This document shows, piece after piece, positions 1 through 64,000 of a DNA stretch of 64,000 nt. The DNA is from Ancylomarina subtilis. GTDB lineage: Bacteria > Bacteroidota > Bacteroidia > Bacteroidales > Marinifilaceae. Both the position numbers and the translations under genes were made by a program. Each line of letters opens with the position of its first letter. Position 1 is the first letter of the stretch. Location of the stretch: the NCBI RefSeq assembly GCF_004217115.1, contig NZ_SHKN01000005.1, positions 1 to 64,000 on the forward strand, written 5' to 3'. Under the pieces are notes generated by a model. The model was not told where the DNA came from. It saw only the letters and a program-made list of their open reading frames with translations, and made no database searches.

Positions 1-190
1 GCATTAAAAATGGGTGGTGGTGGGGCTAGTTGGTGGTCATTACGCCGAGGCTTCATAAAAGGCGCGAGCCGCCTGCGAGTGGGAGGCCGTGACTGACAAG
101 TAAAACAAGGCACTTGTGATTGCCAGCCAGCGGTTTTTGGCGGTTTTTTTGAGGCTGGGTGGTTGTAGCTGGGTGGAGGGCAAGTCCAGC

Positions 191-234
191 TATGTTTCAT
201 ATCCTCATCTAATCAATACTAATCATGAAACATA
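191..234. repeat. Inverted repeat TATGTTTCAT / ATGAAACATA
   Basis: A perfect 10-bp inverted repeat has arms at 191-200 and 225-234 with a 24-bp spacer. It is the first of three adjacent inverted repeats in this gene-free region. It could be a hairpin or a protein-binding site. Confidence 0.6.
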
Positions 235-248
235 TTAGAATAGCCATT

Positions 249-278
249 GCCCTTTGCCCAGGTGTGTAGGTAAAGGGC
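249..278. repeat. Inverted repeat GCCCTTT / AAAGGGC
   Basis: A perfect 7-bp inverted repeat has arms at 249-255 and 272-278. It follows the 191-234 repeat directly, so the two could be stacked hairpins of one structured RNA or one DNA-processing site. Confidence 0.5.
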
Positions 279-322
279 TTGCGATTGAGTTAAAATATGC
301 GGTGGACTCTCCTTTTAGAAAA

Positions 323-362
323 TGGGAATCTATAAATTATCATTTTACTAATTAGATTCCCA
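323..362. repeat. Inverted repeat TGGGAATCTA / TAGATTCCCA
   Basis: A perfect 10-bp inverted repeat has arms at 323-332 and 353-362 around a 20-bp AT-rich loop. It is the third of the closely spaced inverted repeats upstream of the Kiwa genes. Confidence 0.6.
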
Positions 363-665
363 GTGGCGGAGATAGCATTATTTTACGAAGAGCAAGTACT
401 GTCCGTGGCCTCTCAAAAAAGATGACAAAAACCGATAGCGGCCGACCTAGCAGGCGAGCCTAAAATGAGCAATGGAGGCACTTTTGACTGGTGGATTTTG
501 CTTGATAAAAATAGATAATCTTTATACACCCCTACCCTAACAATCATATACACTTAAATAATAAACAGCCACGAGACAAAAGGGCCGGGAATTGCTGTGA
601 ACGACGAAGGGCGGAGCGCGAAAAGTATGACAGGGTTGCGATAATAGAACTGAGCTCAAAACTTA

Positions 666-740
666 TTCGGAGCCTCAACAAAAGTGAGACCCCGAAAGTA
701 TTCTAATGAGTTAGCAACTTTAGGTAACAAATACCTGTTG
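666..740. other. Two further potential hairpins
   Basis: Stem one is nested: TTCGG (666-670) with CCGAA (692-696), and inside it CTCA (674-677) with TGAG (685-688). Stem two pairs CAAC-AGGTA (715-726) with TACCT-GTTG (732-740) around an ACAAA loop. Together with the inverted repeats at 191-362 they suggest folded RNA or a DNA site. The function is unknown. Confidence 0.4.
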
Positions 741-1053
741 GCAGTGGAACCTATTTCAATAAAAAATAGAAAGGATGAGGTTTAAAAACAGTGGAGCAGA
801 CAATAGGATTTTGGAAACCCCTGGCGAGCTTTTTGCAGCAGCCCGAGGAGAGAACGCCATATTTCCTTTTCAAACTTTAAACGCTGTCAAGCCTAAAAAA
901 ACACTAACAGTTTATTATACGAATCTTCAATTGATGTTTTATTATACTCGAAAACTAAATATTACTTTTAAGAAATAGTTGTTAGCAACAGAAAATTGTT
1001 ACAGTTTAGAATCGACCATATTATAAAACGACTAGGATTAGGAATTACATAAT

Positions 1054-2067
1054 TCAATTCACAGGCAATTGTTTTCCAGCATAAGTACCATAATTTTTTC
1101 CAGATACTTTTCCTTCTTTATAATAATCACACAATAACTTTAATGCTACATCAATATCATTTTTGTCTTCAATTTGAATTTTACCATCCTTACACTTTAA
1201 CTCAAGATTAAATTCTTTACCCACCTGACGCATTAGAGCAATTGATTCAGTAGTAATATTATCTGCATTTCCAGTTTTCTGCAAACGAACAAGTTTTTTA
1301 TGAATTGATGGTGTTTCCGCCACTTCTTTAGAAATTAACTCTACGCCTTCAATCATATTAGAATTTTTAAGAGATTCCACAACATCTTCGGCAACTTTCT
1401 TGAACTCTTCTGCTAATCCAACAATTTGTTCAAATTGAGTTTTCTTAAAAATATAGAACGCATCTTCCCAGAAAACACAATCAATTTGTTTATCCAAATT
1501 TACTGTTTCACCATGTAATAACTCTAACTTATTGCTCTTAGTACTAAAGTAAGTACGAATAGAATTCATTTTTCCTTTTTTACTCCCCTTTTTTTCATCA
1601 ATAGCCACTTTCCCTGAAAGAATTTTACGAAACGTATATATCCATTCGCCCTCATTATCAAAACCAACACAATAAGCCCACATCTCCTCATCAAGAACAA
1701 TAGATTCTATATTTTGAATTGTCTTAATTTTAGATTTTTTGGGTAGAACATTATAAATGACATCAGCAAATGATAAAGCTTTCGTTTTCATCTGATAAGT
1801 GAAAATTTGCTGAGTATCATCGGAGATCACATCATAATCTGAGACTTCAAAATTCTTTTTATGCATAAACTCTAACTGATCAACTGTCAAGTCATATAAA
1901 TGTTCTCTTATATCAGGATTAACATCTACTCGATATAACTTATAGTCAAACTTATCCATTGATTTTGCCGATTTTTTCAACCCTTTTTTCAAAACCCTAG
2001 TTATAAAATATAATTGCAGGTTCTTAGGTGTGAGATCCTGAATCGTTTCAAGTAAATTCTCAATCAT
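1054..2067 (-). CDS. kwaB: Kiwa anti-phage protein KwaB (DUF4868)
   Basis: A 337-aa cytosolic protein that I recognise as the DUF4868 family, the KwaB component of the two-gene Kiwa defence system. In characterised Kiwa systems KwaB works with the membrane protein KwaA at the inner membrane and interferes with phage DNA replication and late transcription. The centre (about residues 190-240) has the family's pattern of a conserved Asp-Cys-Val segment followed by an 'FYIFKKTQFEQIV' stretch and a long helix. The C-terminus ends in a Gly/Lys-rich tail. Its start overlaps the end of kwaA by 8 bases, so the two are translationally coupled. No transposase or RM gene is adjacent. The family call rests on recognition of sequence pattern and gene pairing, not on a search. 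Confidence 0.8.
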   Translation of the reverse strand: MIENLLETIQDLTPKNLQLYFITRVLKKGLKKSAKSMDKFDYKLYRVDVNPDIREHLYDLTVDQLEFMHKKNFEVSDYDVISDDTQQIFTYQMKTKALSFADVIYNVLPKKSKIKTIQNIESIVLDEEMWAYCVGFDNEGEWIYTFRKILSGKVAIDEKKGSKKGKMNSIRTYFSTKSNKLELLHGETVNLDKQIDCVFWEDAFYIFKKTQFEQIVGLAEEFKKVAEDVVESLKNSNMIEGVELISKEVAETPSIHKKLVRLQKTGNADNITTESIALMRQVGKEFNLELKCKDGKIQIEDKNDIDVALKLLCDYYKEGKVSGKNYGTYAGKQLPVN

Positions 2068-2677
2068 TATTTATTGTTTTAGAGTAATACATTTTATGAC
2101 CAATTTCGTATATTTTTATTCTTTCATCTTCCTGAAGATATTTATCTCTAGAAATAATAAACCCTGTTCTTGTTGCATTGCTTTCTTCATAATCAACTTC
2201 ATATAAAGAATATTTTATACTCAATACAGGATTAATTAAAACTAAGGAAGAGTTAATGTAAATTCTATAAATAATTAATATTAAAAACAGAATTGAAAAC
2301 AGCTCAAACCAGTTATTTAACTCTAAAAAAACAAATGGAATAATATAAGTTGCGATATAGCTAATTGCTTCGCTGTTTTTATTTCGTATATCTTTTACCT
2401 TGACTGAAAAACCATTTTCTACATCACGATCCAAATTTGAAACTGTAAAAAGGAATCCAACATATCCAATTATGGAGATTAAGGTTAAAATAACTGATAA
2501 GCCAAATTTTGTAAGAAAGATTTCAAAAGCTTCAGAATTTACCCCTCCAAAGTGAAAGTATTTGTAATTAGAATTGAATTGTTTAGCTATCAATAACACA
2601 AACAGCGGCAAATAAGATGTGGCAAACAATGAAAATTGTGCCATAGATTGCAGTCTATTAGTTCCGTCTTTTGCCAT
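2060..2677 (-). CDS. kwaA: Kiwa anti-phage membrane protein KwaA
   Basis: A 205-aa integral membrane protein with four predicted transmembrane helices (about residues 14-33, 56-78, 104-120 and 122-145) and a soluble C-terminal third rich in charged residues. Size, topology and position directly upstream of a DUF4868 gene with an 8-base overlap match KwaA of Kiwa. In known systems KwaA forms membrane assemblies that sense phage attachment or infection and hold KwaB. The ATG at 2677 follows an AT-rich leader containing TTTATTTG, close to the Bacteroidota -7 box TAnnTTTG. KwaA is poorly conserved in sequence, so the assignment depends strongly on the neighbour. Confidence 0.75.
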   Translation of the reverse strand: MAKDGTNRLQSMAQFSLFATSYLPLFVLLIAKQFNSNYKYFHFGGVNSEAFEIFLTKFGLSVILTLISIIGYVGFLFTVSNLDRDVENGFSVKVKDIRNKNSEAISYIATYIIPFVFLELNNWFELFSILFLILIIYRIYINSSLVLINPVLSIKYSLYEVDYEESNATRTGFIISRDKYLQEDERIKIYEIGHKMYYSKTINND

Positions 2678-3134
2678 TACCCTTACAATTATTTTGTCAA
2701 ATAAAATAAACGTAAATCTAAAAAATTATTTAAACAAACTCGAAGTACGACGAAATTAATTCACTATATACAAAAGATATAAACATCTTCACCAACACAT
2801 AATGACAAGACGTCATGACTACACAAGCAAACATGACAAAAATTGATAATACATTATAGTAATATATTTTTTTTTATATCACATTAATCATCTGTTCATC
2901 CCCAAGCGATGGACACTTAACAATTATTTGAAATTATAACATAGTATTGTTGATTTGTGGCAGGGAATTTGGGAAGTGATAGCAGACCGAAGGAATTGTG
3001 TCGGTCTGCTGTTTAGTCATTTAAGACATTTGTTTTTAGCGACACAAAAATATCACTTTTGACTGAAAGTAAAAAAGAAATCACAATTGCTTGAAGTAAG
3101 CAACTTCACTTGTTGAAACCATAAATATTAAGAT
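2678..3134. other. Divergent intergenic region, Kiwa / small-protein genes
   Basis: This 457-bp AT-rich gap separates the minus-strand Kiwa pair from the plus-strand small-protein genes, so it must hold promoters for both directions. The main visible structure is the hairpin at 2981-3010. No ORF here looks real. Confidence 0.5.
2981..3010. repeat. Perfect hairpin AGCAGACCGA / TCGGTCTGCT
   Basis: A 10-bp perfect stem with a 10-base loop in otherwise AT-rich DNA, about 125 bases before the 57-aa gene. There is no U-run after it, so it is not a typical terminator. It may be an operator or part of a 5' leader. Confidence 0.55.
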
Positions 3135-3308
3135 ATGGCTACAAACCCACCCAAAGGTGATGGACACAGAAATGGAGCCGTCCGAAAAAGATCTCAAACA
3201 CATAATCCTAAAACGGATCAATATGTCAAAAGAGATACAGAAACTGGACGCTTTATGGATGTAAAAAAGGACGGTACTCCTTTCAAGGGTGTGCGTAAAG
3301 AGAAGTAA
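3135..3308 (+). CDS. Small conserved basic protein, 57 aa
   Basis: This reading frame encodes 57 residues starting MATNPPKGDGHR and ending in FKGVRKEK. It is very basic, hydrophilic, and rich in Gly, Lys and Arg, with no hydrophobic core. I recognise it as a widespread small-protein family without known function, often next to the 68-aa Cys-rich family that follows here. The ATG lies in AT-rich sequence (AAGATATGG). A downstream gap of 82 bases to the 68-aa gene is consistent with one transcript. Its position opposite Kiwa suggests a defence or mobile-element context, but no role can be assigned. Confidence 0.7.
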   Translation: MATNPPKGDGHRNGAVRKRSQTHNPKTDQYVKRDTETGRFMDVKKDGTPFKGVRKEK

Positions 3309-3390
3309 AGCAATTTCACTTTTTTATGAGTAGGTAAGTTATCTAGACCTTTGGAACTTAGATAAAAACATCTAATAATATTTTAAAAGT

Positions 3391-3597
3391 ATGGCATATT
3401 ACTATGTAAACAAGAATGCACAATCAAATGGAGATCATGAAGTGCACAAATCAGGCTGTTCTCATATGCCCGATACTGAGAATAGACATTATGTAGGAGA
3501 TTATTCAAATTGTAGTGATGCAGTTAAAAAAGCTAAGCAAACTTACAAACAATCAGATGGTTGTTATTATTGCTGCAATGCTTGTCACACAAGTTAG
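3391..3597 (+). CDS. Small Cys-rich conserved protein, 68 aa
   Basis: A 68-aa protein starting MAYYYVNKNAQSNGDHEVH. It has a Cys at about 23, another near 41, and a C-terminal CYYCCNACH cluster, plus His residues at 16, 19, 25 and 33. The pattern suggests a small zinc-binding fold. The family recurs in many bacteria, commonly beside the 57-aa protein encoded just upstream, but its function is unknown to me. It is followed 13 bases later by a strong terminator, so it ends the transcription unit. The start is supported by conservation of the MA-YYVNKNAQSNGDHEVH beginning in family members I recall. Confidence 0.8.
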   Translation: MAYYYVNKNAQSNGDHEVHKSGCSHMPDTENRHYVGDYSNCSDAVKKAKQTYKQSDGCYYCCNACHTS

Positions 3598-3610
3598 ATT
3601 ATCTTAATAA

Positions 3611-3638
3611 TTAAAAGCCACACAATTGTGGCTTTTAA
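3611..3638 (+). terminator. Rho-independent terminator after the 68-aa gene
   Basis: Perfect 12-bp stem TTAAAAGCCACA / TGTGGCTTTTAA with a CAAT loop, ending in a T-rich run (TTTTAATTTTAT). It lies 13 bases past the stop of the 68-aa gene. The A/T-symmetry means it may work in both directions. Confidence 0.8.
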
Positions 3639-3836
3639 TTTTATGACATCTCATTATTATAATTTTAACAGTAGATTGCATAGAAAACCTTATTTCCCTG
3701 TTTCTAGATACTAATGTCATGCTAATGAGTTTCTGAGCATAATTAATTCCAATATACCATGAACAGAATTGTATTGGTACTATATTTGTTAACAAACAAA
3801 AAATTAAAAATTCAATACAACGAGAATAAAACAGTT

Positions 3837-5519
3837 ATGCAGACTGAATATGACAAGAATAAACTAGTAGATAATGTTTATGCTCATAATATAAAACGTG
3901 AGGTGGTATATATTAAAGATGTACCAAGCGGAAGGAATGGCTATTACTGTATGGGCTGCGATCATCCTATGCAAGCGGTAAAAACAAAAATAGCGAATAG
4001 AAAATCTTTTTTCCGACACGATGTAACTGATGTCAAGATAGAGAGAAAATGTACATATTCAGATGTGGACTACAGGCAAAAATTCGCTAAAACAGTCTTA
4101 CAAGAAATCAAACGTATTAAAGTCCCCACACTATACAAATATCCACCCAAAGGATGCGTAGGAGTCAAAAATCTCTTAGCTAAATCAAAATACATTACTG
4201 CCCATACTGTAAGGATTAACATGCCTTTTTACGAAGATAAAAAAGGTGAAATACAATATGGAAAAAATGAAGATGGAAAAGATAGATATCTTTTAGAGAA
4301 ACCTGATGTCAGTTTCTTTGATATCGAAGGAAAGCCAATACTCTTTATTGAGCTCGTGACAAATCACAAACCAAATATTGAGAAAATACAAAATTACCAT
4401 CGGTTAGGAATCGATACGGTACAAGTACTAGTCCCCAAAAGTTCACGAGAAGATATTGAAGAAGCATTTAAAATAACATCCCATACTAAATGGCTATACA
4501 ATTATGAAGAATCAAGCACTGAATATATACAATCTGCCACTCCATCTACAGAAGGAATATCACCTATTGATAAAGACCAAAGACGAATTTTCGAAGAAAC
4601 AATCTCGTGCAGATCAGTACGAATTAACAACCTTATACGATCAATTAAACGATGTTTGGAATCTGAACACTACAGAGGCATTGAAGATGGAATTAGATCA
4701 GAAACATCAAGAGTTAAGAGAAATACAGAAGGAGCTAGAGAACAATTGCGAGGAGTACAAGATAAAAGAAGAGAAGAAATACAACAAAAATATCGAGGAC
4801 AGGAAAGTGAGCTTGAAGAAAAAGAGCGAGAACTTAGAGAAACAAGTGGAAATTTGGAAACAAGATATTATAATAAAAAAGGAGAACTTGAGAAAGCTCA
4901 CAGAGAACAACAAGAAATTAACGGCGGAGGAAGTTCAAAAATTAAAGACATTGACAGCGCTATCGAATACAAGAAAAGTGTACTTGACAGAATTTTGGAA
5001 GAGCAGAAAAAATGGAATGAAGTGTCAAACCATTTTGAAGAAAACAAAGAAGAACTTAGAAAAGAATTTGGAGAACTTAAACGAACAGAACAAAATAACA
5101 TTAAACGAATTTCAGAAAGAAGAAAAGATCTACCAGAACGATCTAAACAACTTGAAAATATCGAACGAGATAATTTTATCCGACTTAGAAAATCAACTGA
5201 AAATAATCTTAAAGAAGAACAAGAAAGAACAAATACAATATCAATCGAATTTAGAGAATCTGAAAAAGAAGAATCAAGAAGCTTTGAAATTGGAAAAGAC
5301 AAAATCAGATCAGATACTCAGAAACGATCTGAACAAATATGTAGAGAAATTACTGAGGGAAAAATTAGAAAAAATGGAAGACTTACCGATACAATTGAAA
5401 AGGGTATTAAAGCCATCTCAGCCCTCGATGATATTGTTGAGGTACGAGAATTATATAAAAGATACGAGACTGCTGAAAAACAATTTAGAATGGGATCTTA
5501 CAAAAATTGGAATGAGTGA
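3837..5519 (+). CDS. CoiA-like zinc-finger/nuclease protein with coiled coil
   Basis: A 560-aa protein from the ATG at 3837; an upstream in-frame ATG at 3759 adds 26 residues that look non-coding. The N-terminal part resembles the competence CoiA family: a CxxC...H zinc-binding segment (YYCMGCDHPM, then FFRHD and a Cys), then a PD-(D/E)xK-like nuclease core with 'PDVSFFD' and 'LFIELV' at about residues 168-185. From about 230 onward it is Glu/Lys/Arg-rich, with a conserved-looking helix around NNLIRSIKRCLES and then a long coiled coil ending in GSYKNWNE. CoiA-type proteins act on DNA, but this combination beside Kiwa suggests a defence effector (inference). The tail is also open in the +1 frame (see the overlapping entry). 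Confidence 0.7.
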   Translation: MQTEYDKNKLVDNVYAHNIKREVVYIKDVPSGRNGYYCMGCDHPMQAVKTKIANRKSFFRHDVTDVKIERKCTYSDVDYRQKFAKTVLQEIKRIKVPTLYKYPPKGCVGVKNLLAKSKYITAHTVRINMPFYEDKKGEIQYGKNEDGKDRYLLEKPDVSFFDIEGKPILFIELVTNHKPNIEKIQNYHRLGIDTVQVLVPKSSREDIEEAFKITSHTKWLYNYEESSTEYIQSATPSTEGISPIDKDQRRIFEETISCRSVRINNLIRSIKRCLESEHYRGIEDGIRSETSRVKRNTEGAREQLRGVQDKRREEIQQKYRGQESELEEKERELRETSGNLETRYYNKKGELEKAHREQQEINGGGSSKIKDIDSAIEYKKSVLDRILEEQKKWNEVSNHFEENKEELRKEFGELKRTEQNNIKRISERRKDLPERSKQLENIERDNFIRLRKSTENNLKEEQERTNTISIEFRESEKEESRSFEIGKDKIRSDTQKRSEQICREITEGKIRKNGRLTDTIEKGIKAISALDDIVEVRELYKRYETAEKQFRMGSYKNWNE

Positions 5520-5571
5520 ATCTTATTTTTTTAGAAAATTAGAAGAATTAGGGATATTAAATAATTTGTGA
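4504..5571 (+). CDS. Overlapping +1-frame ORF, Leu-rich coiled coil
   Basis: A 355-codon ORF starting ATG at 4504 lies entirely in the +1 frame of the CoiA-like gene's tail and runs 52 bases past its stop; the frame is stop-free from 4477. It would encode a Leu/Lys/Glu/Asn-rich coiled coil with occasional Trp and a compact end (SESYFFRKLEELGILNN). In the host frame, NTA codons are followed by a purine in 14 of 23 cases before the overlap but in 0 of 13 within it (hand count), so +1-frame stops are avoided. It could be a nested gene, a product of +1 frameshifting, or chance in purine-rich DNA. There is no visible ribosome site, which is normal in Bacteroidota. Confidence 0.35.
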   Translation: MKNQALNIYNLPLHLQKEYHLLIKTKDEFSKKQSRADQYELTTLYDQLNDVWNLNTTEALKMELDQKHQELREIQKELENNCEEYKIKEEKKYNKNIEDRKVSLKKKSENLEKQVEIWKQDIIIKKENLRKLTENNKKLTAEEVQKLKTLTALSNTRKVYLTEFWKSRKNGMKCQTILKKTKKNLEKNLENLNEQNKITLNEFQKEEKIYQNDLNNLKISNEIILSDLENQLKIILKKNKKEQIQYQSNLENLKKKNQEALKLEKTKSDQILRNDLNKYVEKLLREKLEKMEDLPIQLKRVLKPSQPSMILLRYENYIKDTRLLKNNLEWDLTKIGMSESYFFRKLEELGILNNL

Positions 5572-5651
5572 CATTCTATCGTCTTTTCTATTTTAATCCT
5601 AGCAAATCATATTAACATAAGACACTCTTAAAAATATGCATGAATATGACG

Positions 5652-6023
5652 CTATACTTTTAATACGATTTTAATTAATTTCTCGTCGATAATCTTGTGT
5701 AAATCCTTTTGGTTAGGATTCATATTTATAAAAATTGAGGCATCTGATTTGTCTGCCTCTATAATAATTAGATCATTTCGAAGCTGGATTATCTTTAATT
5801 TCCAAATACCCAGATCATTATAGAATGCATCTATAGAATACTGAATATAATCGTGGGAATCAAGTATCCAAATTTCTGCTTGAATCCCAAATTTCTCAGA
5901 TGAATCTTTTGAGATCAAAAATCGTTTTTGAATGGTAAAACCTCCTTTTTGAAGATCCTTTTTTAATGTTTCTTCAGTCGAACCCCACTTACCATGAATT
6001 ACTTTCCAAACCGGCCAAGTCAT
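5652..6023 (-). CDS. Hypothetical protein, 123 aa
   Basis: A 123-aa soluble protein beginning MTWPVWKVIHGKWGS. It has no signal peptide or membrane segment; the pattern is mixed alpha/beta with Trp-rich and Ile-rich strands and an acidic middle. I do not recognise a family. It is convergent with the CoiA-like gene and lies about 70 bases downstream of the CDF transporter gene on the same strand, so it may be the last gene of the metal-resistance transcription unit. Codon use resembles its neighbours. Existence is likely; the function is unknown. Confidence 0.6.
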   Translation of the reverse strand: MTWPVWKVIHGKWGSTEETLKKDLQKGGFTIQKRFLISKDSSEKFGIQAEIWILDSHDYIQYSIDAFYNDLGIWKLKIIQLRNDLIIIEADKSDASIFINMNPNQKDLHKIIDEKLIKIVLKV

Positions 6024-6092
6024 ACTATTTCAATTTCGTTTACTTAAGCATTATTAACCTTAATTTAAATGGATAAAATCTTCTGGACACTT

Positions 6093-6752
6093 TTAGTGAT
6101 GATGCCCATGCGAATGATGCTTTTGTTCAATATCCAATAATACACTTCCTGAGCCTTTAAGCAATCCAATTGCCCATTTTATAATTACCAGTGAACTTAA
6201 GATGGCTGCAATTGTATCAATAAATGGAATATCCCAAATCATGGCTACTGTCAATCCCAGTATAGCAGATAAACTTGTAAGTGCATCAGCAATAACATGA
6301 AGATATGCTGCTCGAATATTATGATCTGAATGCTCGTGGTCATGATGCAATAAAAATGCACTTATAATGTTTACAATAAGACCAATAATTGCAACAAAGA
6401 TAGCTTCCTTAAAATTTATGGATACAGGATAAAAAAAGCGTTCAATAGCTTCTACCATGATTACTATCGCAAATATTAGAAGCATTAATCCACTACTATA
6501 TCCAGATAAAGAAAGAATTTTATTCTTATCACCCGTGAATTTACCTTTTCTAGAAACCCTTCTTACTATTAAATATGCTAACCAACTTAATCCAATAGCA
6601 AGTACATGAGACCCCATATGAATTCCATCTGCAAGTAGTGCCATTGAGCCAGATGTAATACCGAAAAATATTTCAACAAGCATTGTCAGGAAAGTTAAAA
6701 CAACAACCCAGCTTGTTTTTTTTTGATTTTTATTTAAGTGAGATTCGTCCAT
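6093..6752 (-). CDS. CDF-family divalent metal efflux protein, short form
   Basis: A 219-aa cation diffusion facilitator with six predicted transmembrane helices. It exports divalent metal ions (Zn/Co/Ni type) from cytoplasm to periplasm by proton antiport. TM2 carries ADGIHMGSH, the DmeF-like variant in which His replaces the second Asp of the metal site. TM5 carries HVIADALTS, the HxxxD half. A His-rich loop (HHDHEHSDH) sits between TM4 and TM5 and the protein ends HHSHGHHH. Unlike the usual 300-residue members it lacks the cytoplasmic dimerisation domain after TM6, so it is a naturally short form or a truncation with an in-frame His tail. It follows two periplasmic HMA genes on the same strand. 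Confidence 0.85.
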   Translation of the reverse strand: MDESHLNKNQKKTSWVVVLTFLTMLVEIFFGITSGSMALLADGIHMGSHVLAIGLSWLAYLIVRRVSRKGKFTGDKNKILSLSGYSSGLMLLIFAIVIMVEAIERFFYPVSINFKEAIFVAIIGLIVNIISAFLLHHDHEHSDHNIRAAYLHVIADALTSLSAILGLTVAMIWDIPFIDTIAAILSSLVIIKWAIGLLKGSGSVLLDIEQKHHSHGHHH

Positions 6753-6848
6753 TGTGTATGATACTTTTTATTAAAAAAAATCAAAAGATATTCTGTTCTG
6801 CATTGAATTCCCGAACTTTTGGATTAAAGTCCGGGAATATAAATACCA

Positions 6849-7217
6849 TTAATGCTTATGACCACTATGGTCTTCTTCTTTTTCAGGTGCTCTTTCATAT
6901 TGACAACATCCTGGCAACTCGTTATAAATTTCATCTTTAGCTTTGTGCATCATCGTATCATGCCCAGCTTTGGCAATAGCCATATGCACTTTGTGAATGT
7001 CCGTTTTAGAACTTTCAAAAGCGACTTCAATCATCTTAGTCTCTTTATTCCAATCTGCTATAGTCACACCATCTACAGCAAGAGCAGCTTTTTCTATTCG
7101 CTTCTCGCACATACTGCAATTACCAAAAACTTTAAACTTAACGTTCTTTGTTTGAGCAGATAAACTCAAAGTACTAACAAAAAACAAACCGATTAATCCT
7201 ACTAATTTTAATTTCAT
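6849..7217 (-). CDS. Periplasmic HMA-domain metal-binding protein (copy 2)
   Basis: A 122-aa protein with a signal peptide (about residues 1-21, ending LSLSAQ) followed by one heavy-metal-associated domain. The metal-binding loop is GNCSMCEKRIEKA, with the CxxC motif expected for soft metals such as Cu(I) or Hg(II). The C-terminus has extra His, Cys and Glu (PGCCQYE, then DHSGHKH) that probably add ligands. It is a tandem paralogue of the next gene upstream (7255-7713): the HMA domains are almost the same, including the NKETKMIEVAF strand. The role is probably a periplasmic metal chaperone or scavenger passing metal to efflux pumps. Confidence 0.88.
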   Translation of the reverse strand: MKLKLVGLIGLFFVSTLSLSAQTKNVKFKVFGNCSMCEKRIEKAALAVDGVTIADWNKETKMIEVAFESSKTDIHKVHMAIAKAGHDTMMHKAKDEIYNELPGCCQYERAPEKEEDHSGHKH

Positions 7218-7254
7218 AATTTCTATTTTTTATCGTTAATAATAATTTTAAACA

Positions 7255-7713
7255 CTAGCAGCCTGAATTACTCTTTTGATCGCCAGAATGACCGCAACCT
7301 GAATGAGAATCATGAGTTTTTCCATTTTTATGAGAATCCTTAGCGTGTTTATGACCTTTCTTCTTATCCTTTTGAGAAAGATCAATTCGATTATATTTAC
7401 AACACCCATGAAGTGCACTATACACCTCATCCTTTGCTTTGTGCATCTCAGTATCATGCCCTGCATTTGCAATAGCCATATGCACTTTATGGATGTCAGT
7501 ATTAGAACTATCAAAAGCGACTTCAATCATCTTTGTCTCTTTATTCCAATCTGCACTGGTAACCCCATCCACTGATGAAGCTGCTTTTTCAATACGGCTT
7601 TCACACATTCCACAATTCCCTGAAACCTTAAAAGATTCAGTTACATCTTGCGCTACACTTAAGGTTATTCCTAAGAAGGAAAAACAGATTAGACTTAACA
7701 TTTTTCTGTACAT
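7255..7713 (-). CDS. Periplasmic HMA-domain metal-binding protein (copy 1)
   Basis: A 152-aa secreted protein. A signal peptide (about 1-21, ...GITLSVAQ) precedes one HMA domain with the ligand loop GNCGMCESRIEKA. After the domain a long low-complexity tail of Lys, His, Asp, Ser and Gly (KKKGHKHAKDSHKNG..., ending SNSGC) contains extra Cys and His. It is a paralogue of 6849-7217 in tandem, differing mostly in tail length. The neighbours are a Cys-containing membrane-anchored protein upstream and a CDF exporter downstream. It is probably a periplasmic Cu/Zn-type buffer; the exact metal is not evident from sequence. Confidence 0.88.
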   Translation of the reverse strand: MYRKMLSLICFSFLGITLSVAQDVTESFKVSGNCGMCESRIEKAASSVDGVTSADWNKETKMIEVAFDSSNTDIHKVHMAIANAGHDTEMHKAKDEVYSALHGCCKYNRIDLSQKDKKKGHKHAKDSHKNGKTHDSHSGCGHSGDQKSNSGC

Positions 7714-7717
7714 AACA

Positions 7718-8173
7718 TTACTTTTTATTAATTATTTTTAAATATTGGTTGTAAGTCTCATTCGACTTAAAGAAAAATACTCTTTTGTTATTCTGAGGAT
7801 CCTGTCGGATAATGGCATCAGCTTTATCTACACTTTGCCCCGAGAACGGATCCAATGCGAATAATGCATTGTTCTCATTCCTCATTAATTTGCCTAAACA
7901 ATTTTGACAGCAGCCCCAATAGGTTTTACTGTTAATTTCAATCGGTAAGGTTGGTCTACTCTTTATATCTCCTCTTAGCATACAAACCATACTATCGGTA
8001 ATTATTTCCCCCTCAAATGAGGAATAATCCATTTTATCATCACTATTCAACACTGGACCATATACAATTATACCAGCAAGGAATACCAGTAAACCAAGGA
8101 TTATTAATCCTTGTGCTTTGCCCTTTTTATGGGAAATATTTTTTTCTAGTTTTTTTCGATTTGATTTCGTCAT
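7718..8173 (-). CDS. Membrane-anchored Cys-rich protein, metal cluster
   Basis: A 151-aa protein with a basic N-terminus, one transmembrane anchor (about residues 22-42, GLIILGLLVFLAGIIVYGPV) and a periplasmic domain. The domain has two Cys groups: a single Cys in DSMVCMLRGD and a YWGCCQNCLGKLM motif, plus a YHS/TRASH-like 'FALDPFSGQSVDKADAI' segment. The pattern suggests binding of a soft metal outside the membrane. Its stop lies 4 bases before the HMA copy-1 start, so the genes are cotranscribed. I do not know a named family for it. The start ATG follows a His/Asp-rich remnant region. Confidence 0.7.
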   Translation of the reverse strand: MTKSNRKKLEKNISHKKGKAQGLIILGLLVFLAGIIVYGPVLNSDDKMDYSSFEGEIITDSMVCMLRGDIKSRPTLPIEINSKTYWGCCQNCLGKLMRNENNALFALDPFSGQSVDKADAIIRQDPQNNKRVFFFKSNETYNQYLKIINKK

Positions 8174-8189
8174 GATTCATTCAATTTTA

Positions 8190-8276
8190 TCAATGATTGT
8201 GATAATCATCATTTTGTTTTTCATCATCGTGGTCGTGTTTCTTTGAGTTTATTATTTCTTTCTTAGATAATACTCC
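8190..8276 (-). pseudogene. Orphan His/Asp-rich peptide, gene remnant
   Basis: On the minus strand a 28-codon open stretch directly after a TAA and without a start codon ends ...KKHDHDDEKQNDDYHNH then TGA. Such His/Asp tails are typical C-termini of metal transporters. This suggests the last part of a lost gene between copA and the Cys-rich protein. The rest of the gap (8277-8421) holds no ORF that I can support. Confidence 0.3.
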
Positions 8277-8421
8277 TTATTCGTAGACCATTTTACCCAC
8301 ATGTATTCTGAGTAAGCCTAGATCCCAACTCAAGAATAAGCAGTACTGTAATCCTTGTGAATGCTAGAGATTTCATAATCTATCTAAGTCAAGTTATTAT
8401 TCTAAAAATCATAATCTTCGT

Positions 8422-10764
8422 TTATGATTTTCGAAGGCGTAAAGCATTTGTAATAACTGAAACTGAACTAAAACTCATAGCAGCTGCTGCGATTAAAGGG
8501 CTTAATAAAACCCCAAAAAATGGAAACAAAAGACCTGCAGCAATAGGAATGCCCAAAGCGTTATATATGAATGCAAAAAATAAGTTTTGTTTGATATTAC
8601 GCATTACACGAATACTTAAATCTCTTGCACGAACAATACCATTAAGATCACCTTTCACAAGAGTAATCTCGGCACTTTGCATGGCAATATCAGTTCCTGT
8701 TCCCATAGCAATACCAACATTGGCTTGCTCAAGTGCAGGAGCATCATTTATACCATCACCCGCCATAGCCACGATATGACCTTGTTCTTGCAATTCTTTT
8801 ACTTTATTGAATTTATCCTCAGGTAAACAATCAGAAACATATTCATCGAGTTCCAATCCATCGGATATTGTTCTCGCAGTATTCTCATTATCACCTGTTA
8901 ACATCACAACCCTAACATTCATTGCTTGAAGCTTTTTGATAGCTTCCTTAGATGATGGTTTTAATTTATCGGACACACTAATTATACCTTCCAATTGATC
9001 TTCCGCAATTAAAAACATAACTGTCTCGCCTTCGGTTTGCTTTTGCTTAACGAGCTCTTCCTGTAAATCTGTCAATTTAAGATTATGATCTCTTAACAAT
9101 CTTTGATTTCCAAGACTAATGTTCACTCCTTGACAAAATGCCTTGACCCCTTTTCCTGTTAGCGACTCAAACTTGGTAACAGGTAATGGCTTAATATCAA
9201 TATTAATGGCACCTTTCACAATGGCTTCCGCCACTGGATGTTCGCTTAGTGCATCAACTGAAGCAGCTAACTGCAATACATCCGAATTCCTTAATTTATT
9301 AAATGATTGATAAGTTTTAAGGGTCGGTTTTCCCTCTGTCAAAGTTCCTGTTTTATCAACAATTAAAATATCGACTTTATTCATTTCTTCTATTGATCTT
9401 GCATCCTTAACTAATACTCCAGATTGCGCTCCTCGCCCAGTTCCCACCATAATAGAGACTGGAGTAGCCAATCCCAATGCACATGGGCACGCAATTATCA
9501 AAACCGAAACCGCATTAATAAATGCGTATGCATATGCAGGTTCAGGACCGAATATTGCCCAAATAATAAAGGTGCAAATCGATATAGCAAGTACAACAAT
9601 TACAAAATATTTGGCTACTATATCAGCTAACTTCTGAATTGGTGCTTTTGAACGACTGGCTTCATTTACCATCGCTATTATCTGAGATAAAAGCGTATCA
9701 GAACCAACCTTTTCAGCTTTAAAATCGAAAGATGTTTTACCATTTATTGTACCTCCAGTAACTTTATCATCTTTACTTTTTTCAGCTGGAATTGGCTCAC
9801 CAGTTATCATACTTTCATCTATTACAGCTTCACCTTGAATAATAAAGCCATCAACTGGTATTTTTTCTCCTGGCTTAACCCTTAAAACATCACCGATATG
9901 AACCAGTTCAAGTGGAATTTCTTCTTCATTTCCATCTTTAAGTCTATGAGCAATCGGAGGAGACAGATCGAGTAAGGCCTTTATTGCTGCATTGGTTTTA
10001 CTGTGAGCTTTTAGCTCGAGCATTTGACCAAGCAATACCAACGTGAGTATTACTGCGGCAGCTTCGAAATACAAATGAACATTTCCTAAAGAATCCTTAA
10101 ATTGATTAGGAAAAATATCCGGAATTAGAAGAGCTAATACACTAAAGATATATGCACTACCGACTCCAATTGATATTAAAGTCCACATGTTCGGATTCCA
10201 GGTTCGAATCGATTTCCAACCACGGATAAAAAATTCTCTACTCGAATAAAAGACAACTGGAGTCGCTAAAATAAATTCAACCCATCCCCAAAAGAATTTA
10301 GAAGCAACTAAATCTAACTGTAGAAAACTAAAAAAATCAGACATCGCAATAATAAAAACAGGAATACTCAAAATTAAAGCAAGTCGAAATTTTTTCTTCA
10401 TCTGTTGATATGCATTGTCATCACTAGATCCAGTTTCCTTTTCAGCAACCAAGTGCATTCCACATACTGGACAATCACCGGGTTCAGCATACATCTTATC
10501 TCCTTCACAACGCATAGGACAAAAATATGTACCATTGGATATATCAAGATTTTCACTATTGTTCCTTTGATGATGAACATGATCCTGATTATTTTTTTTG
10601 TTCACAGAAATCAGGTTCATATTGCAAACTGGGCATTGCCCTCCTTTGGAATACACCTTATCACCTTCACATTTCATAGGGCAATAGAAAACTCCTTGAA
10701 AAGAATTTGTTTTTTTTGCTTCCTCTGAACAACATTCATGATTTTTTTTGAACTCTTTATTCAT
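8422..10764 (-). CDS. copA: Copper-exporting P1B-type ATPase CopA
   Basis: A 780-aa P-type ATPase that pumps copper-type soft cations out of the cytoplasm using ATP. The N-terminus lacks a classical HMA domain and instead has two tandem heavy-metal-binding zinc-ribbon-like motifs (FYCPMKC...CPVCNMNL and YFCPMRC...CPVCGMHL). Then follow eight transmembrane helices, the actuator TGEP motif, the transport site CPCALGLATP, the phosphorylation site DKTGTLTEG, the SEHP motif and GDGINDAP. The CPC motif indicates Cu(I)/Ag(I). I chose the ATG at 10764; a TTG eight codons upstream (10788) also opens the frame. It follows a 500-base regulatory gap. Confidence 0.95.
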   Translation of the reverse strand: MNKEFKKNHECCSEEAKKTNSFQGVFYCPMKCEGDKVYSKGGQCPVCNMNLISVNKKNNQDHVHHQRNNSENLDISNGTYFCPMRCEGDKMYAEPGDCPVCGMHLVAEKETGSSDDNAYQQMKKKFRLALILSIPVFIIAMSDFFSFLQLDLVASKFFWGWVEFILATPVVFYSSREFFIRGWKSIRTWNPNMWTLISIGVGSAYIFSVLALLIPDIFPNQFKDSLGNVHLYFEAAAVILTLVLLGQMLELKAHSKTNAAIKALLDLSPPIAHRLKDGNEEEIPLELVHIGDVLRVKPGEKIPVDGFIIQGEAVIDESMITGEPIPAEKSKDDKVTGGTINGKTSFDFKAEKVGSDTLLSQIIAMVNEASRSKAPIQKLADIVAKYFVIVVLAISICTFIIWAIFGPEPAYAYAFINAVSVLIIACPCALGLATPVSIMVGTGRGAQSGVLVKDARSIEEMNKVDILIVDKTGTLTEGKPTLKTYQSFNKLRNSDVLQLAASVDALSEHPVAEAIVKGAINIDIKPLPVTKFESLTGKGVKAFCQGVNISLGNQRLLRDHNLKLTDLQEELVKQKQTEGETVMFLIAEDQLEGIISVSDKLKPSSKEAIKKLQAMNVRVVMLTGDNENTARTISDGLELDEYVSDCLPEDKFNKVKELQEQGHIVAMAGDGINDAPALEQANVGIAMGTGTDIAMQSAEITLVKGDLNGIVRARDLSIRVMRNIKQNLFFAFIYNALGIPIAAGLLFPFFGVLLSPLIAAAAMSFSSVSVITNALRLRKS

Positions 10765-11284
10765 AGCGTGAATTTTAGTAATTTTCAATCAAGTCAAGGG
10801 GTATCCAACCCTAATTGGAACTATAAAACTGACAACCCCACAACACTAAATCTTCATCTGACTACCAACACCTTGCACCTAAACATGTGCCTATTGGCAT
10901 ATTAAATTTGTTGGCTATTATTTCAAAGACAATTTTCCAGTTTGATTTCTATCAAGCTATATTGTCAAAACCTAGGGTACCTGAAAAAAGGAAATAGATA
11001 AAATTACTATTGCGAATATATCGTTCATGGTGTCAATTTCTAATACAAATAACCCTTCACAGACTTGCCACAACTACCCATCCACAATCAGAATATGAGA
11101 ATCAAATCATTTTAGATTCAATAAATTATTTCCCTAAGTCACTCCTAAGGATGAATTTATTTTAAGTTATAGTAGAGAAAATTAGGGGACCAAAATTAGT
11201 TTTAAACCATATTATGGTCCCCACTCTTCAAAAACTAACCTAACCTTTGCTAGCTATAGTAAACTAGCACCCAAACAAAACATT
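10765..11284. other. Intergenic region upstream of copA
   Basis: A 520-bp gap without a supported gene. It holds the copA promoter region, a sequence CAAGCTAT at 10953-10960 that partly matches the TTTAGACAAGCT motif seen at the cus genes, and two hairpins (11185-11222 and 11248-11269) that probably end transcription from the upstream minus-strand genes. Confidence 0.45.
11185..11222 (-). terminator. Hairpin GGGGACCA / TGGTCCCC
   Basis: A perfect 8-bp GC-rich stem (11185-11192 with 11215-11222), downstream of the minus-strand 93-aa gene. A smaller stem TGCTAG/CTAGCA (11248-11269) precedes it. There is no long U-run, so termination is likely but not certain. Confidence 0.45.
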
Positions 11285-11566
11285 TTAATAGAAATTTGAC
11301 ACAGACGACTTTAGAGTTAAAAAGAAGTCATCATGTAATTCTCTTGGCTTAAATTTTTCTTGATTAACCCCTAGATCCACGATAAATTGAAACATTTCAA
11401 CTTTACTTATCTTAGTGCAATTATATTTTAGTTCTATTATATTTTGATAGCAAAACATATCAACAACCCCATCTATACCAAAAAAAAGAGTGTATAGAGA
11501 TGTTATTTCAAAAGTTGTCAAATTGCTTTCTGCGATGAATTCAATTATTTTTAAATCATTCTCCAT
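11285..11566 (-). CDS. Small protein, HMA-like fold without Cys (uncertain)
   Basis: A 93-aa soluble protein starting MENDLKIIEFIAESN. The order of segments (strand, helix, strand GVVDMFCYQ, strand NIIELKYNC, helix SKVEMFQFIVDLG) follows the ferredoxin-like HMA pattern, but the CxxC metal loop is missing. It lies 10 bases after the 175-aa gene on the same strand and ahead of copA. It may be a decayed or repurposed metal-sensing or chaperone domain (inference). No family was recognised with confidence. Confidence 0.6.
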   Translation of the reverse strand: MENDLKIIEFIAESNLTTFEITSLYTLFFGIDGVVDMFCYQNIIELKYNCTKISKVEMFQFIVDLGVNQEKFKPRELHDDFFLTLKSSVSNFY

Positions 11567-11576
11567 AACTATATAA

Positions 11577-12104
11577 TTAAGGCAAATTATAAATTAGTGT
11601 TTCATCTCCATTATTAAACCTTTCACTAACATGCTTATAAACAAGCATTTTGACTCCTCCTTCAGTTGTAATTATCTCCATTTCATTACTATTTTCAACC
11701 CTTAACAAAGATTCACCACTCTCAGTGATTACATTGAGTGTAAAATTGATTTTGAAATATTCTTCAGCAGGATCTTCATAATTATCTGACATAGTATATT
11801 CGACGCAAGAATATACAAGCTCAACTTCTTCGTCCTTATTGAATGTTTTTTGGGAGATAAGTTTGACCTCATCTAAGAAATGATTTTCAGGTAGTGGAAG
11901 CTTCACTTTTTTCCAAAGTGTGTTATTCAAATTATATATGTAAATCGTTTGATTCTTTTTATCATACTTCACATACTTAAAAGATCCATCTTCCAATTTA
12001 ATAGACTTGTATTTCGAATCCATTTTACCCTCATATTTGATTTGTGAAAATCCTGTAAAACAAAAAAATAATACTAATAAAACTGTTATTGCAGTTGCTT
12101 TCAT
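11577..12104 (-). CDS. Secreted hypothetical protein, 175 aa
   Basis: A 175-aa protein with a clear signal peptide (about residues 1-20, VLLVLFFCFTGFSQ) and a beta-rich mature part of alternating charged and aromatic residues (IYIYNLNN..., EEYFKINFTLNVI). It has no metal-ligand clusters. It begins 4 bases after the AlbA_2 gene stop, so it belongs to the cus operon downstream of cusB. I do not recognise a family. Likely periplasmic or outer-membrane associated. Confidence 0.65.
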   Translation of the reverse strand: MKATAITVLLVLFFCFTGFSQIKYEGKMDSKYKSIKLEDGSFKYVKYDKKNQTIYIYNLNNTLWKKVKLPLPENHFLDEVKLISQKTFNKDEEVELVYSCVEYTMSDNYEDPAEEYFKINFTLNVITESGESLLRVENSNEMEIITTEGGVKMLVYKHVSERFNNGDETLIYNLP

Positions 12105-12108
12105 AATC

Positions 12109-12927
12109 TTAGCTCTTTAAAGTTTGACTCGATTGTAAATACCTAACTGTTTCGCTAGTCGTGAGAGGATTCGTTACATTACCTGTTCTTAAGTAAAAAA
12201 CAGTTCGGTTATTTTCATTTAAATAAACTGGTCTTTCAGATGGTTTTATAACAACAGTACAAATTTCTTTCTCATCAATTCGATGAAAATAGATATGAAC
12301 ATAAGAACATATATTGCGGCCAAAAGCATTAGCGATTATCGTAATTATTCTTTGTTGGAATCCATCTTTATTATTTTTCTTAAGAGTTAAATAATCATTT
12401 TCTAATCCCAAAATATTACTCTCATCATCTACACCAATAATTAAAGTTCCACCATTAGCATTAAGAAATCCAGCTATTGATTTTAGAATTACTCCCTCAA
12501 GGTTTTTATTGGTTTTAACTTGTCGATAATCGTGTCTGAGAGAAGATTTAAATTCAACGAACTCACTTTCTCCATTTTTTATAAGTGTAGGAATACTTTG
12601 TTGTAACAACTTCCTTTTTCCATGAAGCAGCCCATTCTTCTTTTTTAAAGACCTATAATATAACCCAGAGCCAGCTCCAATAGTAGCTCCAAGTACAGAG
12701 AAGGCAATAGACATTCCTATCATATGCAAACTAAAGGTGTGAGAAATATTTTCTGCAATTGTTTTTCCCAAACTAATTAAATTATAATCTGTCCCATTTG
12801 TATCAAAATCATAAATAAGCATGCTTATTGGGTGCAGAATAAAAAAACCAATTAACAGACCAACTATTGAATGTACGATCAACTCTTTGTTCCGAATTTG
12901 GAGATTTGCTTCTTTTATAATATTCAT
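12109..12927 (-). CDS. Membrane protein with Schlafen AlbA_2 domain
   Basis: A 272-aa protein. Two transmembrane helices occupy the N-terminal third (about 15-36 and 70-92). The rest is an AlbA_2 domain (about 112-255), with the family's start GESEFVEFKSSL, the ANGGTLIIGVDD strand-loop (about 150-163) and ERPVYL...VFYLRTGN near the end. AlbA_2 domains are found in transcription regulators and in Schlafen-type nucleases. A membrane-tethered form suggests signalling or nucleic-acid binding at the membrane. It sits between cusB and a secreted protein on the same strand, about 60 bases after a palindrome that may partly terminate cusB transcription. Confidence 0.8.
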   Translation of the reverse strand: MNIIKEANLQIRNKELIVHSIVGLLIGFFILHPISMLIYDFDTNGTDYNLISLGKTIAENISHTFSLHMIGMSIAFSVLGATIGAGSGLYYRSLKKKNGLLHGKRKLLQQSIPTLIKNGESEFVEFKSSLRHDYRQVKTNKNLEGVILKSIAGFLNANGGTLIIGVDDESNILGLENDYLTLKKNNKDGFQQRIITIIANAFGRNICSYVHIYFHRIDEKEICTVVIKPSERPVYLNENNRTVFYLRTGNVTNPLTTSETVRYLQSSQTLKS

Positions 12928-12951
12928 GATATCTTTTTTAGTTTATAATTC

Positions 12952-12975
12952 AGGAAGGAGCAATTGCTCCTTCCT
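12952..12975 (-). terminator. 24-bp perfect palindrome after cusB
   Basis: AGGAAGGAGCAA followed directly by its reverse complement, 14 bases past the cusB stop. It lacks a U-run and no loop remains outside the palindrome, so it could be an attenuator, an mRNA-stabilising hairpin or a binding site. The AlbA_2 gene begins 25 bases further on. Confidence 0.5.
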
Positions 12976-12988
12976 TACTTAGAAATCA

Positions 12989-14794
12989 CTATTTGATGGT
13001 TTCTTTTACCTCACCACATCCTATCATTGCATCACCAAAATAAGGGTTTTGGATATCTGCAGAATTACTTAACCAATATGCTCCTTTATCCCCATTCGCC
13101 ATTGGACAGAATTGATAGAATGTTGTTACTTTATTCAAACCAAAAGATTTCACACTTTTGTAAAATGTCAGATTAAAATCTGCAAAAGCAGCTCGTTGAA
13201 GGTCAATATCCATTTTAGATGCAATTACTTTCAATTTGGATTCAAGTATTTTTAGATCCGCCATCCAAGACATATGAGCGTCACCTTTTAATAAGCTCAT
13301 ATCGATGCCTCCCAATTTTGACAATGATGTCTGTGATACCTTTTTCACTTCCGATGAATTAGAAGTAACAAAAGCCTTAGCTAACACTAAATATTCATTA
13401 TAAAATGCTGTTAATTGCTTTTTAAATTTCACATCTACATCGAAGTTTTCAATTTTGTGTTTGGATTGATCCATTCCCATATCTCCATGATTATGACCTA
13501 CAGGAGCAGCACCACCATCCGGGTTCATCATACTTCGTAAACCAACCAATTGAGCAGCAGCATCGATTTTAAACACGCCATTGGTTACAATTTCCTCACC
13601 TTCCTCTAAGCCTTCTGAAATCACATAATAGGCACCTGCTTCCGGTCCTAAAACAACTTCACGATATAGAAATGAAGGCGATTCACGATCTTGAATTTTC
13701 ACATAAACCACTGATCGTTTCCCTGTCCATAAAACCGCTGATTTAGGCACCATGATTTCACTGCTGTTTCCAGCAATTTTTGATTCCAAAACACCTTGAA
13801 CAAACATTTCTGGTTTTAAAACACCATTCTTATTTTTTGCCTCCAAGCGAACCTTAGCCACACGGGTTTTCCCATTGATAAAAGGATCTATATAAGTCAC
13901 TTTTGCCGTATAAGATTTCCCTGGCAAACTCTTCAGATTAAAATTGACTTTATCTCCCAATTTAATCCAAGGCAGATCACTCTCGTAAGCATCAAACATC
14001 ACCCAAACCTTTGAAAGATCCACGACTTTAAATAAGGCCTTCCCTTCTTTCACATAATCTCCCAAAGCAACGTGTCGCATACTTACGGTTCCCGTAATGG
14101 GTGATAAAATATTGAAATAGACCTGAGGCTCTCCTTTTTCTTCAATCGCTGCAATTTGCGTATCTGTTAAATCCCAAAGCTTCAATTTGCCTTTAGCAGC
14201 GGTATATAAACCTGGACGACTTTCTTTAAAACTAATTGCTTCTAACAACTCTTTCTGCGCACTCAGCAATGCCGGAGAATAGATGCTGGCAAGTTTCTCT
14301 CCCTTTCGAACCTGTTGCCCCGTATAATTGACAAAGAGCTTCTCGATACGACCACCAAAACGTGCCGTTAATTCTGAAATATTTCGCTCATCAACCTGAA
14401 CTTTTCCCTGAAGATTGATTGTCTTAATTGGGGTTCCCTTTTCTACTCTTATAGTCTGAATAGAAGCCAACTTCGCTGCTGATTCCGACATGACGATTTC
14501 ATTTGGATCCACATCATCTCCTCCTGACTGCATGCTTTTTAATGGAATTAAATCCATTGCACAAATTGGACACAAACCAGGCTTATCCTGCTTGATTTGT
14601 GGGTGCATAGAACAGGTCCAGGTTTGAGGATCTGCACTCTCATGATTATGATCTTCATGATTCTCAATCCCCTGTTCTGATGTATTTACATTACCCGAGC
14701 CGCCTGACATTAACCAGCCTAGAAACAAGCCTAGAACTAGAACACCAACAACTAACTTGTAATTCTCTTTAATATTCTTGATTATACTTTTCAT
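12989..14794 (-). CDS. cusB: CusB-type RND efflux periplasmic adaptor
   Basis: A 601-aa membrane-fusion protein linking the CusA pump to the TolC-like channel. An N-terminal anchor (about 13-30) is followed by a His-rich stretch (HEDHNHES), a heavy-metal-binding motif (CSMHP...CPICAMDL, about 58-84), then the barrel-sandwich/lipoyl and alpha-hairpin domains and the beta-barrel. After about residue 425 a His/Met linker (HNHGDMGMDQSKH) leads to a C-terminal DUF3347-like helical domain with CPMANG and GCGEV motifs. That is longer than the usual 400-residue adaptors and adds metal-binding capacity. Gene order cusA-channel-cusB on one strand supports a Cu(I)/Ag(I) efflux system. Confidence 0.92.
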   Translation of the reverse strand: MKSIIKNIKENYKLVVGVLVLGLFLGWLMSGGSGNVNTSEQGIENHEDHNHESADPQTWTCSMHPQIKQDKPGLCPICAMDLIPLKSMQSGGDDVDPNEIVMSESAAKLASIQTIRVEKGTPIKTINLQGKVQVDERNISELTARFGGRIEKLFVNYTGQQVRKGEKLASIYSPALLSAQKELLEAISFKESRPGLYTAAKGKLKLWDLTDTQIAAIEEKGEPQVYFNILSPITGTVSMRHVALGDYVKEGKALFKVVDLSKVWVMFDAYESDLPWIKLGDKVNFNLKSLPGKSYTAKVTYIDPFINGKTRVAKVRLEAKNKNGVLKPEMFVQGVLESKIAGNSSEIMVPKSAVLWTGKRSVVYVKIQDRESPSFLYREVVLGPEAGAYYVISEGLEEGEEIVTNGVFKIDAAAQLVGLRSMMNPDGGAAPVGHNHGDMGMDQSKHKIENFDVDVKFKKQLTAFYNEYLVLAKAFVTSNSSEVKKVSQTSLSKLGGIDMSLLKGDAHMSWMADLKILESKLKVIASKMDIDLQRAAFADFNLTFYKSVKSFGLNKVTTFYQFCPMANGDKGAYWLSNSADIQNPYFGDAMIGCGEVKETIK

Positions 14795-14824
14795 CGTATT
14801 TTATTTTTAATTAATTTATTGCCA

Positions 14825-14844
14825 CCCTTCGACTCCACTCGGGG
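14825..14844. repeat. REP-like intergenic hairpin, copy 1
   Basis: CCCTTCGACTCCACTCGGGG between cusB and the channel gene. It resembles the copy at 16178-16197 and the widespread CCTTCGACnnnCTCAGG short palindromes of Bacteroidota. Confidence 0.6.
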
Positions 14845-14851
14845 TTCGGAA

Positions 14852-16099
14852 TTAGTTACCCATTAAATAGGAGATAAATGAAACAGCTGCTTGCTTATCT
14901 GCTTTAGCTTTTTCTAATTCTAAATTATATTTCAAGACTTTGCGTTCCATTCTTAAGATTTCCTCGAAATTCATATTCCCAGTCGCATAGTTGGTTTCTA
15001 ATAAGTGTAAAGCTTTTCTGGCCAATTCGAGTTGTGAATGAAAAAGATGGATGCGTCTTTCTCCATCACGGTATTCTTTCCATCCCTTTTCAAAAAGACT
15101 CTCAAGAATATTGCTTTTGTTATCCTGTTCAAGAGTTTTAGCTTTTTCCTGAAAAACCACCTCTTTCACCATAGCCTTGTACTTATTACGATAAAGAGGA
15201 ATCGTTAAACCGATTTTAGGAAAAACAAAAGCATCGGTTCCAGGTAAATTCATATCACCCCTACCTGTTACGATATAATCAAAGCCGATATTGACATTAG
15301 GCTTTCCTGCCTTCCTGGCTACCTCTTTTTTGAAACTTAAAGCTTCTTGTTGAAAACTTAAGCTTAAAAGTTGGTGATTATTGCTTTGAATAGAGTCTAA
15401 TATGGCCTCTCTGTTTAATGCCAAATCTGTACGCCATAATTCTTCCGGAAGCCAGATCTCTTTTTTACTGTCTTTATTCAATAAATTATTAAACATCACC
15501 TCCAAAACAAACTGCTTATCCTTAAGTAAAGCCAGCTGGTTTTCAAGATCCCCCATTTCAATCTCAATGCGATAACCATCGAGTGCAGATACGAGTCCTG
15601 CCTCTAACTTAATCTCAGACATCTTTCTAAAAGACTGAAGAATATCTATATTCTCGAGACTAATGGCAATGCCTTTTTTGTTAAAATAGAGATTGTAATA
15701 CGTAGCTCGTATCTCGTGAAACAACTTTGCTTTAGCCTCTTCAAAGGCCTCATATTTAGCCTTTGCAGCTTGAATCGCACGATTCTCTTTCGCCTTTAAT
15801 GTTCCAAACCAGGGAAACATTTGAGAGGCCGAGAATTTGAATTCCTGTGGTCCCATTCTTGTTTCTACAGGTTTTATAAAATAGGCAAATGCCACTTGCG
15901 GATCAGGCAATGCCTTTACCTGAGGTGCACGCTCCAATGCTGCCAAATAATCGTTGAACTTTGCTTTAAGTCCGGGATTATTTTCTGCAGCCTCTTCCAA
16001 ATAGCTCCCAAGTTCGCTTTGTCCAAATCCTGAGATAGGGATCGCGAACAATAGAAACAGATAGAAACAGATCGATATATAATGTTTTTTTATCTTCAT
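14852..16099 (-). CDS. TolC-family outer-membrane efflux channel
   Basis: A 415-aa outer-membrane factor (CusC/CzcC-like) that carries metal across the outer membrane for the CusAB pump. A signal peptide (about 1-26, ...FAIPISGFGQ) precedes long alpha-helical repeats of the OEP family (LGSYLEEAAENNPGLKA at the start; a second repeat from about residue 215). It has no lipobox. The gene lies between cusA and cusB on the minus strand, separated from each by REP-like hairpins, which may tune the relative expression of the three proteins. Confidence 0.9.
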   Translation of the reverse strand: MKIKKHYISICFYLFLLFAIPISGFGQSELGSYLEEAAENNPGLKAKFNDYLAALERAPQVKALPDPQVAFAYFIKPVETRMGPQEFKFSASQMFPWFGTLKAKENRAIQAAKAKYEAFEEAKAKLFHEIRATYYNLYFNKKGIAISLENIDILQSFRKMSEIKLEAGLVSALDGYRIEIEMGDLENQLALLKDKQFVLEVMFNNLLNKDSKKEIWLPEELWRTDLALNREAILDSIQSNNHQLLSLSFQQEALSFKKEVARKAGKPNVNIGFDYIVTGRGDMNLPGTDAFVFPKIGLTIPLYRNKYKAMVKEVVFQEKAKTLEQDNKSNILESLFEKGWKEYRDGERRIHLFHSQLELARKALHLLETNYATGNMNFEEILRMERKVLKYNLELEKAKADKQAAVSFISYLMGN

Positions 16100-16149
16100 T
16101 TTCTAATCACTTACGTGTTGTAAATTTTAAACAATTTAAAAACCACCTC

Positions 16150-16197
16150 CCCCTTCGTTCCTCGGGGACTCCTCCTACCCTTCGACTCCGCTCAGGG
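16150..16197. repeat. REP-like intergenic hairpins, copies 2-3
   Basis: Two short palindromic units lie side by side: CCCCTTCGTTCCTCGGGG (about 16150-16166) and CCCTTCGACTCCGCTCAGGG (16178-16197). They sit between cusA and the channel gene, in DNA richer in G and C than the flanking genes. Confidence 0.6.
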
Positions 16198-16221
16198 ATC
16201 GGGGGGAGAAATATTTGGCTC

Positions 16222-19200
16222 TTATTCTTGATTTATGGAATCTTGCTTCTTTATACCTCTTTCCTGCCACATGCTATAAAGTACAGGAACTACTAACATG
16301 GTTAATACCTCAATGGTCATACCTCCAAATAGTGGAATTGCCATCGGAATCATGATATCGGAACCTTTTCCTGTTGAAGTAAGTACAGGTAAAAGTGCAA
16401 TGATGGTCGTAGCCGTCGTCATAATAGCTGGGCGAACTCTTTTTGAACCTGCGTCGATAATCAATTCCCGAACTTCCTTTACCGATTGTGCAGACTTCCT
16501 TTCTTGCAATTGCTTGATATAAGTACTAATCAAAACCCCATCGTCAGTCGCTACACCAAAGAGAGCGATAAAACCAACCCAAACGGCGACACTCAGATTA
16601 ATGGTCTGAACTTGAAACAAGTCCCGAAAATTCATTCCTCCCAAAGAAAAATCTAAGAACCATGTCTGACCGTAAAGCCAAAGCATGATAAATCCTCCTG
16701 AAAGCGCAACGATAATTCCAGAAAATATCAACGAGGTCGAAACAACCGATCGGAACTGGAAATAGAGAATCAAGAAAATAATCATTAGTGATACAGGAAC
16801 CACAATCATTAAACGCTTGGTCGCTCTAATCTGATTCTCATAATTACCTGTAAAGACATAAGAGACACCTGCTGGCAACATAAATTCACCAGATTCTAGT
16901 TTTTCATTAAGATATTTCTGAGCATTCTCTACCACATCGATTTCAGCAAAGCCTGCTTTTTTGTCGAAAATCACATAACCAACAAGAAAAGTGTTCTCTG
17001 ATTTGATCATTTGAGGCCCACGAACATAATGGAATACAACTAAATCTCCCAAAGGAATCTGAACACCTGTTGGTGTTGGAATCAAAATCTTCTTTAAAGC
17101 TTCTGGGTTATCACGGTATTCACGTGCATATCTCAATCTCACAGGAAAACGTTCACGCCCTTCAACTGTTGAGGTCAATTTCATACCACCAATGGCAGAA
17201 CTGATAACCGCTTGCATATTCTTTATGGATAAACCATAACGAGCAATGGCATCCCGGTCAATCTCCATTTCCAGATAAGGTTTCCCAACCACTCTATCTG
17301 CAAAAACAGACATGCCATTTACACCTTCCACTTGTTTAAGCAGTTTCTCTAATTCGAAGCCAACTTTTTCAATACTCTCCAAATCAGGTCCAAAAACTTT
17401 AATTCCCATTGGCGCACGCATCCCAGTCTGTAACATCACCAATCGAGTTTGAATAGGCTGCAACTTGGGAGCTGAGGTCAAACCAGGTATCGTAGCCTTA
17501 TTGATAATCTCATCCCAAATGTCATTAGGTGATTTGATTTTATCTCTCCACTGACGGAAATATTCACCGTTTTTGTCAATCACTAAGTTTTCCTTTGCAA
17601 TCAAACGGAATCCTTCTTCCTTGGGATTATAAACCGATCCATCTTTTAAAATAAAAGCGCCATCACGATCTACATTAAAACGCATTTTATGCCCATCCTC
17701 GTTTAGAATGTATTCTGATTTGTAATTAATCACATTCTCGTACATAGAGGTTGGGGCAGGATCGAGTGCAGAATTCACACGTCCCCATTTTCCCACTGCA
17801 GATTCTACTTCTGGTATGTTATTCAGTTTTTTATCAAGGATGCGAATAACCTCAAGGTTTTCTGCTATACCCGAGTGAGGCATGGTTGTAGGCATCAGTA
17901 AGAAAGACCCCTCATCCAATGATGGCATAAATTCTTTTCCAATACCTGGTAATTTTTTATCCAAGTTCTGATAAAGGGCCATTTCTTTCACAAAATTTGG
18001 TGCAAAACCAAACATCTTATCAAAACCTTGCCAGCTAGTTACACCGAATAGAACTATTAAGATTGGCAGACTCAAGAACTTCCATTTGTTACTTAAACAC
18101 CAAGTTAAAATTCTTGAGTAGAAATATACAAAGCTTGACATCAATCCTAAAATCAAAGCAACAATCAGGATAACGAACATGAAATTAGCAAACATACTGT
18201 ATTGCGCACCCATTGGCATCCAAGCCTTAGTCAGGAAGAACACAATCACCACAATTGTAATGGCAATATTGATAACATTTACTAAATATTTTTTACTCTC
18301 ATTCCATCTATCAGTCATTAAACTATTTAATCCATAGGCAGAAATCACAATGGCAATATAAAAACCTGAAAAAACTGCAATAAGCAGACCTGCTGCAATC
18401 AAAAAGATACTCCAGATTTTCTTATACTTATTTTTATCTACTCGTATTGAAAAAATTAAATGAGCCAGAGTTGGAATAATAATAAGTCCAATCAAAAGGG
18501 CTGCAAGCATGGTAAAAGTCTTTGTAAAGGCAAGGGGTCTGAAGAGTTTTCCTTCGGCTGCTTCCATAGCAAACACAGGTAGAAAACTGACGATAGTCGT
18601 TGTAAGAGCCGTAATCACAGCACCTGCAACCTCAACTGTACCTTCGTACACCACATTCAGCAATTGCTTGCCCTTGGCTCCTAGATTCTTTGGCATATCA
18701 ATATGCCTAATGATATTTTCGGTAAAGACAATCCCCACATCCACCATCACACCAATTGCAATGGCAATACCCGAAAGAGCCACAATATTGGCATCAACAC
18801 CAAACTGACGCATGGTAATAAAGGTGATTAAAACCCCAAGTGGTAATAAAGAAGAGATCAAAAATGAAGCTCGAAGATTCATAACCAAAACGATCACAAC
18901 CAGAATACTGATTAAAAGTTCCAGCGATATGGCTTCTTCAAGGGTTCCAAGCGTTTCTTTAATTAGACCAGTACGATCGTAGAAAGGTACGATGGTTACT
19001 TTCGAAACCGTTCCATCTTCTAATGTTTTAGATGGTAAACCATGTGTAATCTCAGCAATTTTTGCTTTTAAATTATCAATCGCCTCCAAAGGATTGGCTC
19101 CATAACGTGCCACAACAACACCACCAACGGCTTCTGCTCCACCCTTATCCAGACCACCACGACGAGTTGCCGGACCAAAATTGATTTTGGCAACATCCTT

Positions 19201-20028
19201 CAATCGTATCGGTACATTATTACGAACTGTAACAACTGACTTCTCAAGATCTTCAAGATTTTTTATATACCCCAAGGCTCTCACCAAATATTCAACGCGA
19301 TTGAACTCAAGGGTACGAGCACCAACATCAAGGTTACTGTTCTTTACAGCAGCCATTATCTGAGCCACATTCACACCATGTGCTCTCATGGCATGTGGAT
19401 CAATATCAATTTGATATTCCTTTACAAACCCCCCAATCGATGCGACTTCAGCGACGCCTGAGGCTGATGTTAAAGCATAACGAATTTGAAAATCCTGAAG
19501 ACTTCTCAATTCATGAGGGTCCCAGCCGCCTGCTGGATTTCCGTCTTTATCTCGACCTTCAAGTGTATACCAGTAAATTTGACCCAAAGCCGTGGCATCA
19601 GGACCTAAAGCTGGAGCAACATCATCAGGCAAAGTACCTGATTGAAGCGAGTTTAGTTTTTCTAAAATTCGGGTTCGACTCCAATAGAATTCCACTTCCT
19701 CATCAAATATGATATAGATACTTGATAAACCAAAAATGGAATTACTTCTAATGGTTTTCACACCAGGTATTCCCAGTAGTGAAGTTGTTAATGGGTAAGA
19801 TATCTGATCCTCGATATCCTGAGGCGAACGACCTGGCCATTCGGTATATACTATTTGTTGATTCTCTCCAATATCAGGAATGGCATCAACAGGAACAGGA
19901 TCATTAGGTAAAATACCTGTATCCCACCCGAACGGAGATGTTACAATACCCCAAGAAATAAAAATAGTAAGTACCAGAAATGTAACCAGTTTATTCTCGA
20001 GGAAAAAACGGATGAATTTATTCAGCAT
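16222..20028 (-). CDS. cusA: CusA/CzcA-family RND metal efflux pump
   Basis: A 1268-aa inner-membrane proton-driven pump of the heavy-metal-efflux RND family. It has the N-terminal TM1, the porter domain with DPVPVDAIPDIGENQ and the EWPGRSPQDIEDQI segment, and TM4 with GVMVDVGIVFTEN, whose Asp and Glu belong to the proton relay. It repeats this in the second half (GVATDDGVLIS). It is about 200 residues longer than E. coli CusA because of additional membrane helices after TM6 (about 520-680) and an insert near 790-850 (RFNVDRDGAFILKDGS). This long form is common in Bacteroidota. Its neighbours are the channel and CusB downstream and the HYC_CC_PP protein upstream. Confidence 0.95.
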   Translation of the reverse strand: MLNKFIRFFLENKLVTFLVLTIFISWGIVTSPFGWDTGILPNDPVPVDAIPDIGENQQIVYTEWPGRSPQDIEDQISYPLTTSLLGIPGVKTIRSNSIFGLSSIYIIFDEEVEFYWSRTRILEKLNSLQSGTLPDDVAPALGPDATALGQIYWYTLEGRDKDGNPAGGWDPHELRSLQDFQIRYALTSASGVAEVASIGGFVKEYQIDIDPHAMRAHGVNVAQIMAAVKNSNLDVGARTLEFNRVEYLVRALGYIKNLEDLEKSVVTVRNNVPIRLKDVAKINFGPATRRGGLDKGGAEAVGGVVVARYGANPLEAIDNLKAKIAEITHGLPSKTLEDGTVSKVTIVPFYDRTGLIKETLGTLEEAISLELLISILVVIVLVMNLRASFLISSLLPLGVLITFITMRQFGVDANIVALSGIAIAIGVMVDVGIVFTENIIRHIDMPKNLGAKGKQLLNVVYEGTVEVAGAVITALTTTIVSFLPVFAMEAAEGKLFRPLAFTKTFTMLAALLIGLIIIPTLAHLIFSIRVDKNKYKKIWSIFLIAAGLLIAVFSGFYIAIVISAYGLNSLMTDRWNESKKYLVNVINIAITIVVIVFFLTKAWMPMGAQYSMFANFMFVILIVALILGLMSSFVYFYSRILTWCLSNKWKFLSLPILIVLFGVTSWQGFDKMFGFAPNFVKEMALYQNLDKKLPGIGKEFMPSLDEGSFLLMPTTMPHSGIAENLEVIRILDKKLNNIPEVESAVGKWGRVNSALDPAPTSMYENVINYKSEYILNEDGHKMRFNVDRDGAFILKDGSVYNPKEEGFRLIAKENLVIDKNGEYFRQWRDKIKSPNDIWDEIINKATIPGLTSAPKLQPIQTRLVMLQTGMRAPMGIKVFGPDLESIEKVGFELEKLLKQVEGVNGMSVFADRVVGKPYLEMEIDRDAIARYGLSIKNMQAVISSAIGGMKLTSTVEGRERFPVRLRYAREYRDNPEALKKILIPTPTGVQIPLGDLVVFHYVRGPQMIKSENTFLVGYVIFDKKAGFAEIDVVENAQKYLNEKLESGEFMLPAGVSYVFTGNYENQIRATKRLMIVVPVSLMIIFLILYFQFRSVVSTSLIFSGIIVALSGGFIMLWLYGQTWFLDFSLGGMNFRDLFQVQTINLSVAVWVGFIALFGVATDDGVLISTYIKQLQERKSAQSVKEVRELIIDAGSKRVRPAIMTTATTIIALLPVLTSTGKGSDIMIPMAIPLFGGMTIEVLTMLVVPVLYSMWQERGIKKQDSINQE

Positions 20029-20126
20029 AGTTATTCAATTATGATTTATTACTCAACTATAAATTACATTACATATCAACAAGATAGCTAAATCTAGTTA
20101 ACATATAGATAAAATTGAATGATAAA

Positions 20127-20495
20127 TCACAGTAAATAAGTCTGCAAACTTGAAAGTATGGTTTGAATTTTGGGTGGCGGAATAGTGTTTCTCAAAGAAT
20201 ACACTTTAGCCTTAATTGGATCTTCTACCTTAATTAGCTCAATTAAAATTGGCAATACAATTTCAAATTGAGTAAAATCAAAGGAATATGATGAAATTGA
20301 AAAATCATTTTCAATTTTAATCGTATAAGCCTCGTCATGGCAACATCCTTCAGGATTTTCACAACAAGATTGAGTTACTGATAAAAAAGACACATCTTTT
20401 ACATTACCTCCACAATAATGTGCGGAAAAAGTCATACCTGTTGTAAGAACAAATATTACTAAGGTTAATAATGTATGTGTGATTTTTTTTAACAT
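20127..20495 (-). CDS. HYC_CC_PP family small secreted protein
   Basis: A 122-aa protein with an N-terminal signal or anchor (about 5-25) and the family's three signatures in order: HYCGG (about 27), a Cys-Cys pair in QSCCENPEGCCHDE, and a C-terminal Pro-Pro (NTIPPPK). The family occurs in Bacteroidota next to Cu/Zn efflux genes, and its function is not established. The Cys and His clusters suggest metal binding in the periplasm. It is first in the cus transcription unit, directly downstream of a TTTAGACAAGCT motif. Confidence 0.88.
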   Translation of the reverse strand: MLKKITHTLLTLVIFVLTTGMTFSAHYCGGNVKDVSFLSVTQSCCENPEGCCHDEAYTIKIENDFSISSYSFDFTQFEIVLPILIELIKVEDPIKAKVYSLRNTIPPPKIQTILSSLQTYLL

Positions 20496-20527
20496 CAGAA
20501 TAATTTATAACACAAAACTAGAAAATG

Positions 20528-20539
20528 TTTAGACAAGCT
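20528..20539. promoter_or_regulatory. Candidate regulator-binding motif, cus side
   Basis: TTTAGACAAGCT lies 33 bases upstream of the HYC_CC_PP/cusA unit. An identical 12-mer occurs upstream of the AraC regulator gene at 21243-21254. Sharing between a regulator and its adjacent operon suggests an operator (inference). Confidence 0.5.
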
Positions 20540-20587
20540 ATGTGTATAATTTTATAAAAAATGTATACAATTTTAAACGTACAGTTA

Positions 20588-21160
20588 TTAAATTTCATTA
20601 ATTGGGCTTCGTCCAATATTCTTATTTTTACTAAACTCGCTTGGTGTTAATCCAGTTATAGATTTAAACTGTCTAGAAAAATGCTGACTTGAACTGTAAT
20701 TTAACTGATATGCAATCTCACTTATATTTAACTCTTGATATAGAAGTAATTCTTTTGCTTTTTCTATCTTCTGGAGAATCAAATATTTTTCGATTGTATG
20801 TCCTTCAATCTCTGAAAACAGCTTGCTTAAAGAGGCATAATTATGCCCTATCATTTTAGGAAGATGCTCAGTTAAATGTCCAATTTTTTCAGGTTGATCT
20901 TGATAGTGAACAATTTTTATAATTTCATTTTTGATCTGTTCTATCAATTGTGTTTTTTTATCACTCAAAAGCTCAAATCCTATCTCCTCTAATGCCATTT
21001 GAAGCTTTAAGATTTGTTCTTCGTTTAAAGCGTAGTTCAATTTAACAGAACCTAATTCCACATCAATATAATGCAGGTTTAATTTCTCAAAAACCGTCTT
21101 AACTGCCATGATGCATCTAGGACACACCATATTTTTAATGTTGATTTTACATTGTTCCAT
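20588..21160 (-). CDS. HMA-AraC fusion transcriptional regulator
   Basis: A 190-aa regulator. Residues 1-65 form an HMA-like domain with the metal loop MVCPRCIMAV, so it can sense a thiophilic metal, probably copper. Residues about 85-180 are an AraC/XylS DNA-binding domain with two helix-turn-helix units (ISEIAYQLNYSSSQHFSRQFK and ITGLTPSEFSK). It is shorter than standard AraC proteins, with the sensor domain replaced by HMA. It is encoded just upstream of the cus genes on the same strand and is likely to activate them when metal binds. Confidence 0.9.
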   Translation of the reverse strand: MEQCKINIKNMVCPRCIMAVKTVFEKLNLHYIDVELGSVKLNYALNEEQILKLQMALEEIGFELLSDKKTQLIEQIKNEIIKIVHYQDQPEKIGHLTEHLPKMIGHNYASLSKLFSEIEGHTIEKYLILQKIEKAKELLLYQELNISEIAYQLNYSSSQHFSRQFKSITGLTPSEFSKNKNIGRSPINEI

Positions 21161-21242
21161 ACAGTAAATTTAAAATGTGTTATACCATTTTATGCAAATT
21201 TCCACAAAAAGGTATTTCAAAAGAAACAAAATAAGGAAACTA

Positions 21243-21254
21243 TTTAGACAAGCT
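21243..21254. promoter_or_regulatory. Candidate regulator-binding motif, araC side
   Basis: A second exact copy of TTTAGACAAGCT, 83 bases upstream of the HMA-AraC start. This would fit autoregulation. Confidence 0.5.
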
Positions 21255-21340
21255 CACATTGATAATAGAATAATTTAAATTTTCTATTCTTTAATAGTTG
21301 TTCTGTTCAAAAATGATTTATACTTCATGATATAAAAAAA

Positions 21341-21363
21341 CACCCTTAATAAATTTAAGAGTG
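21341..21363 (-). terminator. Terminator after the Met/His-rich ORF
   Basis: Stem CACTCTTAA / TTAAGGGTG (one mismatch) read on the minus strand and followed by seven T residues. It is 29 bases past the stop of the 21392-21745 frame. Confidence 0.75.
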
Positions 21364-21391
21364 ATTTCTTTTTATGAATTAATCCCTTGAT

Positions 21392-21745
21392 TTACATGTC
21401 TGTTTGCTGTCTTAATCCCTGGAATTGAAAATCTCTGATTTTTCCCTTAATAGTGTAATCGAATGTCTGGTTTCTCATACCAAAACCTCCAAAGTGTAAA
21501 TCATCAGAAGCATGTTCTTCATTCATGTGGTTCATCCACTCTGAGTGGCCAGTGCTTGTTCCACCCATCATTCCACCGTTTGAACTACCACTTCCCATCA
21601 TATGGCCATACATCTCTTCGAAAGCAGCGTCGTCATGACACAGCATAATACTATCGTTATTCTGAAAATAATTCATAGTAAATGTGGTATCCAATTCACT
21701 ACCAAAACAATGAATTTCGACCTGTCCATTACCCAACTCGCTCAC
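21392..21745 (-). pseudogene. Met/His-rich metal-binding protein, probably 5'-truncated
   Basis: An open frame of 117 codons from a GTG at 21745, open upstream without a better start to about 21829. It is rich in Met, His and Gly: HDDAAFEEMYGHMMGS, SSNGGMMGG, HSEWMNHMNEEH. That composition is typical of periplasmic copper-binding proteins. No signal peptide is present, and the frame is closed by a TAA exactly where a 90-bp repeat begins (copy A), so the 5' part was probably lost. It has its own terminator. Alternatively it is a short cytosolic metal buffer from the GTG. Confidence 0.55.
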
Positions 21746-21827
21746 AACCGCTGTTCCATCCTGACTTGCATCAGATGTATTATTAGACGTACTTTTTAAT
21801 CCATCTTTATAAGAAGGACATACGAGG

Positions 21828-21948
21828 ATTTAGACTGTAGTCCCAACAGAACCCCGACAAAAAGAATTTAAGCTCTGTTTATTAACGACTTATGGGATTA
21901 AAAACATTTTAACGTCCCCTTATTTGTCACCCTTAGAAATTTAGACTG
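21828..21948. repeat. 90-bp repeat copy A with 10-bp flanking direct repeats
   Basis: The unit 21842-21931 starts CCCAACAGAACCC and ends CCTTATTTGTCACC. It aligns without gaps to 25022-25111 (about 59 of 90 identical by hand; both ends strongly conserved). It is bordered by ATTTAGACTG at 21828-21837 and again at 21939-21948, which looks like a target-site duplication. It is possibly a MITE-like or IS-derived remnant. Confidence 0.5.
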
Positions 21949-22131
21949 ACTATTGAACTCAATTAGTATTAACGGTTGGTGGTATGAACAGTTTGACTTC
22001 CCTCGGCACAACCGTTTTCAATTTTCACTAAACTTGATTAAAAGCTATGACCTAAGCAAACCACAGCACGCCAAATTATTTTAACGCGTGTTAGTAAAAG
22101 TTTTTATTCAATTTCGTAACTGCTAATTAAG
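21949..22131. other. Intergenic stretch with inverted repeat
   Basis: There is no gene. An 8-bp inverted repeat AACGGTTG (21971-21978) / CAACCGTT (22019-22026) and a smaller CACGC/GCGTG stem near 22068-22090 are visible. Confidence 0.35.
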
Positions 22132-22503
22132 TTATTCTTTGATATATATCTTCCCACAATTTTGAGCATAATTACTACCCCATTCACTTAGCGATTTTAT
22201 AATTGGGATTACAGATCTTCCTAAATCACTAAGCGAATACTCCACTTTTGGTGGAACTTGGGGATATACTTTCCGATAAATAAACCCGTGTTTTTCCATT
22301 TCTCTTAATTCTTTAGTAAGCATACGTTGGGAGATGCTCGGAATAGCTTTTTCTAATTCGTTAAAGCGCAAAGTATCATTTCCAATTAAATGCCATAAAA
22401 TAATCCCTTTCCATTTTCCAGAAATCATAGATAAGGTTAACTCAATTGGGCAATTGTAGTACTCACCCTTTACTTCAATAAAATATTTCAGTTTAGCCTT
22501 CAT
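22132..22503 (-). CDS. HxlR-family transcriptional regulator
   Basis: A 123-aa winged-helix regulator. The family signature is present: a single Cys near the N-terminus (EYYNCPIELTLSMISGKWKG), the SGKW...ILWHL helix, RFNELEKAIPSISQRMLTKELREME recognition region, and the PPKVEYSLSDLG wing. HxlR proteins often sense aldehydes, quinones or oxidants through the conserved Cys. It is divergent from the quinone oxidoreductase gene with only 128 bases between, the usual arrangement for direct control of that gene. Confidence 0.92.
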   Translation of the reverse strand: MKAKLKYFIEVKGEYYNCPIELTLSMISGKWKGIILWHLIGNDTLRFNELEKAIPSISQRMLTKELREMEKHGFIYRKVYPQVPPKVEYSLSDLGRSVIPIIKSLSEWGSNYAQNCGKIYIKE

Positions 22504-22631
22504 AGCTGCAAAGATAATAAAGACGCCTATACTTACCTAACTGGTGGTACATCACAAAACTGTAAGTACTTGTTTGGAGGTTGGGTGATCCATACCTTTG
22601 TTGTGTAATAAATGGAAATTAATTTAAAGTT

Positions 22632-23621
22632 ATGAAAGCAGTTGTTATAGAAAGTTATGGAGATCATACACAGTTTCTGGTAAGAGAAGTATCTAATCCC
22701 GAAATTACTGATGATCAAGTTTTAGTTAAAGTGGAGGGTACAAATATTAATCCTTCTGATTTGATGATTCGAAAAGGCTTACTTCCTTTTATACAGGAAT
22801 TTCCTGCCATATTACATACGGATGTAGTTGGTGAAGTTGTAAAAATCGGAAATAATGTAGAAAAATTTAAAGTTGGACAAAGAGTTATTGGTTTTGCAGG
22901 GGTCCTTAGCGGACGACAAGGTGCATTAGCCGACTTAATGGCTATAGACGAAACATTGCTTGCATCTGCTCCTGATCATTTGAGTTTGATGGAACTGGCC
23001 GCCTTACCAATGATTAGCGTAACTGCATGGGAAGCTGTTGTTGATAAAGCAAAATTACAAAAAGGAGAAACTGTCCTAATTCATGGTGGAGTAGGTGGAG
23101 TTGGGTCTATTGCGGTACAAATTGCAAAATCGTTGGGAGCAAAGGTTTATACTACTGTTGGGAACGATAAAGATGTTGAGTTAGCATTGCAATTGGGAGC
23201 TGATTTCGCCATTAACTATAAAAGCAAATTAGTAAGCGATTATGTGAATGAATATACATCAGGCAAGGGCTTTGATGTTGTTATTGACACAGTGGGAGGA
23301 CCCAATTTTGATATATCTCTTAAAGCTACAGCTTTATACGGACGCTTAGTTTCGACTTACTTATGGGATAAAGTTGATTTATCGGAAGCTGCTCAGAAAA
23401 GTATTAGCGTATTTCCTATTAATATATGGATACCAATGATGGCTAATATTCGACTTGATTATCATAGCTCCATTCTTGAAGAAATTGGCAAGTTGGTTAC
23501 TTCAAACCAATTGAGACCATTAGTAAATAGTAAAGTATTTAATTTTAATGAGGTGGCAGAGGCTCATCAATTTGCTGAATCTAAAACTGAAATTGGGAAA
23601 GTAGTATTGTTAAATAACTGA
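22632..23621 (+). CDS. NADPH-dependent quinone oxidoreductase, MDR family
   Basis: A 329-aa medium-chain dehydrogenase/reductase without catalytic zinc (quinone-oxidoreductase branch). It has an N-terminal GroES-like fold, then the nucleotide-binding motif HGGVGGVGSIAVQIAKSLGA (about 148-167) and a GADFAINYKS segment that follows the cofactor-binding strand. It would reduce quinones or activated alkenes using NADPH. It is divergently transcribed from an HxlR regulator and followed by a strong hairpin terminator, so it is a single-gene unit. Substrate unknown. Confidence 0.9.
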   Translation: MKAVVIESYGDHTQFLVREVSNPEITDDQVLVKVEGTNINPSDLMIRKGLLPFIQEFPAILHTDVVGEVVKIGNNVEKFKVGQRVIGFAGVLSGRQGALADLMAIDETLLASAPDHLSLMELAALPMISVTAWEAVVDKAKLQKGETVLIHGGVGGVGSIAVQIAKSLGAKVYTTVGNDKDVELALQLGADFAINYKSKLVSDYVNEYTSGKGFDVVIDTVGGPNFDISLKATALYGRLVSTYLWDKVDLSEAAQKSISVFPINIWIPMMANIRLDYHSSILEEIGKLVTSNQLRPLVNSKVFNFNEVAEAHQFAESKTEIGKVVLLNN

Positions 23622-23637
23622 TTTGAGAGAGAATATA

Positions 23638-23662
23638 AACCCATGATTTAATATCATGGGTT
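23638..23662 (+). terminator. Terminator after the quinone oxidoreductase
   Basis: Stem AACCCATGAT / ATCATGGGTT with a 5-base AT-rich loop, then TATATTTCG. It lies 16 bases past the stop codon. Confidence 0.75.
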
Positions 23663-23741
23663 ATATTTCGCAATAACTATTACAGTTTAAAAAAGATTAA
23701 TCAATACCTTTTGCGCTACCATTAGGTTTAACTTTTAAATT

Positions 23742-24782
23742 ATGAATAATTTAAAACAAACATTAGCTTCAATCATATTGTTTTGTGTATGTTCCTTATT
23801 GGTAAATAACATATCAGCTCAGAATAATCAAACTAAGTCTTTACGTTTTACAAAAAACGAAACAGGAAAGCATGAGTATGCTAACATTGCTAATCTGCCT
23901 TCTACTTTTGGTGTAGGTGAGTTTACACTTGAAATGTGGATTAAACCAGATAACTCATTTCCAGTTGGGCCGACTCCTTGGCCACAAGATCCATTCCCAT
24001 TAAAGCAGGAAGATGTTAATCAATGGGCCAAAAACGAAGATCAATTAACTAATTGGTCAAACTCCAGCGAAGAGCCTTATTCTTCGACTGGTTGGTGGTG
24101 GCATGGTAATTGGCTTCTAGATGGTTTTTCAAGAAATTATGGAGATAGAGATGGAAGTTTTGCCTTACAATTTTATGGTGGAGGAAGACTAAGATGGCTC
24201 TTTGATGACGGTACAGGTCCAAGTGCCGACAAAGGTTATGTATATTCTGTGGGTGTATATCCTGCAACAGAAACACCTTCTCTTTTAGATGGGAAGTGGC
24301 ATAATATTCAATGTGTTAGAAGATGGATTGGAAAGTCTGAAGCACAATTGGAATTATGGGTTGATGGAAAGATTATTGATAAAAAGGTGATTCCAACTCG
24401 TGTAGATATGCAAAAACAATTTTGGAATGATTGGGGAGTTGGAAACCCTCCTGGTCTTAAAGGGTGGCTTATTGGAGGAGAAGAACAGGCTTCTAGTGGC
24501 GTTCTTGTTGATTATTATTGGCATCAATTTGAAGACTACAAAGGTTTAGTGGATGAACTTCGTTTCTGGAACAAGGCAAAATCACAAGATGAATTGCAAA
24601 AACATTGGAATAAAGCAATCACAAAGAACATTTTTGGATTGGTTGGATATTATTCCTTTGAGAATATCAACATTCCTAGCAATTATCTTATAAAAGATAA
24701 AATTGAAGAAAATAAAGCAATAATGTCACTACATAAATTTGATTTACAAAATTTATCAAATGAAAATGCACCGATTAAATAA
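23742..24782 (+). CDS. Secreted LamG-domain (concanavalin-like) protein
   Basis: A 346-aa exported protein. A signal peptide (about 1-26, ...NNISAQ) is followed by one LamG/concanavalin-like beta-sandwich, from SLRFTKNETGKHEYANI to about residue 325. The core strands FTLEMWIKPD, GKWHNIQCVRRW, LELWVDGK and GLVDELRFWNKAKS are typical of Laminin_G_3 domains. It would bind carbohydrate or protein at the cell surface. It has no enzyme domain and no type IX sorting tail. It stands alone between terminators inside the 3.1-kb segment flanked by 90-bp repeats. Confidence 0.85.
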   Translation: MNNLKQTLASIILFCVCSLLVNNISAQNNQTKSLRFTKNETGKHEYANIANLPSTFGVGEFTLEMWIKPDNSFPVGPTPWPQDPFPLKQEDVNQWAKNEDQLTNWSNSSEEPYSSTGWWWHGNWLLDGFSRNYGDRDGSFALQFYGGGRLRWLFDDGTGPSADKGYVYSVGVYPATETPSLLDGKWHNIQCVRRWIGKSEAQLELWVDGKIIDKKVIPTRVDMQKQFWNDWGVGNPPGLKGWLIGGEEQASSGVLVDYYWHQFEDYKGLVDELRFWNKAKSQDELQKHWNKAITKNIFGLVGYYSFENINIPSNYLIKDKIEENKAIMSLHKFDLQNLSNENAPIK

Positions 24783-24981
24783 TTTACATTCCGTAATGTG
24801 TTATGGATATATTGGGTTTTATACCCCCTTTAAATATTTCGGTGAAATTATATTAATATATCTATTCTCTACTAAATTTTCGTCTTTCCTTTTCCATAAT
24901 CCAAGATATAAAATATTTAAATCTCTATATCTTAAGTCACTGTCCACGTAAATGGAGCAACTTCAATGACCTAAATACAAA

Positions 24982-25014
24982 TAATCCTCCTAAGCATACA
25001 CTTAAGAGGATTAT
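24982..25014. terminator. Hairpin next to repeat B
   Basis: Stem TAATCCTCCTAAG / CTTAAGAGGATTA, one mismatch, loop CATACA. It is 200 bases past the LamG gene, so it may end its transcript or belong to the adjoining repeat element. Confidence 0.55.
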
Positions 25015-25021
25015 ATGTGAC

Positions 25022-25111
25022 CCCAACAGAACCCAAAACGAAAAACATTAAACTTTGGAAACTAGCATATTAGTGGTGATTTAGCGTTTTAATGTACCCT
25101 TATTTGGCACC
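25022..25111. repeat. 90-bp repeat copy B
   Basis: It starts CCCAACAGAACCC and ends CCTTATTTGGCACC, matching copy A (21842-21931) in the same orientation and length, with diverged middles. No flanking direct repeat is evident here. The two copies bracket the HxlR-oxidoreductase-LamG segment. Confidence 0.55.
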
Positions 25112-25194
25112 TCTGTAAATATTATTTGTTCATTAGGACTGGGCTGTCAATCTAATAATTATTTTAAAGCCTATGAGATTCGATTATTTCATAA

Positions 25195-25989
25195 TTAGTT
25201 CCCCAACTTTAAAATCCTAAATGCACCCTTTACTACTATTAAAAACACAATTGCCCCAATGATTAAATCAGGATATTTTGATTGTGTTAACAATACCAAT
25301 ACACCTGCAATGATAACACCAGTATTGATAATTATATCGTTTGATGTAAAAATCATGGTGGCTTTCATGTGCGCTTCTTCGCTTTTTGATTTTTGCAATA
25401 AATAAAGGCATATTGAATTGGCAATTAGTGCCAGTACAGATACGATAATCATGATTTGAAAATTTGGCACTTCTTCAAAACTAATAAACCTGCGTATTAC
25501 TTCTGTAAGACCAAGCAGGGCTAATGCCAATTGAAAATAGCCACTCAACTTTGCAACTTTTTTCTTTCGTATCACAGTTGAACCTACTGCCCAAAGGCTA
25601 AGACCATAAACCAAAGCATCTGCCAGCATATCCAATGAATCGGCAACCAAACCCATTGATTTTGAAATAAAACCCGTGGTAATTTCTATTATAAAAAAAA
25701 CAAAATTGATAATCAGAACTGTCCAAAGTAGTTTTGACTGTACACTTGGATTATCAATAAATTCATCTTGCTGAACAATGATAGTTTCTTTGCATTGAGC
25801 GCCTAAATTTAGTTCTTTCAATCGTTTTCCTATTTCCGTACTTTCTTCGGAATGAAAGACGGTAAGTTTCCGGTTTTCAATATCGAAAACCAGGCTTTTA
25901 ATCACGGGAAGCCCTTCCAGTTTCATCCTGATAAGGGATTCTTCGGAGGGGCAATCCATTTTTGAAATATGGAACGTACTCTTAAACAT
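25195..25989 (-). CDS. HMA-CDF cation transporter
   Basis: A 264-aa protein. Residues 1-75 are an HMA-like domain in which the loop reads KMDCPSEES, so only one Cys remains. Residues about 85-262 form the six-helix CDF transporter. TM2 carries VADSLDMLADA (DxxxD metal half-site). TM5 reads TSNDIIIN in place of the usual HxxxD, so the metal ligands are altered. It lacks a C-terminal cytoplasmic domain. It is last in the czc-like operon, 84 bases after the P-II-like gene, and probably moves a divalent metal. Confidence 0.85.
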   Translation of the reverse strand: MFKSTFHISKMDCPSEESLIRMKLEGLPVIKSLVFDIENRKLTVFHSEESTEIGKRLKELNLGAQCKETIIVQQDEFIDNPSVQSKLLWTVLIINFVFFIIEITTGFISKSMGLVADSLDMLADALVYGLSLWAVGSTVIRKKKVAKLSGYFQLALALLGLTEVIRRFISFEEVPNFQIMIIVSVLALIANSICLYLLQKSKSEEAHMKATMIFTSNDIIINTGVIIAGVLVLLTQSKYPDLIIGAIVFLIVVKGAFRILKLGN

Positions 25990-26073
25990 TGTCGATTTGT
26001 TTTTAATGTGAATTATTAAAACAGCAAGTTGACCAAAATATTAGGACAACCTGCTGCTCATTCTGCGATTATT

Positions 26074-26415
26074 TTACATCGTTTCAAGTCCTGTTTTTAT
26101 ACGGTGTACACTATCAACATTAGACACATATATTAATCCGTCTCCAGGATTGAGCGTTTTACCGTATTTTGAAATAATACAAACAACTTTTTCCACAAAG
26201 CTATCATAGACTACTATTTCAATTTTAGCAACGGGACTGTCTGTAACTGCAAATTTATCTGAAACAAATGCTTTTTCATCTTGAAATTTCCCTGTTCCTT
26301 CAGCAAGAGAAATTGTCATGTTCTCAAAGCCATTGTCTTTAAGTTGTTGAACAATTTCATTCACTTTGTTTGGTCGCACAAATGCTTTTATTTCTTTCAT
26401 TTTCATTAATTTCAT
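26074..26415 (-). CDS. P-II-like signalling protein of the metal operon
   Basis: A 113-aa protein with the P-II/CutA ferredoxin-like fold: MKEIKAFVRPNKVNEIVQQL at the start, the flexible loop region around LAEGTGKFQDEKAF, and GDGLIYVSNVDSVHRIKTG at the end (B-loop and C-terminal strand). The T-loop lacks the uridylylated Tyr motif of GlnB, and the gene is not near nitrogen genes. It lies between a CzcB adaptor and a CDF exporter, as do other P-II-like proteins linked to metal efflux. It may sense metal or nucleotide and regulate the pump (inference). Confidence 0.85.
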   Translation of the reverse strand: MKLMKMKEIKAFVRPNKVNEIVQQLKDNGFENMTISLAEGTGKFQDEKAFVSDKFAVTDSPVAKIEIVVYDSFVEKVVCIISKYGKTLNPGDGLIYVSNVDSVHRIKTGLETM

Positions 26416-26437
26416 TAGTGATAGTTATGTTTTTTTG

Positions 26438-27676
26438 TTAATCATCATCTCCGGTTTCTTCTTTTTTCATATCTGCCAAAAGATAATAGGCTGCATTCAT
26501 CACTATTTGAGTATCATCAGCTAAAGAATCAAGCAAATGGATTTCTGTATAACCATCGTCTTTCTGCCCGGTTATCACCTCTTTCATTCTGAAAGCCATT
26601 TTATTATCATCATCATCCATATTATATTCTTCTTGACTTTCACTTTTTTTGTGTTCATCATATTCGATTTCTTCAAGAGCTTCCTTATCCTGTATGAATA
26701 TGTATGATTTCGTTCCTTCCTTAACTATTGCATCATTAGGTAGTGTTAAGGTATAGTTTTCATCAGTGTGCAAACGTCCGTTGATATACATACCAGGAAT
26801 AAGATTTCCGACATTTTTTTCCAAACGAGCGTGAATAGAGACTGCTCTTGTATTCGTTTCAAACTCTTTCCCAATTGCAAAGACTGTTGCCGTAAGTTCT
26901 TCATTCGGTCGATTCGAAACTGTAAAAAGAATTTTTTGACCTTCTTTTACAAGATGGACATCTTTCTCATAAATCATAAAATCGGCATGAATTGTAGTGA
27001 TATCGGTAATTTCAATCAGTTTGTCTTTTGCATCCACATAAGTGCCTACATTAATATTAATTTCATTTACATAGCCACTTATTGGAGATATAATGTTTAT
27101 AGTGTTTGAGATTTCACCTTCTTTAACTTTTTCAGGAGAAATAAGTAATAATTTCAGTCGTGCTTTTAAACCTTCATATCTTGCTTTTGCGGTATTGTAT
27201 TCAGCTTTTGCTTGTTGGTAATCTTTACCTGCACCAACATTGTTTTCAAACAGTTCTTTTTGTCGTACATATTCCTGTTCTAAGTATTCAAGTTTATTGG
27301 CAATCACAGAAAAATCCTCTTGAAGGGCTATGTAATCGGGATGTTCAAGGACTGCAAGTAATTGTCCCTTACTTACTTTATCACCATGAAATACTTTAAT
27401 CTCTTTTACATTACCTCCAACTATAGCCGTAACCTCAGCAATACTAGATGGCGGAACTTCCAATTGCCCGTTAGTTTTTACCACCGTTGTTAAATTGCGC
27501 ATCAAAAAAACTCCTAGTTTTAAATCAAGGGCTTCCCGTTGTTTTTCATTTAACATAACCACTCCCTCGGGACTATTCTCTTCATGTTCTTCATCTTGAT
27601 GGCTATCCTTATTTTTGGAATTGCACGACATTAAGCTTGCAATGGCAATAAATGCTATAAATATTTTTGTTTTCAT
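26438..27676 (-). CDS. czcB: CzcB-type RND efflux adaptor lipoprotein
   Basis: A 412-aa membrane-fusion protein. The N-terminus is a lipoprotein signal (lipobox LMSC at about 15-18), followed by a His/Glu/Asp-rich stretch (SHQDEEHEENS). Then come the barrel-sandwich and alpha-hairpin domains (AEVTAIVGGNVKEI..., about 65-190), the beta-barrel and an acidic insert near 355 (EYDEHKKSESQEEYNMDDDDN). It couples the pump to the fused TolC-like domain. It lies between the P-II-like gene and the czcA fusion on the same strand. Likely substrates are Zn, Co or Cd (family knowledge). Confidence 0.9.
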   Translation of the reverse strand: MKTKIFIAFIAIASLMSCNSKNKDSHQDEEHEENSPEGVVMLNEKQREALDLKLGVFLMRNLTTVVKTNGQLEVPPSSIAEVTAIVGGNVKEIKVFHGDKVSKGQLLAVLEHPDYIALQEDFSVIANKLEYLEQEYVRQKELFENNVGAGKDYQQAKAEYNTAKARYEGLKARLKLLLISPEKVKEGEISNTINIISPISGYVNEININVGTYVDAKDKLIEITDITTIHADFMIYEKDVHLVKEGQKILFTVSNRPNEELTATVFAIGKEFETNTRAVSIHARLEKNVGNLIPGMYINGRLHTDENYTLTLPNDAIVKEGTKSYIFIQDKEALEEIEYDEHKKSESQEEYNMDDDDNKMAFRMKEVITGQKDDGYTEIHLLDSLADDTQIVMNAAYYLLADMKKEETGDDD

Positions 27677-27795
27677 CTGTTTCTATTTTATCTATTTGTC
27701 AGATGGAACTCCCATGAAATTTAATCACCCTTTTGTATGTAAAATTTGGATGATAAAATGTACATGGTCGGTTCATCATTATCTTATTTTATTGA

Positions 27796-30700
27796 TTATT
27801 TACCAGTAATATATTTCAGTTGGGCAGACAATTCAAAATACTCTGCCTGTTGCTTTAAAAAATCCTGTTTTGTTTTGATTGCCATTTCCATATTCTGAAT
27901 AAACTGAACATAGTCAATACTACCGAGGCGATACGCCAGATTGGATGCCTGAATTTGTTCATCAGCCAATGGCAAAGCTTCCTTTTGATAGTAATCGAGA
28001 ACTTCTTGTAAAGTGAGGTATCTACTAATCTGTTGATTATATCCAGCTTTTATTTCCAGTTTCTTTTGTTCGTATTGCTGACCAGCAATCTGGAAATTTA
28101 TTCTTGTAGCTTTGGTTTTGCCGGATTGGGAAAAAAACAATAGTGGAACAGATATTCCCGCTTCCCATCCATAAAATCCTGAATTGCCGTCAACTGATTG
28201 CAATTTATATCCCAAGTCTAATTTAGGTAGGAAATTAGACTTTTCTGCTTTCCATGCTGATTCTGCAACATCGATTCCAGTTGAGTAATAATTCAGTAAT
28301 GGACTTCCATTCAGGTAATTTTGCCCAGAAACAATATCAAAAACATGCTTTTCCAAATTCAGAATGTTAACATCAAATTCAGTAGGATATAAAAGGTATT
28401 GATTTAGAATTTGCAAGCTTGCATAATAGTTACTTTCAGCTTTCTTAATATTTACCTGTAATTCTTTGTATTTGGCCGATGCTGAAAGATATTCAATTTT
28501 AGAAGTTGCCTGAGTCTTGTATCTTAACTCCGCAGCTTTCTGGAAATTAGCGTACAAGCTATCAAGCTGTTTGAAAAGCTGAAATTGTTGTTTGGCATAG
28601 ACGGCATTGTACCATGCCATACTCACATCACGAGCCAATGAATATTCGGTAAGGTTCTGTCCCGATACAGCTTGTTGTGTTCGGGCATTGGCTAATTTAC
28701 TTTTTGAAGAAATACCAAATACATCGATATCCGACTGAACAATTCCTAATTGGTTTTGAACTCCTGGCATGCCATTTCCCACTTCTTCCTTACCTGTGTA
28801 AATTGATGTCCTGCCTAAATCATAAGCAGTAGCCTTAAGTGCTTTTTGTTTGTCAACTTCCAAACTGGCTGCCTTTATAGAAGGGTAGTTTTCTTTAGCC
28901 CTTTCAATAGCCATCTTCAACGTTAAGGTTGAATCCTGAGCCTTTGCATTTCCAGAAAAGCCTACACCTGCTAATATAAATAGCATAGATAATACAGCTG
29001 TACCAGGCTTAGGAAGCTTTATTCTTTTCCCTTTAGATTCAACAAACTTATAGAGAATCGGTAGCACAATCAGTGAAAGTAGAGTTGACGTGAGCATCCC
29101 CCCAATCACAACGGTAGCTAAAGGCCGTTGTACTTCTGCACCGGCAGACATTGATACCGCCATTGGTAAAAAGCCTAAAATATCCGTTGAAGCGGTTAAT
29201 AGTATTGGTCGGATTCGTCTAATAGACCCCTTTTTAATAATTTCGTTAATGTGTAACTTGCCTTCCGCTTTGAGTTCGTTAAAACCACTAATCAATACTA
29301 ATCCATTGAGGACAGCCACCCCAAACAGGACAATAAAACCTACCCCAGCAGAAATACTAAAAGGCATATCTCTTAAATACAAGGAAAATATCCCTCCAAC
29401 AGCGGCAAAAGGTACTGCTACATAAATCATGAGGGTTTGTTTGAACGATCTAACAGCGAAAAACACCAACATGAAAATTAATGCCAAAGCAAGCGGAACT
29501 ACAAGAGACAATCTTTTTGAAGCCCTTTTTAGATTTTCAAAAGCACCCCCATATCGAATATAATAACCCGTAGGTAGCTCCAATTTTTCATCTAAAGTAG
29601 CTTGAATTTCCTCTACAAGCGACTTGACATCCCTGCCTTCTACATTAATCCCTACATAGGTACGCCTGTTCGTATTATCACGACTAATTTGCATCGGACC
29701 CGGCTGATAACTTATTTCAGCAACTTCTTTTAATGGTATTTGATTACCATCGGGTAGATTTACAAACAGATTCCGGATATCGTCAATGCTTATGCGGTGC
29801 TCCTCGTCCAATCTAACAACAAGGTCGAACATTCGCTCACCTTCGTAAATACTTCCTGCAACCCCACCACTAAAAGCCGATTCAACAATGGTATTCAGTT
29901 CTTTAATAGTCAAGTTGTATCGACCAAGTTTATTGCGGTCGTAATGAACTGTAATCTGAGGCAAGCCACTTGTGGCTTCTGCTTTTACACCTGCGACACC
30001 TTCAATACCCGTAATAAGTCTGGCAATTTCTTTAGCTTTGTCAGCCAGTATATCCAAGTCATCACCATAAAGTTTTATGGCGACATCTTCACGAACACCT
30101 GTCAGCAATTCATTGAAGCGCATCTCAACAGGTTGAGTAAACTCATAATTGATACCGGGCAATACACTGATTTTTTCCCTGACTTTATCAATTAATTCCT
30201 CTTTTGATTCTGCTTTTGTCCATTTATCTTTTGGGGTCAATATCACAAAAATATCAGCAATGTCAAGTGGCATAGGATCCATGGGTAAATCTGCCACCCC
30301 AATTCTACTTTGAACACTTTCTACTTCATCAGGAAAGTTCTCCAAGACAATTTGTTCCAACCGGGTGGAGGCTTTTGTCACTTCGGTTAATGAGGTACCA
30401 GGCTTTAAAAACGCCTGAAAAGCGAAATCACCTTCATCGAGTTTTGGAATAAATTCGGCCCCCATTCTCGTAAACAAAAAACCGCCTGAGATTAATAATA
30501 CCAGAGCAATTGCAATTATAATACGGCTTTTATTAAGTGCCCAATCAATTACAGGGCTGTATATCTTTTCGAGTTTTCCAATAAATTTATCTCCCCATGA
30601 TTTTTTATTTGTTTTAGGTGGTTGAAGAAATGAGGCTGCCATCATAGGAATGTATGTAAGACATAATACCACCACACCTAATACAGCAAAGCCGAATGTC

Positions 30701-32136
30701 ATAGCCATAGGAATAAACATCTTACCTTCAACGCCTTGCAAGGCTAAAACGGGTATGAAAACGATCAAAATGATTAGCTGTCCAAAAAATGCAGAATTCA
30801 TCATTTTGCTTGCTGAATTATAGGCAATTTCATTACGTTTTTGTTGTTCCAGCTTTGTTCCTATAAAGCTTTTCCTATGAAGGTGAAAAATCATACTTTC
30901 AACTATAATGACTGCACCATCGACCAATATTCCGAAATCAAGAGCTCCTAAACTCATCAGGTTTGCCCATACCCCAAAAAGATTCATCATGATAAAAGCA
31001 AATAATAATGCCAATGGAATGGTTGAAGCTACAATTAAGCCACCTCTCAGATTTCCCAAGAATATCACCAGAATAAAAATTACAATTAACGCTCCCAAAG
31101 AAAGGTTCTCGGCAACAGTCGAAGTTGTACTTTTTATCAGCTTGCTGCGATCGAGAAAAGGTTTTATTATCACACCTTCAGGGAGTGATTTTTGTATTAA
31201 GGCCATCCGTTCTTTTACTGCCTTAATCACTTCGTTCGAGTTCCCCCCTTTCAGCATCATCACAATGCCACCGACAGCGTCACCTTTCCCATTTTTTGTA
31301 AACGCGCCAAAACGGACAAAACTACCGTATTTGACTTCTGCTACATCCCTTATAAATATTGGTTGACCGTCAATGTTTGCGACTAAAGTATTTTTGATAT
31401 CATCAATCGACCTCATTAATCCTTCACCCCTGATAAAATTAGCCTGAAAGTTTTTTTCAATATATGCCCCACCCGTATTCTGGTTGTTGTCTTTAAGGGC
31501 TTCAAATATATCCGACATAGCCAATCCCATACTCCTGAGTTTGTCAGGATTTATTGAGACCTCATATTGTTTTCCCCTGCCACCAAAAGAGTTAACCTCC
31601 ACAACACCAGGCAACATAGCCATTTGACGCTTTATAATCCATTCCTGCATGGTTCGAAGTTCCATATCATCATAAACGGTATCAAAACCAGGCTGCACTT
31701 CAAGCGTGTATTGATATATTTCGCCTAATCCAGTACTGATAGGAGCCATAAATGGTTCTCCAAAACCTTCGGGAATTTTTTCTTTCACCTCGGTTAATGC
31801 TTCACTAACCAATTGTCGTGGAAGATATGTCCCTGCACTTTCTTTAAAAACGATAGTTACAACCGAAAGCCCAAATCTAGAAACACTACGTATTTCTGTA
31901 ACATCAGGCAGGTTTGCTACTGCCAACTCAACCTGATAGGTAACAAATTGTTCAATGTCTTCTGTGCCTAAATTGGGCGCAGTTGTGATGACCAATACCT
32001 GATTGTTTGTTATATCGGGCATAGCATCAAGTGGCACTTTGTTCATGGAATATATTCCACCTAAAATCAGACCAATAGTCATCAGCCATATTAGTGCCTT
32101 ATTCTTTATTGAAAAAGATATTATTTTGTTTATCAT
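27796..32136 (-). CDS. czcA: CzcA RND metal pump fused to a TolC-like domain
   Basis: A 1446-aa fusion. Residues about 1-1040 are a heavy-metal-efflux RND pump: PLDAMPDITNNQV near the start, TM4 with GALDFGILVDGAVIIVES (proton-relay Asp and Glu), and second-half GVAVLNGLVLIS. A further hydrophobic, signal-peptide-like segment (about 1045-1065, ...FSGNAKAQ) leads into a TolC/OEP helical region to the end (about 1070-1440, LTLKMAIERAKENYPSIKAAS). The fusion replaces a separate outer-membrane channel and recurs in Bacteroidota. Gene order: fur, DUF6660, this gene, czcB, P-II, CDF. Confidence 0.95.
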   Translation of the reverse strand: MINKIISFSIKNKALIWLMTIGLILGGIYSMNKVPLDAMPDITNNQVLVITTAPNLGTEDIEQFVTYQVELAVANLPDVTEIRSVSRFGLSVVTIVFKESAGTYLPRQLVSEALTEVKEKIPEGFGEPFMAPISTGLGEIYQYTLEVQPGFDTVYDDMELRTMQEWIIKRQMAMLPGVVEVNSFGGRGKQYEVSINPDKLRSMGLAMSDIFEALKDNNQNTGGAYIEKNFQANFIRGEGLMRSIDDIKNTLVANIDGQPIFIRDVAEVKYGSFVRFGAFTKNGKGDAVGGIVMMLKGGNSNEVIKAVKERMALIQKSLPEGVIIKPFLDRSKLIKSTTSTVAENLSLGALIVIFILVIFLGNLRGGLIVASTIPLALLFAFIMMNLFGVWANLMSLGALDFGILVDGAVIIVESMIFHLHRKSFIGTKLEQQKRNEIAYNSASKMMNSAFFGQLIILIVFIPVLALQGVEGKMFIPMAMTFGFAVLGVVVLCLTYIPMMAASFLQPPKTNKKSWGDKFIGKLEKIYSPVIDWALNKSRIIIAIALVLLISGGFLFTRMGAEFIPKLDEGDFAFQAFLKPGTSLTEVTKASTRLEQIVLENFPDEVESVQSRIGVADLPMDPMPLDIADIFVILTPKDKWTKAESKEELIDKVREKISVLPGINYEFTQPVEMRFNELLTGVREDVAIKLYGDDLDILADKAKEIARLITGIEGVAGVKAEATSGLPQITVHYDRNKLGRYNLTIKELNTIVESAFSGGVAGSIYEGERMFDLVVRLDEEHRISIDDIRNLFVNLPDGNQIPLKEVAEISYQPGPMQISRDNTNRRTYVGINVEGRDVKSLVEEIQATLDEKLELPTGYYIRYGGAFENLKRASKRLSLVVPLALALIFMLVFFAVRSFKQTLMIYVAVPFAAVGGIFSLYLRDMPFSISAGVGFIVLFGVAVLNGLVLISGFNELKAEGKLHINEIIKKGSIRRIRPILLTASTDILGFLPMAVSMSAGAEVQRPLATVVIGGMLTSTLLSLIVLPILYKFVESKGKRIKLPKPGTAVLSMLFILAGVGFSGNAKAQDSTLTLKMAIERAKENYPSIKAASLEVDKQKALKATAYDLGRTSIYTGKEEVGNGMPGVQNQLGIVQSDIDVFGISSKSKLANARTQQAVSGQNLTEYSLARDVSMAWYNAVYAKQQFQLFKQLDSLYANFQKAAELRYKTQATSKIEYLSASAKYKELQVNIKKAESNYYASLQILNQYLLYPTEFDVNILNLEKHVFDIVSGQNYLNGSPLLNYYSTGIDVAESAWKAEKSNFLPKLDLGYKLQSVDGNSGFYGWEAGISVPLLFFSQSGKTKATRINFQIAGQQYEQKKLEIKAGYNQQISRYLTLQEVLDYYQKEALPLADEQIQASNLAYRLGSIDYVQFIQNMEMAIKTKQDFLKQQAEYFELSAQLKYITGK

Positions 32137-32289
32137 TTGATTTCTTTAAGTTTTTGTTGTGAATATGGTTAATGATAAGGCATTTACCTATATGATATTA
32201 ACCATAAAAAAAACTGTTATACACGCTGTTTCATATCAAGAAAATGATACGTGAGCGTGTTGCTCAATTATTAAGAAAGTATAAATGAA

Positions 32290-32595
32290 TTATATTTTGG
32301 GTGGTTGCCAGATAGAGGCAACAGGGCTTGGGAATGTAAATTCTTTATATTTAATATCTAAAGTAATTTCTACTAAATTGATAAAAGAAATATTAAACAA
32401 TGAGGGAAAAGATAGGGTTTGGCAACATTGACAAAAACAAAATGGGGAACATAAATCAACATCATTTGTCTGATTTGGGCTTTGTTTTGACAATTCAAAG
32501 GAAGCAGAATTTGTATCGGCAGTAATATTATCATTGCAAGTCATGGCTGTTAAAACCATTACATACACTGATAATATTACTGCTATATATTTCAT
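32290..32595 (-). CDS. DUF6660-family small protein
   Basis: A 101-aa protein from the ATG at 32595; the frame extends further upstream into the fur gene but those residues look non-coding. It has an N-terminal hydrophobic helix (MKYIAVILSVYVMVLTAM) as signal or anchor and a Cys cluster LCSPFCFCQCCQT about residue 60, then a hydrophobic C-terminal part. The Cys cluster is the hallmark of DUF6660 proteins, which in Bacteroidota sit between a Fur-type gene and czcA. The function is unknown; metal binding is likely. Confidence 0.8.
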   Translation of the reverse strand: MKYIAVILSVYVMVLTAMTCNDNITADTNSASFELSKQSPNQTNDVDLCSPFCFCQCCQTLSFPSLFNISFINLVEITLDIKYKEFTFPSPVASIWQPPKI

Positions 32596-32666
32596 TTGCA
32601 AATTCATCATTTCTTTAAAGTACAATGATAAAGATACACTAAAGTTCATGCAACTGGGTTGCAAAG

Positions 32667-33089
32667 TTAAACCTTGCAGTTCGAACAAATACCTTTAATA
32701 ACAAAATTTGCATTGGAAAACTCAAATCCATCTGGTAAATCAGGTTGCGGTATAGGTGAATCTTTGAGACAATAAGTTTTCCCACATTTATTGCATGAAA
32801 AATGTATATGTAAATATTCAGGTTCACAGGTGCAAAAATCTTCGCAAAGCGCATATTTTCGGGAACCAGTACCGTCTTCAATCGAATGAATAAGTTGGTT
32901 TTCTTGAAATGTCTTTAGAGTTCTATACAAAGTTGCCCTATCAGCATTTTCAAATTTTTGTTCTAATTCGGGCAGGCTGATTGCTGTTTTTTCTTCAATC
33001 AAAATCTGTAAAACTAACTGTCGCATGGCAGTTGGTTTAATGTTCTTTGATTTGAATTTGCGGTCTAATTCCTTTTTCATCCTATCCAA
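32667..33089 (-). CDS. Fur-family transcriptional regulator
   Basis: A 140-aa regulator. Residues 1-75 are the winged helix (PTAMRQLVLQILIEEK..., then DRATLYRTLKTFQENQLI). Residues 76-140 are the dimer domain with HIHFSCNKCGKTYCL and a terminal ICSNC, giving two CxxC structural-zinc pairs. The regulatory His/Glu ligands are partly present. It begins the czc-like cluster and probably controls it in response to Zn or a similar ion. Fur versus Zur cannot be told from sequence alone. An internal ATG at 33080 is an alternative start. Confidence 0.9.
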   Translation of the reverse strand: MDRMKKELDRKFKSKNIKPTAMRQLVLQILIEEKTAISLPELEQKFENADRATLYRTLKTFQENQLIHSIEDGTGSRKYALCEDFCTCEPEYLHIHFSCNKCGKTYCLKDSPIPQPDLPDGFEFSNANFVIKGICSNCKV

Positions 33090-33471
33090 TATTAAATTGT
33101 AGGTAATAACTCAAAGATAACAATTCATCATAGGTGCTGCAATGTCGCTTGAGTTTCATTTTATTTTTTGAAGGGAATAAAATAACTTTCTCCAAGCTTC
33201 CACTATATTATCATAAGAATTTTCTTTTTTCGCCTTGATCCTAAAACGAATATTTATATTCTATTATTGATATTATTTCTTATTTAAGTTCTGAAAAAGT
33301 AAATACACAAAGGAAATTTCCAGGTATATGTTCACCAATTATCCATTATTTCCTATATCCTCATACACAATTACACAATTACACAATTACACAATTACAC
33401 AATTACACAATTACACAAAATTAAAATTTCCAATTAAAAATAACACTATCAAATCTGTCAAGTTTACGTAA
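33090..33471. other. Intergenic region with octamer repeats
   Basis: A 382-bp AT-rich gap between the fur promoter side and the mobility module. It contains the ACACAATT tandem array and no supported gene. Confidence 0.5.
33365..33420. repeat. Tandem repeat of ACACAATT
   Basis: Six perfect 8-bp copies in a row (33365-33412) followed by a partial seventh (ACACAAAA). A short-period array of this kind is prone to slippage and may vary in copy number between strains. It is not a CRISPR (no spacers). Confidence 0.9.
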
Positions 33472-34050
33472 TTAAATTTCATGATTAAAACTTAAGCTGA
33501 CCAGTTCGAATGCATCTCTATTCTTACACTGTTCTGCGATTAGCCTAATTATACGATGGCACACCTTAGTAAGATTGTCAGGATAGGCTTGTTCATAAAC
33601 GATCTTATGCAGGATGTTACAAAAGCCCTCTCTCCTATTCCTTCTACTTCTAGTTAAGATGTTTTGATATAGTGGTGGTAAAGTATCGACGAGCTGATGA
33701 TTAGCGCTGAGCATTTCTTTTGCGATGTCGTTGGCGTAGACCATAAAAGTATTTAGGACTGGTGAGAAGCGTCGGAAGTCTTTTTCCTGAGAATAGGACT
33801 GAACTAGCTTCTTAGGTGAATCTGACATGAAGTATCGAGGGTGCTTGATCACTGTCTCGATGGCTTCGAACAGGGCCACCTTTCTCTCGAGTTCGAACTT
33901 GAGGTCTAAAAGATCTTTGAGCTCGAGTTGTGCTTGATCCAGGATTCGGATGAGGCCTGGAGATAATAAAGATTCGTTTTCTAAAAAGAAACCTATCAGG
34001 ATATTAATTTGCTTGGATAGGTTGTCGAGGTAAGTTTTTATTGTTTGCAT
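33472..34050 (-). CDS. Hypothetical protein of the mobility module, 192 aa
   Basis: A 192-aa mainly alpha-helical soluble protein (MQTIKTYLDNLSKQINILIG...). There is no membrane segment and no recognisable catalytic motif. A basic patch (ILTRSRRNRREG) near residue 132 could bind nucleic acid. It is downstream of the 265-aa winged-helix-like protein and shares its strand. I do not recognise the family. It probably belongs to the mobile element carrying the integrase. Confidence 0.55.
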   Translation of the reverse strand: MQTIKTYLDNLSKQINILIGFFLENESLLSPGLIRILDQAQLELKDLLDLKFELERKVALFEAIETVIKHPRYFMSDSPKKLVQSYSQEKDFRRFSPVLNTFMVYANDIAKEMLSANHQLVDTLPPLYQNILTRSRRNRREGFCNILHKIVYEQAYPDNLTKVCHRIIRLIAEQCKNRDAFELVSLSFNHEI

Positions 34051-34120
34051 AACGAAAGAATTACGAATTAATAATTACGAATGACGGCTAATAATTATGA
34101 GTTAGGAATTACAAATTACA

Positions 34121-34140
34121 TTTCGACAGGCTCACCGGGT
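34121..34140. repeat. REP-like unit (degenerate)
   Basis: TTTCGACAGGCTCACCGGG resembles the CTTCGACAGGCTCAGG palindrome class; another copy is at 35002-35018. It lies in a low-complexity stretch of AATTACGAATT-like words (34061-34120). Confidence 0.45.
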
Positions 34141-34161
34141 TTCGTCAAATCTTCCGATTTG

Positions 34162-34208
34162 GGGTTTTAAAGGGAAATGCTGCTGCGGCAGCATTCCCTT
34201 TAAAACCC
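34162..34208 (-). terminator. Very stable hairpin overlapping a stop codon
   Basis: The arms GGGTTTTAAAGGGAAATGCTGC (34162-34183) and GCAGCATTCCCTTTAAAACCC (34188-34208) pair over 21 bp with one bulged A. The right arm contains the TAA of the 34200-34997 gene. No U-run follows, so it may act as an mRNA 3' end or barrier hairpin. Confidence 0.65.
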
Positions 34209-34997
34209 TTCTTTTATCGGGTCCACTTTTTTCCTTGCCTGGATATGCTTTTTCAGACTGGGTTTTGTGCGCAAACAGATGTATGAGCTAATGGCGTTGG
34301 AAAGCTGGATTTTGACCTGGTTGTTGTGAATGACCAGTTGCCAGGCTTCCTCATCGCCATAAATGCGACAAAACTCGAGTTCCTCGATTGGCAAGAGCAA
34401 GGGTTTAAATCGATGTTTCATCTTTATAAAGCCTGCATCCCATGCTTTTTGTCGGTAACGGACAATGGTGGATTTACCTAAATTCAGAACCTTAGCCAGA
34501 TAATCTGCTGGAAGATCACGGTAGCGACAATTCGAAGTGGTACGCCCTTGTTTTCGTGCCGACTGCCTTGCTATCCTATCTTTGTAATGAAGGTAATAGG
34601 TGACCACCGCTGCATAGATGAATGGGCGGAAGTTATTGAAATTCTGCTGCTCGTATATGGCACCGGTAGCAGATTGAAAATTGAGTTTTTTAGCCAGAAC
34701 TAAATAGCTCACGACTCTTACAGATTCGCGTTTGGAATTCATTATCACCCAGCCATTCTTCAACAACCATGCGAGATTGGACAGAAGTGTTTTCGGTGAC
34801 TTTATTTCTAGTGCCAAGCGTGTTTTTTCTCTTTGATCCTCATCCCAGAAGACATAACCCGAGCCCTGGCTTTTCAAGTACAAGAAAAGTCGTAGTGGAT
34901 TGACCTTCCTGTTGGAAAGGGCAAAGACTAAGAGTTCTATGGGGATGTTCATAGTTTGCATAGCAAACGATTTGAAATTATGAATTAGGAATTGCAC
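34200..34997 (-). CDS. DNA-binding-like protein of the mobility module
   Basis: A 265-aa soluble protein (alternative start ATG at 34949, MNIPIELLVFAL). Residues about 25-85 resemble a winged helix as found in replication initiators (RLFLYLKSQGSGYVFWDEDQREK...). A second helix-turn-helix-like segment lies at about 160-185 (DLPADYLAKVLNLGKSTIVRYRQKAW). A basic C-terminus ends the protein. It has no catalytic motif. It is downstream of the excisionase-like gene and probably functions in element replication or regulation (inference). Confidence 0.6.
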   Translation of the reverse strand: MQFLIHNFKSFAMQTMNIPIELLVFALSNRKVNPLRLFLYLKSQGSGYVFWDEDQREKTRLALEIKSPKTLLSNLAWLLKNGWVIMNSKRESVRVVSYLVLAKKLNFQSATGAIYEQQNFNNFRPFIYAAVVTYYLHYKDRIARQSARKQGRTTSNCRYRDLPADYLAKVLNLGKSTIVRYRQKAWDAGFIKMKHRFKPLLLPIEELEFCRIYGDEEAWQLVIHNNQVKIQLSNAISSYICLRTKPSLKKHIQARKKVDPIKEGF

Positions 34998-35001
34998 TTC
35001 G

Positions 35002-35018
35002 TCCTTCGGCAGGCTCAG
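35002..35018. repeat. REP-like unit CCTTCGGCAGGCTCAGG
   Basis: A short imperfect palindrome between two genes of the mobility module, of the same class as 34121-34140 and 16178-16197. Confidence 0.5.
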
Positions 35019-35044
35019 GAACCAAGCTCTGTGACCAGATTGGA

Positions 35045-35344
35045 CTAAGAGCTTAATGCGGGCTGGTAGTTCTTTTCCAGTGCTTCTTTTATGTCACTAG
35101 TTTTGTAGAGGGTTTTGCCTCCAAACTGAATGAAAGAAATTGTGGCTTCATCACGGTACTTTTGAAGCGTGCGTTTACAGATCTTGAGTAAGGTGCAAAC
35201 TTCATCGGTATCGAGATAGGTATCTCCTAATGGGTTTCTCTCATTTAGGGAAAGTTGTTTGAGTTGGGTTTCTACAGATTTGATTTTATCCGCAAGTTCT
35301 AAGAAAACTTTTACTAATTCTTTTTCTTGTTGCATAACGATCAA
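35045..35344 (-). CDS. Excisionase-like helix-turn-helix protein
   Basis: A 99-aa protein. The N-terminal half is a coiled helix (KELVKVFLELADKIKSVETQLKQL) and the C-terminal half a MerR-like/HTH_17 winged helix: YLDTDEVCTLLKICKRTLQKYRD, then ISFIQFGGKTLYKTSDIKEALEKN. This architecture matches Xis-type proteins of Bacteroidota conjugative transposons. It sits downstream of an rteC-like gene and upstream of two element genes, consistent with an excision operon. The alternative start MQQEKEL is three codons in. Confidence 0.85.
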   Translation of the reverse strand: MIVMQQEKELVKVFLELADKIKSVETQLKQLSLNERNPLGDTYLDTDEVCTLLKICKRTLQKYRDEATISFIQFGGKTLYKTSDIKEALEKNYQPALSS

Positions 35345-35684
35345 AGATTAAGAGTTAAAAAGTCGAAAAGTCCAATAGTCTAAAGAACTGATTCGTCTTT
35401 GCCAAAGCTTTGAATGGCTACAACAAGTTTAGGAAGGCTTTTACTTATTAATGGGTAAGTGTCATGTAAAAAAAATTCAACTATTTTATTGAAACATCTT
35501 GTGAATGAGGAATAATAAAGCTTTTAAGGAAACAATATTTTTGTTCCATTATTCAATTTACTTTAAGGTGCACTGAACTGCTTCTACCAATGGGTCACTT
35601 ACCCTGAAGTGTCATCTGATTTTCAACCAATTAAACCAAACACTACTAATCATAAACCAAAAATATAGATCTGATTATCAAAAT
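35345..35684. promoter_or_regulatory. Putative RteC-type control region for xis
   Basis: A 340-bp gap between rteC-like and xis-like genes. It holds a 9-bp inverted repeat GGGTAAGTG (35453-35461) / CACTTACCC (35596-35604), with AATGGGT and AAGTGTCAT each also present as direct repeats near both arms. In CTnDOT, RteC binds inverted repeats upstream of the excision operon promoter. This arrangement is similar (inference). Confidence 0.4.
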
Positions 35685-36689
35685 TTAGTTCTTATCACGA
35701 AGAGAAAAAATGTCTATTGCTGATATTAATTTTTGAAGAAAGGAAGTATTATTTAAGCGGGTAGAAATCTTATGGATCCTACTTTCATGTTCTGATATTT
35801 GATCCATATTAAAAAAACAGGATAGCTGACTTATAAGTTCTTTTCTCGAAAGCTCTCCTCCATCCTTTCTTTCGAAACTATTTGATTGATCAAGAGCTAA
35901 TGCTAATTCCAGGAAATCAGCAGTATTCGCTTTCCATTTAATATTTGAAGTTTTAATTGATGATTTTTCATTTAAATGAGATAGGTCTTTCAAACAATCC
36001 AATGTAGTTTCAAAATATAGGCTTAAAGGACTTCCATAAAAATCATCTCCCTTTTTAATAAATTCAGATTCAAATTGACGTCTTGTTTTCTTGAGATAAT
36101 CAATTTTATCAGGAATAGATTCAATACCACTAATCTCATTTTTTAAACGCATAAATCTCGCATAAGACCTTTGATCGCAGTCGTTATTAGAATTATTTTT
36201 TGTGCAAATAGAACTCAAGCAATTAGAATATTGTTCTCTATAATTCTTTATCAGCTTAATCAATTTTTTAATAATCTTCTTTTGAAACTTAAAATATTTT
36301 ACCAATCGAGATAAATCATTGGGATCGACATACACGCAAGAAACCGTTGAGTTTACTTTGGAAACAATTCTTGTATTTCCTGGTAACTGTTCAATATTTG
36401 GCTGATCACCAATCTGTTCCTTAAGCAATTCAAAAATATGCTGTAACATCTTCAAATAAATGATCTTTTCTGAATCAGAACTTAATTGAGAAATATACGA
36501 CCTCAAATCATTTACAAATTCGAAATACAATTGACTTAGGTAATTTTTAAAATCTTCATAATTCTCATGTGAATTAAAATAGACTTTATATGTGTCAATA
36601 TCTTTTTCAAAAGCAATGGTTGCAAGTGACAATTCATTTCTAAGAGCGATGAAATTAACTTCTTTAATCATACGAAAAGTTCTTTTCAT
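35685..36689 (-). CDS. rteC: RteC-like excision regulator
   Basis: A 334-aa helical protein. The C-terminal third (from about residue 245, IKWKANTADFLELALALDQSN) matches the RteC C-terminal winged-helix domain, with the usual KW...T...ELA.AL start, a LSCFFNMDQ segment and the closing RLNNTSFLQKLI. RteC of Bacteroides CTnDOT activates the excision genes. Here it lies between integrase and excisionase-like genes on the same strand, fitting that role. A long charged N-terminal part is poorly conserved. An alternative start MIKEVNF lies at residue 7. Confidence 0.75.
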   Translation of the reverse strand: MKRTFRMIKEVNFIALRNELSLATIAFEKDIDTYKVYFNSHENYEDFKNYLSQLYFEFVNDLRSYISQLSSDSEKIIYLKMLQHIFELLKEQIGDQPNIEQLPGNTRIVSKVNSTVSCVYVDPNDLSRLVKYFKFQKKIIKKLIKLIKNYREQYSNCLSSICTKNNSNNDCDQRSYARFMRLKNEISGIESIPDKIDYLKKTRRQFESEFIKKGDDFYGSPLSLYFETTLDCLKDLSHLNEKSSIKTSNIKWKANTADFLELALALDQSNSFERKDGGELSRKELISQLSCFFNMDQISEHESRIHKISTRLNNTSFLQKLISAIDIFSLRDKN

Positions 36690-36846
36690 CTAAATTAATT
36701 CAATTTTCATCACAAGTCAATAATTTATTGTAAAATTAAATCATAAAGAATTTAAAGACAGAAGATAAGCTCTCTCTCACAAAAGACATTAAGATGAAAA
36801 ACACAATTTACCTAATAGGACATTAACGACTAATATTGGAAAATCC

Positions 36847-38049
36847 TTATAAAGTTATTAGTCGATTGGCCGCATCTAAAACTTCGTTTTCGAAGCTATC
36901 AAGATAGATTTGTGTTGTCCTTTCTGTTGTGTGACCAAGCCCTTCAGAGATAATTGCCGTTGGTATACCAGAACGTTTTGCTATAGTTGCCCAGGAGTGA
37001 CGAGCGACATATGGTGTGAGTGTAATAGGTAATTCTAAGATCTTCCCTACCTGTTTTAATTTTGTACGATTTCTGGTCGCTCTTGCTGCATAGAGCTTAT
37101 GCATTTCTGCATGATTTTGTTCTAATAAAGGAAACACGTAGTCACTAGGATTTTTTAAGTCGGAGTATTTCTCTATAATCTTTAATGCAGGTGCCACGAG
37201 AGCAATAGTATATTTCTGAGAGGTCTTTTGTCTGGAATAATTAATGCGCTCGTTAAACACATTCAGAACCTTTAAATGAGCTATATCAACAAACGATATC
37301 CCCATACAATAGAAACTAAATATAAACAAATCTCGAGCTTGTTCCTTGCCTGGATCTGAACTAAGATCAAGATCCCGAATTTGTATGATTTGTTCTTTAG
37401 TGAGTGCTCGTTTTTGTGTTTTCTCAGATTTTACTTTATAATGTAAAAATGGATAGTTTTCTCTTTTTGCAAATCCCTCTTTTATAGCTCTATTGTAAAT
37501 GGCACGAATCGTACGCATGTAACATGAAATTCCATTAGTTTTCATTCCATTAAAGATCATGTGGGTTTCAAACTGTTTTATGAGGGTGTAATCTATTTCT
37601 TCGAAGCTGATAGATTCCTTACCCATAAACCGAATAAGAGCTGAAGATGCACTTCGATACGCACTGGCATTTCCCATCTTATTAATACTCTCGAGCTCTT
37701 GTATTAAATTATTTGCGTATACATTGAAAAGTGCTCCTGATCCAACATTATATCGTTGTTCAATATCTTCGACTGTATATAAATGATTCAATGCCTCTAA
37801 ATCGTTAACAATTTCCATAAGCTTGAGTAGGCACTTTCTAATCTCTATGTTTTTGCGTTTATAGAGTTGTGAAAAATTCTTAACCTTTACGTCTAAGAGG
37901 TTTTCCATTTCATCCCAATGATCTTTAAGAACTGATATCTTCATTGGGAAATACTTAAGTTTTCTCCTGTGAGAAACTCTAATCATTACTGGATGAGTTC
38001 CATCTTTATACTGTCTAGATGTAAAAAGTACTGCTTTGATCCTTGCCAT
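36847..38049 (-). CDS. int: Tyrosine-type site-specific integrase
   Basis: A 400-aa tyrosine recombinase of the Bacteroidota element type. It has an N-terminal arm-binding region (SHRRKLKYFPMKISVLKDHW), a core-binding SAM-like domain (about 100-200) and the catalytic domain with Arg in QARDLFIFSFYCMG, the YVARHSWATIA box, GLGHTTERT and the nucleophile Tyr in QIYLDSF. The residues for catalysis are all visible, so it should be active. The gene begins about 150 bases from the rnc terminator, which marks the probable boundary with the core chromosome. Confidence 0.95.
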   Translation of the reverse strand: MARIKAVLFTSRQYKDGTHPVMIRVSHRRKLKYFPMKISVLKDHWDEMENLLDVKVKNFSQLYKRKNIEIRKCLLKLMEIVNDLEALNHLYTVEDIEQRYNVGSGALFNVYANNLIQELESINKMGNASAYRSASSALIRFMGKESISFEEIDYTLIKQFETHMIFNGMKTNGISCYMRTIRAIYNRAIKEGFAKRENYPFLHYKVKSEKTQKRALTKEQIIQIRDLDLSSDPGKEQARDLFIFSFYCMGISFVDIAHLKVLNVFNERINYSRQKTSQKYTIALVAPALKIIEKYSDLKNPSDYVFPLLEQNHAEMHKLYAARATRNRTKLKQVGKILELPITLTPYVARHSWATIAKRSGIPTAIISEGLGHTTERTTQIYLDSFENEVLDAANRLITL

Positions 38050-38266
38050 ATCAATTCGCTTTAAATTCCAGAAAGTTTAAACATAGTTTAATCTTTTCCC
38101 TCTTAAAGCTACATTATTTTTCATTTTAGAACAAACACAACAAAGCAACAAAAGGCACAAAACACCCAACAACAAAGGGGTCTAGAGCCTAAAAAACACA
38201 AAAGAGGATGATAGCTAACTATCATCCTCTTTTGCTCTGCGAGCAGAATAAAAATTTAGCTACCAT
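38050..38266. other. Island/core junction region
   Basis: A 217-bp AC-rich gap between int and rnc. It holds the rnc terminator and, presumably, the attachment site of the element. No direct repeat partner for it can be identified inside the window, so the att core is not defined. Confidence 0.4.
38201..38234 (-). terminator. Terminator of the acpP-fabF-rnc operon
   Basis: A perfect 15-bp stem AAAAGAGGATGATAG / CTATCATCCTCTTTT with a CTAA loop, 33 bases past the rnc stop. On the minus strand it is followed by a T-rich run. It may work in both directions. Confidence 0.9.
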
Positions 38267-39013
38267 CTATGCTGTAGCTACCAAAGGTTCCTCAAGGCGC
38301 AATAAAGCTTCTTTTGCTGCCATTTGCTGAGCTTCCTTCTTAGAAGCACCAATTCCTGTCCCCATCATGTTACTCTCAACCTCAACCTCTGAAATAAATA
38401 CAGGCAACTTCATTTCCTTATCTAATCCATCTTCACGAGTATCGAAAACAACGTCTTTCTTATTTTTTTGAGCCCACTCAATAAGCTTACTCTTAAAATT
38501 TGTTTCTACAGTAACAACTTCTTCAATATTGATGTAGTTACGAAAGATTTTATCTTCAATAAAAGTTTTAGTTACAGAATACCCTTGATCAAGATAAATT
38601 GCTCCGACCAAGGCTTCGAATGCATCACCATAAATATGTTTATTATTATTCAGATTCACATTCGACATGACTTGCTTATTCAATCCAATCTTAAGCGCCA
38701 ATCTGTTTAAAGATTCACGACTAACAATTTTAGATCGAATTTGAGTAAGAAATCCCTCACTCTTATTGGGAAAGTATTTGTAAAGTATATCAGCCGTAAT
38801 AGATCCTAGTATGGCATCACCTAAAAATTCGAGACGCTCATTATTCATAGGAACTCCATCCTTACTTGGAATGGATGCTGATTTATGCACCAATGCAAGT
38901 TCGTACAATTCAAACTTATTAGGAACAAATCCCAAAAGATCAAAAGACAATCCATAAAACTCCCTCTTAGGCAAGAATCGAAGTTTTATGGATTGAATAA
39001 TAGATTTAATCAC
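38267..39013 (-). CDS. rnc: Ribonuclease III
   Basis: A 248-aa double-strand-specific RNase that processes rRNA precursors and mRNAs. The N-terminal nuclease domain carries the signature NNERLEFLGDAIL (about 60-72) with catalytic Glu and Asp, and a second acidic pair in DAFEALVGAIYLDQG. The C-terminal dsRNA-binding domain (from about 170) ends with GIGASKKEAQQMAAKEAL. It is last in the acpP-fabF-rnc operon, 3 bases after fabF. Confidence 0.97.
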   Translation of the reverse strand: MIKSIIQSIKLRFLPKREFYGLSFDLLGFVPNKFELYELALVHKSASIPSKDGVPMNNERLEFLGDAILGSITADILYKYFPNKSEGFLTQIRSKIVSRESLNRLALKIGLNKQVMSNVNLNNNKHIYGDAFEALVGAIYLDQGYSVTKTFIEDKIFRNYINIEEVVTVETNFKSKLIEWAQKNKKDVVFDTREDGLDKEMKLPVFISEVEVESNMMGTGIGASKKEAQQMAAKEALLRLEEPLVATA

Positions 39014-39016
39014 AAA

Positions 39017-40270
39017 TTATTCAGTAAATGATTTAATAATTACTGAAGCATTGTGTCCACCGAAACCAAACGTGTTGCTCAAAGCCGCTCTGATTTCGCG
39101 TTTCTGAGCTGTGTGTAGAGTTAAGTTTAGTTTTTCATCAATATCAGGATCTTGTTCTCTGTGATTGATAGTTGGCGGTACAGTAGAGTTTATAATTGCT
39201 AAAATACTAGCAATAGCTTCAACTGAACCGGCAGCTCCCAAGAGGTGACCTGTCATTGATTTTGTGGAACTAATGTTCATTTTATAAGCATGTTCACCAA
39301 AAACGGATTGTACTGCTCTCAATTCTGGAATATCCCCTACTGGAGTTGATGTTCCATGAACATTGATATAATCCAAATCTTCGGGTTGCATGTTTGCGTC
39401 GTTCAATGCCATTTTCATCGCATTGATGGCACCACGTCCTTCTGGATGTGTTGCAGTCAAGTGATAAGCATCACCAGACATCCCTCCACCAACAATTTCA
39501 GCATAAATCTTAGCACCACGAGCCTTAGCGTGTTCATATTCTTCAAGAATAAGAGCACCAGCTCCCTCTCCCATTACAAAACCATCACGGGTCTTACAAA
39601 ATGGACGAGATGCTTCTTTATACTCCTCATTATTAGTTGAAAGGGCCTGCATCGAGTTAAAGCCTCCTAATCCTGCTTCATTAATTGAAGCTTCTGAACC
39701 ACCTGAAATAAAAATATCAGCTTTACCCAAACGGATATAGTTCATTGCATCAATCATAGCATGAGTGGAAGAAGCACATGCAGAAACTGTACCGTAGTTC
39801 GGTCCCTGGAAACCATATTTCATAGAAATATGACCGGCAGCAATATCAGAGATCATCTTAGGAATAAAGAAAGGAGAGAAACGAGGAGTTCCGTCCCCGT
39901 TTGCATATCCTGTAACTTCATCTAAGAAAGTCTTAATACCGCCAATTCCAGAACCCCAAATAACTCCGGCTCTTGTTAAATCTTCCGCTTCCAAATCGAA
40001 ACCCGCATCCTCAATGGCTTCTTTAACAGCTACTAAAGCAAACTGTGTATAAACATCAAGTTTACGAACTTCTTTACGATCGAAATGATCCTTCGGATCG
40101 AAATTTTTAACTTCGCAAGCAAACTGAGTCTTGAATTTTGAAGCATCGAAATGAGTGATTTTATCCGAACCACTCACACCATTCTTCAAACTCTCCCAAT
40201 ACTCGGCAATATTATTACCGATCGGGTTAATGGTTCCAAGACCAGTTACTACTACTCTTCTAAGTTCCAT
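39017..40270 (-). CDS. fabF: 3-oxoacyl-ACP synthase II (FabF)
   Basis: A 417-aa beta-ketoacyl-ACP synthase that extends acyl-ACP chains in type II fatty-acid synthesis. The catalytic Cys lies in SACASSTHAM (about 163), and the two His in VHGTSTPVGD and KSMTGHLLGAAG. The C-terminus NTFGFGGHNASVI is typical. It is in the conserved acpP-fabF-rnc order, 23 bases after acpP. Confidence 0.98.
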   Translation of the reverse strand: MELRRVVVTGLGTINPIGNNIAEYWESLKNGVSGSDKITHFDASKFKTQFACEVKNFDPKDHFDRKEVRKLDVYTQFALVAVKEAIEDAGFDLEAEDLTRAGVIWGSGIGGIKTFLDEVTGYANGDGTPRFSPFFIPKMISDIAAGHISMKYGFQGPNYGTVSACASSTHAMIDAMNYIRLGKADIFISGGSEASINEAGLGGFNSMQALSTNNEEYKEASRPFCKTRDGFVMGEGAGALILEEYEHAKARGAKIYAEIVGGGMSGDAYHLTATHPEGRGAINAMKMALNDANMQPEDLDYINVHGTSTPVGDIPELRAVQSVFGEHAYKMNISSTKSMTGHLLGAAGSVEAIASILAIINSTVPPTINHREQDPDIDEKLNLTLHTAQKREIRAALSNTFGFGGHNASVIIKSFTE

Positions 40271-40293
40271 AAAAAAGGTTCTGGGTTAATTAA

Positions 40294-40530
40294 TTACTTA
40301 GCGTTTTCTTCGATATAAGAAATAGCGGCACCTACAGTCCCGATGTTCTCAGCTTGATCATCTGGAATAGCGATGTTAAATTCTTTTTCGAATTCCATGA
40401 TTAACTCAACAGTATCCAATGAATCAGCTCCTAGGTCGTTAGTGAAGCTAGCTTCAACAGCAACTTCTGTTTCATCAACACCCAATTTGTCAACAATGAT
40501 TGCTTTTACTCTAGATGCAATATCAGACAT
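40294..40530 (-). CDS. acpP: Acyl carrier protein
   Basis: A 78-aa acidic protein carrying the 4'-phosphopantetheine arm on the Ser of [15 protein letters not shown] (about residue 38). It has the standard length and opens the fabF-rnc operon. A Bacteroidota promoter candidate lies about 105 bases upstream. Confidence 0.98.
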
Positions 40531-40635
40531 AACTTTAAAATTTTAGATTAATATTTAAAAAACTAATTAATTTCTAACTCTGCAAAGAAATAAATATAGA
40601 TTATAAAATCAAACTTATTTCCACATAGTTGGTCG

Positions 40636-40643
40636 CAAAGATA
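40636..40643 (-). promoter_or_regulatory. Candidate acpP promoter -7 box
   Basis: TATCTTTG on the minus strand fits the Bacteroidota -7 consensus TAnnTTTG, with a TTTC word about 20 bases upstream as a weak -33. It would give a 5' leader of roughly 95 bases. Confidence 0.5.
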
Positions 40644-40884
40644 ATCCTTTTTCTCTCTCATGTGAAAGGTTTTTCAATTAAATTCACCCCCACAAAACAT
40701 TAATTATTGATTATCAGTCGATTAAGCGCGCACGATTATACACTCCCCAACAACATCATACCAATAATTATTAAAGGAACACGCATAAATTCCTGAATAA
40801 TAAGTAAAACAAGGCCAGATGCCCATAATCAATCATTGTATTAAAATTGATGATAATCAAAGGAGTATAAATTCATTTATTCAT

Positions 40885-40892
40885 TAACTTTG
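40885..40892 (+). promoter_or_regulatory. Candidate purN promoter -7 box
   Basis: TAACTTTG fits TAnnTTTG exactly and lies 26 bases before the purN ATG, so transcription would begin close to the gene. Confidence 0.5.
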
Positions 40893-40917
40893 CGAGCATA
40901 AACACCAAACAACAAGC

Positions 40918-41490
40918 ATGAAAAGAATAGCCATTTTTGCTTCTGGATCAGGAAGCAACGCTGAAAATATTGCTAATTATTTCAAATCAAATCCTGAAGT
41001 TGAAATATCAATCATTCTAAGCAATAAGAAAGATGCCTTTGTTCTCGAAAGAGCAAAAAAACTCAATATCCCAGGTCAAACTTTCACCAGAAATGACTTT
41101 TATGAGAATGACTCAATCATTAAATTATTAAAAGAAAAACAAATTGATCTGGTTGTACTGGCAGGGTTTTTATGGCTTATACCTGAATCATTAATAAAGG
41201 CTTATCCAAATGCAATTATAAATATCCACCCGGCTCTTCTTCCAAATTATGGAGGAAAAGGGATGTATGGCATGAATGTTCACAAGGCCGTTATTGCAAA
41301 CAAAGAGAAAGAAAGCGGCATAACTATTCATGTGGTTAATGAAAAATATGATGATGGAGAAACGATTCTTCAAGCAAAATGCCAGGTCGCAGAAAATGAC
41401 ACGGCAGAAGATCTTGCTAACAAAATTCATGAATTGGAGTATGAATACTTCCCTCGTACCGTTGAAGAATATCTGAACAAGATTAAATAA
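40918..41490 (+). CDS. purN: Phosphoribosylglycinamide formyltransferase
   Basis: A 190-aa enzyme that transfers a formyl group from 10-formyl-THF to GAR in purine synthesis. The phosphate-binding loop GSGSNAENI is near the N-terminus. NIHPALLPNYGGKGMYG contains the catalytic Asn and His, and an Asp follows in EKYDDG. Its length matches the family. It is a single-gene unit with its own promoter and a strong bidirectional terminator. Confidence 0.96.
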   Translation: MKRIAIFASGSGSNAENIANYFKSNPEVEISIILSNKKDAFVLERAKKLNIPGQTFTRNDFYENDSIIKLLKEKQIDLVVLAGFLWLIPESLIKAYPNAIINIHPALLPNYGGKGMYGMNVHKAVIANKEKESGITIHVVNEKYDDGETILQAKCQVAENDTAEDLANKIHELEYEYFPRTVEEYLNKIK

Positions 41491-41511
41491 TAGTTCAGTT
41501 ACAAATATCAA

Positions 41512-41548
41512 AAATGGGAGATTGTTTATTTAAAACAATCTCCCATTT
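41512..41548. terminator. Bidirectional terminator purN / M23 peptidase
   Basis: A perfect 16-bp stem AAATGGGAGATTGTTT / AAACAATCTCCCATTT between two convergent genes. Confidence 0.9.
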
Positions 41549-41568
41549 ATATTTTCCTTCAATATATA

Positions 41569-42933
41569 TTAGTTCATTACTTGCACACTAGAGTCAGAGA
41601 CAACTTCCTCTTTAGCCAAAGCTTCTTCATAACCCAATTCTATCAAAAGCTGATTTTTAATTTTAGTATAAGCTTCAATATTTTGTTCTGAAACCGGAGC
41701 CACAGGTGGTGATTTCATTTTTAATGGATTAATAGGCTTCCCATTTTTATGCACCCTAAAGTCCAAATGTGGTCCGGTAGCCAAACCACTTGCTCCCACA
41801 TATCCAATTACTTGCCCCTGTTTCACACGCGAACCAACACCAACATGTTTTCCAAATCGTGAAAAATGCATATAAGTGGTTGAGTAAACTGAGTTATGCT
41901 TTATTTTCAAATAGCGACCACCACCATTTTTCTGATTCCCTTTTTTAACCACTACACCATCACCAATAGCCATCACAGGAGTTCCTGTAGGTGCTGCATA
42001 ATCGATACCATGGTGGGGGCGATATCGCTTCAGAACAGGGTGAAACCGATGATTAGAAAATTTTGAACTAATTCGTGAATAATGCAGAGGTGCTTTTAAG
42101 AAGGCTTTCTGTAAACTTTTTCCTTCTTCATCAAAGTAACCTTCTTTCTCACCATCCTTAAATGCAAAAGCATAGTTATCCGAATTGTGATGTATAAAAT
42201 TAGCAGCAATCACATTAATCTGATGAATCGATTCGCCATCTATCATTTCTTCATCGTAAATAACATGAAATTCATCCCCTTTACCTATACCGAAGAAATC
42301 AATCGTCCAGGCATATATATCAGATAATTTCATTGAAAGCAAAGGATCAGCATTGGCATCAACCATCGCATTCCACAAGGATGATTCAATCTTACCTCTA
42401 ACCTGCTTACGAACTTTAGTTATTTCCTTCTGTCCCTTATAAACCTGAATGGTATCCGTTAAATCAAAAACGATATATTCCTTGGGGGTGTTTTCATAAA
42501 TAAAATATTCAGCTGTCTTTAAACTATCCTTCGTAAAAAGCATAGCATATTTTCGACCTGATTTTATCTTACGAACATTAAAAACCTTTTTTGCCTTTTC
42601 TGCAATCTCATGAATAAGCTTGGACGAAACCTTGTGTTTGTCTAGAATAACAGAAAGCGTTTGATTGCGCTTTACCTTATACTCTTCGAGTTGGAAATTA
42701 TCAATGGGGAAACCATATTTATAATTGACCTCCTGATTCTGAACAGAATCGATTAAAACAGGTAAAGCTTTGTCAGCTGGAGTTAATTCTATATCCGTTC
42801 TATTCTTGTAAAAAAACACACCTGCAAGAATCAGAACTGGAATAATTAGGTATTGCACCTTTAGGAAACGCTTCATAAAATAATTAAATCTTCTAAATGA
42901 AAATTGGTCGGATTTCTTTATCATATCGGCCAT
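41569..42933 (-). CDS. M23-family murein endopeptidase, membrane anchored
   Basis: A 454-aa cell-wall hydrolase. One anchor helix (about 28-46, QYLIIPVLILAGVFFY) is followed by a LysM-like/OapA-like linker (about 80-130), and the C-terminal LytM domain (about 300-400) carries the zinc ligands in HHGIDYAAP, TYMHFS and GPHLDFRVH. It cleaves peptide cross-links for growth or division. It is a lone gene between terminators. Start choice: MIKKSD four codons in is possible. Confidence 0.92.
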   Translation of the reverse strand: MADMIKKSDQFSFRRFNYFMKRFLKVQYLIIPVLILAGVFFYKNRTDIELTPADKALPVLIDSVQNQEVNYKYGFPIDNFQLEEYKVKRNQTLSVILDKHKVSSKLIHEIAEKAKKVFNVRKIKSGRKYAMLFTKDSLKTAEYFIYENTPKEYIVFDLTDTIQVYKGQKEITKVRKQVRGKIESSLWNAMVDANADPLLSMKLSDIYAWTIDFFGIGKGDEFHVIYDEEMIDGESIHQINVIAANFIHHNSDNYAFAFKDGEKEGYFDEEGKSLQKAFLKAPLHYSRISSKFSNHRFHPVLKRYRPHHGIDYAAPTGTPVMAIGDGVVVKKGNQKNGGGRYLKIKHNSVYSTTYMHFSRFGKHVGVGSRVKQGQVIGYVGASGLATGPHLDFRVHKNGKPINPLKMKSPPVAPVSEQNIEAYTKIKNQLLIELGYEEALAKEEVVSDSSVQVMN

Positions 42934-43001
42934 CCATCCTCACAATTCTATTCTATCGGCCGACATCGTCGCCGAAGTTAATATTTATAAAATGCTGATA
43001 C

Positions 43002-43040
43002 AAATTGCCGGGTGGTAGATTCATCTACACCCGGCAATTT
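43002..43040 (-). terminator. Terminator after YitT-family gene
   Basis: A long GC-rich stem AAATTGCCGGGTG(G)TAGAT / ATCTACACCCGGCAATTT with one bulge, about 46 bases past the stop. Confidence 0.8.
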
Positions 43041-43085
43041 TAACATTATTAAACCTCTTGGTTTATATTCCTTAAGAAAGATCCA

Positions 43086-43946
43086 TTATTTAATCTTATC
43101 AAAGCCCTGTCCGTAAACACCCATGACTGATCCCATCGAAATAAAAGCATCAGGATCAACAACTTTAACCATTTTCAAAATAGCTTGCGAATCCTTTTTC
43201 TTAGCCAAAAGCATCAAAACTTTAACTTCTTCCTGGGAATATCCCCCTTTAGCTTGAAGCTCAGTCAGGCCTAAATCAAGTTTAAAAACAACTTCATTTC
43301 TAATCTCATCGTATTTCTTCGTGAAGATAAAAATCTGAACAGATTGCTTACTCCCCTCAATCACCATATCAACACAATATGCACTCACACCCATAGCAAC
43401 AAAACCATAGACAACTTGTTCGATCGAATTTGACAGAAAATAGGATGATGAAATAATAATTAAATCCAATGTCAGAAGAAGCTGCCCCGGACTGTAATTT
43501 CGATATTTATTTATCATCATGGCAATAATATCGGTTCCCCCGGTACTACCTCCCTGAGATAGAATAATCCCGGCACTTGCTCCGGCCAAAATTCCCCCGA
43601 TTATAGCACACATAAAACGATCGCTAACCAAAGGCTCAGTAATAATTGATTGCAAAAGCCACAAAAAGAAGGATAGAACAAAAGTTGCAAATATGGTTTT
43701 TATACCAAAACCAAAGCCCAAAACTCTCATAGCCATCACAAGTAGCAATCCATTTATTATAAACACGGAATACCCTACCTTGAAACCTGTCGCAAAATAG
43801 ATAATGGTTGCGATACCACTTACCCCTCCACCAACAATTTCAGATGGTATTAAGAAACCTGTCCAGCCAATAGATCCAATAAAAAGTCCTATTGCGATAA
43901 TAAAATACGACTTAAACTGTTTGGTAAAATCTAGAATCTTTGTCAT
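43086..43946 (-). CDS. YitT-family membrane protein (copy 2)
   Basis: A 286-aa membrane protein with five or six transmembrane helices (about 12-200) and a cytosolic DUF2179 domain (about 205-286) ending VDPDAFISMGSVMGVYGQGF. Family signatures WTGFLIPSEIVGGGVSGIATI and SQGGSTGGTDIIAMMINKY are clear. The function of the family is not established. It is a tandem paralogue of the next gene upstream (44014-44874), separated by 67 bases. Confidence 0.9.
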   Translation of the reverse strand: MTKILDFTKQFKSYFIIAIGLFIGSIGWTGFLIPSEIVGGGVSGIATIIYFATGFKVGYSVFIINGLLLVMAMRVLGFGFGIKTIFATFVLSFFLWLLQSIITEPLVSDRFMCAIIGGILAGASAGIILSQGGSTGGTDIIAMMINKYRNYSPGQLLLTLDLIIISSSYFLSNSIEQVVYGFVAMGVSAYCVDMVIEGSKQSVQIFIFTKKYDEIRNEVVFKLDLGLTELQAKGGYSQEEVKVLMLLAKKKDSQAILKMVKVVDPDAFISMGSVMGVYGQGFDKIK

Positions 43947-44013
43947 GATATAATTTTAAAATCATTTTCCCTATTGGGATTTTTTTTCGGCCGCAAAGCT
44001 AGTAAGAATTTGC

Positions 44014-44874
44014 TTACGCACGAATTTCTTCGAAACCTGAACCATAGACTCCCATAACCGATGCCATTGAAATAAATGCATCCGGATCGTAATGTTTAAC
44101 TAATTTAAAGACCTGGGGCGTTTCATGTCTGCGAACAACCACCATCAATATTTTTCTATTTTCCTTAGAATACCAACCAATACTATCGATAACAGAAATT
44201 CCACGGTTAAGCGTTTCCCCGATTTCATCAGCTATTTTCTCATGCTCGCTAGTTATAATAAACATCTGCGCAGACTGCTTAGCCCCACTTATCACCATAT
44301 CAATTGCATAGGATGCTATTCCCATTGAAACATAACCGTAAACAATAGTAGGCACATCATCAAAAATAATATAAGATGACGCTATAATAAATACATCAAA
44401 ATATAAAATTATCCGTCCAGGGCTGATATTCTTATACTTATTTATAATCATAGCAATAATGTCGGTTCCCCCGCTACTTCCGCCTTGAGAAATTGTAATT
44501 CCAACTCCGGCACCACCTAATATTCCCCCTATAATGGCAGCCATAAATTTGTCATCTACTAAAGGAACTGTAAATATTTTTTGTTGAAAACTAAGAAAAA
44601 CTGAACCTAACAAAATGGCATATATGGTTTTCGCACCAAATTTAGGCCCCAGAATTTTTAAGGCAATGACAATCAAAAAACAATTGATGATAAAGTACGA
44701 TGCGCCCACAGGTATAGTCTTTCCCGAACCATAAAATATTAAAGTCCCAATACCACTCACGCCACCACCAATAATCTCTGAAGGAATTAAAAAGGCTGTC
44801 CAGCCAAAACTATAAATTGCCAATCCCAATGCAATGATTAAATAGGATTTCAATTCTGAGGTGTTCAATTTCAT
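44014..44874 (-). CDS. YitT-family membrane protein (copy 1)
   Basis: A 286-aa paralogue of 43086-43946 with the same helices, the SQGGSSGGTDIIAMIINKY motif and a DUF2179 C-terminus (DPDAFISMASVMGVYGSGF). Identical length indicates a tandem duplication. The pair lies between leuS and an M23 peptidase, but no functional link is apparent. Confidence 0.9.
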   Translation of the reverse strand: MKLNTSELKSYLIIALGLAIYSFGWTAFLIPSEIIGGGVSGIGTLIFYGSGKTIPVGASYFIINCFLIVIALKILGPKFGAKTIYAILLGSVFLSFQQKIFTVPLVDDKFMAAIIGGILGGAGVGITISQGGSSGGTDIIAMIINKYKNISPGRIILYFDVFIIASSYIIFDDVPTIVYGYVSMGIASYAIDMVISGAKQSAQMFIITSEHEKIADEIGETLNRGISVIDSIGWYSKENRKILMVVVRRHETPQVFKLVKHYDPDAFISMASVMGVYGSGFEEIRA

Positions 44875-44926
44875 TTTCTTAATTGTTACTTTTAAAGGTT
44901 ATACTTCCAAATTGATAAAAAAAAAG

Positions 44927-44968
44927 AAAGCTTTAGTTTCATTGAGTAGTCAATGAAACTAAAGCTTT
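44927..44968 (-). terminator. leuS terminator
   Basis: A perfect 19-bp stem AAAGCTTTAGTTTCATTGA / TCAATGAAACTAAAGCTTT with a 4-base loop. The minus strand continues with a long T-rich run. Confidence 0.92.
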
Positions 44969-44993
44969 TAAATATGAGTTATTAGCTTTCTGT

Positions 44994-47762
44994 CTAGACT
45001 ACTATGTTTATTATTTTTTTAGGAACAATGATTACCTTTTTAGGGGTTTTACCATCAATCCACTTTTGAGCCTGTTCACAAGTCATTACAGCCTGTTCAA
45101 TTTCATCTTTACTAAGACTCAACGAAAGTTCCAGTTTAAATCTCATCTTTCCATTAAATGAAACTGGGTACGAATGCACATCTTCTTCCAGGTACGATTC
45201 ATTTAAGACTGGGAAAGCGGCATCGGTAATACTATTCTTATTTCCACAAAGTGCCCATAACTCCTCAGTAATATGTGGTGCAAAAGGCGCTAAAAGAGCA
45301 AGTAATTCCTCTAAAATAGCTTTCTTATTACACTTAACACTATTCAACTCGTTCACACAAATCATAAAGGCTGACACAGATGTATTAAACGAGAATCGCT
45401 CAATATCATCCTGAATTTTCTTAATTGACTTATGCAAAGTCTTGTATTCTGCTTTAGTCGGCTCATCAGTTGAGATACAGAACTCGTTCTGGTCATTGTG
45501 AAACAGACGCCACAATTTCTTCAAAAACTTATGCACACCATCGATTCCATTCGTATCCCATGGCTTAGACGCTTCCAAAGGCCCTAAGAACATTTCATAC
45601 AAACGAAGCGTATCTGCTCCGTATTCTTCAACAATCACATCAGGATTAACCACATTAAACATCGATTTCGACATTTTCTCTACAGCCCATCCACAAATGT
45701 ATTTCCCATCTTCCAATACAAATTCAGCATCAGCATACTCAGGCATCCAACTTTTGAAGGCTTCAGTATCTAAAACATCATTTTTTACAATGTTTACATC
45801 AACGTGAATTTGAGTTGTGTCATAATCCTTTCTAAGACCATATGACACATATTTATTGGTATTCTTAATACGATATACAAAGTTTGAACGACCTTGAATC
45901 ATACCCTGATTAATCAGTTTTCTGAAAGGCTCGTCTTTGCAAACCTTACCTATATCGTAAAGGAATTTATTCCAAAAACGAGAATAGATCAAGTGACCTG
46001 TTGCGTGCTCAGTTCCTCCAATGTACAAGTCAACATCCTGCCAATATTCATTTACCTCTTCAGAAACCAAAGCTTCCTTATTTCGAGGATCCATATAACG
46101 TAAATAGTAAGCAGATGAACCCGCAAAACCTGGCATTGTATTCAACTCAATAGGGTAACCATCTTCCGTTGTCCAATTTTGGGCACGTCCCAATGGTGGC
46201 TCTCCAGTTTCTGTTGGTAAATACTTATCAACTTCCGGTAATTCAAGAGGCAACTGATCAAGATCCATCATTTTTGGCATGCCATCCTTAAAATAAACTG
46301 GGAATGGCTCTCCCCAATAACGTTGTCTTGAGAAAATTGCATCACGCAAACGGAAATTAACCTTGCGTTTACCCAATCCTCTTTCTTCAATTTCATTATT
46401 TGCTTTTACAATAGCATCCTTCACATCCAGACCATTCATAAAGTCTGAATTGATCATTTCACCCGACTTGGCATCGTATGATCCTTCGCTTAAATCACCA
46501 CCTGAAACCACTGGTACAATCGGCAAATCAAAGTGTTTCGCAAAAGCATAATCACGACTATCATGAGCAGGAACGGCCATAATAGCACCCGTTCCATATC
46601 CAGCCAATACATAATCACTCACCCACACAGGAATCGCTTCTCCTGAAAATGGATGTATCGCATATGAACCTGTAAATTCTCCACTAACCGTCTTCACATC
46701 GGCCATACGTTCTCTTTCTGTACGCTTTTTAGTGGCTGCAATATAAGCTGCAATCTTTTCTTTATATTCAGGTGTGGTTAATTGATCAACCAACTCACTT
46801 TCCGGAGCCAGAACCATAAAACTCACACCAAAAATTGTATCTGGACGAGTGGTGAAAATTGTCATCGCAACGTCAGAATCCTTCACCTGAAAGTCCATCT
46901 CAGCACCTTCTGAACGACCAATCCAGTTGCGCTGAATTTCTTTCAAAGAATCTGTCCACTCCAACTTCTCCATATCCTCAAGTAAACGCTTGGCATATGC
47001 AGACACGCGTAAAGACCATTGACGCATTTTTTTCTGCTCAACGGGATGTCCACCTCTTACAGACAGACCTTCTTTAATTTCATCATTCGCAAGAACAGTC
47101 CCTAATTTAGGACACCAATTCACCATTGTATCGGCCAAATAAGCCAAACGATAATTTAATAGAATACCGTCTTGTTCCTTCTCAGACAAAGAATTCCACT
47201 CTTCTGCAGTAAAAATATCTTCCTGAGATGTGGCAGCGTCCACATTGGCATTTCCATTTGCCTTAAACTCTTTGATCAAATCAGAAATCGCTTCGGCTTT
47301 TTGAGTCTTATTATTGAAGTAATGCTTAAACATTTCAACAAAAGCCCACTGTGTCCATTTATAATATTCAGGATCACAAGTACGAACTTCTCTATCCCAA
47401 TCATAAGAGAACCCAATCTTATCTAACTGTTGACGATATCTTTTAATATTAACCTCAGTAGTAATAGCAGGGTGCTGACCTGTTTGAATTGCATATTGCT
47501 CAGCTGGCAAACCATACGCATCATACCCCATTGGGTGCAATACATTAAATCCTTTTAAACGCTTATAGCGAGAATAAATATCAGAAGCAATATAGCCAAG
47601 TGGATGACCGACATGCAAACCTGCACCTGATGGATAAGGAAACATATCGAGTACATAAAATTTTGGTTTACTTGTATCAACATCAACTTTATAAGTCTTG
47701 TTATCAACCCAAAACTTCTGCCACTTTTTTTCTATTTCTTTAAAATTGTATTCCATGTTCAA
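44994..47762 (-). CDS. leuS: Leucyl-tRNA synthetase
   Basis: A 922-aa class Ia synthetase that charges tRNA-Leu. It has the HIGH motif in [13 protein letters not shown] (about 42-54), an editing domain (about 230-430) with [12 protein letters not shown], the KMSKS loop in [10 protein letters not shown] and an anticodon-binding helical bundle at the end. The length is normal for Bacteroidota. An alternative start MEYNF lies two codons in. It has its own promoter with a leader of about 160 bases and a strong terminator. Confidence 0.98.
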
Positions 47763-47928
47763 TAGCTAATTAGATATGAATTCCGAATTAAATCGGATTT
47801 AGGTCGCACTAAAACCCAGATGACCTCTTTCTTTCAATCTGATTGATAAATAAATAATATGGACTTCAAAGACTCAGCAAATAAATACATCACCAACACC
47901 CAAGAAAATCCAACTCTTCATTAAGGCG

Positions 47929-47936
47929 CAAAATTA
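47929..47936 (-). promoter_or_regulatory. Candidate leuS promoter -7 box
   Basis: TAATTTTG on the minus strand fits TAnnTTTG. It implies a leader of about 160 bases before the leuS start. Confidence 0.45.
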
Positions 47937-48084
47937 GTAAAAGTTTGAAATAAATGAGGACTTTATTTTAGGAAAGAGAAATTATTAAATTTTGGCTACT
48001 AGAGCTTTAGCCAATCATCAGTATATTTTAATAATTTGTGCTTGAAGCAAGAACATTTTTAAACAAATAATTGGATTTATTTTC

Positions 48085-48092
48085 TAAATTTG
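48085..48092 (+). promoter_or_regulatory. Candidate tRNA-Arg promoter -7 box
   Basis: TAAATTTG fits TAnnTTTG and lies 11 bases before the mature tRNA 5' end, giving a very short leader. Confidence 0.55.
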
Positions 48093-48102
48093 TGTTCGAA
48101 TT

Positions 48103-48176
48103 GGCTCCATAGTTCAGCTGAATAGAACGTCAGATTCCGGTTCTGAAGGTCATGGGTTTGAATCCCATTGGAGTCA
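48103..48176 (+). tRNA. tRNA-Arg (anticodon CCG)
   Basis: A complete cloverleaf can be drawn. The acceptor stem GGCTCCA pairs with TGGAGTC (one G-T), the D stem is GTTC/GAAC and the anticodon stem TCAGA/TCTGA has loop TTCCGGT (anticodon CCG). The T arm is ATGGG/CCCAT with TTTGAAT. The discriminator base is A and CCA is not encoded. It reads CGG arginine codons. It is followed by a hairpin terminator. Confidence 0.95.
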
Positions 48177-48183
48177 CATAAAT

Positions 48184-48211
48184 AAAGCTCGAAGTAGAAA
48201 CTTCGAGCTTT
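48184..48211 (+). terminator. tRNA-Arg terminator
   Basis: Perfect 11-bp stem AAAGCTCGAAG / CTTCGAGCTTT followed by TTTCTTTTTC, eight bases after the tRNA. Confidence 0.9.
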
Positions 48212-48240
48212 TTCTTTTTCCCAAAAATTAAAATAAAAAA

Positions 48241-48263
48241 AAGGAGTCCGATAAGGACTCCTT
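48241..48263 (-). terminator. exbD cluster terminator
   Basis: Perfect 9-bp stem AAGGAGTCC / GGACTCCTT; the minus strand continues into a T-run. It is 24 bases past the last exbD stop. Confidence 0.85.
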
Positions 48264-48286
48264 TTAATTATATATCGAATAATAAA

Positions 48287-48754
48287 TTATTCTGCAGTTT
48301 GTCTGGTTGAATAATTCAACTTAAGTGAACTTGCTTTTCTAAGCTCCTGCTTAATGTCAGTTACAATACCCATTTTAGTGTATTGATCAACTTTCAATGA
48401 AGTAGTCAGCTTATTTCGCAATTCCTCTTTTCTTGCTTCACGTTCTGAAGCAATAAAAGATTGAATATCTCCAACAGTTGCAAATTGGTCGTTCAACTGG
48501 ATACGAGGCTCTGTTCCAAAAGTTTTTTGAAACTTTCTCATAGGCACACCGACATAGATGTTACTTACAAGATCCTTTTTCTCCAATTTAGTTACCTCTT
48601 TCGCTTCCGGAACCATAATATCTACATTCAAGTCAACTTCTCTCATAGTTGTTGCAACCATAAAGAAGAATAACAACATAAATACAATATCAGGAAGAGA
48701 AGCTGTTGATATGGCCGGTAACTCCTTGGTACCGTCTTTTCTAAACTTTGACAT
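48287..48754 (-). CDS. ExbD/TolR-family biopolymer transport protein (second)
   Basis: A 155-aa inner-membrane protein with one N-terminal helix (about 22-42) preceded by a conserved basic segment (MSKFRKDGTKELPAISTASLPDI). The Asp of the SLPDIVFMLLFFFMV segment is the proton-carrying residue of ExbD/TolR. The periplasmic part has a long insert between two beta strands. It energises TonB-type transport with ExbB. Its start overlaps the end of the first exbD by one base. Confidence 0.92.
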   Translation of the reverse strand: MSKFRKDGTKELPAISTASLPDIVFMLLFFFMVATTMREVDLNVDIMVPEAKEVTKLEKKDLVSNIYVGVPMRKFQKTFGTEPRIQLNDQFATVGDIQSFIASEREARKEELRNKLTTSLKVDQYTKMGIVTDIKQELRKASSLKLNYSTRQTAE

Positions 48755-49329
48755 TATTTACCTCCTGTATTTCTTGGTTCAGCTTCAGAAATCTGTACTG
48801 GGATATACTTTCTAACGGCAGCTTGCTGATCCTCATTAAGCTCCTCGTATTTTCTACCCCATTTCTGCATTGACTTCTCATCTTTTAACTCACGAGAAGC
48901 GGCTGCAAGTTCATCCTGAACGCGAATATAAGTTTCATATCTTGTTCCACGGTCATTCTGTAACGAAATCAATCCCTTTGAAACCATAACGTCACCAAAA
49001 TAAGGAACGCTCTTTATGCTTTTTTCAGGAAGATTTTCTTTGTTTGCAGGATTCAGGAAGAATTCTTTAGTCTTATCACGTAATTGTGAAATACTTAGAA
49101 CTTCTCCGTTCACCAACAACTCATTGTTACGATTCACCAATATGGACAAAACATTACGTTGTTTGACCTTTACATCATCATTCTGTTGTTGATCCTCTGG
49201 AATCGGTGGCAACTTTTTGTAGATACCTGTATCTACATCCATTGTAGTTGTCACCAAGAAGAAAATAAGCAACAAGAAAGCGATATCGGCCATCGAACTC
49301 GAATTTATCTCTGGTGTTTTTCTTGCCAT
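48754..49329 (-). CDS. ExbD/TolR-family biopolymer transport protein (first)
   Basis: A 191-aa relative of the second ExbD with the membrane helix at about 11-31 (SSMADIAFLLLIFFLVTTTM, Asp in the helix) and a larger periplasmic domain. Two different ExbD subunits per cluster is usual in Bacteroidota. It overlaps the next gene by one base and follows the 149-aa membrane protein by 48 bases. Confidence 0.92.
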   Translation of the reverse strand: MARKTPEINSSSMADIAFLLLIFFLVTTTMDVDTGIYKKLPPIPEDQQQNDDVKVKQRNVLSILVNRNNELLVNGEVLSISQLRDKTKEFFLNPANKENLPEKSIKSVPYFGDVMVSKGLISLQNDRGTRYETYIRVQDELAAASRELKDEKSMQKWGRKYEELNEDQQAAVRKYIPVQISEAEPRNTGGK

Positions 49330-49377
49330 AATATTATTTCTTAAGGTTTACGATTCGAGGTTAATCGAATCATTGTC

Positions 49378-49827
49378 TTAGCGTAATTTTCTCAATGTCT
49401 CTGTCACTACGATAGAAACGATAGCACCTACACCCAAAATGTACATGGTATAAAGAACCGTATCAGCAAACTTTAATGCCCCAACATTATTGTCTTCACC
49501 TGTATAACCAGGAAGGTTCAATAATGTACCATCAGACATAGAATATGCGATCAAGATAATTAATCCAAGACCTGCAAGTCCAGCTAATCCCTTAATTGCC
49601 CCCTTTGGATCAGATACAATCTGTAAAACAGGGAACAAAATTGACAAGCCAACAGTGATATAGAATAATGCCTTAGCCCAATAAATCAACGAATCGGTAT
49701 AAACCGGTGTTTGATGAGCCTGATTAGGCACGTCTCCCCCAAAGTAAAACATGGCTACAAAAACAACTGTAAGACCAAGCATTACATAGGTAAGAATATT
49801 TAAATATTTACTCAATGTATTTGACAT
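49378..49827 (-). CDS. Membrane protein of the ExbB/ExbD cluster
   Basis: A 149-aa protein with four predicted helices (about 9-28, 46-66, 76-95, 120-142) and no enzyme motif. It lies between exbB and exbD with a 9-base gap to exbB, which is the conserved Bacteroidota order, so it is presumably a subunit or assembly factor of the complex. The family is without a name known to me. Confidence 0.8.
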   Translation of the reverse strand: MSNTLSKYLNILTYVMLGLTVVFVAMFYFGGDVPNQAHQTPVYTDSLIYWAKALFYITVGLSILFPVLQIVSDPKGAIKGLAGLAGLGLIILIAYSMSDGTLLNLPGYTGEDNNVGALKFADTVLYTMYILGVGAIVSIVVTETLRKLR

Positions 49828-49836
49828 AGTCGGAAA

Positions 49837-50670
49837 TTATTTTTTCAAGTTGTATTTTACTAGGATATCAAGAAGAGAAATTGAAGCATCTTCCATGTTA
49901 TTTACAATACTATCAATTTTAGAAGTACAATAGTTATACACTACCTGTAGAATCATCGCAACGATCAAACCAGATACAGTTGTAATCAAGGCTACTTTAA
50001 TACCACCAGCTACAGCAGCAGGAGAGATAGTACCCATAGACTGAATCGAGTCAAACGCATCAATCATACCGATTACTGTACCCATGAAACCTAACATAGG
50101 AGCAAGACCGATCATCAATGAAATCCAAGAAAGACCTTTTTCCAATAGACCCATTTGAACTGAACCGTAAGCGATTACTGATTTCTCAACAACCTCTACA
50201 CCTTCATCCATACGATCAAGACCTTGATAGAAAATACTAGCGATAGGTCCGCGAGTTTCTCTACAAACTTCTTTAGCAGCATCAACACCACCATTATTCA
50301 AAGCGTCTTCTAAATTAGTAAGTAACTTCTTAGTATTTGTAGTTGACATATTCAAGTAAATGATTCTTTCGATAGAAAGAGCCAAACCTAAAATAAGAGT
50401 CAATAATACAAAACTCATAAACATCGCACCACCTTGGATGAATTGTTTCTTTACTACAGCGTGAAATGAAGTACTCTCTACTTCTTCTTCAGCAACTGGA
50501 GCTACTTCTTCTACAGCAGTTTCTTGAGCTGCAACTTCCTCAGTATTTTCATCCTGAGTATCTACGGTAGCTTCGGTAGTTTGAGCTGTCTCATCTTGAG
50601 CAACTACATTAAATGATGCTCCAAAATTCAGCATCCCGATAACTGCTATAAATGCAAATAACTTTTTCAT
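49837..50670 (-). CDS. exbB: MotA/TolQ/ExbB proton channel protein
   Basis: A 277-aa proton-channel subunit. The mature part has three helices (about 80-100, 183-203, 222-245) and the family core APMLGFMGTVIGMIDAFDSI ... TTVSGLIVAMILQ. Unlike E. coli ExbB it starts with a signal-peptide-like helix (to about 24) and a 40-residue Glu/Thr/Val-rich acidic stretch. With the two ExbD proteins it uses proton-motive force to drive TonB-dependent outer-membrane transport. It leads the cluster and has its own promoter. Confidence 0.93.
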   Translation of the reverse strand: MKKLFAFIAVIGMLNFGASFNVVAQDETAQTTEATVDTQDENTEEVAAQETAVEEVAPVAEEEVESTSFHAVVKKQFIQGGAMFMSFVLLTLILGLALSIERIIYLNMSTTNTKKLLTNLEDALNNGGVDAAKEVCRETRGPIASIFYQGLDRMDEGVEVVEKSVIAYGSVQMGLLEKGLSWISLMIGLAPMLGFMGTVIGMIDAFDSIQSMGTISPAAVAGGIKVALITTVSGLIVAMILQVVYNYCTSKIDSIVNNMEDASISLLDILVKYNLKK

Positions 50671-50710
50671 AGTCTGTTTTTCAAATTTTAATTAACGAAA
50701 TTATTTTTTA

Positions 50711-50718
50711 CAAAATTA
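50711..50718 (-). promoter_or_regulatory. Candidate exbB promoter -7 box
   Basis: TAATTTTG on the minus strand, 41 bases before the exbB start. Confidence 0.45.
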
Positions 50719-50884
50719 AACGGTTACTTTTTAAAAAATTGATTAACAATAATCAACTAAATTTTCCTTTTAAAGAATGTGTCAAAACCTCTTATATTAT
50801 CTATATCTCACTCCTTTTCTTATGTAATACAAGATGATTTTAACAGTGCACCAAATTACAAAAAAAAAGTGAAAAACAAATTTT

Positions 50885-51907
50885 CTATTGGCATAATTCG
50901 CCTTTGATGGACTTATTTAAAAAGAATTTTATCTTATCTGAATCAAGCTGCTGTCCAAGTAAAAACATTAGCTTAGTAATAGCAGCCTCTGTGGTGATAT
51001 CATAACCACTAATAACACCCATTTTTAATAATTCAACACTCGTTTCATACAAGCCCATATCCACACTTCCCGAAGGACATTGAGTCACATTATATACAAT
51101 AAGACCATTATCAATAGCTTGTTTAATTGAATTCACAAACCAGGCATCAGTTGGCGCATTCCCTGCTCCGTAAGTTTCAATTACGACAGCTCGTAATCCT
51201 TCAATATTCAGAATAGCATCAACCGTTCTCTTATTTATTCCTGGAAATATTTTAAGAATGGCAATATTCGTATCCAAATCGGTATTAATAGTAAACTCTT
51301 TTCCTGTGGCCTTCTGAATTGAGGATTCATTGTAATGAATATGAATACCAACCTTTGCTAAATTCGGATAGTTGTACGAATGAAAAGCATTAAAATATTC
51401 AGCATTGTGCTTGGTTGTTCGATTTCCTCTGAAAAGTTGGTTTTCAAAAAGCACACAAACTTCCGGAACGATTGCTTTACCATCCTTATAATCGGCAGCA
51501 ACTTCAATAGCCGTTATTAAATTTTCTTTACCGTCCGTACGGATCATACCAATTGGCAACTGAGACCCGGTCAACACAACAGGTTTGTCAAGATTATCCA
51601 GCATAAAACTTAAAGCAGATGCCGTATATGACATCGTATCGGTTCCATGAAGCACAACAAAACCATCATATTTCTCATAGTTTTCCTTAATAAGATTCGC
51701 AATCTTAATCCAAACATCCGGATTTAAATTCGATGAATCAATCAATGGATCAAAAGCTATAGAAGATAATTCAAAACCGAATTTTTTAAGCTCAGGTACC
51801 TGTTTTAAAATATGATCAAAATCGAAAGGCTTTAAAGAACCATTTGCCGGATCTTTTACCATCCCAATGGTTCCCCCGGTATAAATTATCAAAATTGAAG
51901 TCTTCAT
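50885..51907 (-). CDS. ansA: Type I L-asparaginase
   Basis: A 340-aa cytosolic enzyme that hydrolyses asparagine to aspartate and ammonia. The catalytic Thr lies in IYTGGTIGM near the N-terminus, and the second Thr/Asp in VLHGTDTMSYTAS (about 84-96). There is no signal peptide, as expected for type I. It is a single gene, with tatD upstream on the same strand. Confidence 0.95.
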   Translation of the reverse strand: MKTSILIIYTGGTIGMVKDPANGSLKPFDFDHILKQVPELKKFGFELSSIAFDPLIDSSNLNPDVWIKIANLIKENYEKYDGFVVLHGTDTMSYTASALSFMLDNLDKPVVLTGSQLPIGMIRTDGKENLITAIEVAADYKDGKAIVPEVCVLFENQLFRGNRTTKHNAEYFNAFHSYNYPNLAKVGIHIHYNESSIQKATGKEFTINTDLDTNIAILKIFPGINKRTVDAILNIEGLRAVVIETYGAGNAPTDAWFVNSIKQAIDNGLIVYNVTQCPSGSVDMGLYETSVELLKMGVISGYDITTEAAITKLMFLLGQQLDSDKIKFFLNKSIKGELCQ

Positions 51908-52047
51908 ATATTTTAAAATTTCATATTTTCAACATCCCGATCATTATCGGAGGATTATTAATACTAACACTATCCGGATGAAAAACAGTTTTCATCAAAA
52001 TTAACTCAACACCTATTAAGAAATTTCAACGATCTCACACTGTCCCT

Positions 52048-52815
52048 TTATATTCTAAATAATTTTCTGGCATTGAGGCTTGTTATTTCTGCCACCTCAT
52101 CAAAACTCAAATTATGAATCTCAGCCAATTTTTCAGCAACATAGGCTACATAAGCTGATTCATTTCGCTTCCCACGCTTTGGAGTTGGTGCCAAATATGG
52201 GGAATCCGTTTCCAAAATCAAATGTTTCATCTCGATTTCCCTGACAACGTGATCTAATCCAGAATTTTTAAATGTAAGAATACCATTTAAACCCAATAAA
52301 AATCCCATATCAATTGCCTTATTGGCTTGATCCAAATTTCCGGTAAATGAATGAAACACCCCATGAAGATTTTTCAACCTAAAAGATTCCAACACTTCAA
52401 ATATTTCCGAGAAAGAGTCCCGAGCATGAATTACCACAGGTAATTCCTTTTCAACTGCCCAATTTAATTGTTGTTCAAAAACAAATTGTTGTTCTTTCAG
52501 AAACGTTTTATCCCAATACAAATCAATTCCTATTTCTCCAATTGCTATAAAACCTTCCTCTGACAACCATTTTTCACAAATCAGCAACTCCTCCTTATAA
52601 TTCTCCTTCACCGAAGTTGGGTGCAATCCCATCATTGGCAAACAAAAACCAGGATAATCTCTAACCAAGTTGAGCATGGGGCCAATTGATTCCGAATCAA
52701 TATTGGGTAATAGAATTTGTCCCACATTGGCATCTTTTGCCCGCTGAATTGCTTCTGCAATATCATCGTTAAAAGCCTCAGAATAAATATGGGAATGTGT
52801 ATCGATAAGCTTCAT
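52048..52815 (-). CDS. tatD: TatD-family deoxyribonuclease/hydrolase
   Basis: A 255-aa metal-dependent hydrolase. The ligands lie in DTHSHIYS at the start, EIGIDLYWD (about 96-104), VIHARD (about 127), HSFTG (about 150) and ETDSPYLAP (about 201). TatD proteins act as 3'-5' DNases or on peptides; the exact substrate is unknown. The gene lies between ansA and gdhA on one strand, separated by 140 and 97 bases, the latter with a terminator. Confidence 0.94.
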   Translation of the reverse strand: MKLIDTHSHIYSEAFNDDIAEAIQRAKDANVGQILLPNIDSESIGPMLNLVRDYPGFCLPMMGLHPTSVKENYKEELLICEKWLSEEGFIAIGEIGIDLYWDKTFLKEQQFVFEQQLNWAVEKELPVVIHARDSFSEIFEVLESFRLKNLHGVFHSFTGNLDQANKAIDMGFLLGLNGILTFKNSGLDHVVREIEMKHLILETDSPYLAPTPKRGKRNESAYVAYVAEKLAEIHNLSFDEVAEITSLNARKLFRI

Positions 52816-52867
52816 ACTAAAATGTATTGATTTTGACTATCCAAGAATCTTGGGGTTAATGAAAAAA

Positions 52868-52884
52868 AGCCGGCTAAGCCGGCT
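52868..52884 (-). terminator. gdhA terminator
   Basis: Perfect 7-bp stem AGCCGGC / GCCGGCT with a TAA loop, then seven T residues on the minus strand. Confidence 0.9.
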
Positions 52885-52911
52885 CTTTTATATATTTAAA
52901 GCGTTAGAGGA

Positions 52912-54246
52912 TTATACACATCCTTGAGCTAACATTGCTTCAGCAACTTTTACGAAACCACCGATGTTTGCACCGTTTACGTAGTTGATTTTACCATTCT
53001 TAGTACCGAAACGTACACAAGTATCGTGAATATCTTTCATGATACGAGCTAATTTCTCATCAACTTCTTCAGCAGTCCAGTTGAAACGTAGTGAGTTTTG
53101 TGACATTTCAAGACCTGAAACAGCAACACCACCCGCATTAGCAGCTTTACCAGGAGCAAAAGCAACATTCTCAGTTAAATAAAGCATTGCTTCAGCAGTA
53201 CAACCCATGTTAGATGTTTCAACAACATACTTACATCCGTTTGCAACAAGAGCTTTAGCATCCTCTTCGTTCAATTCGTTCTGAATAGCACATGGGAAAG
53301 CCATGTCACACTTCACTTCCCAAGGTTTTTTACCTGCGAAGAATTCAGCACCAAATTTCTCAGCGTAAGGAGCTACAACATCATTGTTTGAAGCACGAAG
53401 ATCCAATAGATACTCAATTTTCTCAGCATCTAAACCTTCTTTATCGTATACATATCCATCAGGACCTGATACAGTAACAACTTTAGCACCTAGCTCAACT
53501 AATTTAAGAGCAGCACCCCAAGTTACATTACCAAAACCAGAAAGAGCAACAGTTTTACCTTCTAATGTTTCATTGTTTTCAGCAACCATATGCTGAGCGA
53601 AATAAACAGCACCAAAACCAGTTGCTTCAGGACGGATCAAAGAACCACCAAACTCAAGTGGCTTACCAGTTAATACACCAGTAAATTCGTTACGAATTCT
53701 CTTGTATTGTCCGAAAAGGTATCCGATCTCACGACCACCTACTCCGATATCACCTGCAGGAACGTCAGTGTTAGGACCAATATGCTTACACAACTCAGTC
53801 ATGAAACTCTGGCAAAAACGCATAATTTCGTTATCTGATCTTCCTTTTGGATTGAAGTCAGAACCACCTTTACCACCACCCATAGGTAGAGTAGTCAATG
53901 AGTTCTTGAAAGTTTGTTCGAAACCTAAGAATTTAAGAGCACTTAGAGTTACCGAAGGGTGAAAACGTAAACCACCTTTATATGGTCCGATTGCGCTATT
54001 AAACTCAACACGGTAACCACGGTTAATTTCTACTTCACCATTATCGTTGAACCAAGGCACTCGGAACATGATAGTACGTTCTGGCTCACACATTTTTTCA
54101 AGAAGTTTTGCATTCTTGTATTTAGGATTTGAATCGTAAGTTTCCCATACAGATTCGATTACCTCTTGTGCTGCCTGGTGAAATTCAGCTTCACCTGGAG
54201 TTCTACCCTTAAGGGCTTCCATGAATTCATTAATCTTTGCTTCCAT
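52912..54246 (-). CDS. gdhA: NADP-specific glutamate dehydrogenase
   Basis: A 444-aa hexameric class I enzyme interconverting 2-oxoglutarate plus ammonia and glutamate, the main ammonium assimilation route. The catalytic Lys is in PMGGGKGGSDFNPKGRSD (about 122-140), and the Asp in VPAGDIGVGGREIGY. The dinucleotide-binding motif is SGFGNVTWGAA. The length matches E. coli GdhA. It has its own promoter and terminator. Confidence 0.98.
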   Translation of the reverse strand: MEAKINEFMEALKGRTPGEAEFHQAAQEVIESVWETYDSNPKYKNAKLLEKMCEPERTIMFRVPWFNDNGEVEINRGYRVEFNSAIGPYKGGLRFHPSVTLSALKFLGFEQTFKNSLTTLPMGGGKGGSDFNPKGRSDNEIMRFCQSFMTELCKHIGPNTDVPAGDIGVGGREIGYLFGQYKRIRNEFTGVLTGKPLEFGGSLIRPEATGFGAVYFAQHMVAENNETLEGKTVALSGFGNVTWGAALKLVELGAKVVTVSGPDGYVYDKEGLDAEKIEYLLDLRASNNDVVAPYAEKFGAEFFAGKKPWEVKCDMAFPCAIQNELNEEDAKALVANGCKYVVETSNMGCTAEAMLYLTENVAFAPGKAANAGGVAVSGLEMSQNSLRFNWTAEEVDEKLARIMKDIHDTCVRFGTKNGKINYVNGANIGGFVKVAEAMLAQGCV

Positions 54247-54308
54247 GTCCTAAGTATGTTATGAAATTAAAATAATGTTATTGTGATACAATTGTTAATA
54301 TTTTGGTT

Positions 54309-54316
54309 CAAATGTA
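54309..54316 (-). promoter_or_regulatory. Candidate gdhA promoter -7 box
   Basis: TACATTTG on the minus strand fits TAnnTTTG, with TTG about 18 bases upstream as -33; it is 63 bases before the gdhA start. Confidence 0.5.
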
Positions 54317-54451
54317 TATAAATTTTAAGAACCTCAATTTTTTTTCGCAAAAAAATTCAAACGTTTTAAAAAAATATTTATTGCTGATTATCAGTAATTT
54401 AACTCATTATCAATTCTGCTCTACAACATCATGCAGAAAAAAAGAGATTTT

Positions 54452-55555
54452 TCAAGAAGTCAAAGCGTAAATTTTGCCGGGAAGTGCTCTAACAAGCCCC
54501 TCGAATTCCATTTTTAATAGCAAACTTGAAACCCGACTCATGGGTAAATTTGATTTTATAGAAAGCATATCAATTCCTAATTTTCCTTCATGGCTTAATA
54601 ATCCAACGATCAAATCTTCCTCCGGGGAAAGCTCGACAAACATTTTCGCCTGAACCGCATCCTTTTTGCTCAAATCATTCTCCCAACCCAGAATATATTC
54701 AAGATCAGAAACCGACTCTATCAAATGAGCTTGATTCGTTTTAATCAGATGATTACAACCTTGCGAATAGACATCCCCGATCCTACCGGGAAATGCGAAC
54801 ACATCCCTATTATATGAATTTGCAATTTCAGCTGTTATCAAAGAACCGCCCTTTCTGGCAGATTCAACAACCAAGGTGGCATCAGCCATACCAGCTATAA
54901 TTCGATTTCGACGAACAAAGTGTCGTGGATCGATAACACTTTTAGAATTAAATTCAGAAATCAGACCTCCCTGCTGAATTATCTCTTCGGCATATTTACG
55001 ATGCTGTGCAGGATACATCAAATGAAAACCATGTCCGACAACGGCGACTGTTGGCAACTTATATTTCAGTGCCGCCTTATGTGCACAAATATCGATACCA
55101 TAAGCCAAACCACTCACAATAACTGTTTTCTCAGCATGAGAGGCAAGAGCCTTTATAATCTTATCGCAGTTTTCTTTTCCATACTCAGTAGCATTGCGCG
55201 TGCCTACAACACTTAATATACGTGACGCATTAAAATCAATATCTCCTTTATAATAAAGTGTCGTTGGTGAATCAGGACAATTCAATAACCGTTGAGGAAA
55301 ATTCTCATCAAGATAGAAAACAACGTTAATGTCATTGTCTTCAATAAACTTCAGTTCGGCTTCTGCCTCACGAAGAGCCACATCCCGATCCAACTTTTGT
55401 AAAATATGCTTACCTATACCAGGAACCTTTAGTAGTTCTTGCTTTTTCACTCTAAAAAAAGCGTCAACACCTCCGGTATAAGCAATCACCTTTCTGGCAT
55501 TAATACTGCCAAGACCATTCAAAAAGCTAAAGGCTACTTTATAGAGTGTTTCCAT
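54452..55555 (-). CDS. dprA: DNA-processing protein DprA
   Basis: A 367-aa protein that loads RecA onto incoming single-stranded DNA in natural transformation. An N-terminal SAM-like domain has GIGKHILQKL (helix-hairpin-helix). The Rossmann-like core has SVVGTRNATEYG (about 112), VSGLAYGIDICAH and VESARKGGSLITAEIA. The C-terminal winged helix covers about 305-367. It has the usual length. Genes for uptake machinery are not in the window. Confidence 0.95.
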   Translation of the reverse strand: METLYKVAFSFLNGLGSINARKVIAYTGGVDAFFRVKKQELLKVPGIGKHILQKLDRDVALREAEAELKFIEDNDINVVFYLDENFPQRLLNCPDSPTTLYYKGDIDFNASRILSVVGTRNATEYGKENCDKIIKALASHAEKTVIVSGLAYGIDICAHKAALKYKLPTVAVVGHGFHLMYPAQHRKYAEEIIQQGGLISEFNSKSVIDPRHFVRRNRIIAGMADATLVVESARKGGSLITAEIANSYNRDVFAFPGRIGDVYSQGCNHLIKTNQAHLIESVSDLEYILGWENDLSKKDAVQAKMFVELSPEEDLIVGLLSHEGKLGIDMLSIKSNLPMSRVSSLLLKMEFEGLVRALPGKIYALTS

Positions 55556-55616
55556 TGTTTGGATTTAGAACATCCAAATTAAAAAATTGTATTGGGAAAT
55601 CAAAAAAAGCAAGTTG

Positions 55617-56183
55617 TTACATATCAAATGCAAAACCAATAGTTACAAAACCCGCATTACCATATCCCAACTCGGTAAAGATGTCGATATTCTCACTGAT
55701 ATTGTATCGGCCTCCAATTAGAATTCCAAGATCGAACAACACATTATTCTCCTTTATATTAATCCCTTTTTCAGACTTTATATGCTCCAGAGAAAAACCC
55801 GTTTTCAGTGATGTATACAATTCCACACCAAATTCAGGAGATATATTTATCGCATCCAATAAATCATTCAGGTCATATGAAACAACCCCTCCAAAACGAT
55901 AATACTTATGGGTAATTTCTGAGAAATCGTAAAACAAAGATTCATTCTTCTGACCTGCAAATCCAAGATAGGCACCTAAACGAAAGCCTTTACGCCAAGG
56001 CTTATCTGCCTGAATTAAAAATGTAGGGTAATGTGTTTCATCTCCATTTTTAAAATTATGATCGAACTTGCCATATTTTGCAAAGGGTAACCCAACTTGA
56101 ATTCTAACCCCTTCCTCTTTTTCTTGTGAGAATAAGGATAATGATAGAAAAACGATGGTGATGGAAAAAAAATATTTTTTCAT
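55617..56183 (-). CDS. Outer-membrane beta-barrel-like protein, 188 aa
   Basis: A 188-aa protein with a signal peptide (about 1-19, ...LSLFSQ). The mature part consists of alternating hydrophobic/polar strands (RIQVGLPFAKYGKF, GAYLGFAGQ, DLGILIGGRYN) and ends in IGFAFDM. The pattern suggests a small outer-membrane barrel. The function is unknown. It is 61 bases upstream of dprA on the same strand. Confidence 0.65.
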   Translation of the reverse strand: MKKYFFSITIVFLSLSLFSQEKEEGVRIQVGLPFAKYGKFDHNFKNGDETHYPTFLIQADKPWRKGFRLGAYLGFAGQKNESLFYDFSEITHKYYRFGGVVSYDLNDLLDAINISPEFGVELYTSLKTGFSLEHIKSEKGINIKENNVLFDLGILIGGRYNISENIDIFTELGYGNAGFVTIGFAFDM

Positions 56184-56220
56184 ATGCTTACAAAACGTAA
56201 CTCTTTTAAAATAAACAACT

Positions 56221-56685
56221 TTACGACTCCTTCTTTGAATACTTCAAAAGAGAGTTCAATATCTCTGTTTTCTGATTTTTTGACAAAGCTGACAAACTTA
56301 TTCCCGGATATTTGGCCAACCCCTTTGCACTAATTTGATAAAGGAATAAATCCTCGCGCAATCCCATACTGCGTTTTTTAAGCTCAAAATGCGAAAAGGT
56401 TTGCTTACTTATTTCGATAGATTTAAACTTATCATGAAAAGGATGTAAAGGATAATATCGCATGATGATTTTATCATCGGTATCCTTATAAATAATAAAA
56501 TTATACTCCCGCACTAAATTAAGTCCTATAAGTAATACATAAATTACAAACAGACCTGCGATAAGCAGATTCATATGCGCTGGATTTTGATATACCGTAA
56601 GAACCGTCAGCCCCAGATAAACAAAAGTAATGATGTAATAAAAAAGCTTAATGTTTGCTGCCCGACTTTGATTGCTAAGTGTCAT
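56221..56685 (-). CDS. Small membrane protein with PH-like domain, 154 aa
   Basis: A 154-aa protein with two helices near the N-terminus (about 12-32 and 38-60) followed by a soluble domain (KDTDDKIIMRYYPLHPF...), like the membrane-anchored bacterial PH proteins. There is no recognised motif. It is on the same strand as the barrel protein, 37 bases upstream. Confidence 0.6.
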   Translation of the reverse strand: MTLSNQSRAANIKLFYYIITFVYLGLTVLTVYQNPAHMNLLIAGLFVIYVLLIGLNLVREYNFIIYKDTDDKIIMRYYPLHPFHDKFKSIEISKQTFSHFELKKRSMGLREDLFLYQISAKGLAKYPGISLSALSKNQKTEILNSLLKYSKKES

Positions 56686-56827
56686 ATATGTATCAATATA
56701 AATTTAGAGTATAATATTACGTCTTATTTTAGTAGAATAAGCCAATATTTTAAAATTCTGCGAGTTTGACATCACTCGCTAAAATACTATATTTGACCAA
56801 AGTTAGAAACTATAAATAAGTTCGCAA

Positions 56828-57889
56828 ATGAGTCTTCAATCTTACGATTTAATTTTTACTGAAAACATAGAAAAAGAGCTTGGTAGAATTTTGGAAACTT
56901 ATTCCAAATCAAAAATCTTTATCCTTATGGATTCAGGTGCACAGGAACACTGCTGGCATCTCTTATCAAGTAATGAAAACCTACAGGATATTCCCAAATT
57001 GATAATCGATTCTGGCGAGCAAAACAAATCACTTGACTCAGTTGTAAAAGCCTGGGAATTCCTAAGCCAAAATGGCGCCAACCGTCACAGCCTGGTCATA
57101 AATATTGGCGGAGGTTTAATGACTGACCTGGGAGGATTTGTTGCATCCACCTTTAAGCGTGGCTGTCACTTTATTAATATACCCACCACACTCCTATCTC
57201 AAATTGATGCTTCAGTAGGTGGAAAAACCGGTTTTAATTTCAATGGTTTAAAAAACGAAATAGGTGTCATCAACCAACCCGATATGGTAGTTTTGAGTCC
57301 TGAATTTCTGAAAACCTTACCTATGAAAGAATTCAAATCAGGTTTTGCTGAGATGTTGAAACATGCGATCATATACAGTCAAAACTACCTTGATGAACTG
57401 ATAGCCTTTAATTTTGAGAATATTAATTACTCCAAATTACTAACATTGATTAGAAAATCCGTCGCTGTAAAACAGGAGTTTGTCATGAAAGACCCAATGG
57501 AAAGAGATGTCCGTAAGGTTCTGAACTTTGGACACACTATTGGTCATGCATTCGAAAGTTATGCACATCATCACAAACTTGAACTTTCACATGGTGAGGC
57601 TGTAGCTCTCGGTATGATAGGCGAACTCTATCTTTCAGTAAAGAAAAAAGCATTTCCGCAAGATAAATTTGACGAGATAGTGAAATATATAACAGATATT
57701 TACTCAGACTTTTCTATTTTTGCGAAGGATTACCCCGAATTATATCAATTGATGTTACACGATAAGAAAAATAGTGACGAAGGAGTTAATTTCACACTTC
57801 TTCCGAATGTTGGTGCTTATACGATAAATAACATCTGCACGGAAGAGGAAGTATTTGAAGCTCTTAATCAGTATGGAAAAAGAAATTAA
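56828..57889 (+). CDS. aroB: 3-dehydroquinate synthase
   Basis: A 353-aa NAD- and metal-dependent enzyme that closes the shikimate ring from DAHP. Signatures are GGGLMTDLGGFVASTFKRG (about 95), IPTTLLSQIDASVGGKTGFN, and the zinc-ligand segments FAEMLKHAII and FGHTIGHAFE. Its length is normal. Its end overlaps two possible starts of the apt gene, so translation may be coupled. Confidence 0.97.
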   Translation: MSLQSYDLIFTENIEKELGRILETYSKSKIFILMDSGAQEHCWHLLSSNENLQDIPKLIIDSGEQNKSLDSVVKAWEFLSQNGANRHSLVINIGGGLMTDLGGFVASTFKRGCHFINIPTTLLSQIDASVGGKTGFNFNGLKNEIGVINQPDMVVLSPEFLKTLPMKEFKSGFAEMLKHAIIYSQNYLDELIAFNFENINYSKLLTLIRKSVAVKQEFVMKDPMERDVRKVLNFGHTIGHAFESYAHHHKLELSHGEAVALGMIGELYLSVKKKAFPQDKFDEIVKYITDIYSDFSIFAKDYPELYQLMLHDKKNSDEGVNFTLLPNVGAYTINNICTEEEVFEALNQYGKRN

Positions 57890-57890
57890 A

Positions 57891-58421
57891 ATGGACGTAA
57901 AACTTCAAGAAGCAAAAGACTCAATTAGAGATATCGTTGATTTTCCTAAAGAAGGTATTGTATTTAAGGATATCACCACCATGTTGAAGGATGAAAAACA
58001 CCTTAATACATTGGTAGAATCTCTGTATGAACAATACAAAGACAAGGGGATTACTAAAATTGTAGGACTGGAAAGTCGTGGATTTATCCTAGGTACAGTT
58101 TTGGCCTATAAATTAGGCGCCGGATTTGTTCCGGTTCGTAAGCCGGGTAAACTGCCAGCACCTACTTATTCTGAAAAATATTCGCTTGAGTATGGCGAAG
58201 ACGAAATGTTCATTCATCAGGATGCTTTAAACTCTGAGGATGTTATTTTATTGCACGACGACCTGTTAGCAACCGGTGGAACAGCTAAAGCGTCTATCAA
58301 TCTAATTAGCAAGTTCAACGTTAAGAATGTATTTGTCAACTTCCTTGTTGAACTGGACTTCTTAAACGGACGTGAGAAATTAGATACGGACTATCAAGTC
58401 GATTCTCTATTCCATTTCTAG
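57891..58421 (+). CDS. apt: Adenine phosphoribosyltransferase
   Basis: A 176-aa purine-salvage enzyme that makes AMP from adenine and PRPP. The PRPP loop is VILLHDDLLATGGTAKA (about 120-136), and the ESRGFILG segment is typical. I chose the ATG at 57891 (MDVKLQEAK), one base after the aroB stop; an ATG at 57873 overlaps aroB. The gene lies between aroB and aroA, probably one transcript. Confidence 0.95.
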   Translation: MDVKLQEAKDSIRDIVDFPKEGIVFKDITTMLKDEKHLNTLVESLYEQYKDKGITKIVGLESRGFILGTVLAYKLGAGFVPVRKPGKLPAPTYSEKYSLEYGEDEMFIHQDALNSEDVILLHDDLLATGGTAKASINLISKFNVKNVFVNFLVELDFLNGREKLDTDYQVDSLFHF

Positions 58422-58516
58422 ACTTTAGAAATTAAGGAATTACACCATACGGCCGTTGGGGAATTCAATTTTTCTAACGGCTGATTTTTTGTACAATCTT
58501 TTTTAAGATCAAAACC

Positions 58517-59743
58517 ATGCATTACACTATATCAAAGCCAGAAAAAAACATTGAAGGAAAAATTATCATTCCCTCATCGAAGAGCATTTCGAATCGTGTG
58601 CAAATCATCAATGCTTTAAGTTATAGTTTTGAACCAATTAAGAATCTGTCCACCTGTGACGATTCTAAAGTTATGCAGGACGTTTTGTTTTCAAACACCA
58701 ATGTTTTTGATGTCGGGCATGCAGGCACCAGTATGCGATTTTTAACGGCCTACCTATCGAAAATACTAGGAGAATGGACTCTAACTGGTTCCGATAGAAT
58801 GAAAGAACGCCCAATCTCTGTTCTGGTTGATGCCCTAAACTCTTTGGGTGCTCAAATTTCATATCTTGAAAAAGAAGGCTATCCTCCACTTAAAATTTTA
58901 GGATCAAATATCACAGGTAAAGAAGTTGAATTGGCTGGTAACACCAGTTCGCAATACATATCTGCTCTATTGCTTATTGCTCCGACTCTTGAAAATGGCC
59001 TTCGTATTAAACTGCAAGGCAAAATTGTATCTCGTTCATATATTGAGATGACTCTAAACATTATGGAGGAATTTGGAATCCAGTCAGAGTTCAAAGACAA
59101 TGAAATTTACGTTGCCAAACAGCCTTACAAAGTGATGCCATATACTGTTGAAGGTGATTGGTCCGGAGCTTCGTATTGGTATGCCTTTATGGCCTTGGCT
59201 CCTGAGGGGAAACTCTATTTGGATGGACTACGAAAAAACAGTTTTCAGGGCGATTCAAGATTGGTTGAAGTCTTTGAAAAGCTAGGTGTAAAAACCAATT
59301 TTTCAAAAAAAGGCATGTATATCGAACAAACCAATGCTATTTGTAAAAAACTGGTTTTCGATTTTATTGAAATGCCCGATTTGGCTCAAACCTTTGCCGT
59401 TGTAACCGCATTAAAAAACGTTCCTTTCCACTTTAAGGGGCTGGAAACTCTTAAGATCAAAGAAACCAACCGTATTTCTGCTCTTATCAATGAGATGGGC
59501 AAGTTAGGCTATGTGCTTTACGAACCTCAGGAAGGTGAACTGGCCTGGGACGGCGAAATGAAAGCTGAGAGTGAAGAAATCATCATCGAAACCTATCACG
59601 ATCACCGTATGGCTATGGCCTTTGCCCCTATTGCCATGCTTCGTCCGGAAATTAAAATTGCTGACCCAATGGTGGTTAATAAATCTTACCCCAATTTCTG
59701 GGATCAACTCAAAGAGATCGGTTTTAATATTGAAGAAAACTAA
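58517..59743 (+). CDS. aroA: EPSP synthase
   Basis: A 408-aa enzyme that makes 5-enolpyruvylshikimate-3-phosphate, the sixth shikimate step. Motifs are PSSKSISNR near the start, GHAGTSMRFLTAY (about 68-80), ETNRISAL and the catalytic TYHDHRMAMAFA (about 358). It is slightly short for the family (about 427) through loop differences, as in other Bacteroidota. It is followed by a strong terminator. Confidence 0.96.
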   Translation: MHYTISKPEKNIEGKIIIPSSKSISNRVQIINALSYSFEPIKNLSTCDDSKVMQDVLFSNTNVFDVGHAGTSMRFLTAYLSKILGEWTLTGSDRMKERPISVLVDALNSLGAQISYLEKEGYPPLKILGSNITGKEVELAGNTSSQYISALLLIAPTLENGLRIKLQGKIVSRSYIEMTLNIMEEFGIQSEFKDNEIYVAKQPYKVMPYTVEGDWSGASYWYAFMALAPEGKLYLDGLRKNSFQGDSRLVEVFEKLGVKTNFSKKGMYIEQTNAICKKLVFDFIEMPDLAQTFAVVTALKNVPFHFKGLETLKIKETNRISALINEMGKLGYVLYEPQEGELAWDGEMKAESEEIIIETYHDHRMAMAFAPIAMLRPEIKIADPMVVNKSYPNFWDQLKEIGFNIEEN

Positions 59744-59766
59744 TCCACAAAGACACTATAATTAGT

Positions 59767-59793
59767 AAAGCTCGACCAATTCAGTCGAGCTTT
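59767..59793. terminator. aroA terminator
   Basis: Perfect 10-bp stem AAAGCTCGAC / GTCGAGCTTT followed by TTC, 23 bases past the stop and between convergent genes, so it may serve both. Confidence 0.88.
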
Positions 59794-59813
59794 TTCAATT
59801 CCCAAAATTCCTT

Positions 59814-60680
59814 TTATAAATAGAGCCGATCAATACCAATCATGATCATAATGAGTAAAAAATACAGATTCAGTTGCAGAAATAATTTTCGAACTGAAAG
59901 TCTATCGTAATTCTTAAGAATAGGAAAACTGTAAAAAATTATCCATGCAGACATTATCAGTAGAATCCAAATAGACACTTGAGAACTCAAAACTTCGAAT
60001 AGCGGAAGCAACAAGGCAACCATAACAGTAGAAAGCATCCAAATCAGGGTGATGAAATGAATTTGTTTGATACTGAAGACATCTGTCAAAACCTTAAACC
60101 CACCTCTTTTATAGTCGTCACCATAAAGCAATAACAAAAGCCAAAAGTGAGGAATCTGACCTATAAAAAAGAAGAAAGCCAAAGCCAAAATAGGAGGTGC
60201 AAATAGATCACCGCCAGCAGCTACAAAACCAATTAATGGTGGGAAAGCACCACTCAATGCTCCGGGAACAACAGCGAAAGCTGAAAGCTGTTTCAAAGGC
60301 GTATAAAGTAGATTATACCACAGAATTGAAAAAAGAGCAATATAAAAACTCAGGATATTTCCACCCCAAACAAGCAAGGCACAACCCACAACTAAAAATA
60401 ATAAACTCCAGCCTACAGCCCCATTCTTGCTCAACTTACCCGATGGAATCGGTCTAAACTTGGTTCTATTCATCAAAGCATCTTTTTTATGCTCCTGAAC
60501 GTGATTAATGGCTGAAGCACCAGCGACAATGAACAAAATTCCAAAAACCACTGCAGCCATATCCAAAGAGAAATCAGTGGATTGCAACAGATAACCCGTA
60601 AAACAAGAAAGCGCTATAGGAATAGCAATCTTTATTTTTCCTAATTCAAGCAAACTCTTAATTTTTGAAGTTTCCGACAT
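59814..60680 (-). CDS. ctaB: Protoheme IX farnesyltransferase (heme O synthase)
   Basis: A 288-aa membrane prenyltransferase with about nine helices that adds the farnesyl chain to heme b for cytochrome oxidase. The UbiA-type substrate motif reads INHVQEHKKDALMNRTKFRP (about 59-78), and the second Asp-rich loop is GDDYKRGG. It is 2 bases after the SCO1 gene on the same strand, so the two form an oxidase-assembly unit. Confidence 0.93.
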   Translation of the reverse strand: MSETSKIKSLLELGKIKIAIPIALSCFTGYLLQSTDFSLDMAAVVFGILFIVAGASAINHVQEHKKDALMNRTKFRPIPSGKLSKNGAVGWSLLFLVVGCALLVWGGNILSFYIALFSILWYNLLYTPLKQLSAFAVVPGALSGAFPPLIGFVAAGGDLFAPPILALAFFFFIGQIPHFWLLLLLYGDDYKRGGFKVLTDVFSIKQIHFITLIWMLSTVMVALLLPLFEVLSSQVSIWILLIMSAWIIFYSFPILKNYDRLSVRKLFLQLNLYFLLIMIMIGIDRLYL

Positions 60681-60682
60681 AA

Positions 60683-61495
60683 CTAATGTTTAGAGTTAAG
60701 ATTTTCCACTCTCTTATATTGCTTACGCCTTGGTTTGAAAAAAATCAATAATAAAAAGATAATTAATGCCATAAAGATGGTAACGCTAGCCGTTACCGCA
60801 GTGATATTAAAAACGTAAGTTCTCCCCACGGGATCGTAAGAATAACAATATTCTAAAGCTTTTTTAATGGTTGGTCCCGTTTGTCCTTTGATGGATTCAT
60901 TGATAGCTAACTCAAACTCATAAGGTAAAAAATAGGTTCCATTTAAATAACGAGTAATTGTTCCATTGGGACTTACAATGACAACCGTTGCAGCATGCGT
61001 AAATTCATTCCCGGCTTTATTATAGAGAAAGCCTACATTTTTAGTAGCCTTGGCAATATTCGAGCTATCCGCCGTAAAAAAACGCCAGCCCTCCTCTGTG
61101 TTCTTATCATGAATCAAAGCTTGATAGTTTTTCTTCTTTTGATTCGCTAAAATTGTTGTCTCTTGTGGATCGAAACTGATGGTTAAAACCTGATAATCTT
61201 CGGATATGTCTAAATCACTAGCATCAATTAAACCAGCCAAGCCATCCAGTAATGGGCTACAGATGCCAGGACATTTAAAATAAACGAAAACAATAGCTGT
61301 GGGTTTATCGATCTGATCAAATAAGTTGACTGATTTCCCATCCTCATCGATGAGGTAGATATCATCTGATATTTTTTCGCCAAGCTGCTCAACAATACCA
61401 ACTTCGAAATCGGAATCATATTTTGTATCAGACTGACTAAAAAGGGAAATAGCAAGAAGGTTAATTAAAAAGCAAAGACACAATTTTAACTTCAT
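60683..61495 (-). CDS. sco: SCO1/SenC copper chaperone
   Basis: A 270-aa thioredoxin-fold protein that delivers copper to the CuA site of cytochrome oxidase. A signal peptide (about 1-20) precedes the Sco domain, with the CxxxC ligand pair in CPGIC (about 75) and the third ligand His in NEFTHAATVVI. A C-terminal transmembrane helix follows (about 235-255), beyond the usual domain end. It precedes ctaB by 2 bases. Confidence 0.92.
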   Translation of the reverse strand: MKLKLCLCFLINLLAISLFSQSDTKYDSDFEVGIVEQLGEKISDDIYLIDEDGKSVNLFDQIDKPTAIVFVYFKCPGICSPLLDGLAGLIDASDLDISEDYQVLTISFDPQETTILANQKKKNYQALIHDKNTEEGWRFFTADSSNIAKATKNVGFLYNKAGNEFTHAATVVIVSPNGTITRYLNGTYFLPYEFELAINESIKGQTGPTIKKALEYCYSYDPVGRTYVFNITAVTASVTIFMALIIFLLLIFFKPRRKQYKRVENLNSKH

Positions 61496-61969
61496 ATAAA
61501 ATCCTCCAGTGTTTTTAGGCTTGGGAACAGAGTCAAACAGTATGAAATTGCCATACGGTTTTAACTAAAAATATGAAATTATTCTGTTGACACTGAATGA
61601 GAAGAGGCTTTTTTTTTCATTCACCTCCTTATTTAGAACAGAGATCCTAGCCAAAGGTAACTTTACTCTGTAAAATCTTAAGCCGGAAAATTATACTTTT
61701 CAAAGCAATTATTTTTTTCAAATTCCAAATAAAAATCAACCAAAGAATGACTATCAGTAGCTTTGAGATAACGACTAAACTTTGCTGGGGAAAAACAATA
61801 GGGAAACTCAGAAAATCAGATTTAAGAGCGCCCTGCTGTAATGGGATAACGACTTAACAGGACGCCCTCTCCGACTAACTAAAAACCGTCCAATCAACTA
61901 CTGCTGTTAGCATTTCTCACTTAATTCTATTTTTAATATGGCATCATTCTACTTTCTAAGAATATGCAA
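61496..61969. other. Intergenic region upstream of sco
   Basis: A 474-bp gap between minus-strand genes. It holds the promoter of the sco-ctaB unit and a pair of similar words (GCGCCCTGCT and ACGCCCTCTC near 61828-61870) that do not form a convincing structure. No gene is supported. Confidence 0.45.
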
Positions 61970-62173
61970 TTATGATTTTTTCTTTAATCCTCTATACCCA
62001 ACTAAAAAAGCTGCGATAAGAGCGAATAGTAATTCAACAAAATTATTTCTATCAAATAAAAACCAAATGATCAAAGCGACAACTTGGCTTATGATGATAA
62101 AAAGCAGTAACCCATAAATAAACGCTTTTCGTTCCGCTCTATTTTTAAAATTTACCTTACTGTATATTTTCAT
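61970..62173 (-). CDS. Small two-helix membrane protein
   Basis: A 67-aa protein from the ATG at 62173 (MKIYSKVNF), chosen because the longer frame from 62203 overlaps the lipoprotein gene. It has two hydrophobic helices (about 17-40 and 46-60) and a Lys-rich C-terminus. I do not recognise the family. It lies directly downstream of the Big_5 gene on the same strand. Confidence 0.6.
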   Translation of the reverse strand: MKIYSKVNFKNRAERKAFIYGLLLFIIISQVVALIIWFLFDRNNFVELLFALIAAFLVGYRGLKKKS

Positions 62174-62183
62174 CGTCTCTTTA

Positions 62184-63197
62184 TTAATTATTTTGTGCTC
62201 CACGCTTAATCCACTCCAATATCAGATCCTCTTCTTTTTGTGTAATAAAGCCAGCATGTTCACCATTCAATTGTTTAATAATACGACTATCCTCAGGTGA
62301 ATCTGTACTCACATAGCTGCCATTAACCAAAGAGTTGTAAGCCATAGATTCTCGCAAATCAGGCGCGCGATTTTCATTATGACAGGTCCAACAATCCTGA
62401 TTTTTAAAAATCGGTTGAATAAGACCACTGAAACTTAACACTTCGGGGATCGTTGTGAATTGCCATTTAAAATCATTTTGCAATTGATTTCCTGCAAGAT
62501 CTTTAACATCACGGGTAAGGGTACAAGTATACACAGCCTCAGGCAACCATTCCGCATTGGGAACAAACTTTACAATTTTAGCTTCATAAGTTATGCTTCC
62601 CCCAACAATAGTCTCTCCTGTTTTCACAATAAACGAATTACTATTAAGTGTTTCCGGATCAATCTCCTCATCAAAATACACCTCAATGGCAGTATTTCTA
62701 AAAACTGAAATCTCCATATCAACAGGAATACTCTTACTAATCTTTGGAGCCACAACATCCGGCTCAAAACCTGAAGTAAAACTCCAGTGATAATCCTGTC
62801 CCATTGATGCCCCATTTTTAGCTTTGGCTTCAGTACTTAAAGTACAATTGTACGCTGTGTTATCATTTAATTTTTGCGAAGGCTTAAAGACTGCCGTTTT
62901 ACCTGTACAACTTACCTTACCATAAATTGGATACTGACCTTTTTTCACAGCAAAGCTGTTGTCATTAACTGTGGACGCATCCATCTCCTCACTAAAGAGA
63001 ACGGTAATCTCTGAAAAGACATCCACCTCAGTGGTACCATCTGCAATGTTAGTAGAGACGATACTAAGTGGAGCACTTGTATCTTCTTCCTTTTGACATC
63101 CAAAAGCAAGCAACAGAATTACAATTACCAGTGGCTTGGAAAATCTGGTTAAAATTTGAATACTCTTGCCTACGATACCTTTATGAGTATATAACAT
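62184..63197 (-). CDS. Big_5 lipoprotein with CxxCH motif
   Basis: A 337-aa surface lipoprotein (lipobox around LLLAFGC, about residue 34). Two Ig-like Big_5 repeats (about 50-145 and 150-252) each contain the ELTVxFxEEMD-type strand and a closing WxFTxxP. The C-terminal part (about 255-337) has a CWTCH motif, as in cytochrome-c-type heme-binding sites, in a GLIQPIFKNQDCWTCHNE segment. The combination suggests an exported heme- or redox-linked protein near the oxidase-assembly genes (inference). An alternative start inside the long N-terminus is possible. Confidence 0.8.
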   Translation of the reverse strand: MLYTHKGIVGKSIQILTRFSKPLVIVILLLAFGCQKEEDTSAPLSIVSTNIADGTTEVDVFSEITVLFSEEMDASTVNDNSFAVKKGQYPIYGKVSCTGKTAVFKPSQKLNDNTAYNCTLSTEAKAKNGASMGQDYHWSFTSGFEPDVVAPKISKSIPVDMEISVFRNTAIEVYFDEEIDPETLNSNSFIVKTGETIVGGSITYEAKIVKFVPNAEWLPEAVYTCTLTRDVKDLAGNQLQNDFKWQFTTIPEVLSFSGLIQPIFKNQDCWTCHNENRAPDLRESMAYNSLVNGSYVSTDSPEDSRIIKQLNGEHAGFITQKEEDLILEWIKRGAQNN

Positions 63198-63269
63198 ATT
63201 AAATCTTTTTTACGTTTATAAAAAAAATAAGCTTATTCCTATAGATAAAGCCCTTTATTCGGTTTTCTC

Positions 63270-63521
63270 TCAAATTTTTCTTTTGTATTTCCCCTTATTA
63301 TTTCGCCACTTGTACTGAAAGTATTGCATCACCAAACCACATATTACCCAAAAAGGAAGACTATATATTTTTTTTCCTGTTAGAAGCGTATACACTTTCT
63401 CCCAGGTAATAATCTCGCCATCCATTACAGGCAAAAGGATGGTCAAGCCAAGATACATGAAGACTCCCCAAAACAAACCCGGGTAAATCCACGTTTTTAA
63501 TCCAAAACTCGTATCAAACAT
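63270..63521 (-). CDS. Hypothetical membrane protein, 83 aa
   Basis: An 83-aa protein with two hydrophobic helices (about 12-30 and 53-68) and a very basic C-terminus (KWRNNKGKYKRKI). There is no known motif. It lies on the same strand upstream of the Big_5 lipoprotein gene. Confidence 0.6.
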   Translation of the reverse strand: MFDTSFGLKTWIYPGLFWGVFMYLGLTILLPVMDGEIITWEKVYTLLTGKKIYSLPFWVICGLVMQYFQYKWRNNKGKYKRKI

Positions 63522-63556
63522 TATTGCATTTTTTATGATCCATAATATTTCAAAAA

Positions 63557-63601
63557 AAAGCCCCCTTGCCTTAGTAGGAAATACAAAAGCAGGAGGACTT
63601 T
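63557..63601 (-). terminator. Probable terminator for the right-edge gene
   Basis: An imperfect stem (AAAGCCCCCTTGC with GCAGGAGGACTTT, three mismatches) followed on the minus strand by an eight-base T-run, 46 bases past the stop of the next gene. Confidence 0.6.
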
Positions 63602-63646
63602 CAGTAATTAATCATTCAGATTTAACAAGTTTAGTTAACTGGTACT

Positions 63647-64000
63647 TTATTCATCATCCTCATAAGTCAATCCAAAGCACATGTACATCTCTGGATCCTC
63701 ATTACTTACCAGGTAATAAGATGAGCCATACTCCTTTAACTCGATAGGAACAATAGTCCATCCCTTAGGGCTTGCTACTATATCTAAAATAGCTTGACCT
63801 TTCTCTGTAGACATTAATCCCTCTATATAAGCCAAATCATCCAATGGTGCAGACCAATAAGGCTCATAACCTAAAAATTCCATTTTAACAATATCCTCAG
63901 TTTTCTTATTATAATTAACCCTAATCTTAAGAGAATTCCAATCAGCAAAATCTAAATTGAAAGTACAAGGAAACCAGGAAGCCACATAGGTAGATGTAGA
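63647..64000 (-). CDS. Partial hypothetical protein, 5' end outside window
   Basis: The frame is open to the window edge (at least 117 codons; a GTG at 63985 is only an internal candidate start). The visible C-terminal part is soluble and mixed alpha/beta with many aromatic residues (NLDFADWNSLKIRV, GYEPYWSAPLDDLAYI, MYMCFGLTYEDDE). I do not recognise the family. It ends 46 bases before a probable terminator. Confidence 0.65.
   Translation of the reverse strand, partial: STSTYVASWFPCTFNLDFADWNSLKIRVNYNKKTEDIVKMEFLGYEPYWSAPLDDLAYIEGLMSTEKGQAILDIVASPKGWTIVPIELKEYGSSYYLVSNEDPEMYMCFGLTYEDDE

Follow-up and report, generated by a model that had tools for sequence, protein, structure and literature searches.

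The coiled-coil tail of a CoiA-like nuclease gene of Ancylomarina subtilis almost certainly encodes two proteins in the same bases, the second of them read in the +1 frame. We analyzed this gene in a stretch of 64,000 nucleotides (NZ_SHKN01000005.1, positions 1 to 64,000; here called the window), and comparison with homologues supports purifying selection on both proteins, with both frames kept as protein coding across the Bacteroidota. The host ORF (3759 to 5519, plus strand, 586 aa) combines a CoiA-like zinc/nuclease head with a coiled-coil tail. Its ATG at 3837 (residue 27) is a likelier start than 3759, and the alignment of homologues begins there. The single-coding head (3837 to 4500, plus strand) was recognized from invariant or nearly invariant alignment columns and AF2 secondary structure. 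A TAA at 4474 to 4476 closes the +1 frame, which is then open through a nested ORF to 5571, in keeping with the stop-free tail reported in a preliminary description of this DNA. The nested ORF begins with the ATG at 4504, which lies over the host residues W-L-Y-N-Y-E and has A at −3 and −6 (4498 to 4506). It extends to 5571 on the plus strand and encodes 355 aa, with a conserved N-terminal part of ~78 aa, a predicted long helix and small C-terminal helices. The host stop, TGA, is at 5517 to 5519, and the nested stop, also TGA, is at 5569 to 5571, 52 nt past it. The dual-coded overlap thus measures 1,016 nt (4504 to 5519, plus strand); its assignment rests on recoding nulls, similarity beyond recoding, four-fold sites and a drop in synonymous differences. 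Between 4504 and 5516, the host and nested frames hold no stop and the third forward frame holds 50.

The codon pattern that had first drawn attention to the tail was recounted. Within the overlap, none of the 13 host NTA codons precedes a purine, none of the 6 NTG codons precedes A, and all 6 ATA codons are followed by a pyrimidine, exactly as described before. For the N-terminal part, the earlier 14 of 23 NTA codons before a purine became 16 of 28 in our recount of positions 3759 to 4476; the trend stood and the exact count did not. ATT, said to be used before purines, showed a preference (15 of 18 in the overlap) and not a rule. Among the nested NNT codons, 1 of 49 precedes AA, AG or GA; it lies at 5515 and is the host's own stop, so that the earlier statement of none before that stop was correct.

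Our homologue set comprised 38 distinct family genes that carry the tail, the window's included, of which 34 were studied in detail and 4 were found later (genes are designated by L numbers; L001, L002, L039 and L048 are the window itself). Genome searches at family level (2 of 56 genomes matched) and at order level (2 of 393) each included the window's own genome and hence gave one homologue, and plasmid records gave five. A single scan of genome_contigs returned 29 loci, all of which we take, from their organism names, to be from Bacteroidota. The organism titles included Prolixibacteraceae, Saprospiraceae, Flavobacteriaceae, Hymenobacter, Spirosoma, Sphingobacterium, Algoriphagus and Marinifilum. 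The later homologues (L049, L050, L051 and L060) came from profile searches at phylum and class level, the class search matching 4 of 395 genomes at E ≤ 1e-10; at E ≤ 1e-5, blastn matched none of them to the other tails. Neither a tblastn search of phage records with the head nor two peptide patterns run against viral_contigs returned a relative, and a viral home was thus not found in these collections. We dropped L028 and L035, whose tails match those of L004 and L003 exactly over their first 300 nt, and the truncated, tail-less relict L038, and we kept L008, L031 and L034 despite their shortened or merged frames. The overlap was tested only up to the nested stop in L008 and L003 and from its own start in L060.

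Some loci of the family are degraded or differently annotated. In Marixanthomonas spongiae (L038, 5968 to 6267), a nuclease-head relict persists as a 99-aa ORF directly after a 1196-aa ORF that is methyltransferase-like by eye; the remainder of the gene is gone. The tails of L031 and L034 are cut to 238 and 184 codons, respectively, with both frames still open and ending 64 and 7 nt apart. In Spirosoma sp. KNUC1025 (L008, NZ_CP087140.1), the host frame passes near 6429 into the frame that is nested in relatives, and this merger near the tail end is either a true indel or a sequencing error. The gene table for Hymenobacter sp. DG25B (L009, NZ_CP010055.1), drawn from PLSDB and known to be incomplete, lists a hypothetical CDS in the nested frame at 5572 to 6618 and no CDS in the host frame, and the Fibrella and Spirosoma records are annotated in the reverse manner.

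The +1 frame was free of stops over the overlap in all 34 genes, with 186 to 372 codons open beyond the start site, and was open over the tail in the four later homologues as well. Synonymous shuffling of the window's host tail gave a mean of 9.4 stops in the +1 frame, and shuffling of its nested frame gave a mean of 15.7 stops in the host frame; 0 of 2000 shuffled codings were open in either case. Across the 34 genes, host-tail shuffles averaged 2.9 to 10.5 stops in +1, with 0 of 2000 open in 28 genes and a maximum open fraction of 0.0085, or 0.85% (L008). Nested-codon shuffles introduced 7 to 20 host-frame stops and left none of the 2000 codings open in any of the 34 genes, and the real third forward frame carries 15 to 54 stops. 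Shuffling of the four later homologues gave 6.3 to 9.5 stops in +1 and 11.1 to 13.0 in the host frame, again with 0 of 2000 open both ways. The preliminary description had named homologues with stops in the +1 frame, or shuffled codings that often stay open, as findings that would speak against its reading; neither was observed. Its view that both frames are constrained was borne out, since synonymous recoding of one frame, whichever it is, almost always puts stops into the other and all homologues keep the +1 frame open. As a flanking control, we used 123 ORFs of at least 300 aa from the same loci, in which the longest +1 open run was 114 codons, compared to 188 to 369 in the family. None of these 123 ORFs is equally rich in E/K/R/Q (cutoff, 0.33) and one stays open in its +2 frame for 229 codons; we thus regard the synonymous shuffles as the better control. 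The two frames also end close together, the nested stop lying 31 to 97 nt past the host stop in 31 of the 34 genes (exceptions: L003, −20 nt; L034, +7 nt; L008, −329 nt, with merged frames).

Selection on both frames was also evident from sequence divergence. Similarity to the window exceeded that of all 60 recodings in 33 of 33 homologues for the host tail and in 32 of 33 for the nested protein, with L009 as the exception. Four-fold host sites were nearly frozen in the overlap of close pairs: the changed sites numbered 1 of 130 in the overlap versus 16 of 67 in the nuclease part for L014/L017, 1 of 85 versus 21 of 58 for L018/L019, 4 of 71 versus 31 of 56 for L012/L015, 3 of 55 versus 40 of 53 for L021/L030 and 17 of 129 versus 41 of 58 for L005/L037. 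Over all 561 pairs, which are not independent of each other, the values were 0.308 in the overlap and 0.687 in the nuclease part. A synonymous profile pooled from nine chosen close pairs, two genes being used twice, showed 0.33 to 0.51 differences per window at codons −215 to −6 (0.20 in the first, sparse window), dropped to 0.13 at codons −5 to +9 around the nested start and remained at 0.04 to 0.22 within the overlap through codon 324, going up only in the last two thin windows. A DNA or RNA structure as the cause of this constraint was rejected, because it would not maintain two open frames and because all three codon positions vary between distant relatives. As to which frame is older, the host tail is nearer to local codon usage in 21 of 32 genes, a measure confounded by base composition.

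That the nested frame alone codes in the tail, with the nuclease ending near 4500 and the open host tail a by-product, is scarcely credible: it would suit the Hymenobacter plasmid annotation, but it is refuted by the nested-frame shuffles and by host-tail similarity beyond recoding, and most aligned hosts share a K-N-W or similar C-terminal ending. Equally hard to credit is that the host frame alone codes, the open +1 frame being a by-product of an A-rich, E/K/R-rich coiled coil. The overlap is indeed A-rich (479 of 1013 nt), and the recoded tails acquire merely the low mean numbers of +1 stops given above. However, stops are absent from all 34 genes, the open fractions on shuffling are near zero, and the nested protein sequence and its start site are conserved; the shuffles, the similarity beyond recoding, the four-fold sites and the synonymous drop at the start together refute host-only coding.

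We then considered how the second frame would be translated. In 36 of 38 genes the nested start codon departs from a common host site by at most one codon, and in the other two (L050 and L060) it is found 5 to 6 codons downstream. This site is a W-x-Y-N/H-x motif located where the nuclease domain ends; among the 34 genes, the start falls at the motif in 22, one codon upstream in 11 and downstream in 1, and it is ATG in 33 and GTG in 1. In the later homologues the first start codon is offset by −1 (L049), 0 (L051), +6 (L050) and +5 (L060) codons. Upstream of the start, all 34 genes have A at −3 and 32 of them have A at −6, and L060 has A at −3 and C at −6. In every one of the 34 genes, the start is supplied by a host codon with T in third position (log10 P of about −5.6 against the genes' own usage, an overstated value in which relatives are taken as independent). 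Where the start lies one codon upstream, the residue before the host Y is E or Q in 9 of 11, which yields A at −6, and Leu or Ile in the other two; most of the genes with E or Q look like one group of relatives, and L049, outside this set of 11, has Ala there. Since these bases also belong to the host codons for Y and N, or for E/Q and Y, the adenines are supportive only and not independent evidence. In Flavobacterium johnsoniae, A at −3 and at −6 raises initiation, and Shine-Dalgarno sites are described as absent in Bacteroidota (PMC6847099). RNA accessibility at the nested start was only mildly higher (mean z, 0.93).

The preliminary description had left a nested protein and a +1-frameshift product side by side. 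A programmed +1 frameshift shortly ahead of the nested start, whether or not internal initiation also takes place, would fuse the nuclease to the nested rod, and a shift could take place in the 5 to 37 codons that are open in +1 upstream of the start; slippery sites were considered through a reading of the sequence contexts. However, just 5 such codons are available in many homologues, L060 has a +1 stop between the host motif and the start, the start site is conserved in an initiation-type context, and the synonymous constraint begins about the start codon and not at the upstream stop. We thus consider frameshifting improbable. A separate nested protein is favored because the start site is conserved, the adenines fit initiation in Bacteroidota and the constraint begins about the start codon, and internal initiation is very probably its main route of synthesis.

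The two proteins were then characterized by sequence and by structure prediction. In the head, the alignment columns C-x-x-C…H…C and P-D…E-x-V…H-K are invariant or nearly so, and we take them to be a zinc-type and a nuclease-like motif, respectively. The order of helices and strands in the AF2 model of the head fits a PD-(D/E)xK core. The family appears to resemble CoiA-like nucleases (CoiA_N, PF25164) in a putative zinc-type N-terminal domain and a putative PD-(D/E)xK-like core and differs from them in the long dual-coded tail. Pfam CoiA_N matched 6 of 27 homologues at E ≤ 0.1 (best E, 8.8e-8) and not the window protein, and neither the host nor the nested protein of the window matched any Pfam or NCBIfam model at E ≤ 1. 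PADLOC gave the window proteins weak matches only (ZorA and JetC, E ≥ 0.029), and profile searches of PDB sequences returned generic helical and coiled-coil proteins. AF2 modeled the host as a mixed head followed by long helices (pLDDT 76; pTM 0.37, low) and the nested protein as a 256-residue helix with small end helices (pLDDT 83; pTM 0.31, low). The best Foldseek match in the PDB was the Can2 nuclease, a weak one (E 0.021); in a viral library, a "Competence protein" (E 1.2e-3) ranked behind three better hits without functional names. The best reading of the host is a defense-associated zinc/PD-(D/E)xK-like nuclease with a coiled-coil tail. The strongest periodicity was helical (98 to 104 degrees) in 34 of 34 host tails and in 32 of 34 nested proteins (all but L029 and L034), and it exceeded the recoded nulls by a mean z of 2.4 for nested and 2.2 for host sequences; the window itself was above the null in neither frame (z of 1.2 and −0.2). 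The recoded nulls retain some helical power, and a coiled coil is thus partly echoed in its own +1 frame. Two weakly matching Bacteroidota relatives, L053 and L058 (325 and 317 aa), have a head that is similar by eye and lack the tail, which fits a later addition of the dual-coded tail. Both also show by eye several extra Cys pairs and are possible kin of the head's ancestor.

The gene adjoins a Kiwa system on the minus strand, in agreement with the defense-type locus proposed beforehand: KwaA (2060 to 2677; PADLOC E 6.5e-75) and KwaB (1054 to 2067; PADLOC E 2.6e-116; Pfam KwaB E 1.3e-18), both with NCBIfam matches below the respective cutoffs. At 13 of 26 genome_contigs loci, judged by eye, the nearest upstream ORF, picked mechanically at a length of at least 90 aa, is co-oriented and ends within ~115 nt. 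Of 10 upstream genes hand-picked at nine loci, 8 match PADLOC at E ≤ 1e-5 and 2 do not; the models are RmrA, Orf5/SspE-type, type IIG, PDC-S26, DRT, NsnA, MzaE and a mads/Lmu-type ATPase. Scanning of 117 neighbors with PADLOC and Pfam placed type I, type IIG, SoFic and other defense families among the 25 families listed out of 475, a plain tally and not an enrichment. From these surroundings, a role of the dual-coded gene near or in phage defense appears probable.

We propose that the tail of the nuclease gene was overprinted in +1 by a second gene, which has a start site of its own where the nuclease domain ends. Ribosomes would start internally at this site, with the adenines at −3 and −6 as an aid, Shine-Dalgarno sites not being used in this phylum. 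A single mRNA would then yield two products, the nuclease with its coiled-coil tail and, separately, the nested coiled-coil protein. With less certainty, the host tail and the nested protein would pair through their rods, and the nested protein would assemble the nuclease or restrain it until a phage signal releases it. We lean toward this explanation as a whole. Considered separately, the nested protein seems somewhat more apt to be a direct partner of the host tail than not to be, and a control of nuclease activity by it is put forward tentatively. Among the 395 phylum genomes, those with strong matches to the host profile and those with strong matches to the nested profile were the same four, one of them being the window's own; weak matches in 7 further genomes for the host profile and 4 for the nested profile (E of 9e-6 to 1e-3) were treated as background, L053 and L058 having been inspected. 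This joint occurrence with the nuclease speaks against the most serious alternative, namely, that both proteins are made and the nested one does not regulate the nuclease, acting instead as a scaffold of its own, as a rod that senses phage or as a regulator of a neighboring system. In favor of that alternative, the family adjoins varied defense genes, and the rod looks replaced, as expected of an arms-race surface; we consider it rather unlikely, though less so than frameshifting.

The replacement of the rod was seen in a nucleotide alignment of eight Flavobacteria genes in 60-column windows. For L019 and L020, identity is 83 to 100% through the head and ~200 nt into the overlap and mostly 41 to 61% thereafter, and L013 and L018 likewise fall from 81 to 98% to 35 to 70%. 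In contrast, L018/L019 and L016/L018 are 78 to 100% and 81 to 96% identical, respectively, across the coding stretch. At the amino acid level, head identities of 0.90 accompany tail identities of 0.40 or 0.43 in the first type of pair, compared to 0.89 to 0.90 with 0.85 to 0.89 in the second. The dual-coded rod thus looks to have been exchanged as a unit among close relatives whose nucleases are ~90% identical, although the rods may instead have diverged very fast. As the two rods are written in one stretch of bases, an exchange of that stretch would swap both partners together and keep the pair matched. We tentatively picture a defense gene, present across Bacteroidota, in which effector and partner share the same ~180 to 350 codons and the rod is swapped as a cassette, the overlap guaranteeing a matched, lineage-specific pair; the coiled-coil repeat echoed in +1 may predispose to this arrangement.

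The nearest known layout is that of Rz/Rz1 of phage lambda, where the second gene lies in the +1 frame of a coiled-coil gene, the products form one complex and gene callers miss the inner gene (PMC6139136). Rz1 is a short outer membrane lipoprotein and Rz a membrane protein, both serving lysis, whereas the overlap described here is far longer (~1 kb) and its host is nuclease-like and sits among defense genes. As judged from their cysteines, the nested proteins show no lipoprotein signal, 0 of 34 having Cys in the first 40 residues, and by alignment the host begins with the zinc/nuclease head and not with a membrane anchor; a short hydrophobic run in the 26 residues before the likely start of the window host is absent in the other five aligned hosts. 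The antisense genes of E. coli O157:H7 and comS inside srfA, the latter named in PMC12350097, likewise represent an unannotated second frame within a known gene. Known bacterial overlapping genes have been described as mostly short, low in expression and confined to narrow taxa, and long overlaps are often suppressed by annotation programs (PMC9927249); one census omitted overlaps of more than 59 bp as possible misannotations (PMC3887535). Compared to the long bacterial overlaps reported, the present one is on the same strand, mostly exceeds 300 codons and has been retained in several families of Bacteroidota. One phage-selected defense system of E. coli includes a CoiA domain (PMC9519451). 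Nuclease-protease pairs, the partner being a trypsin-like protease gene, were acquired by several immune systems (PMC12799240); the likeness lies in a nuclease with a partner attached to unrelated defense systems, and the words "CoiA," "coiled" and "overlapping" were not found in that text. Among the matches listed from the open-access literature, compared by titles and the starts of abstracts and with subscription papers mostly outside, we found no description of a second gene that overlaps a CoiA-like one.

Extended overlaps on one strand are commonly taken for annotation errors, and the comparative evidence presented here backs a case of ~1 kb beside defense genes. Double coding kept by selection over such a length across distant Bacteroidota would be very unusual in a bacterial gene, and it makes testable whether a functional protein pair can arise and persist in bacteria by overprinting. 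The combination of an open +1 frame and frozen synonymous sites in coiled-coil tails is a signature that can be scanned for and could reveal more cases. Finally, work on this nuclease by mutation or annotation could be misread if the second frame is left out of account.
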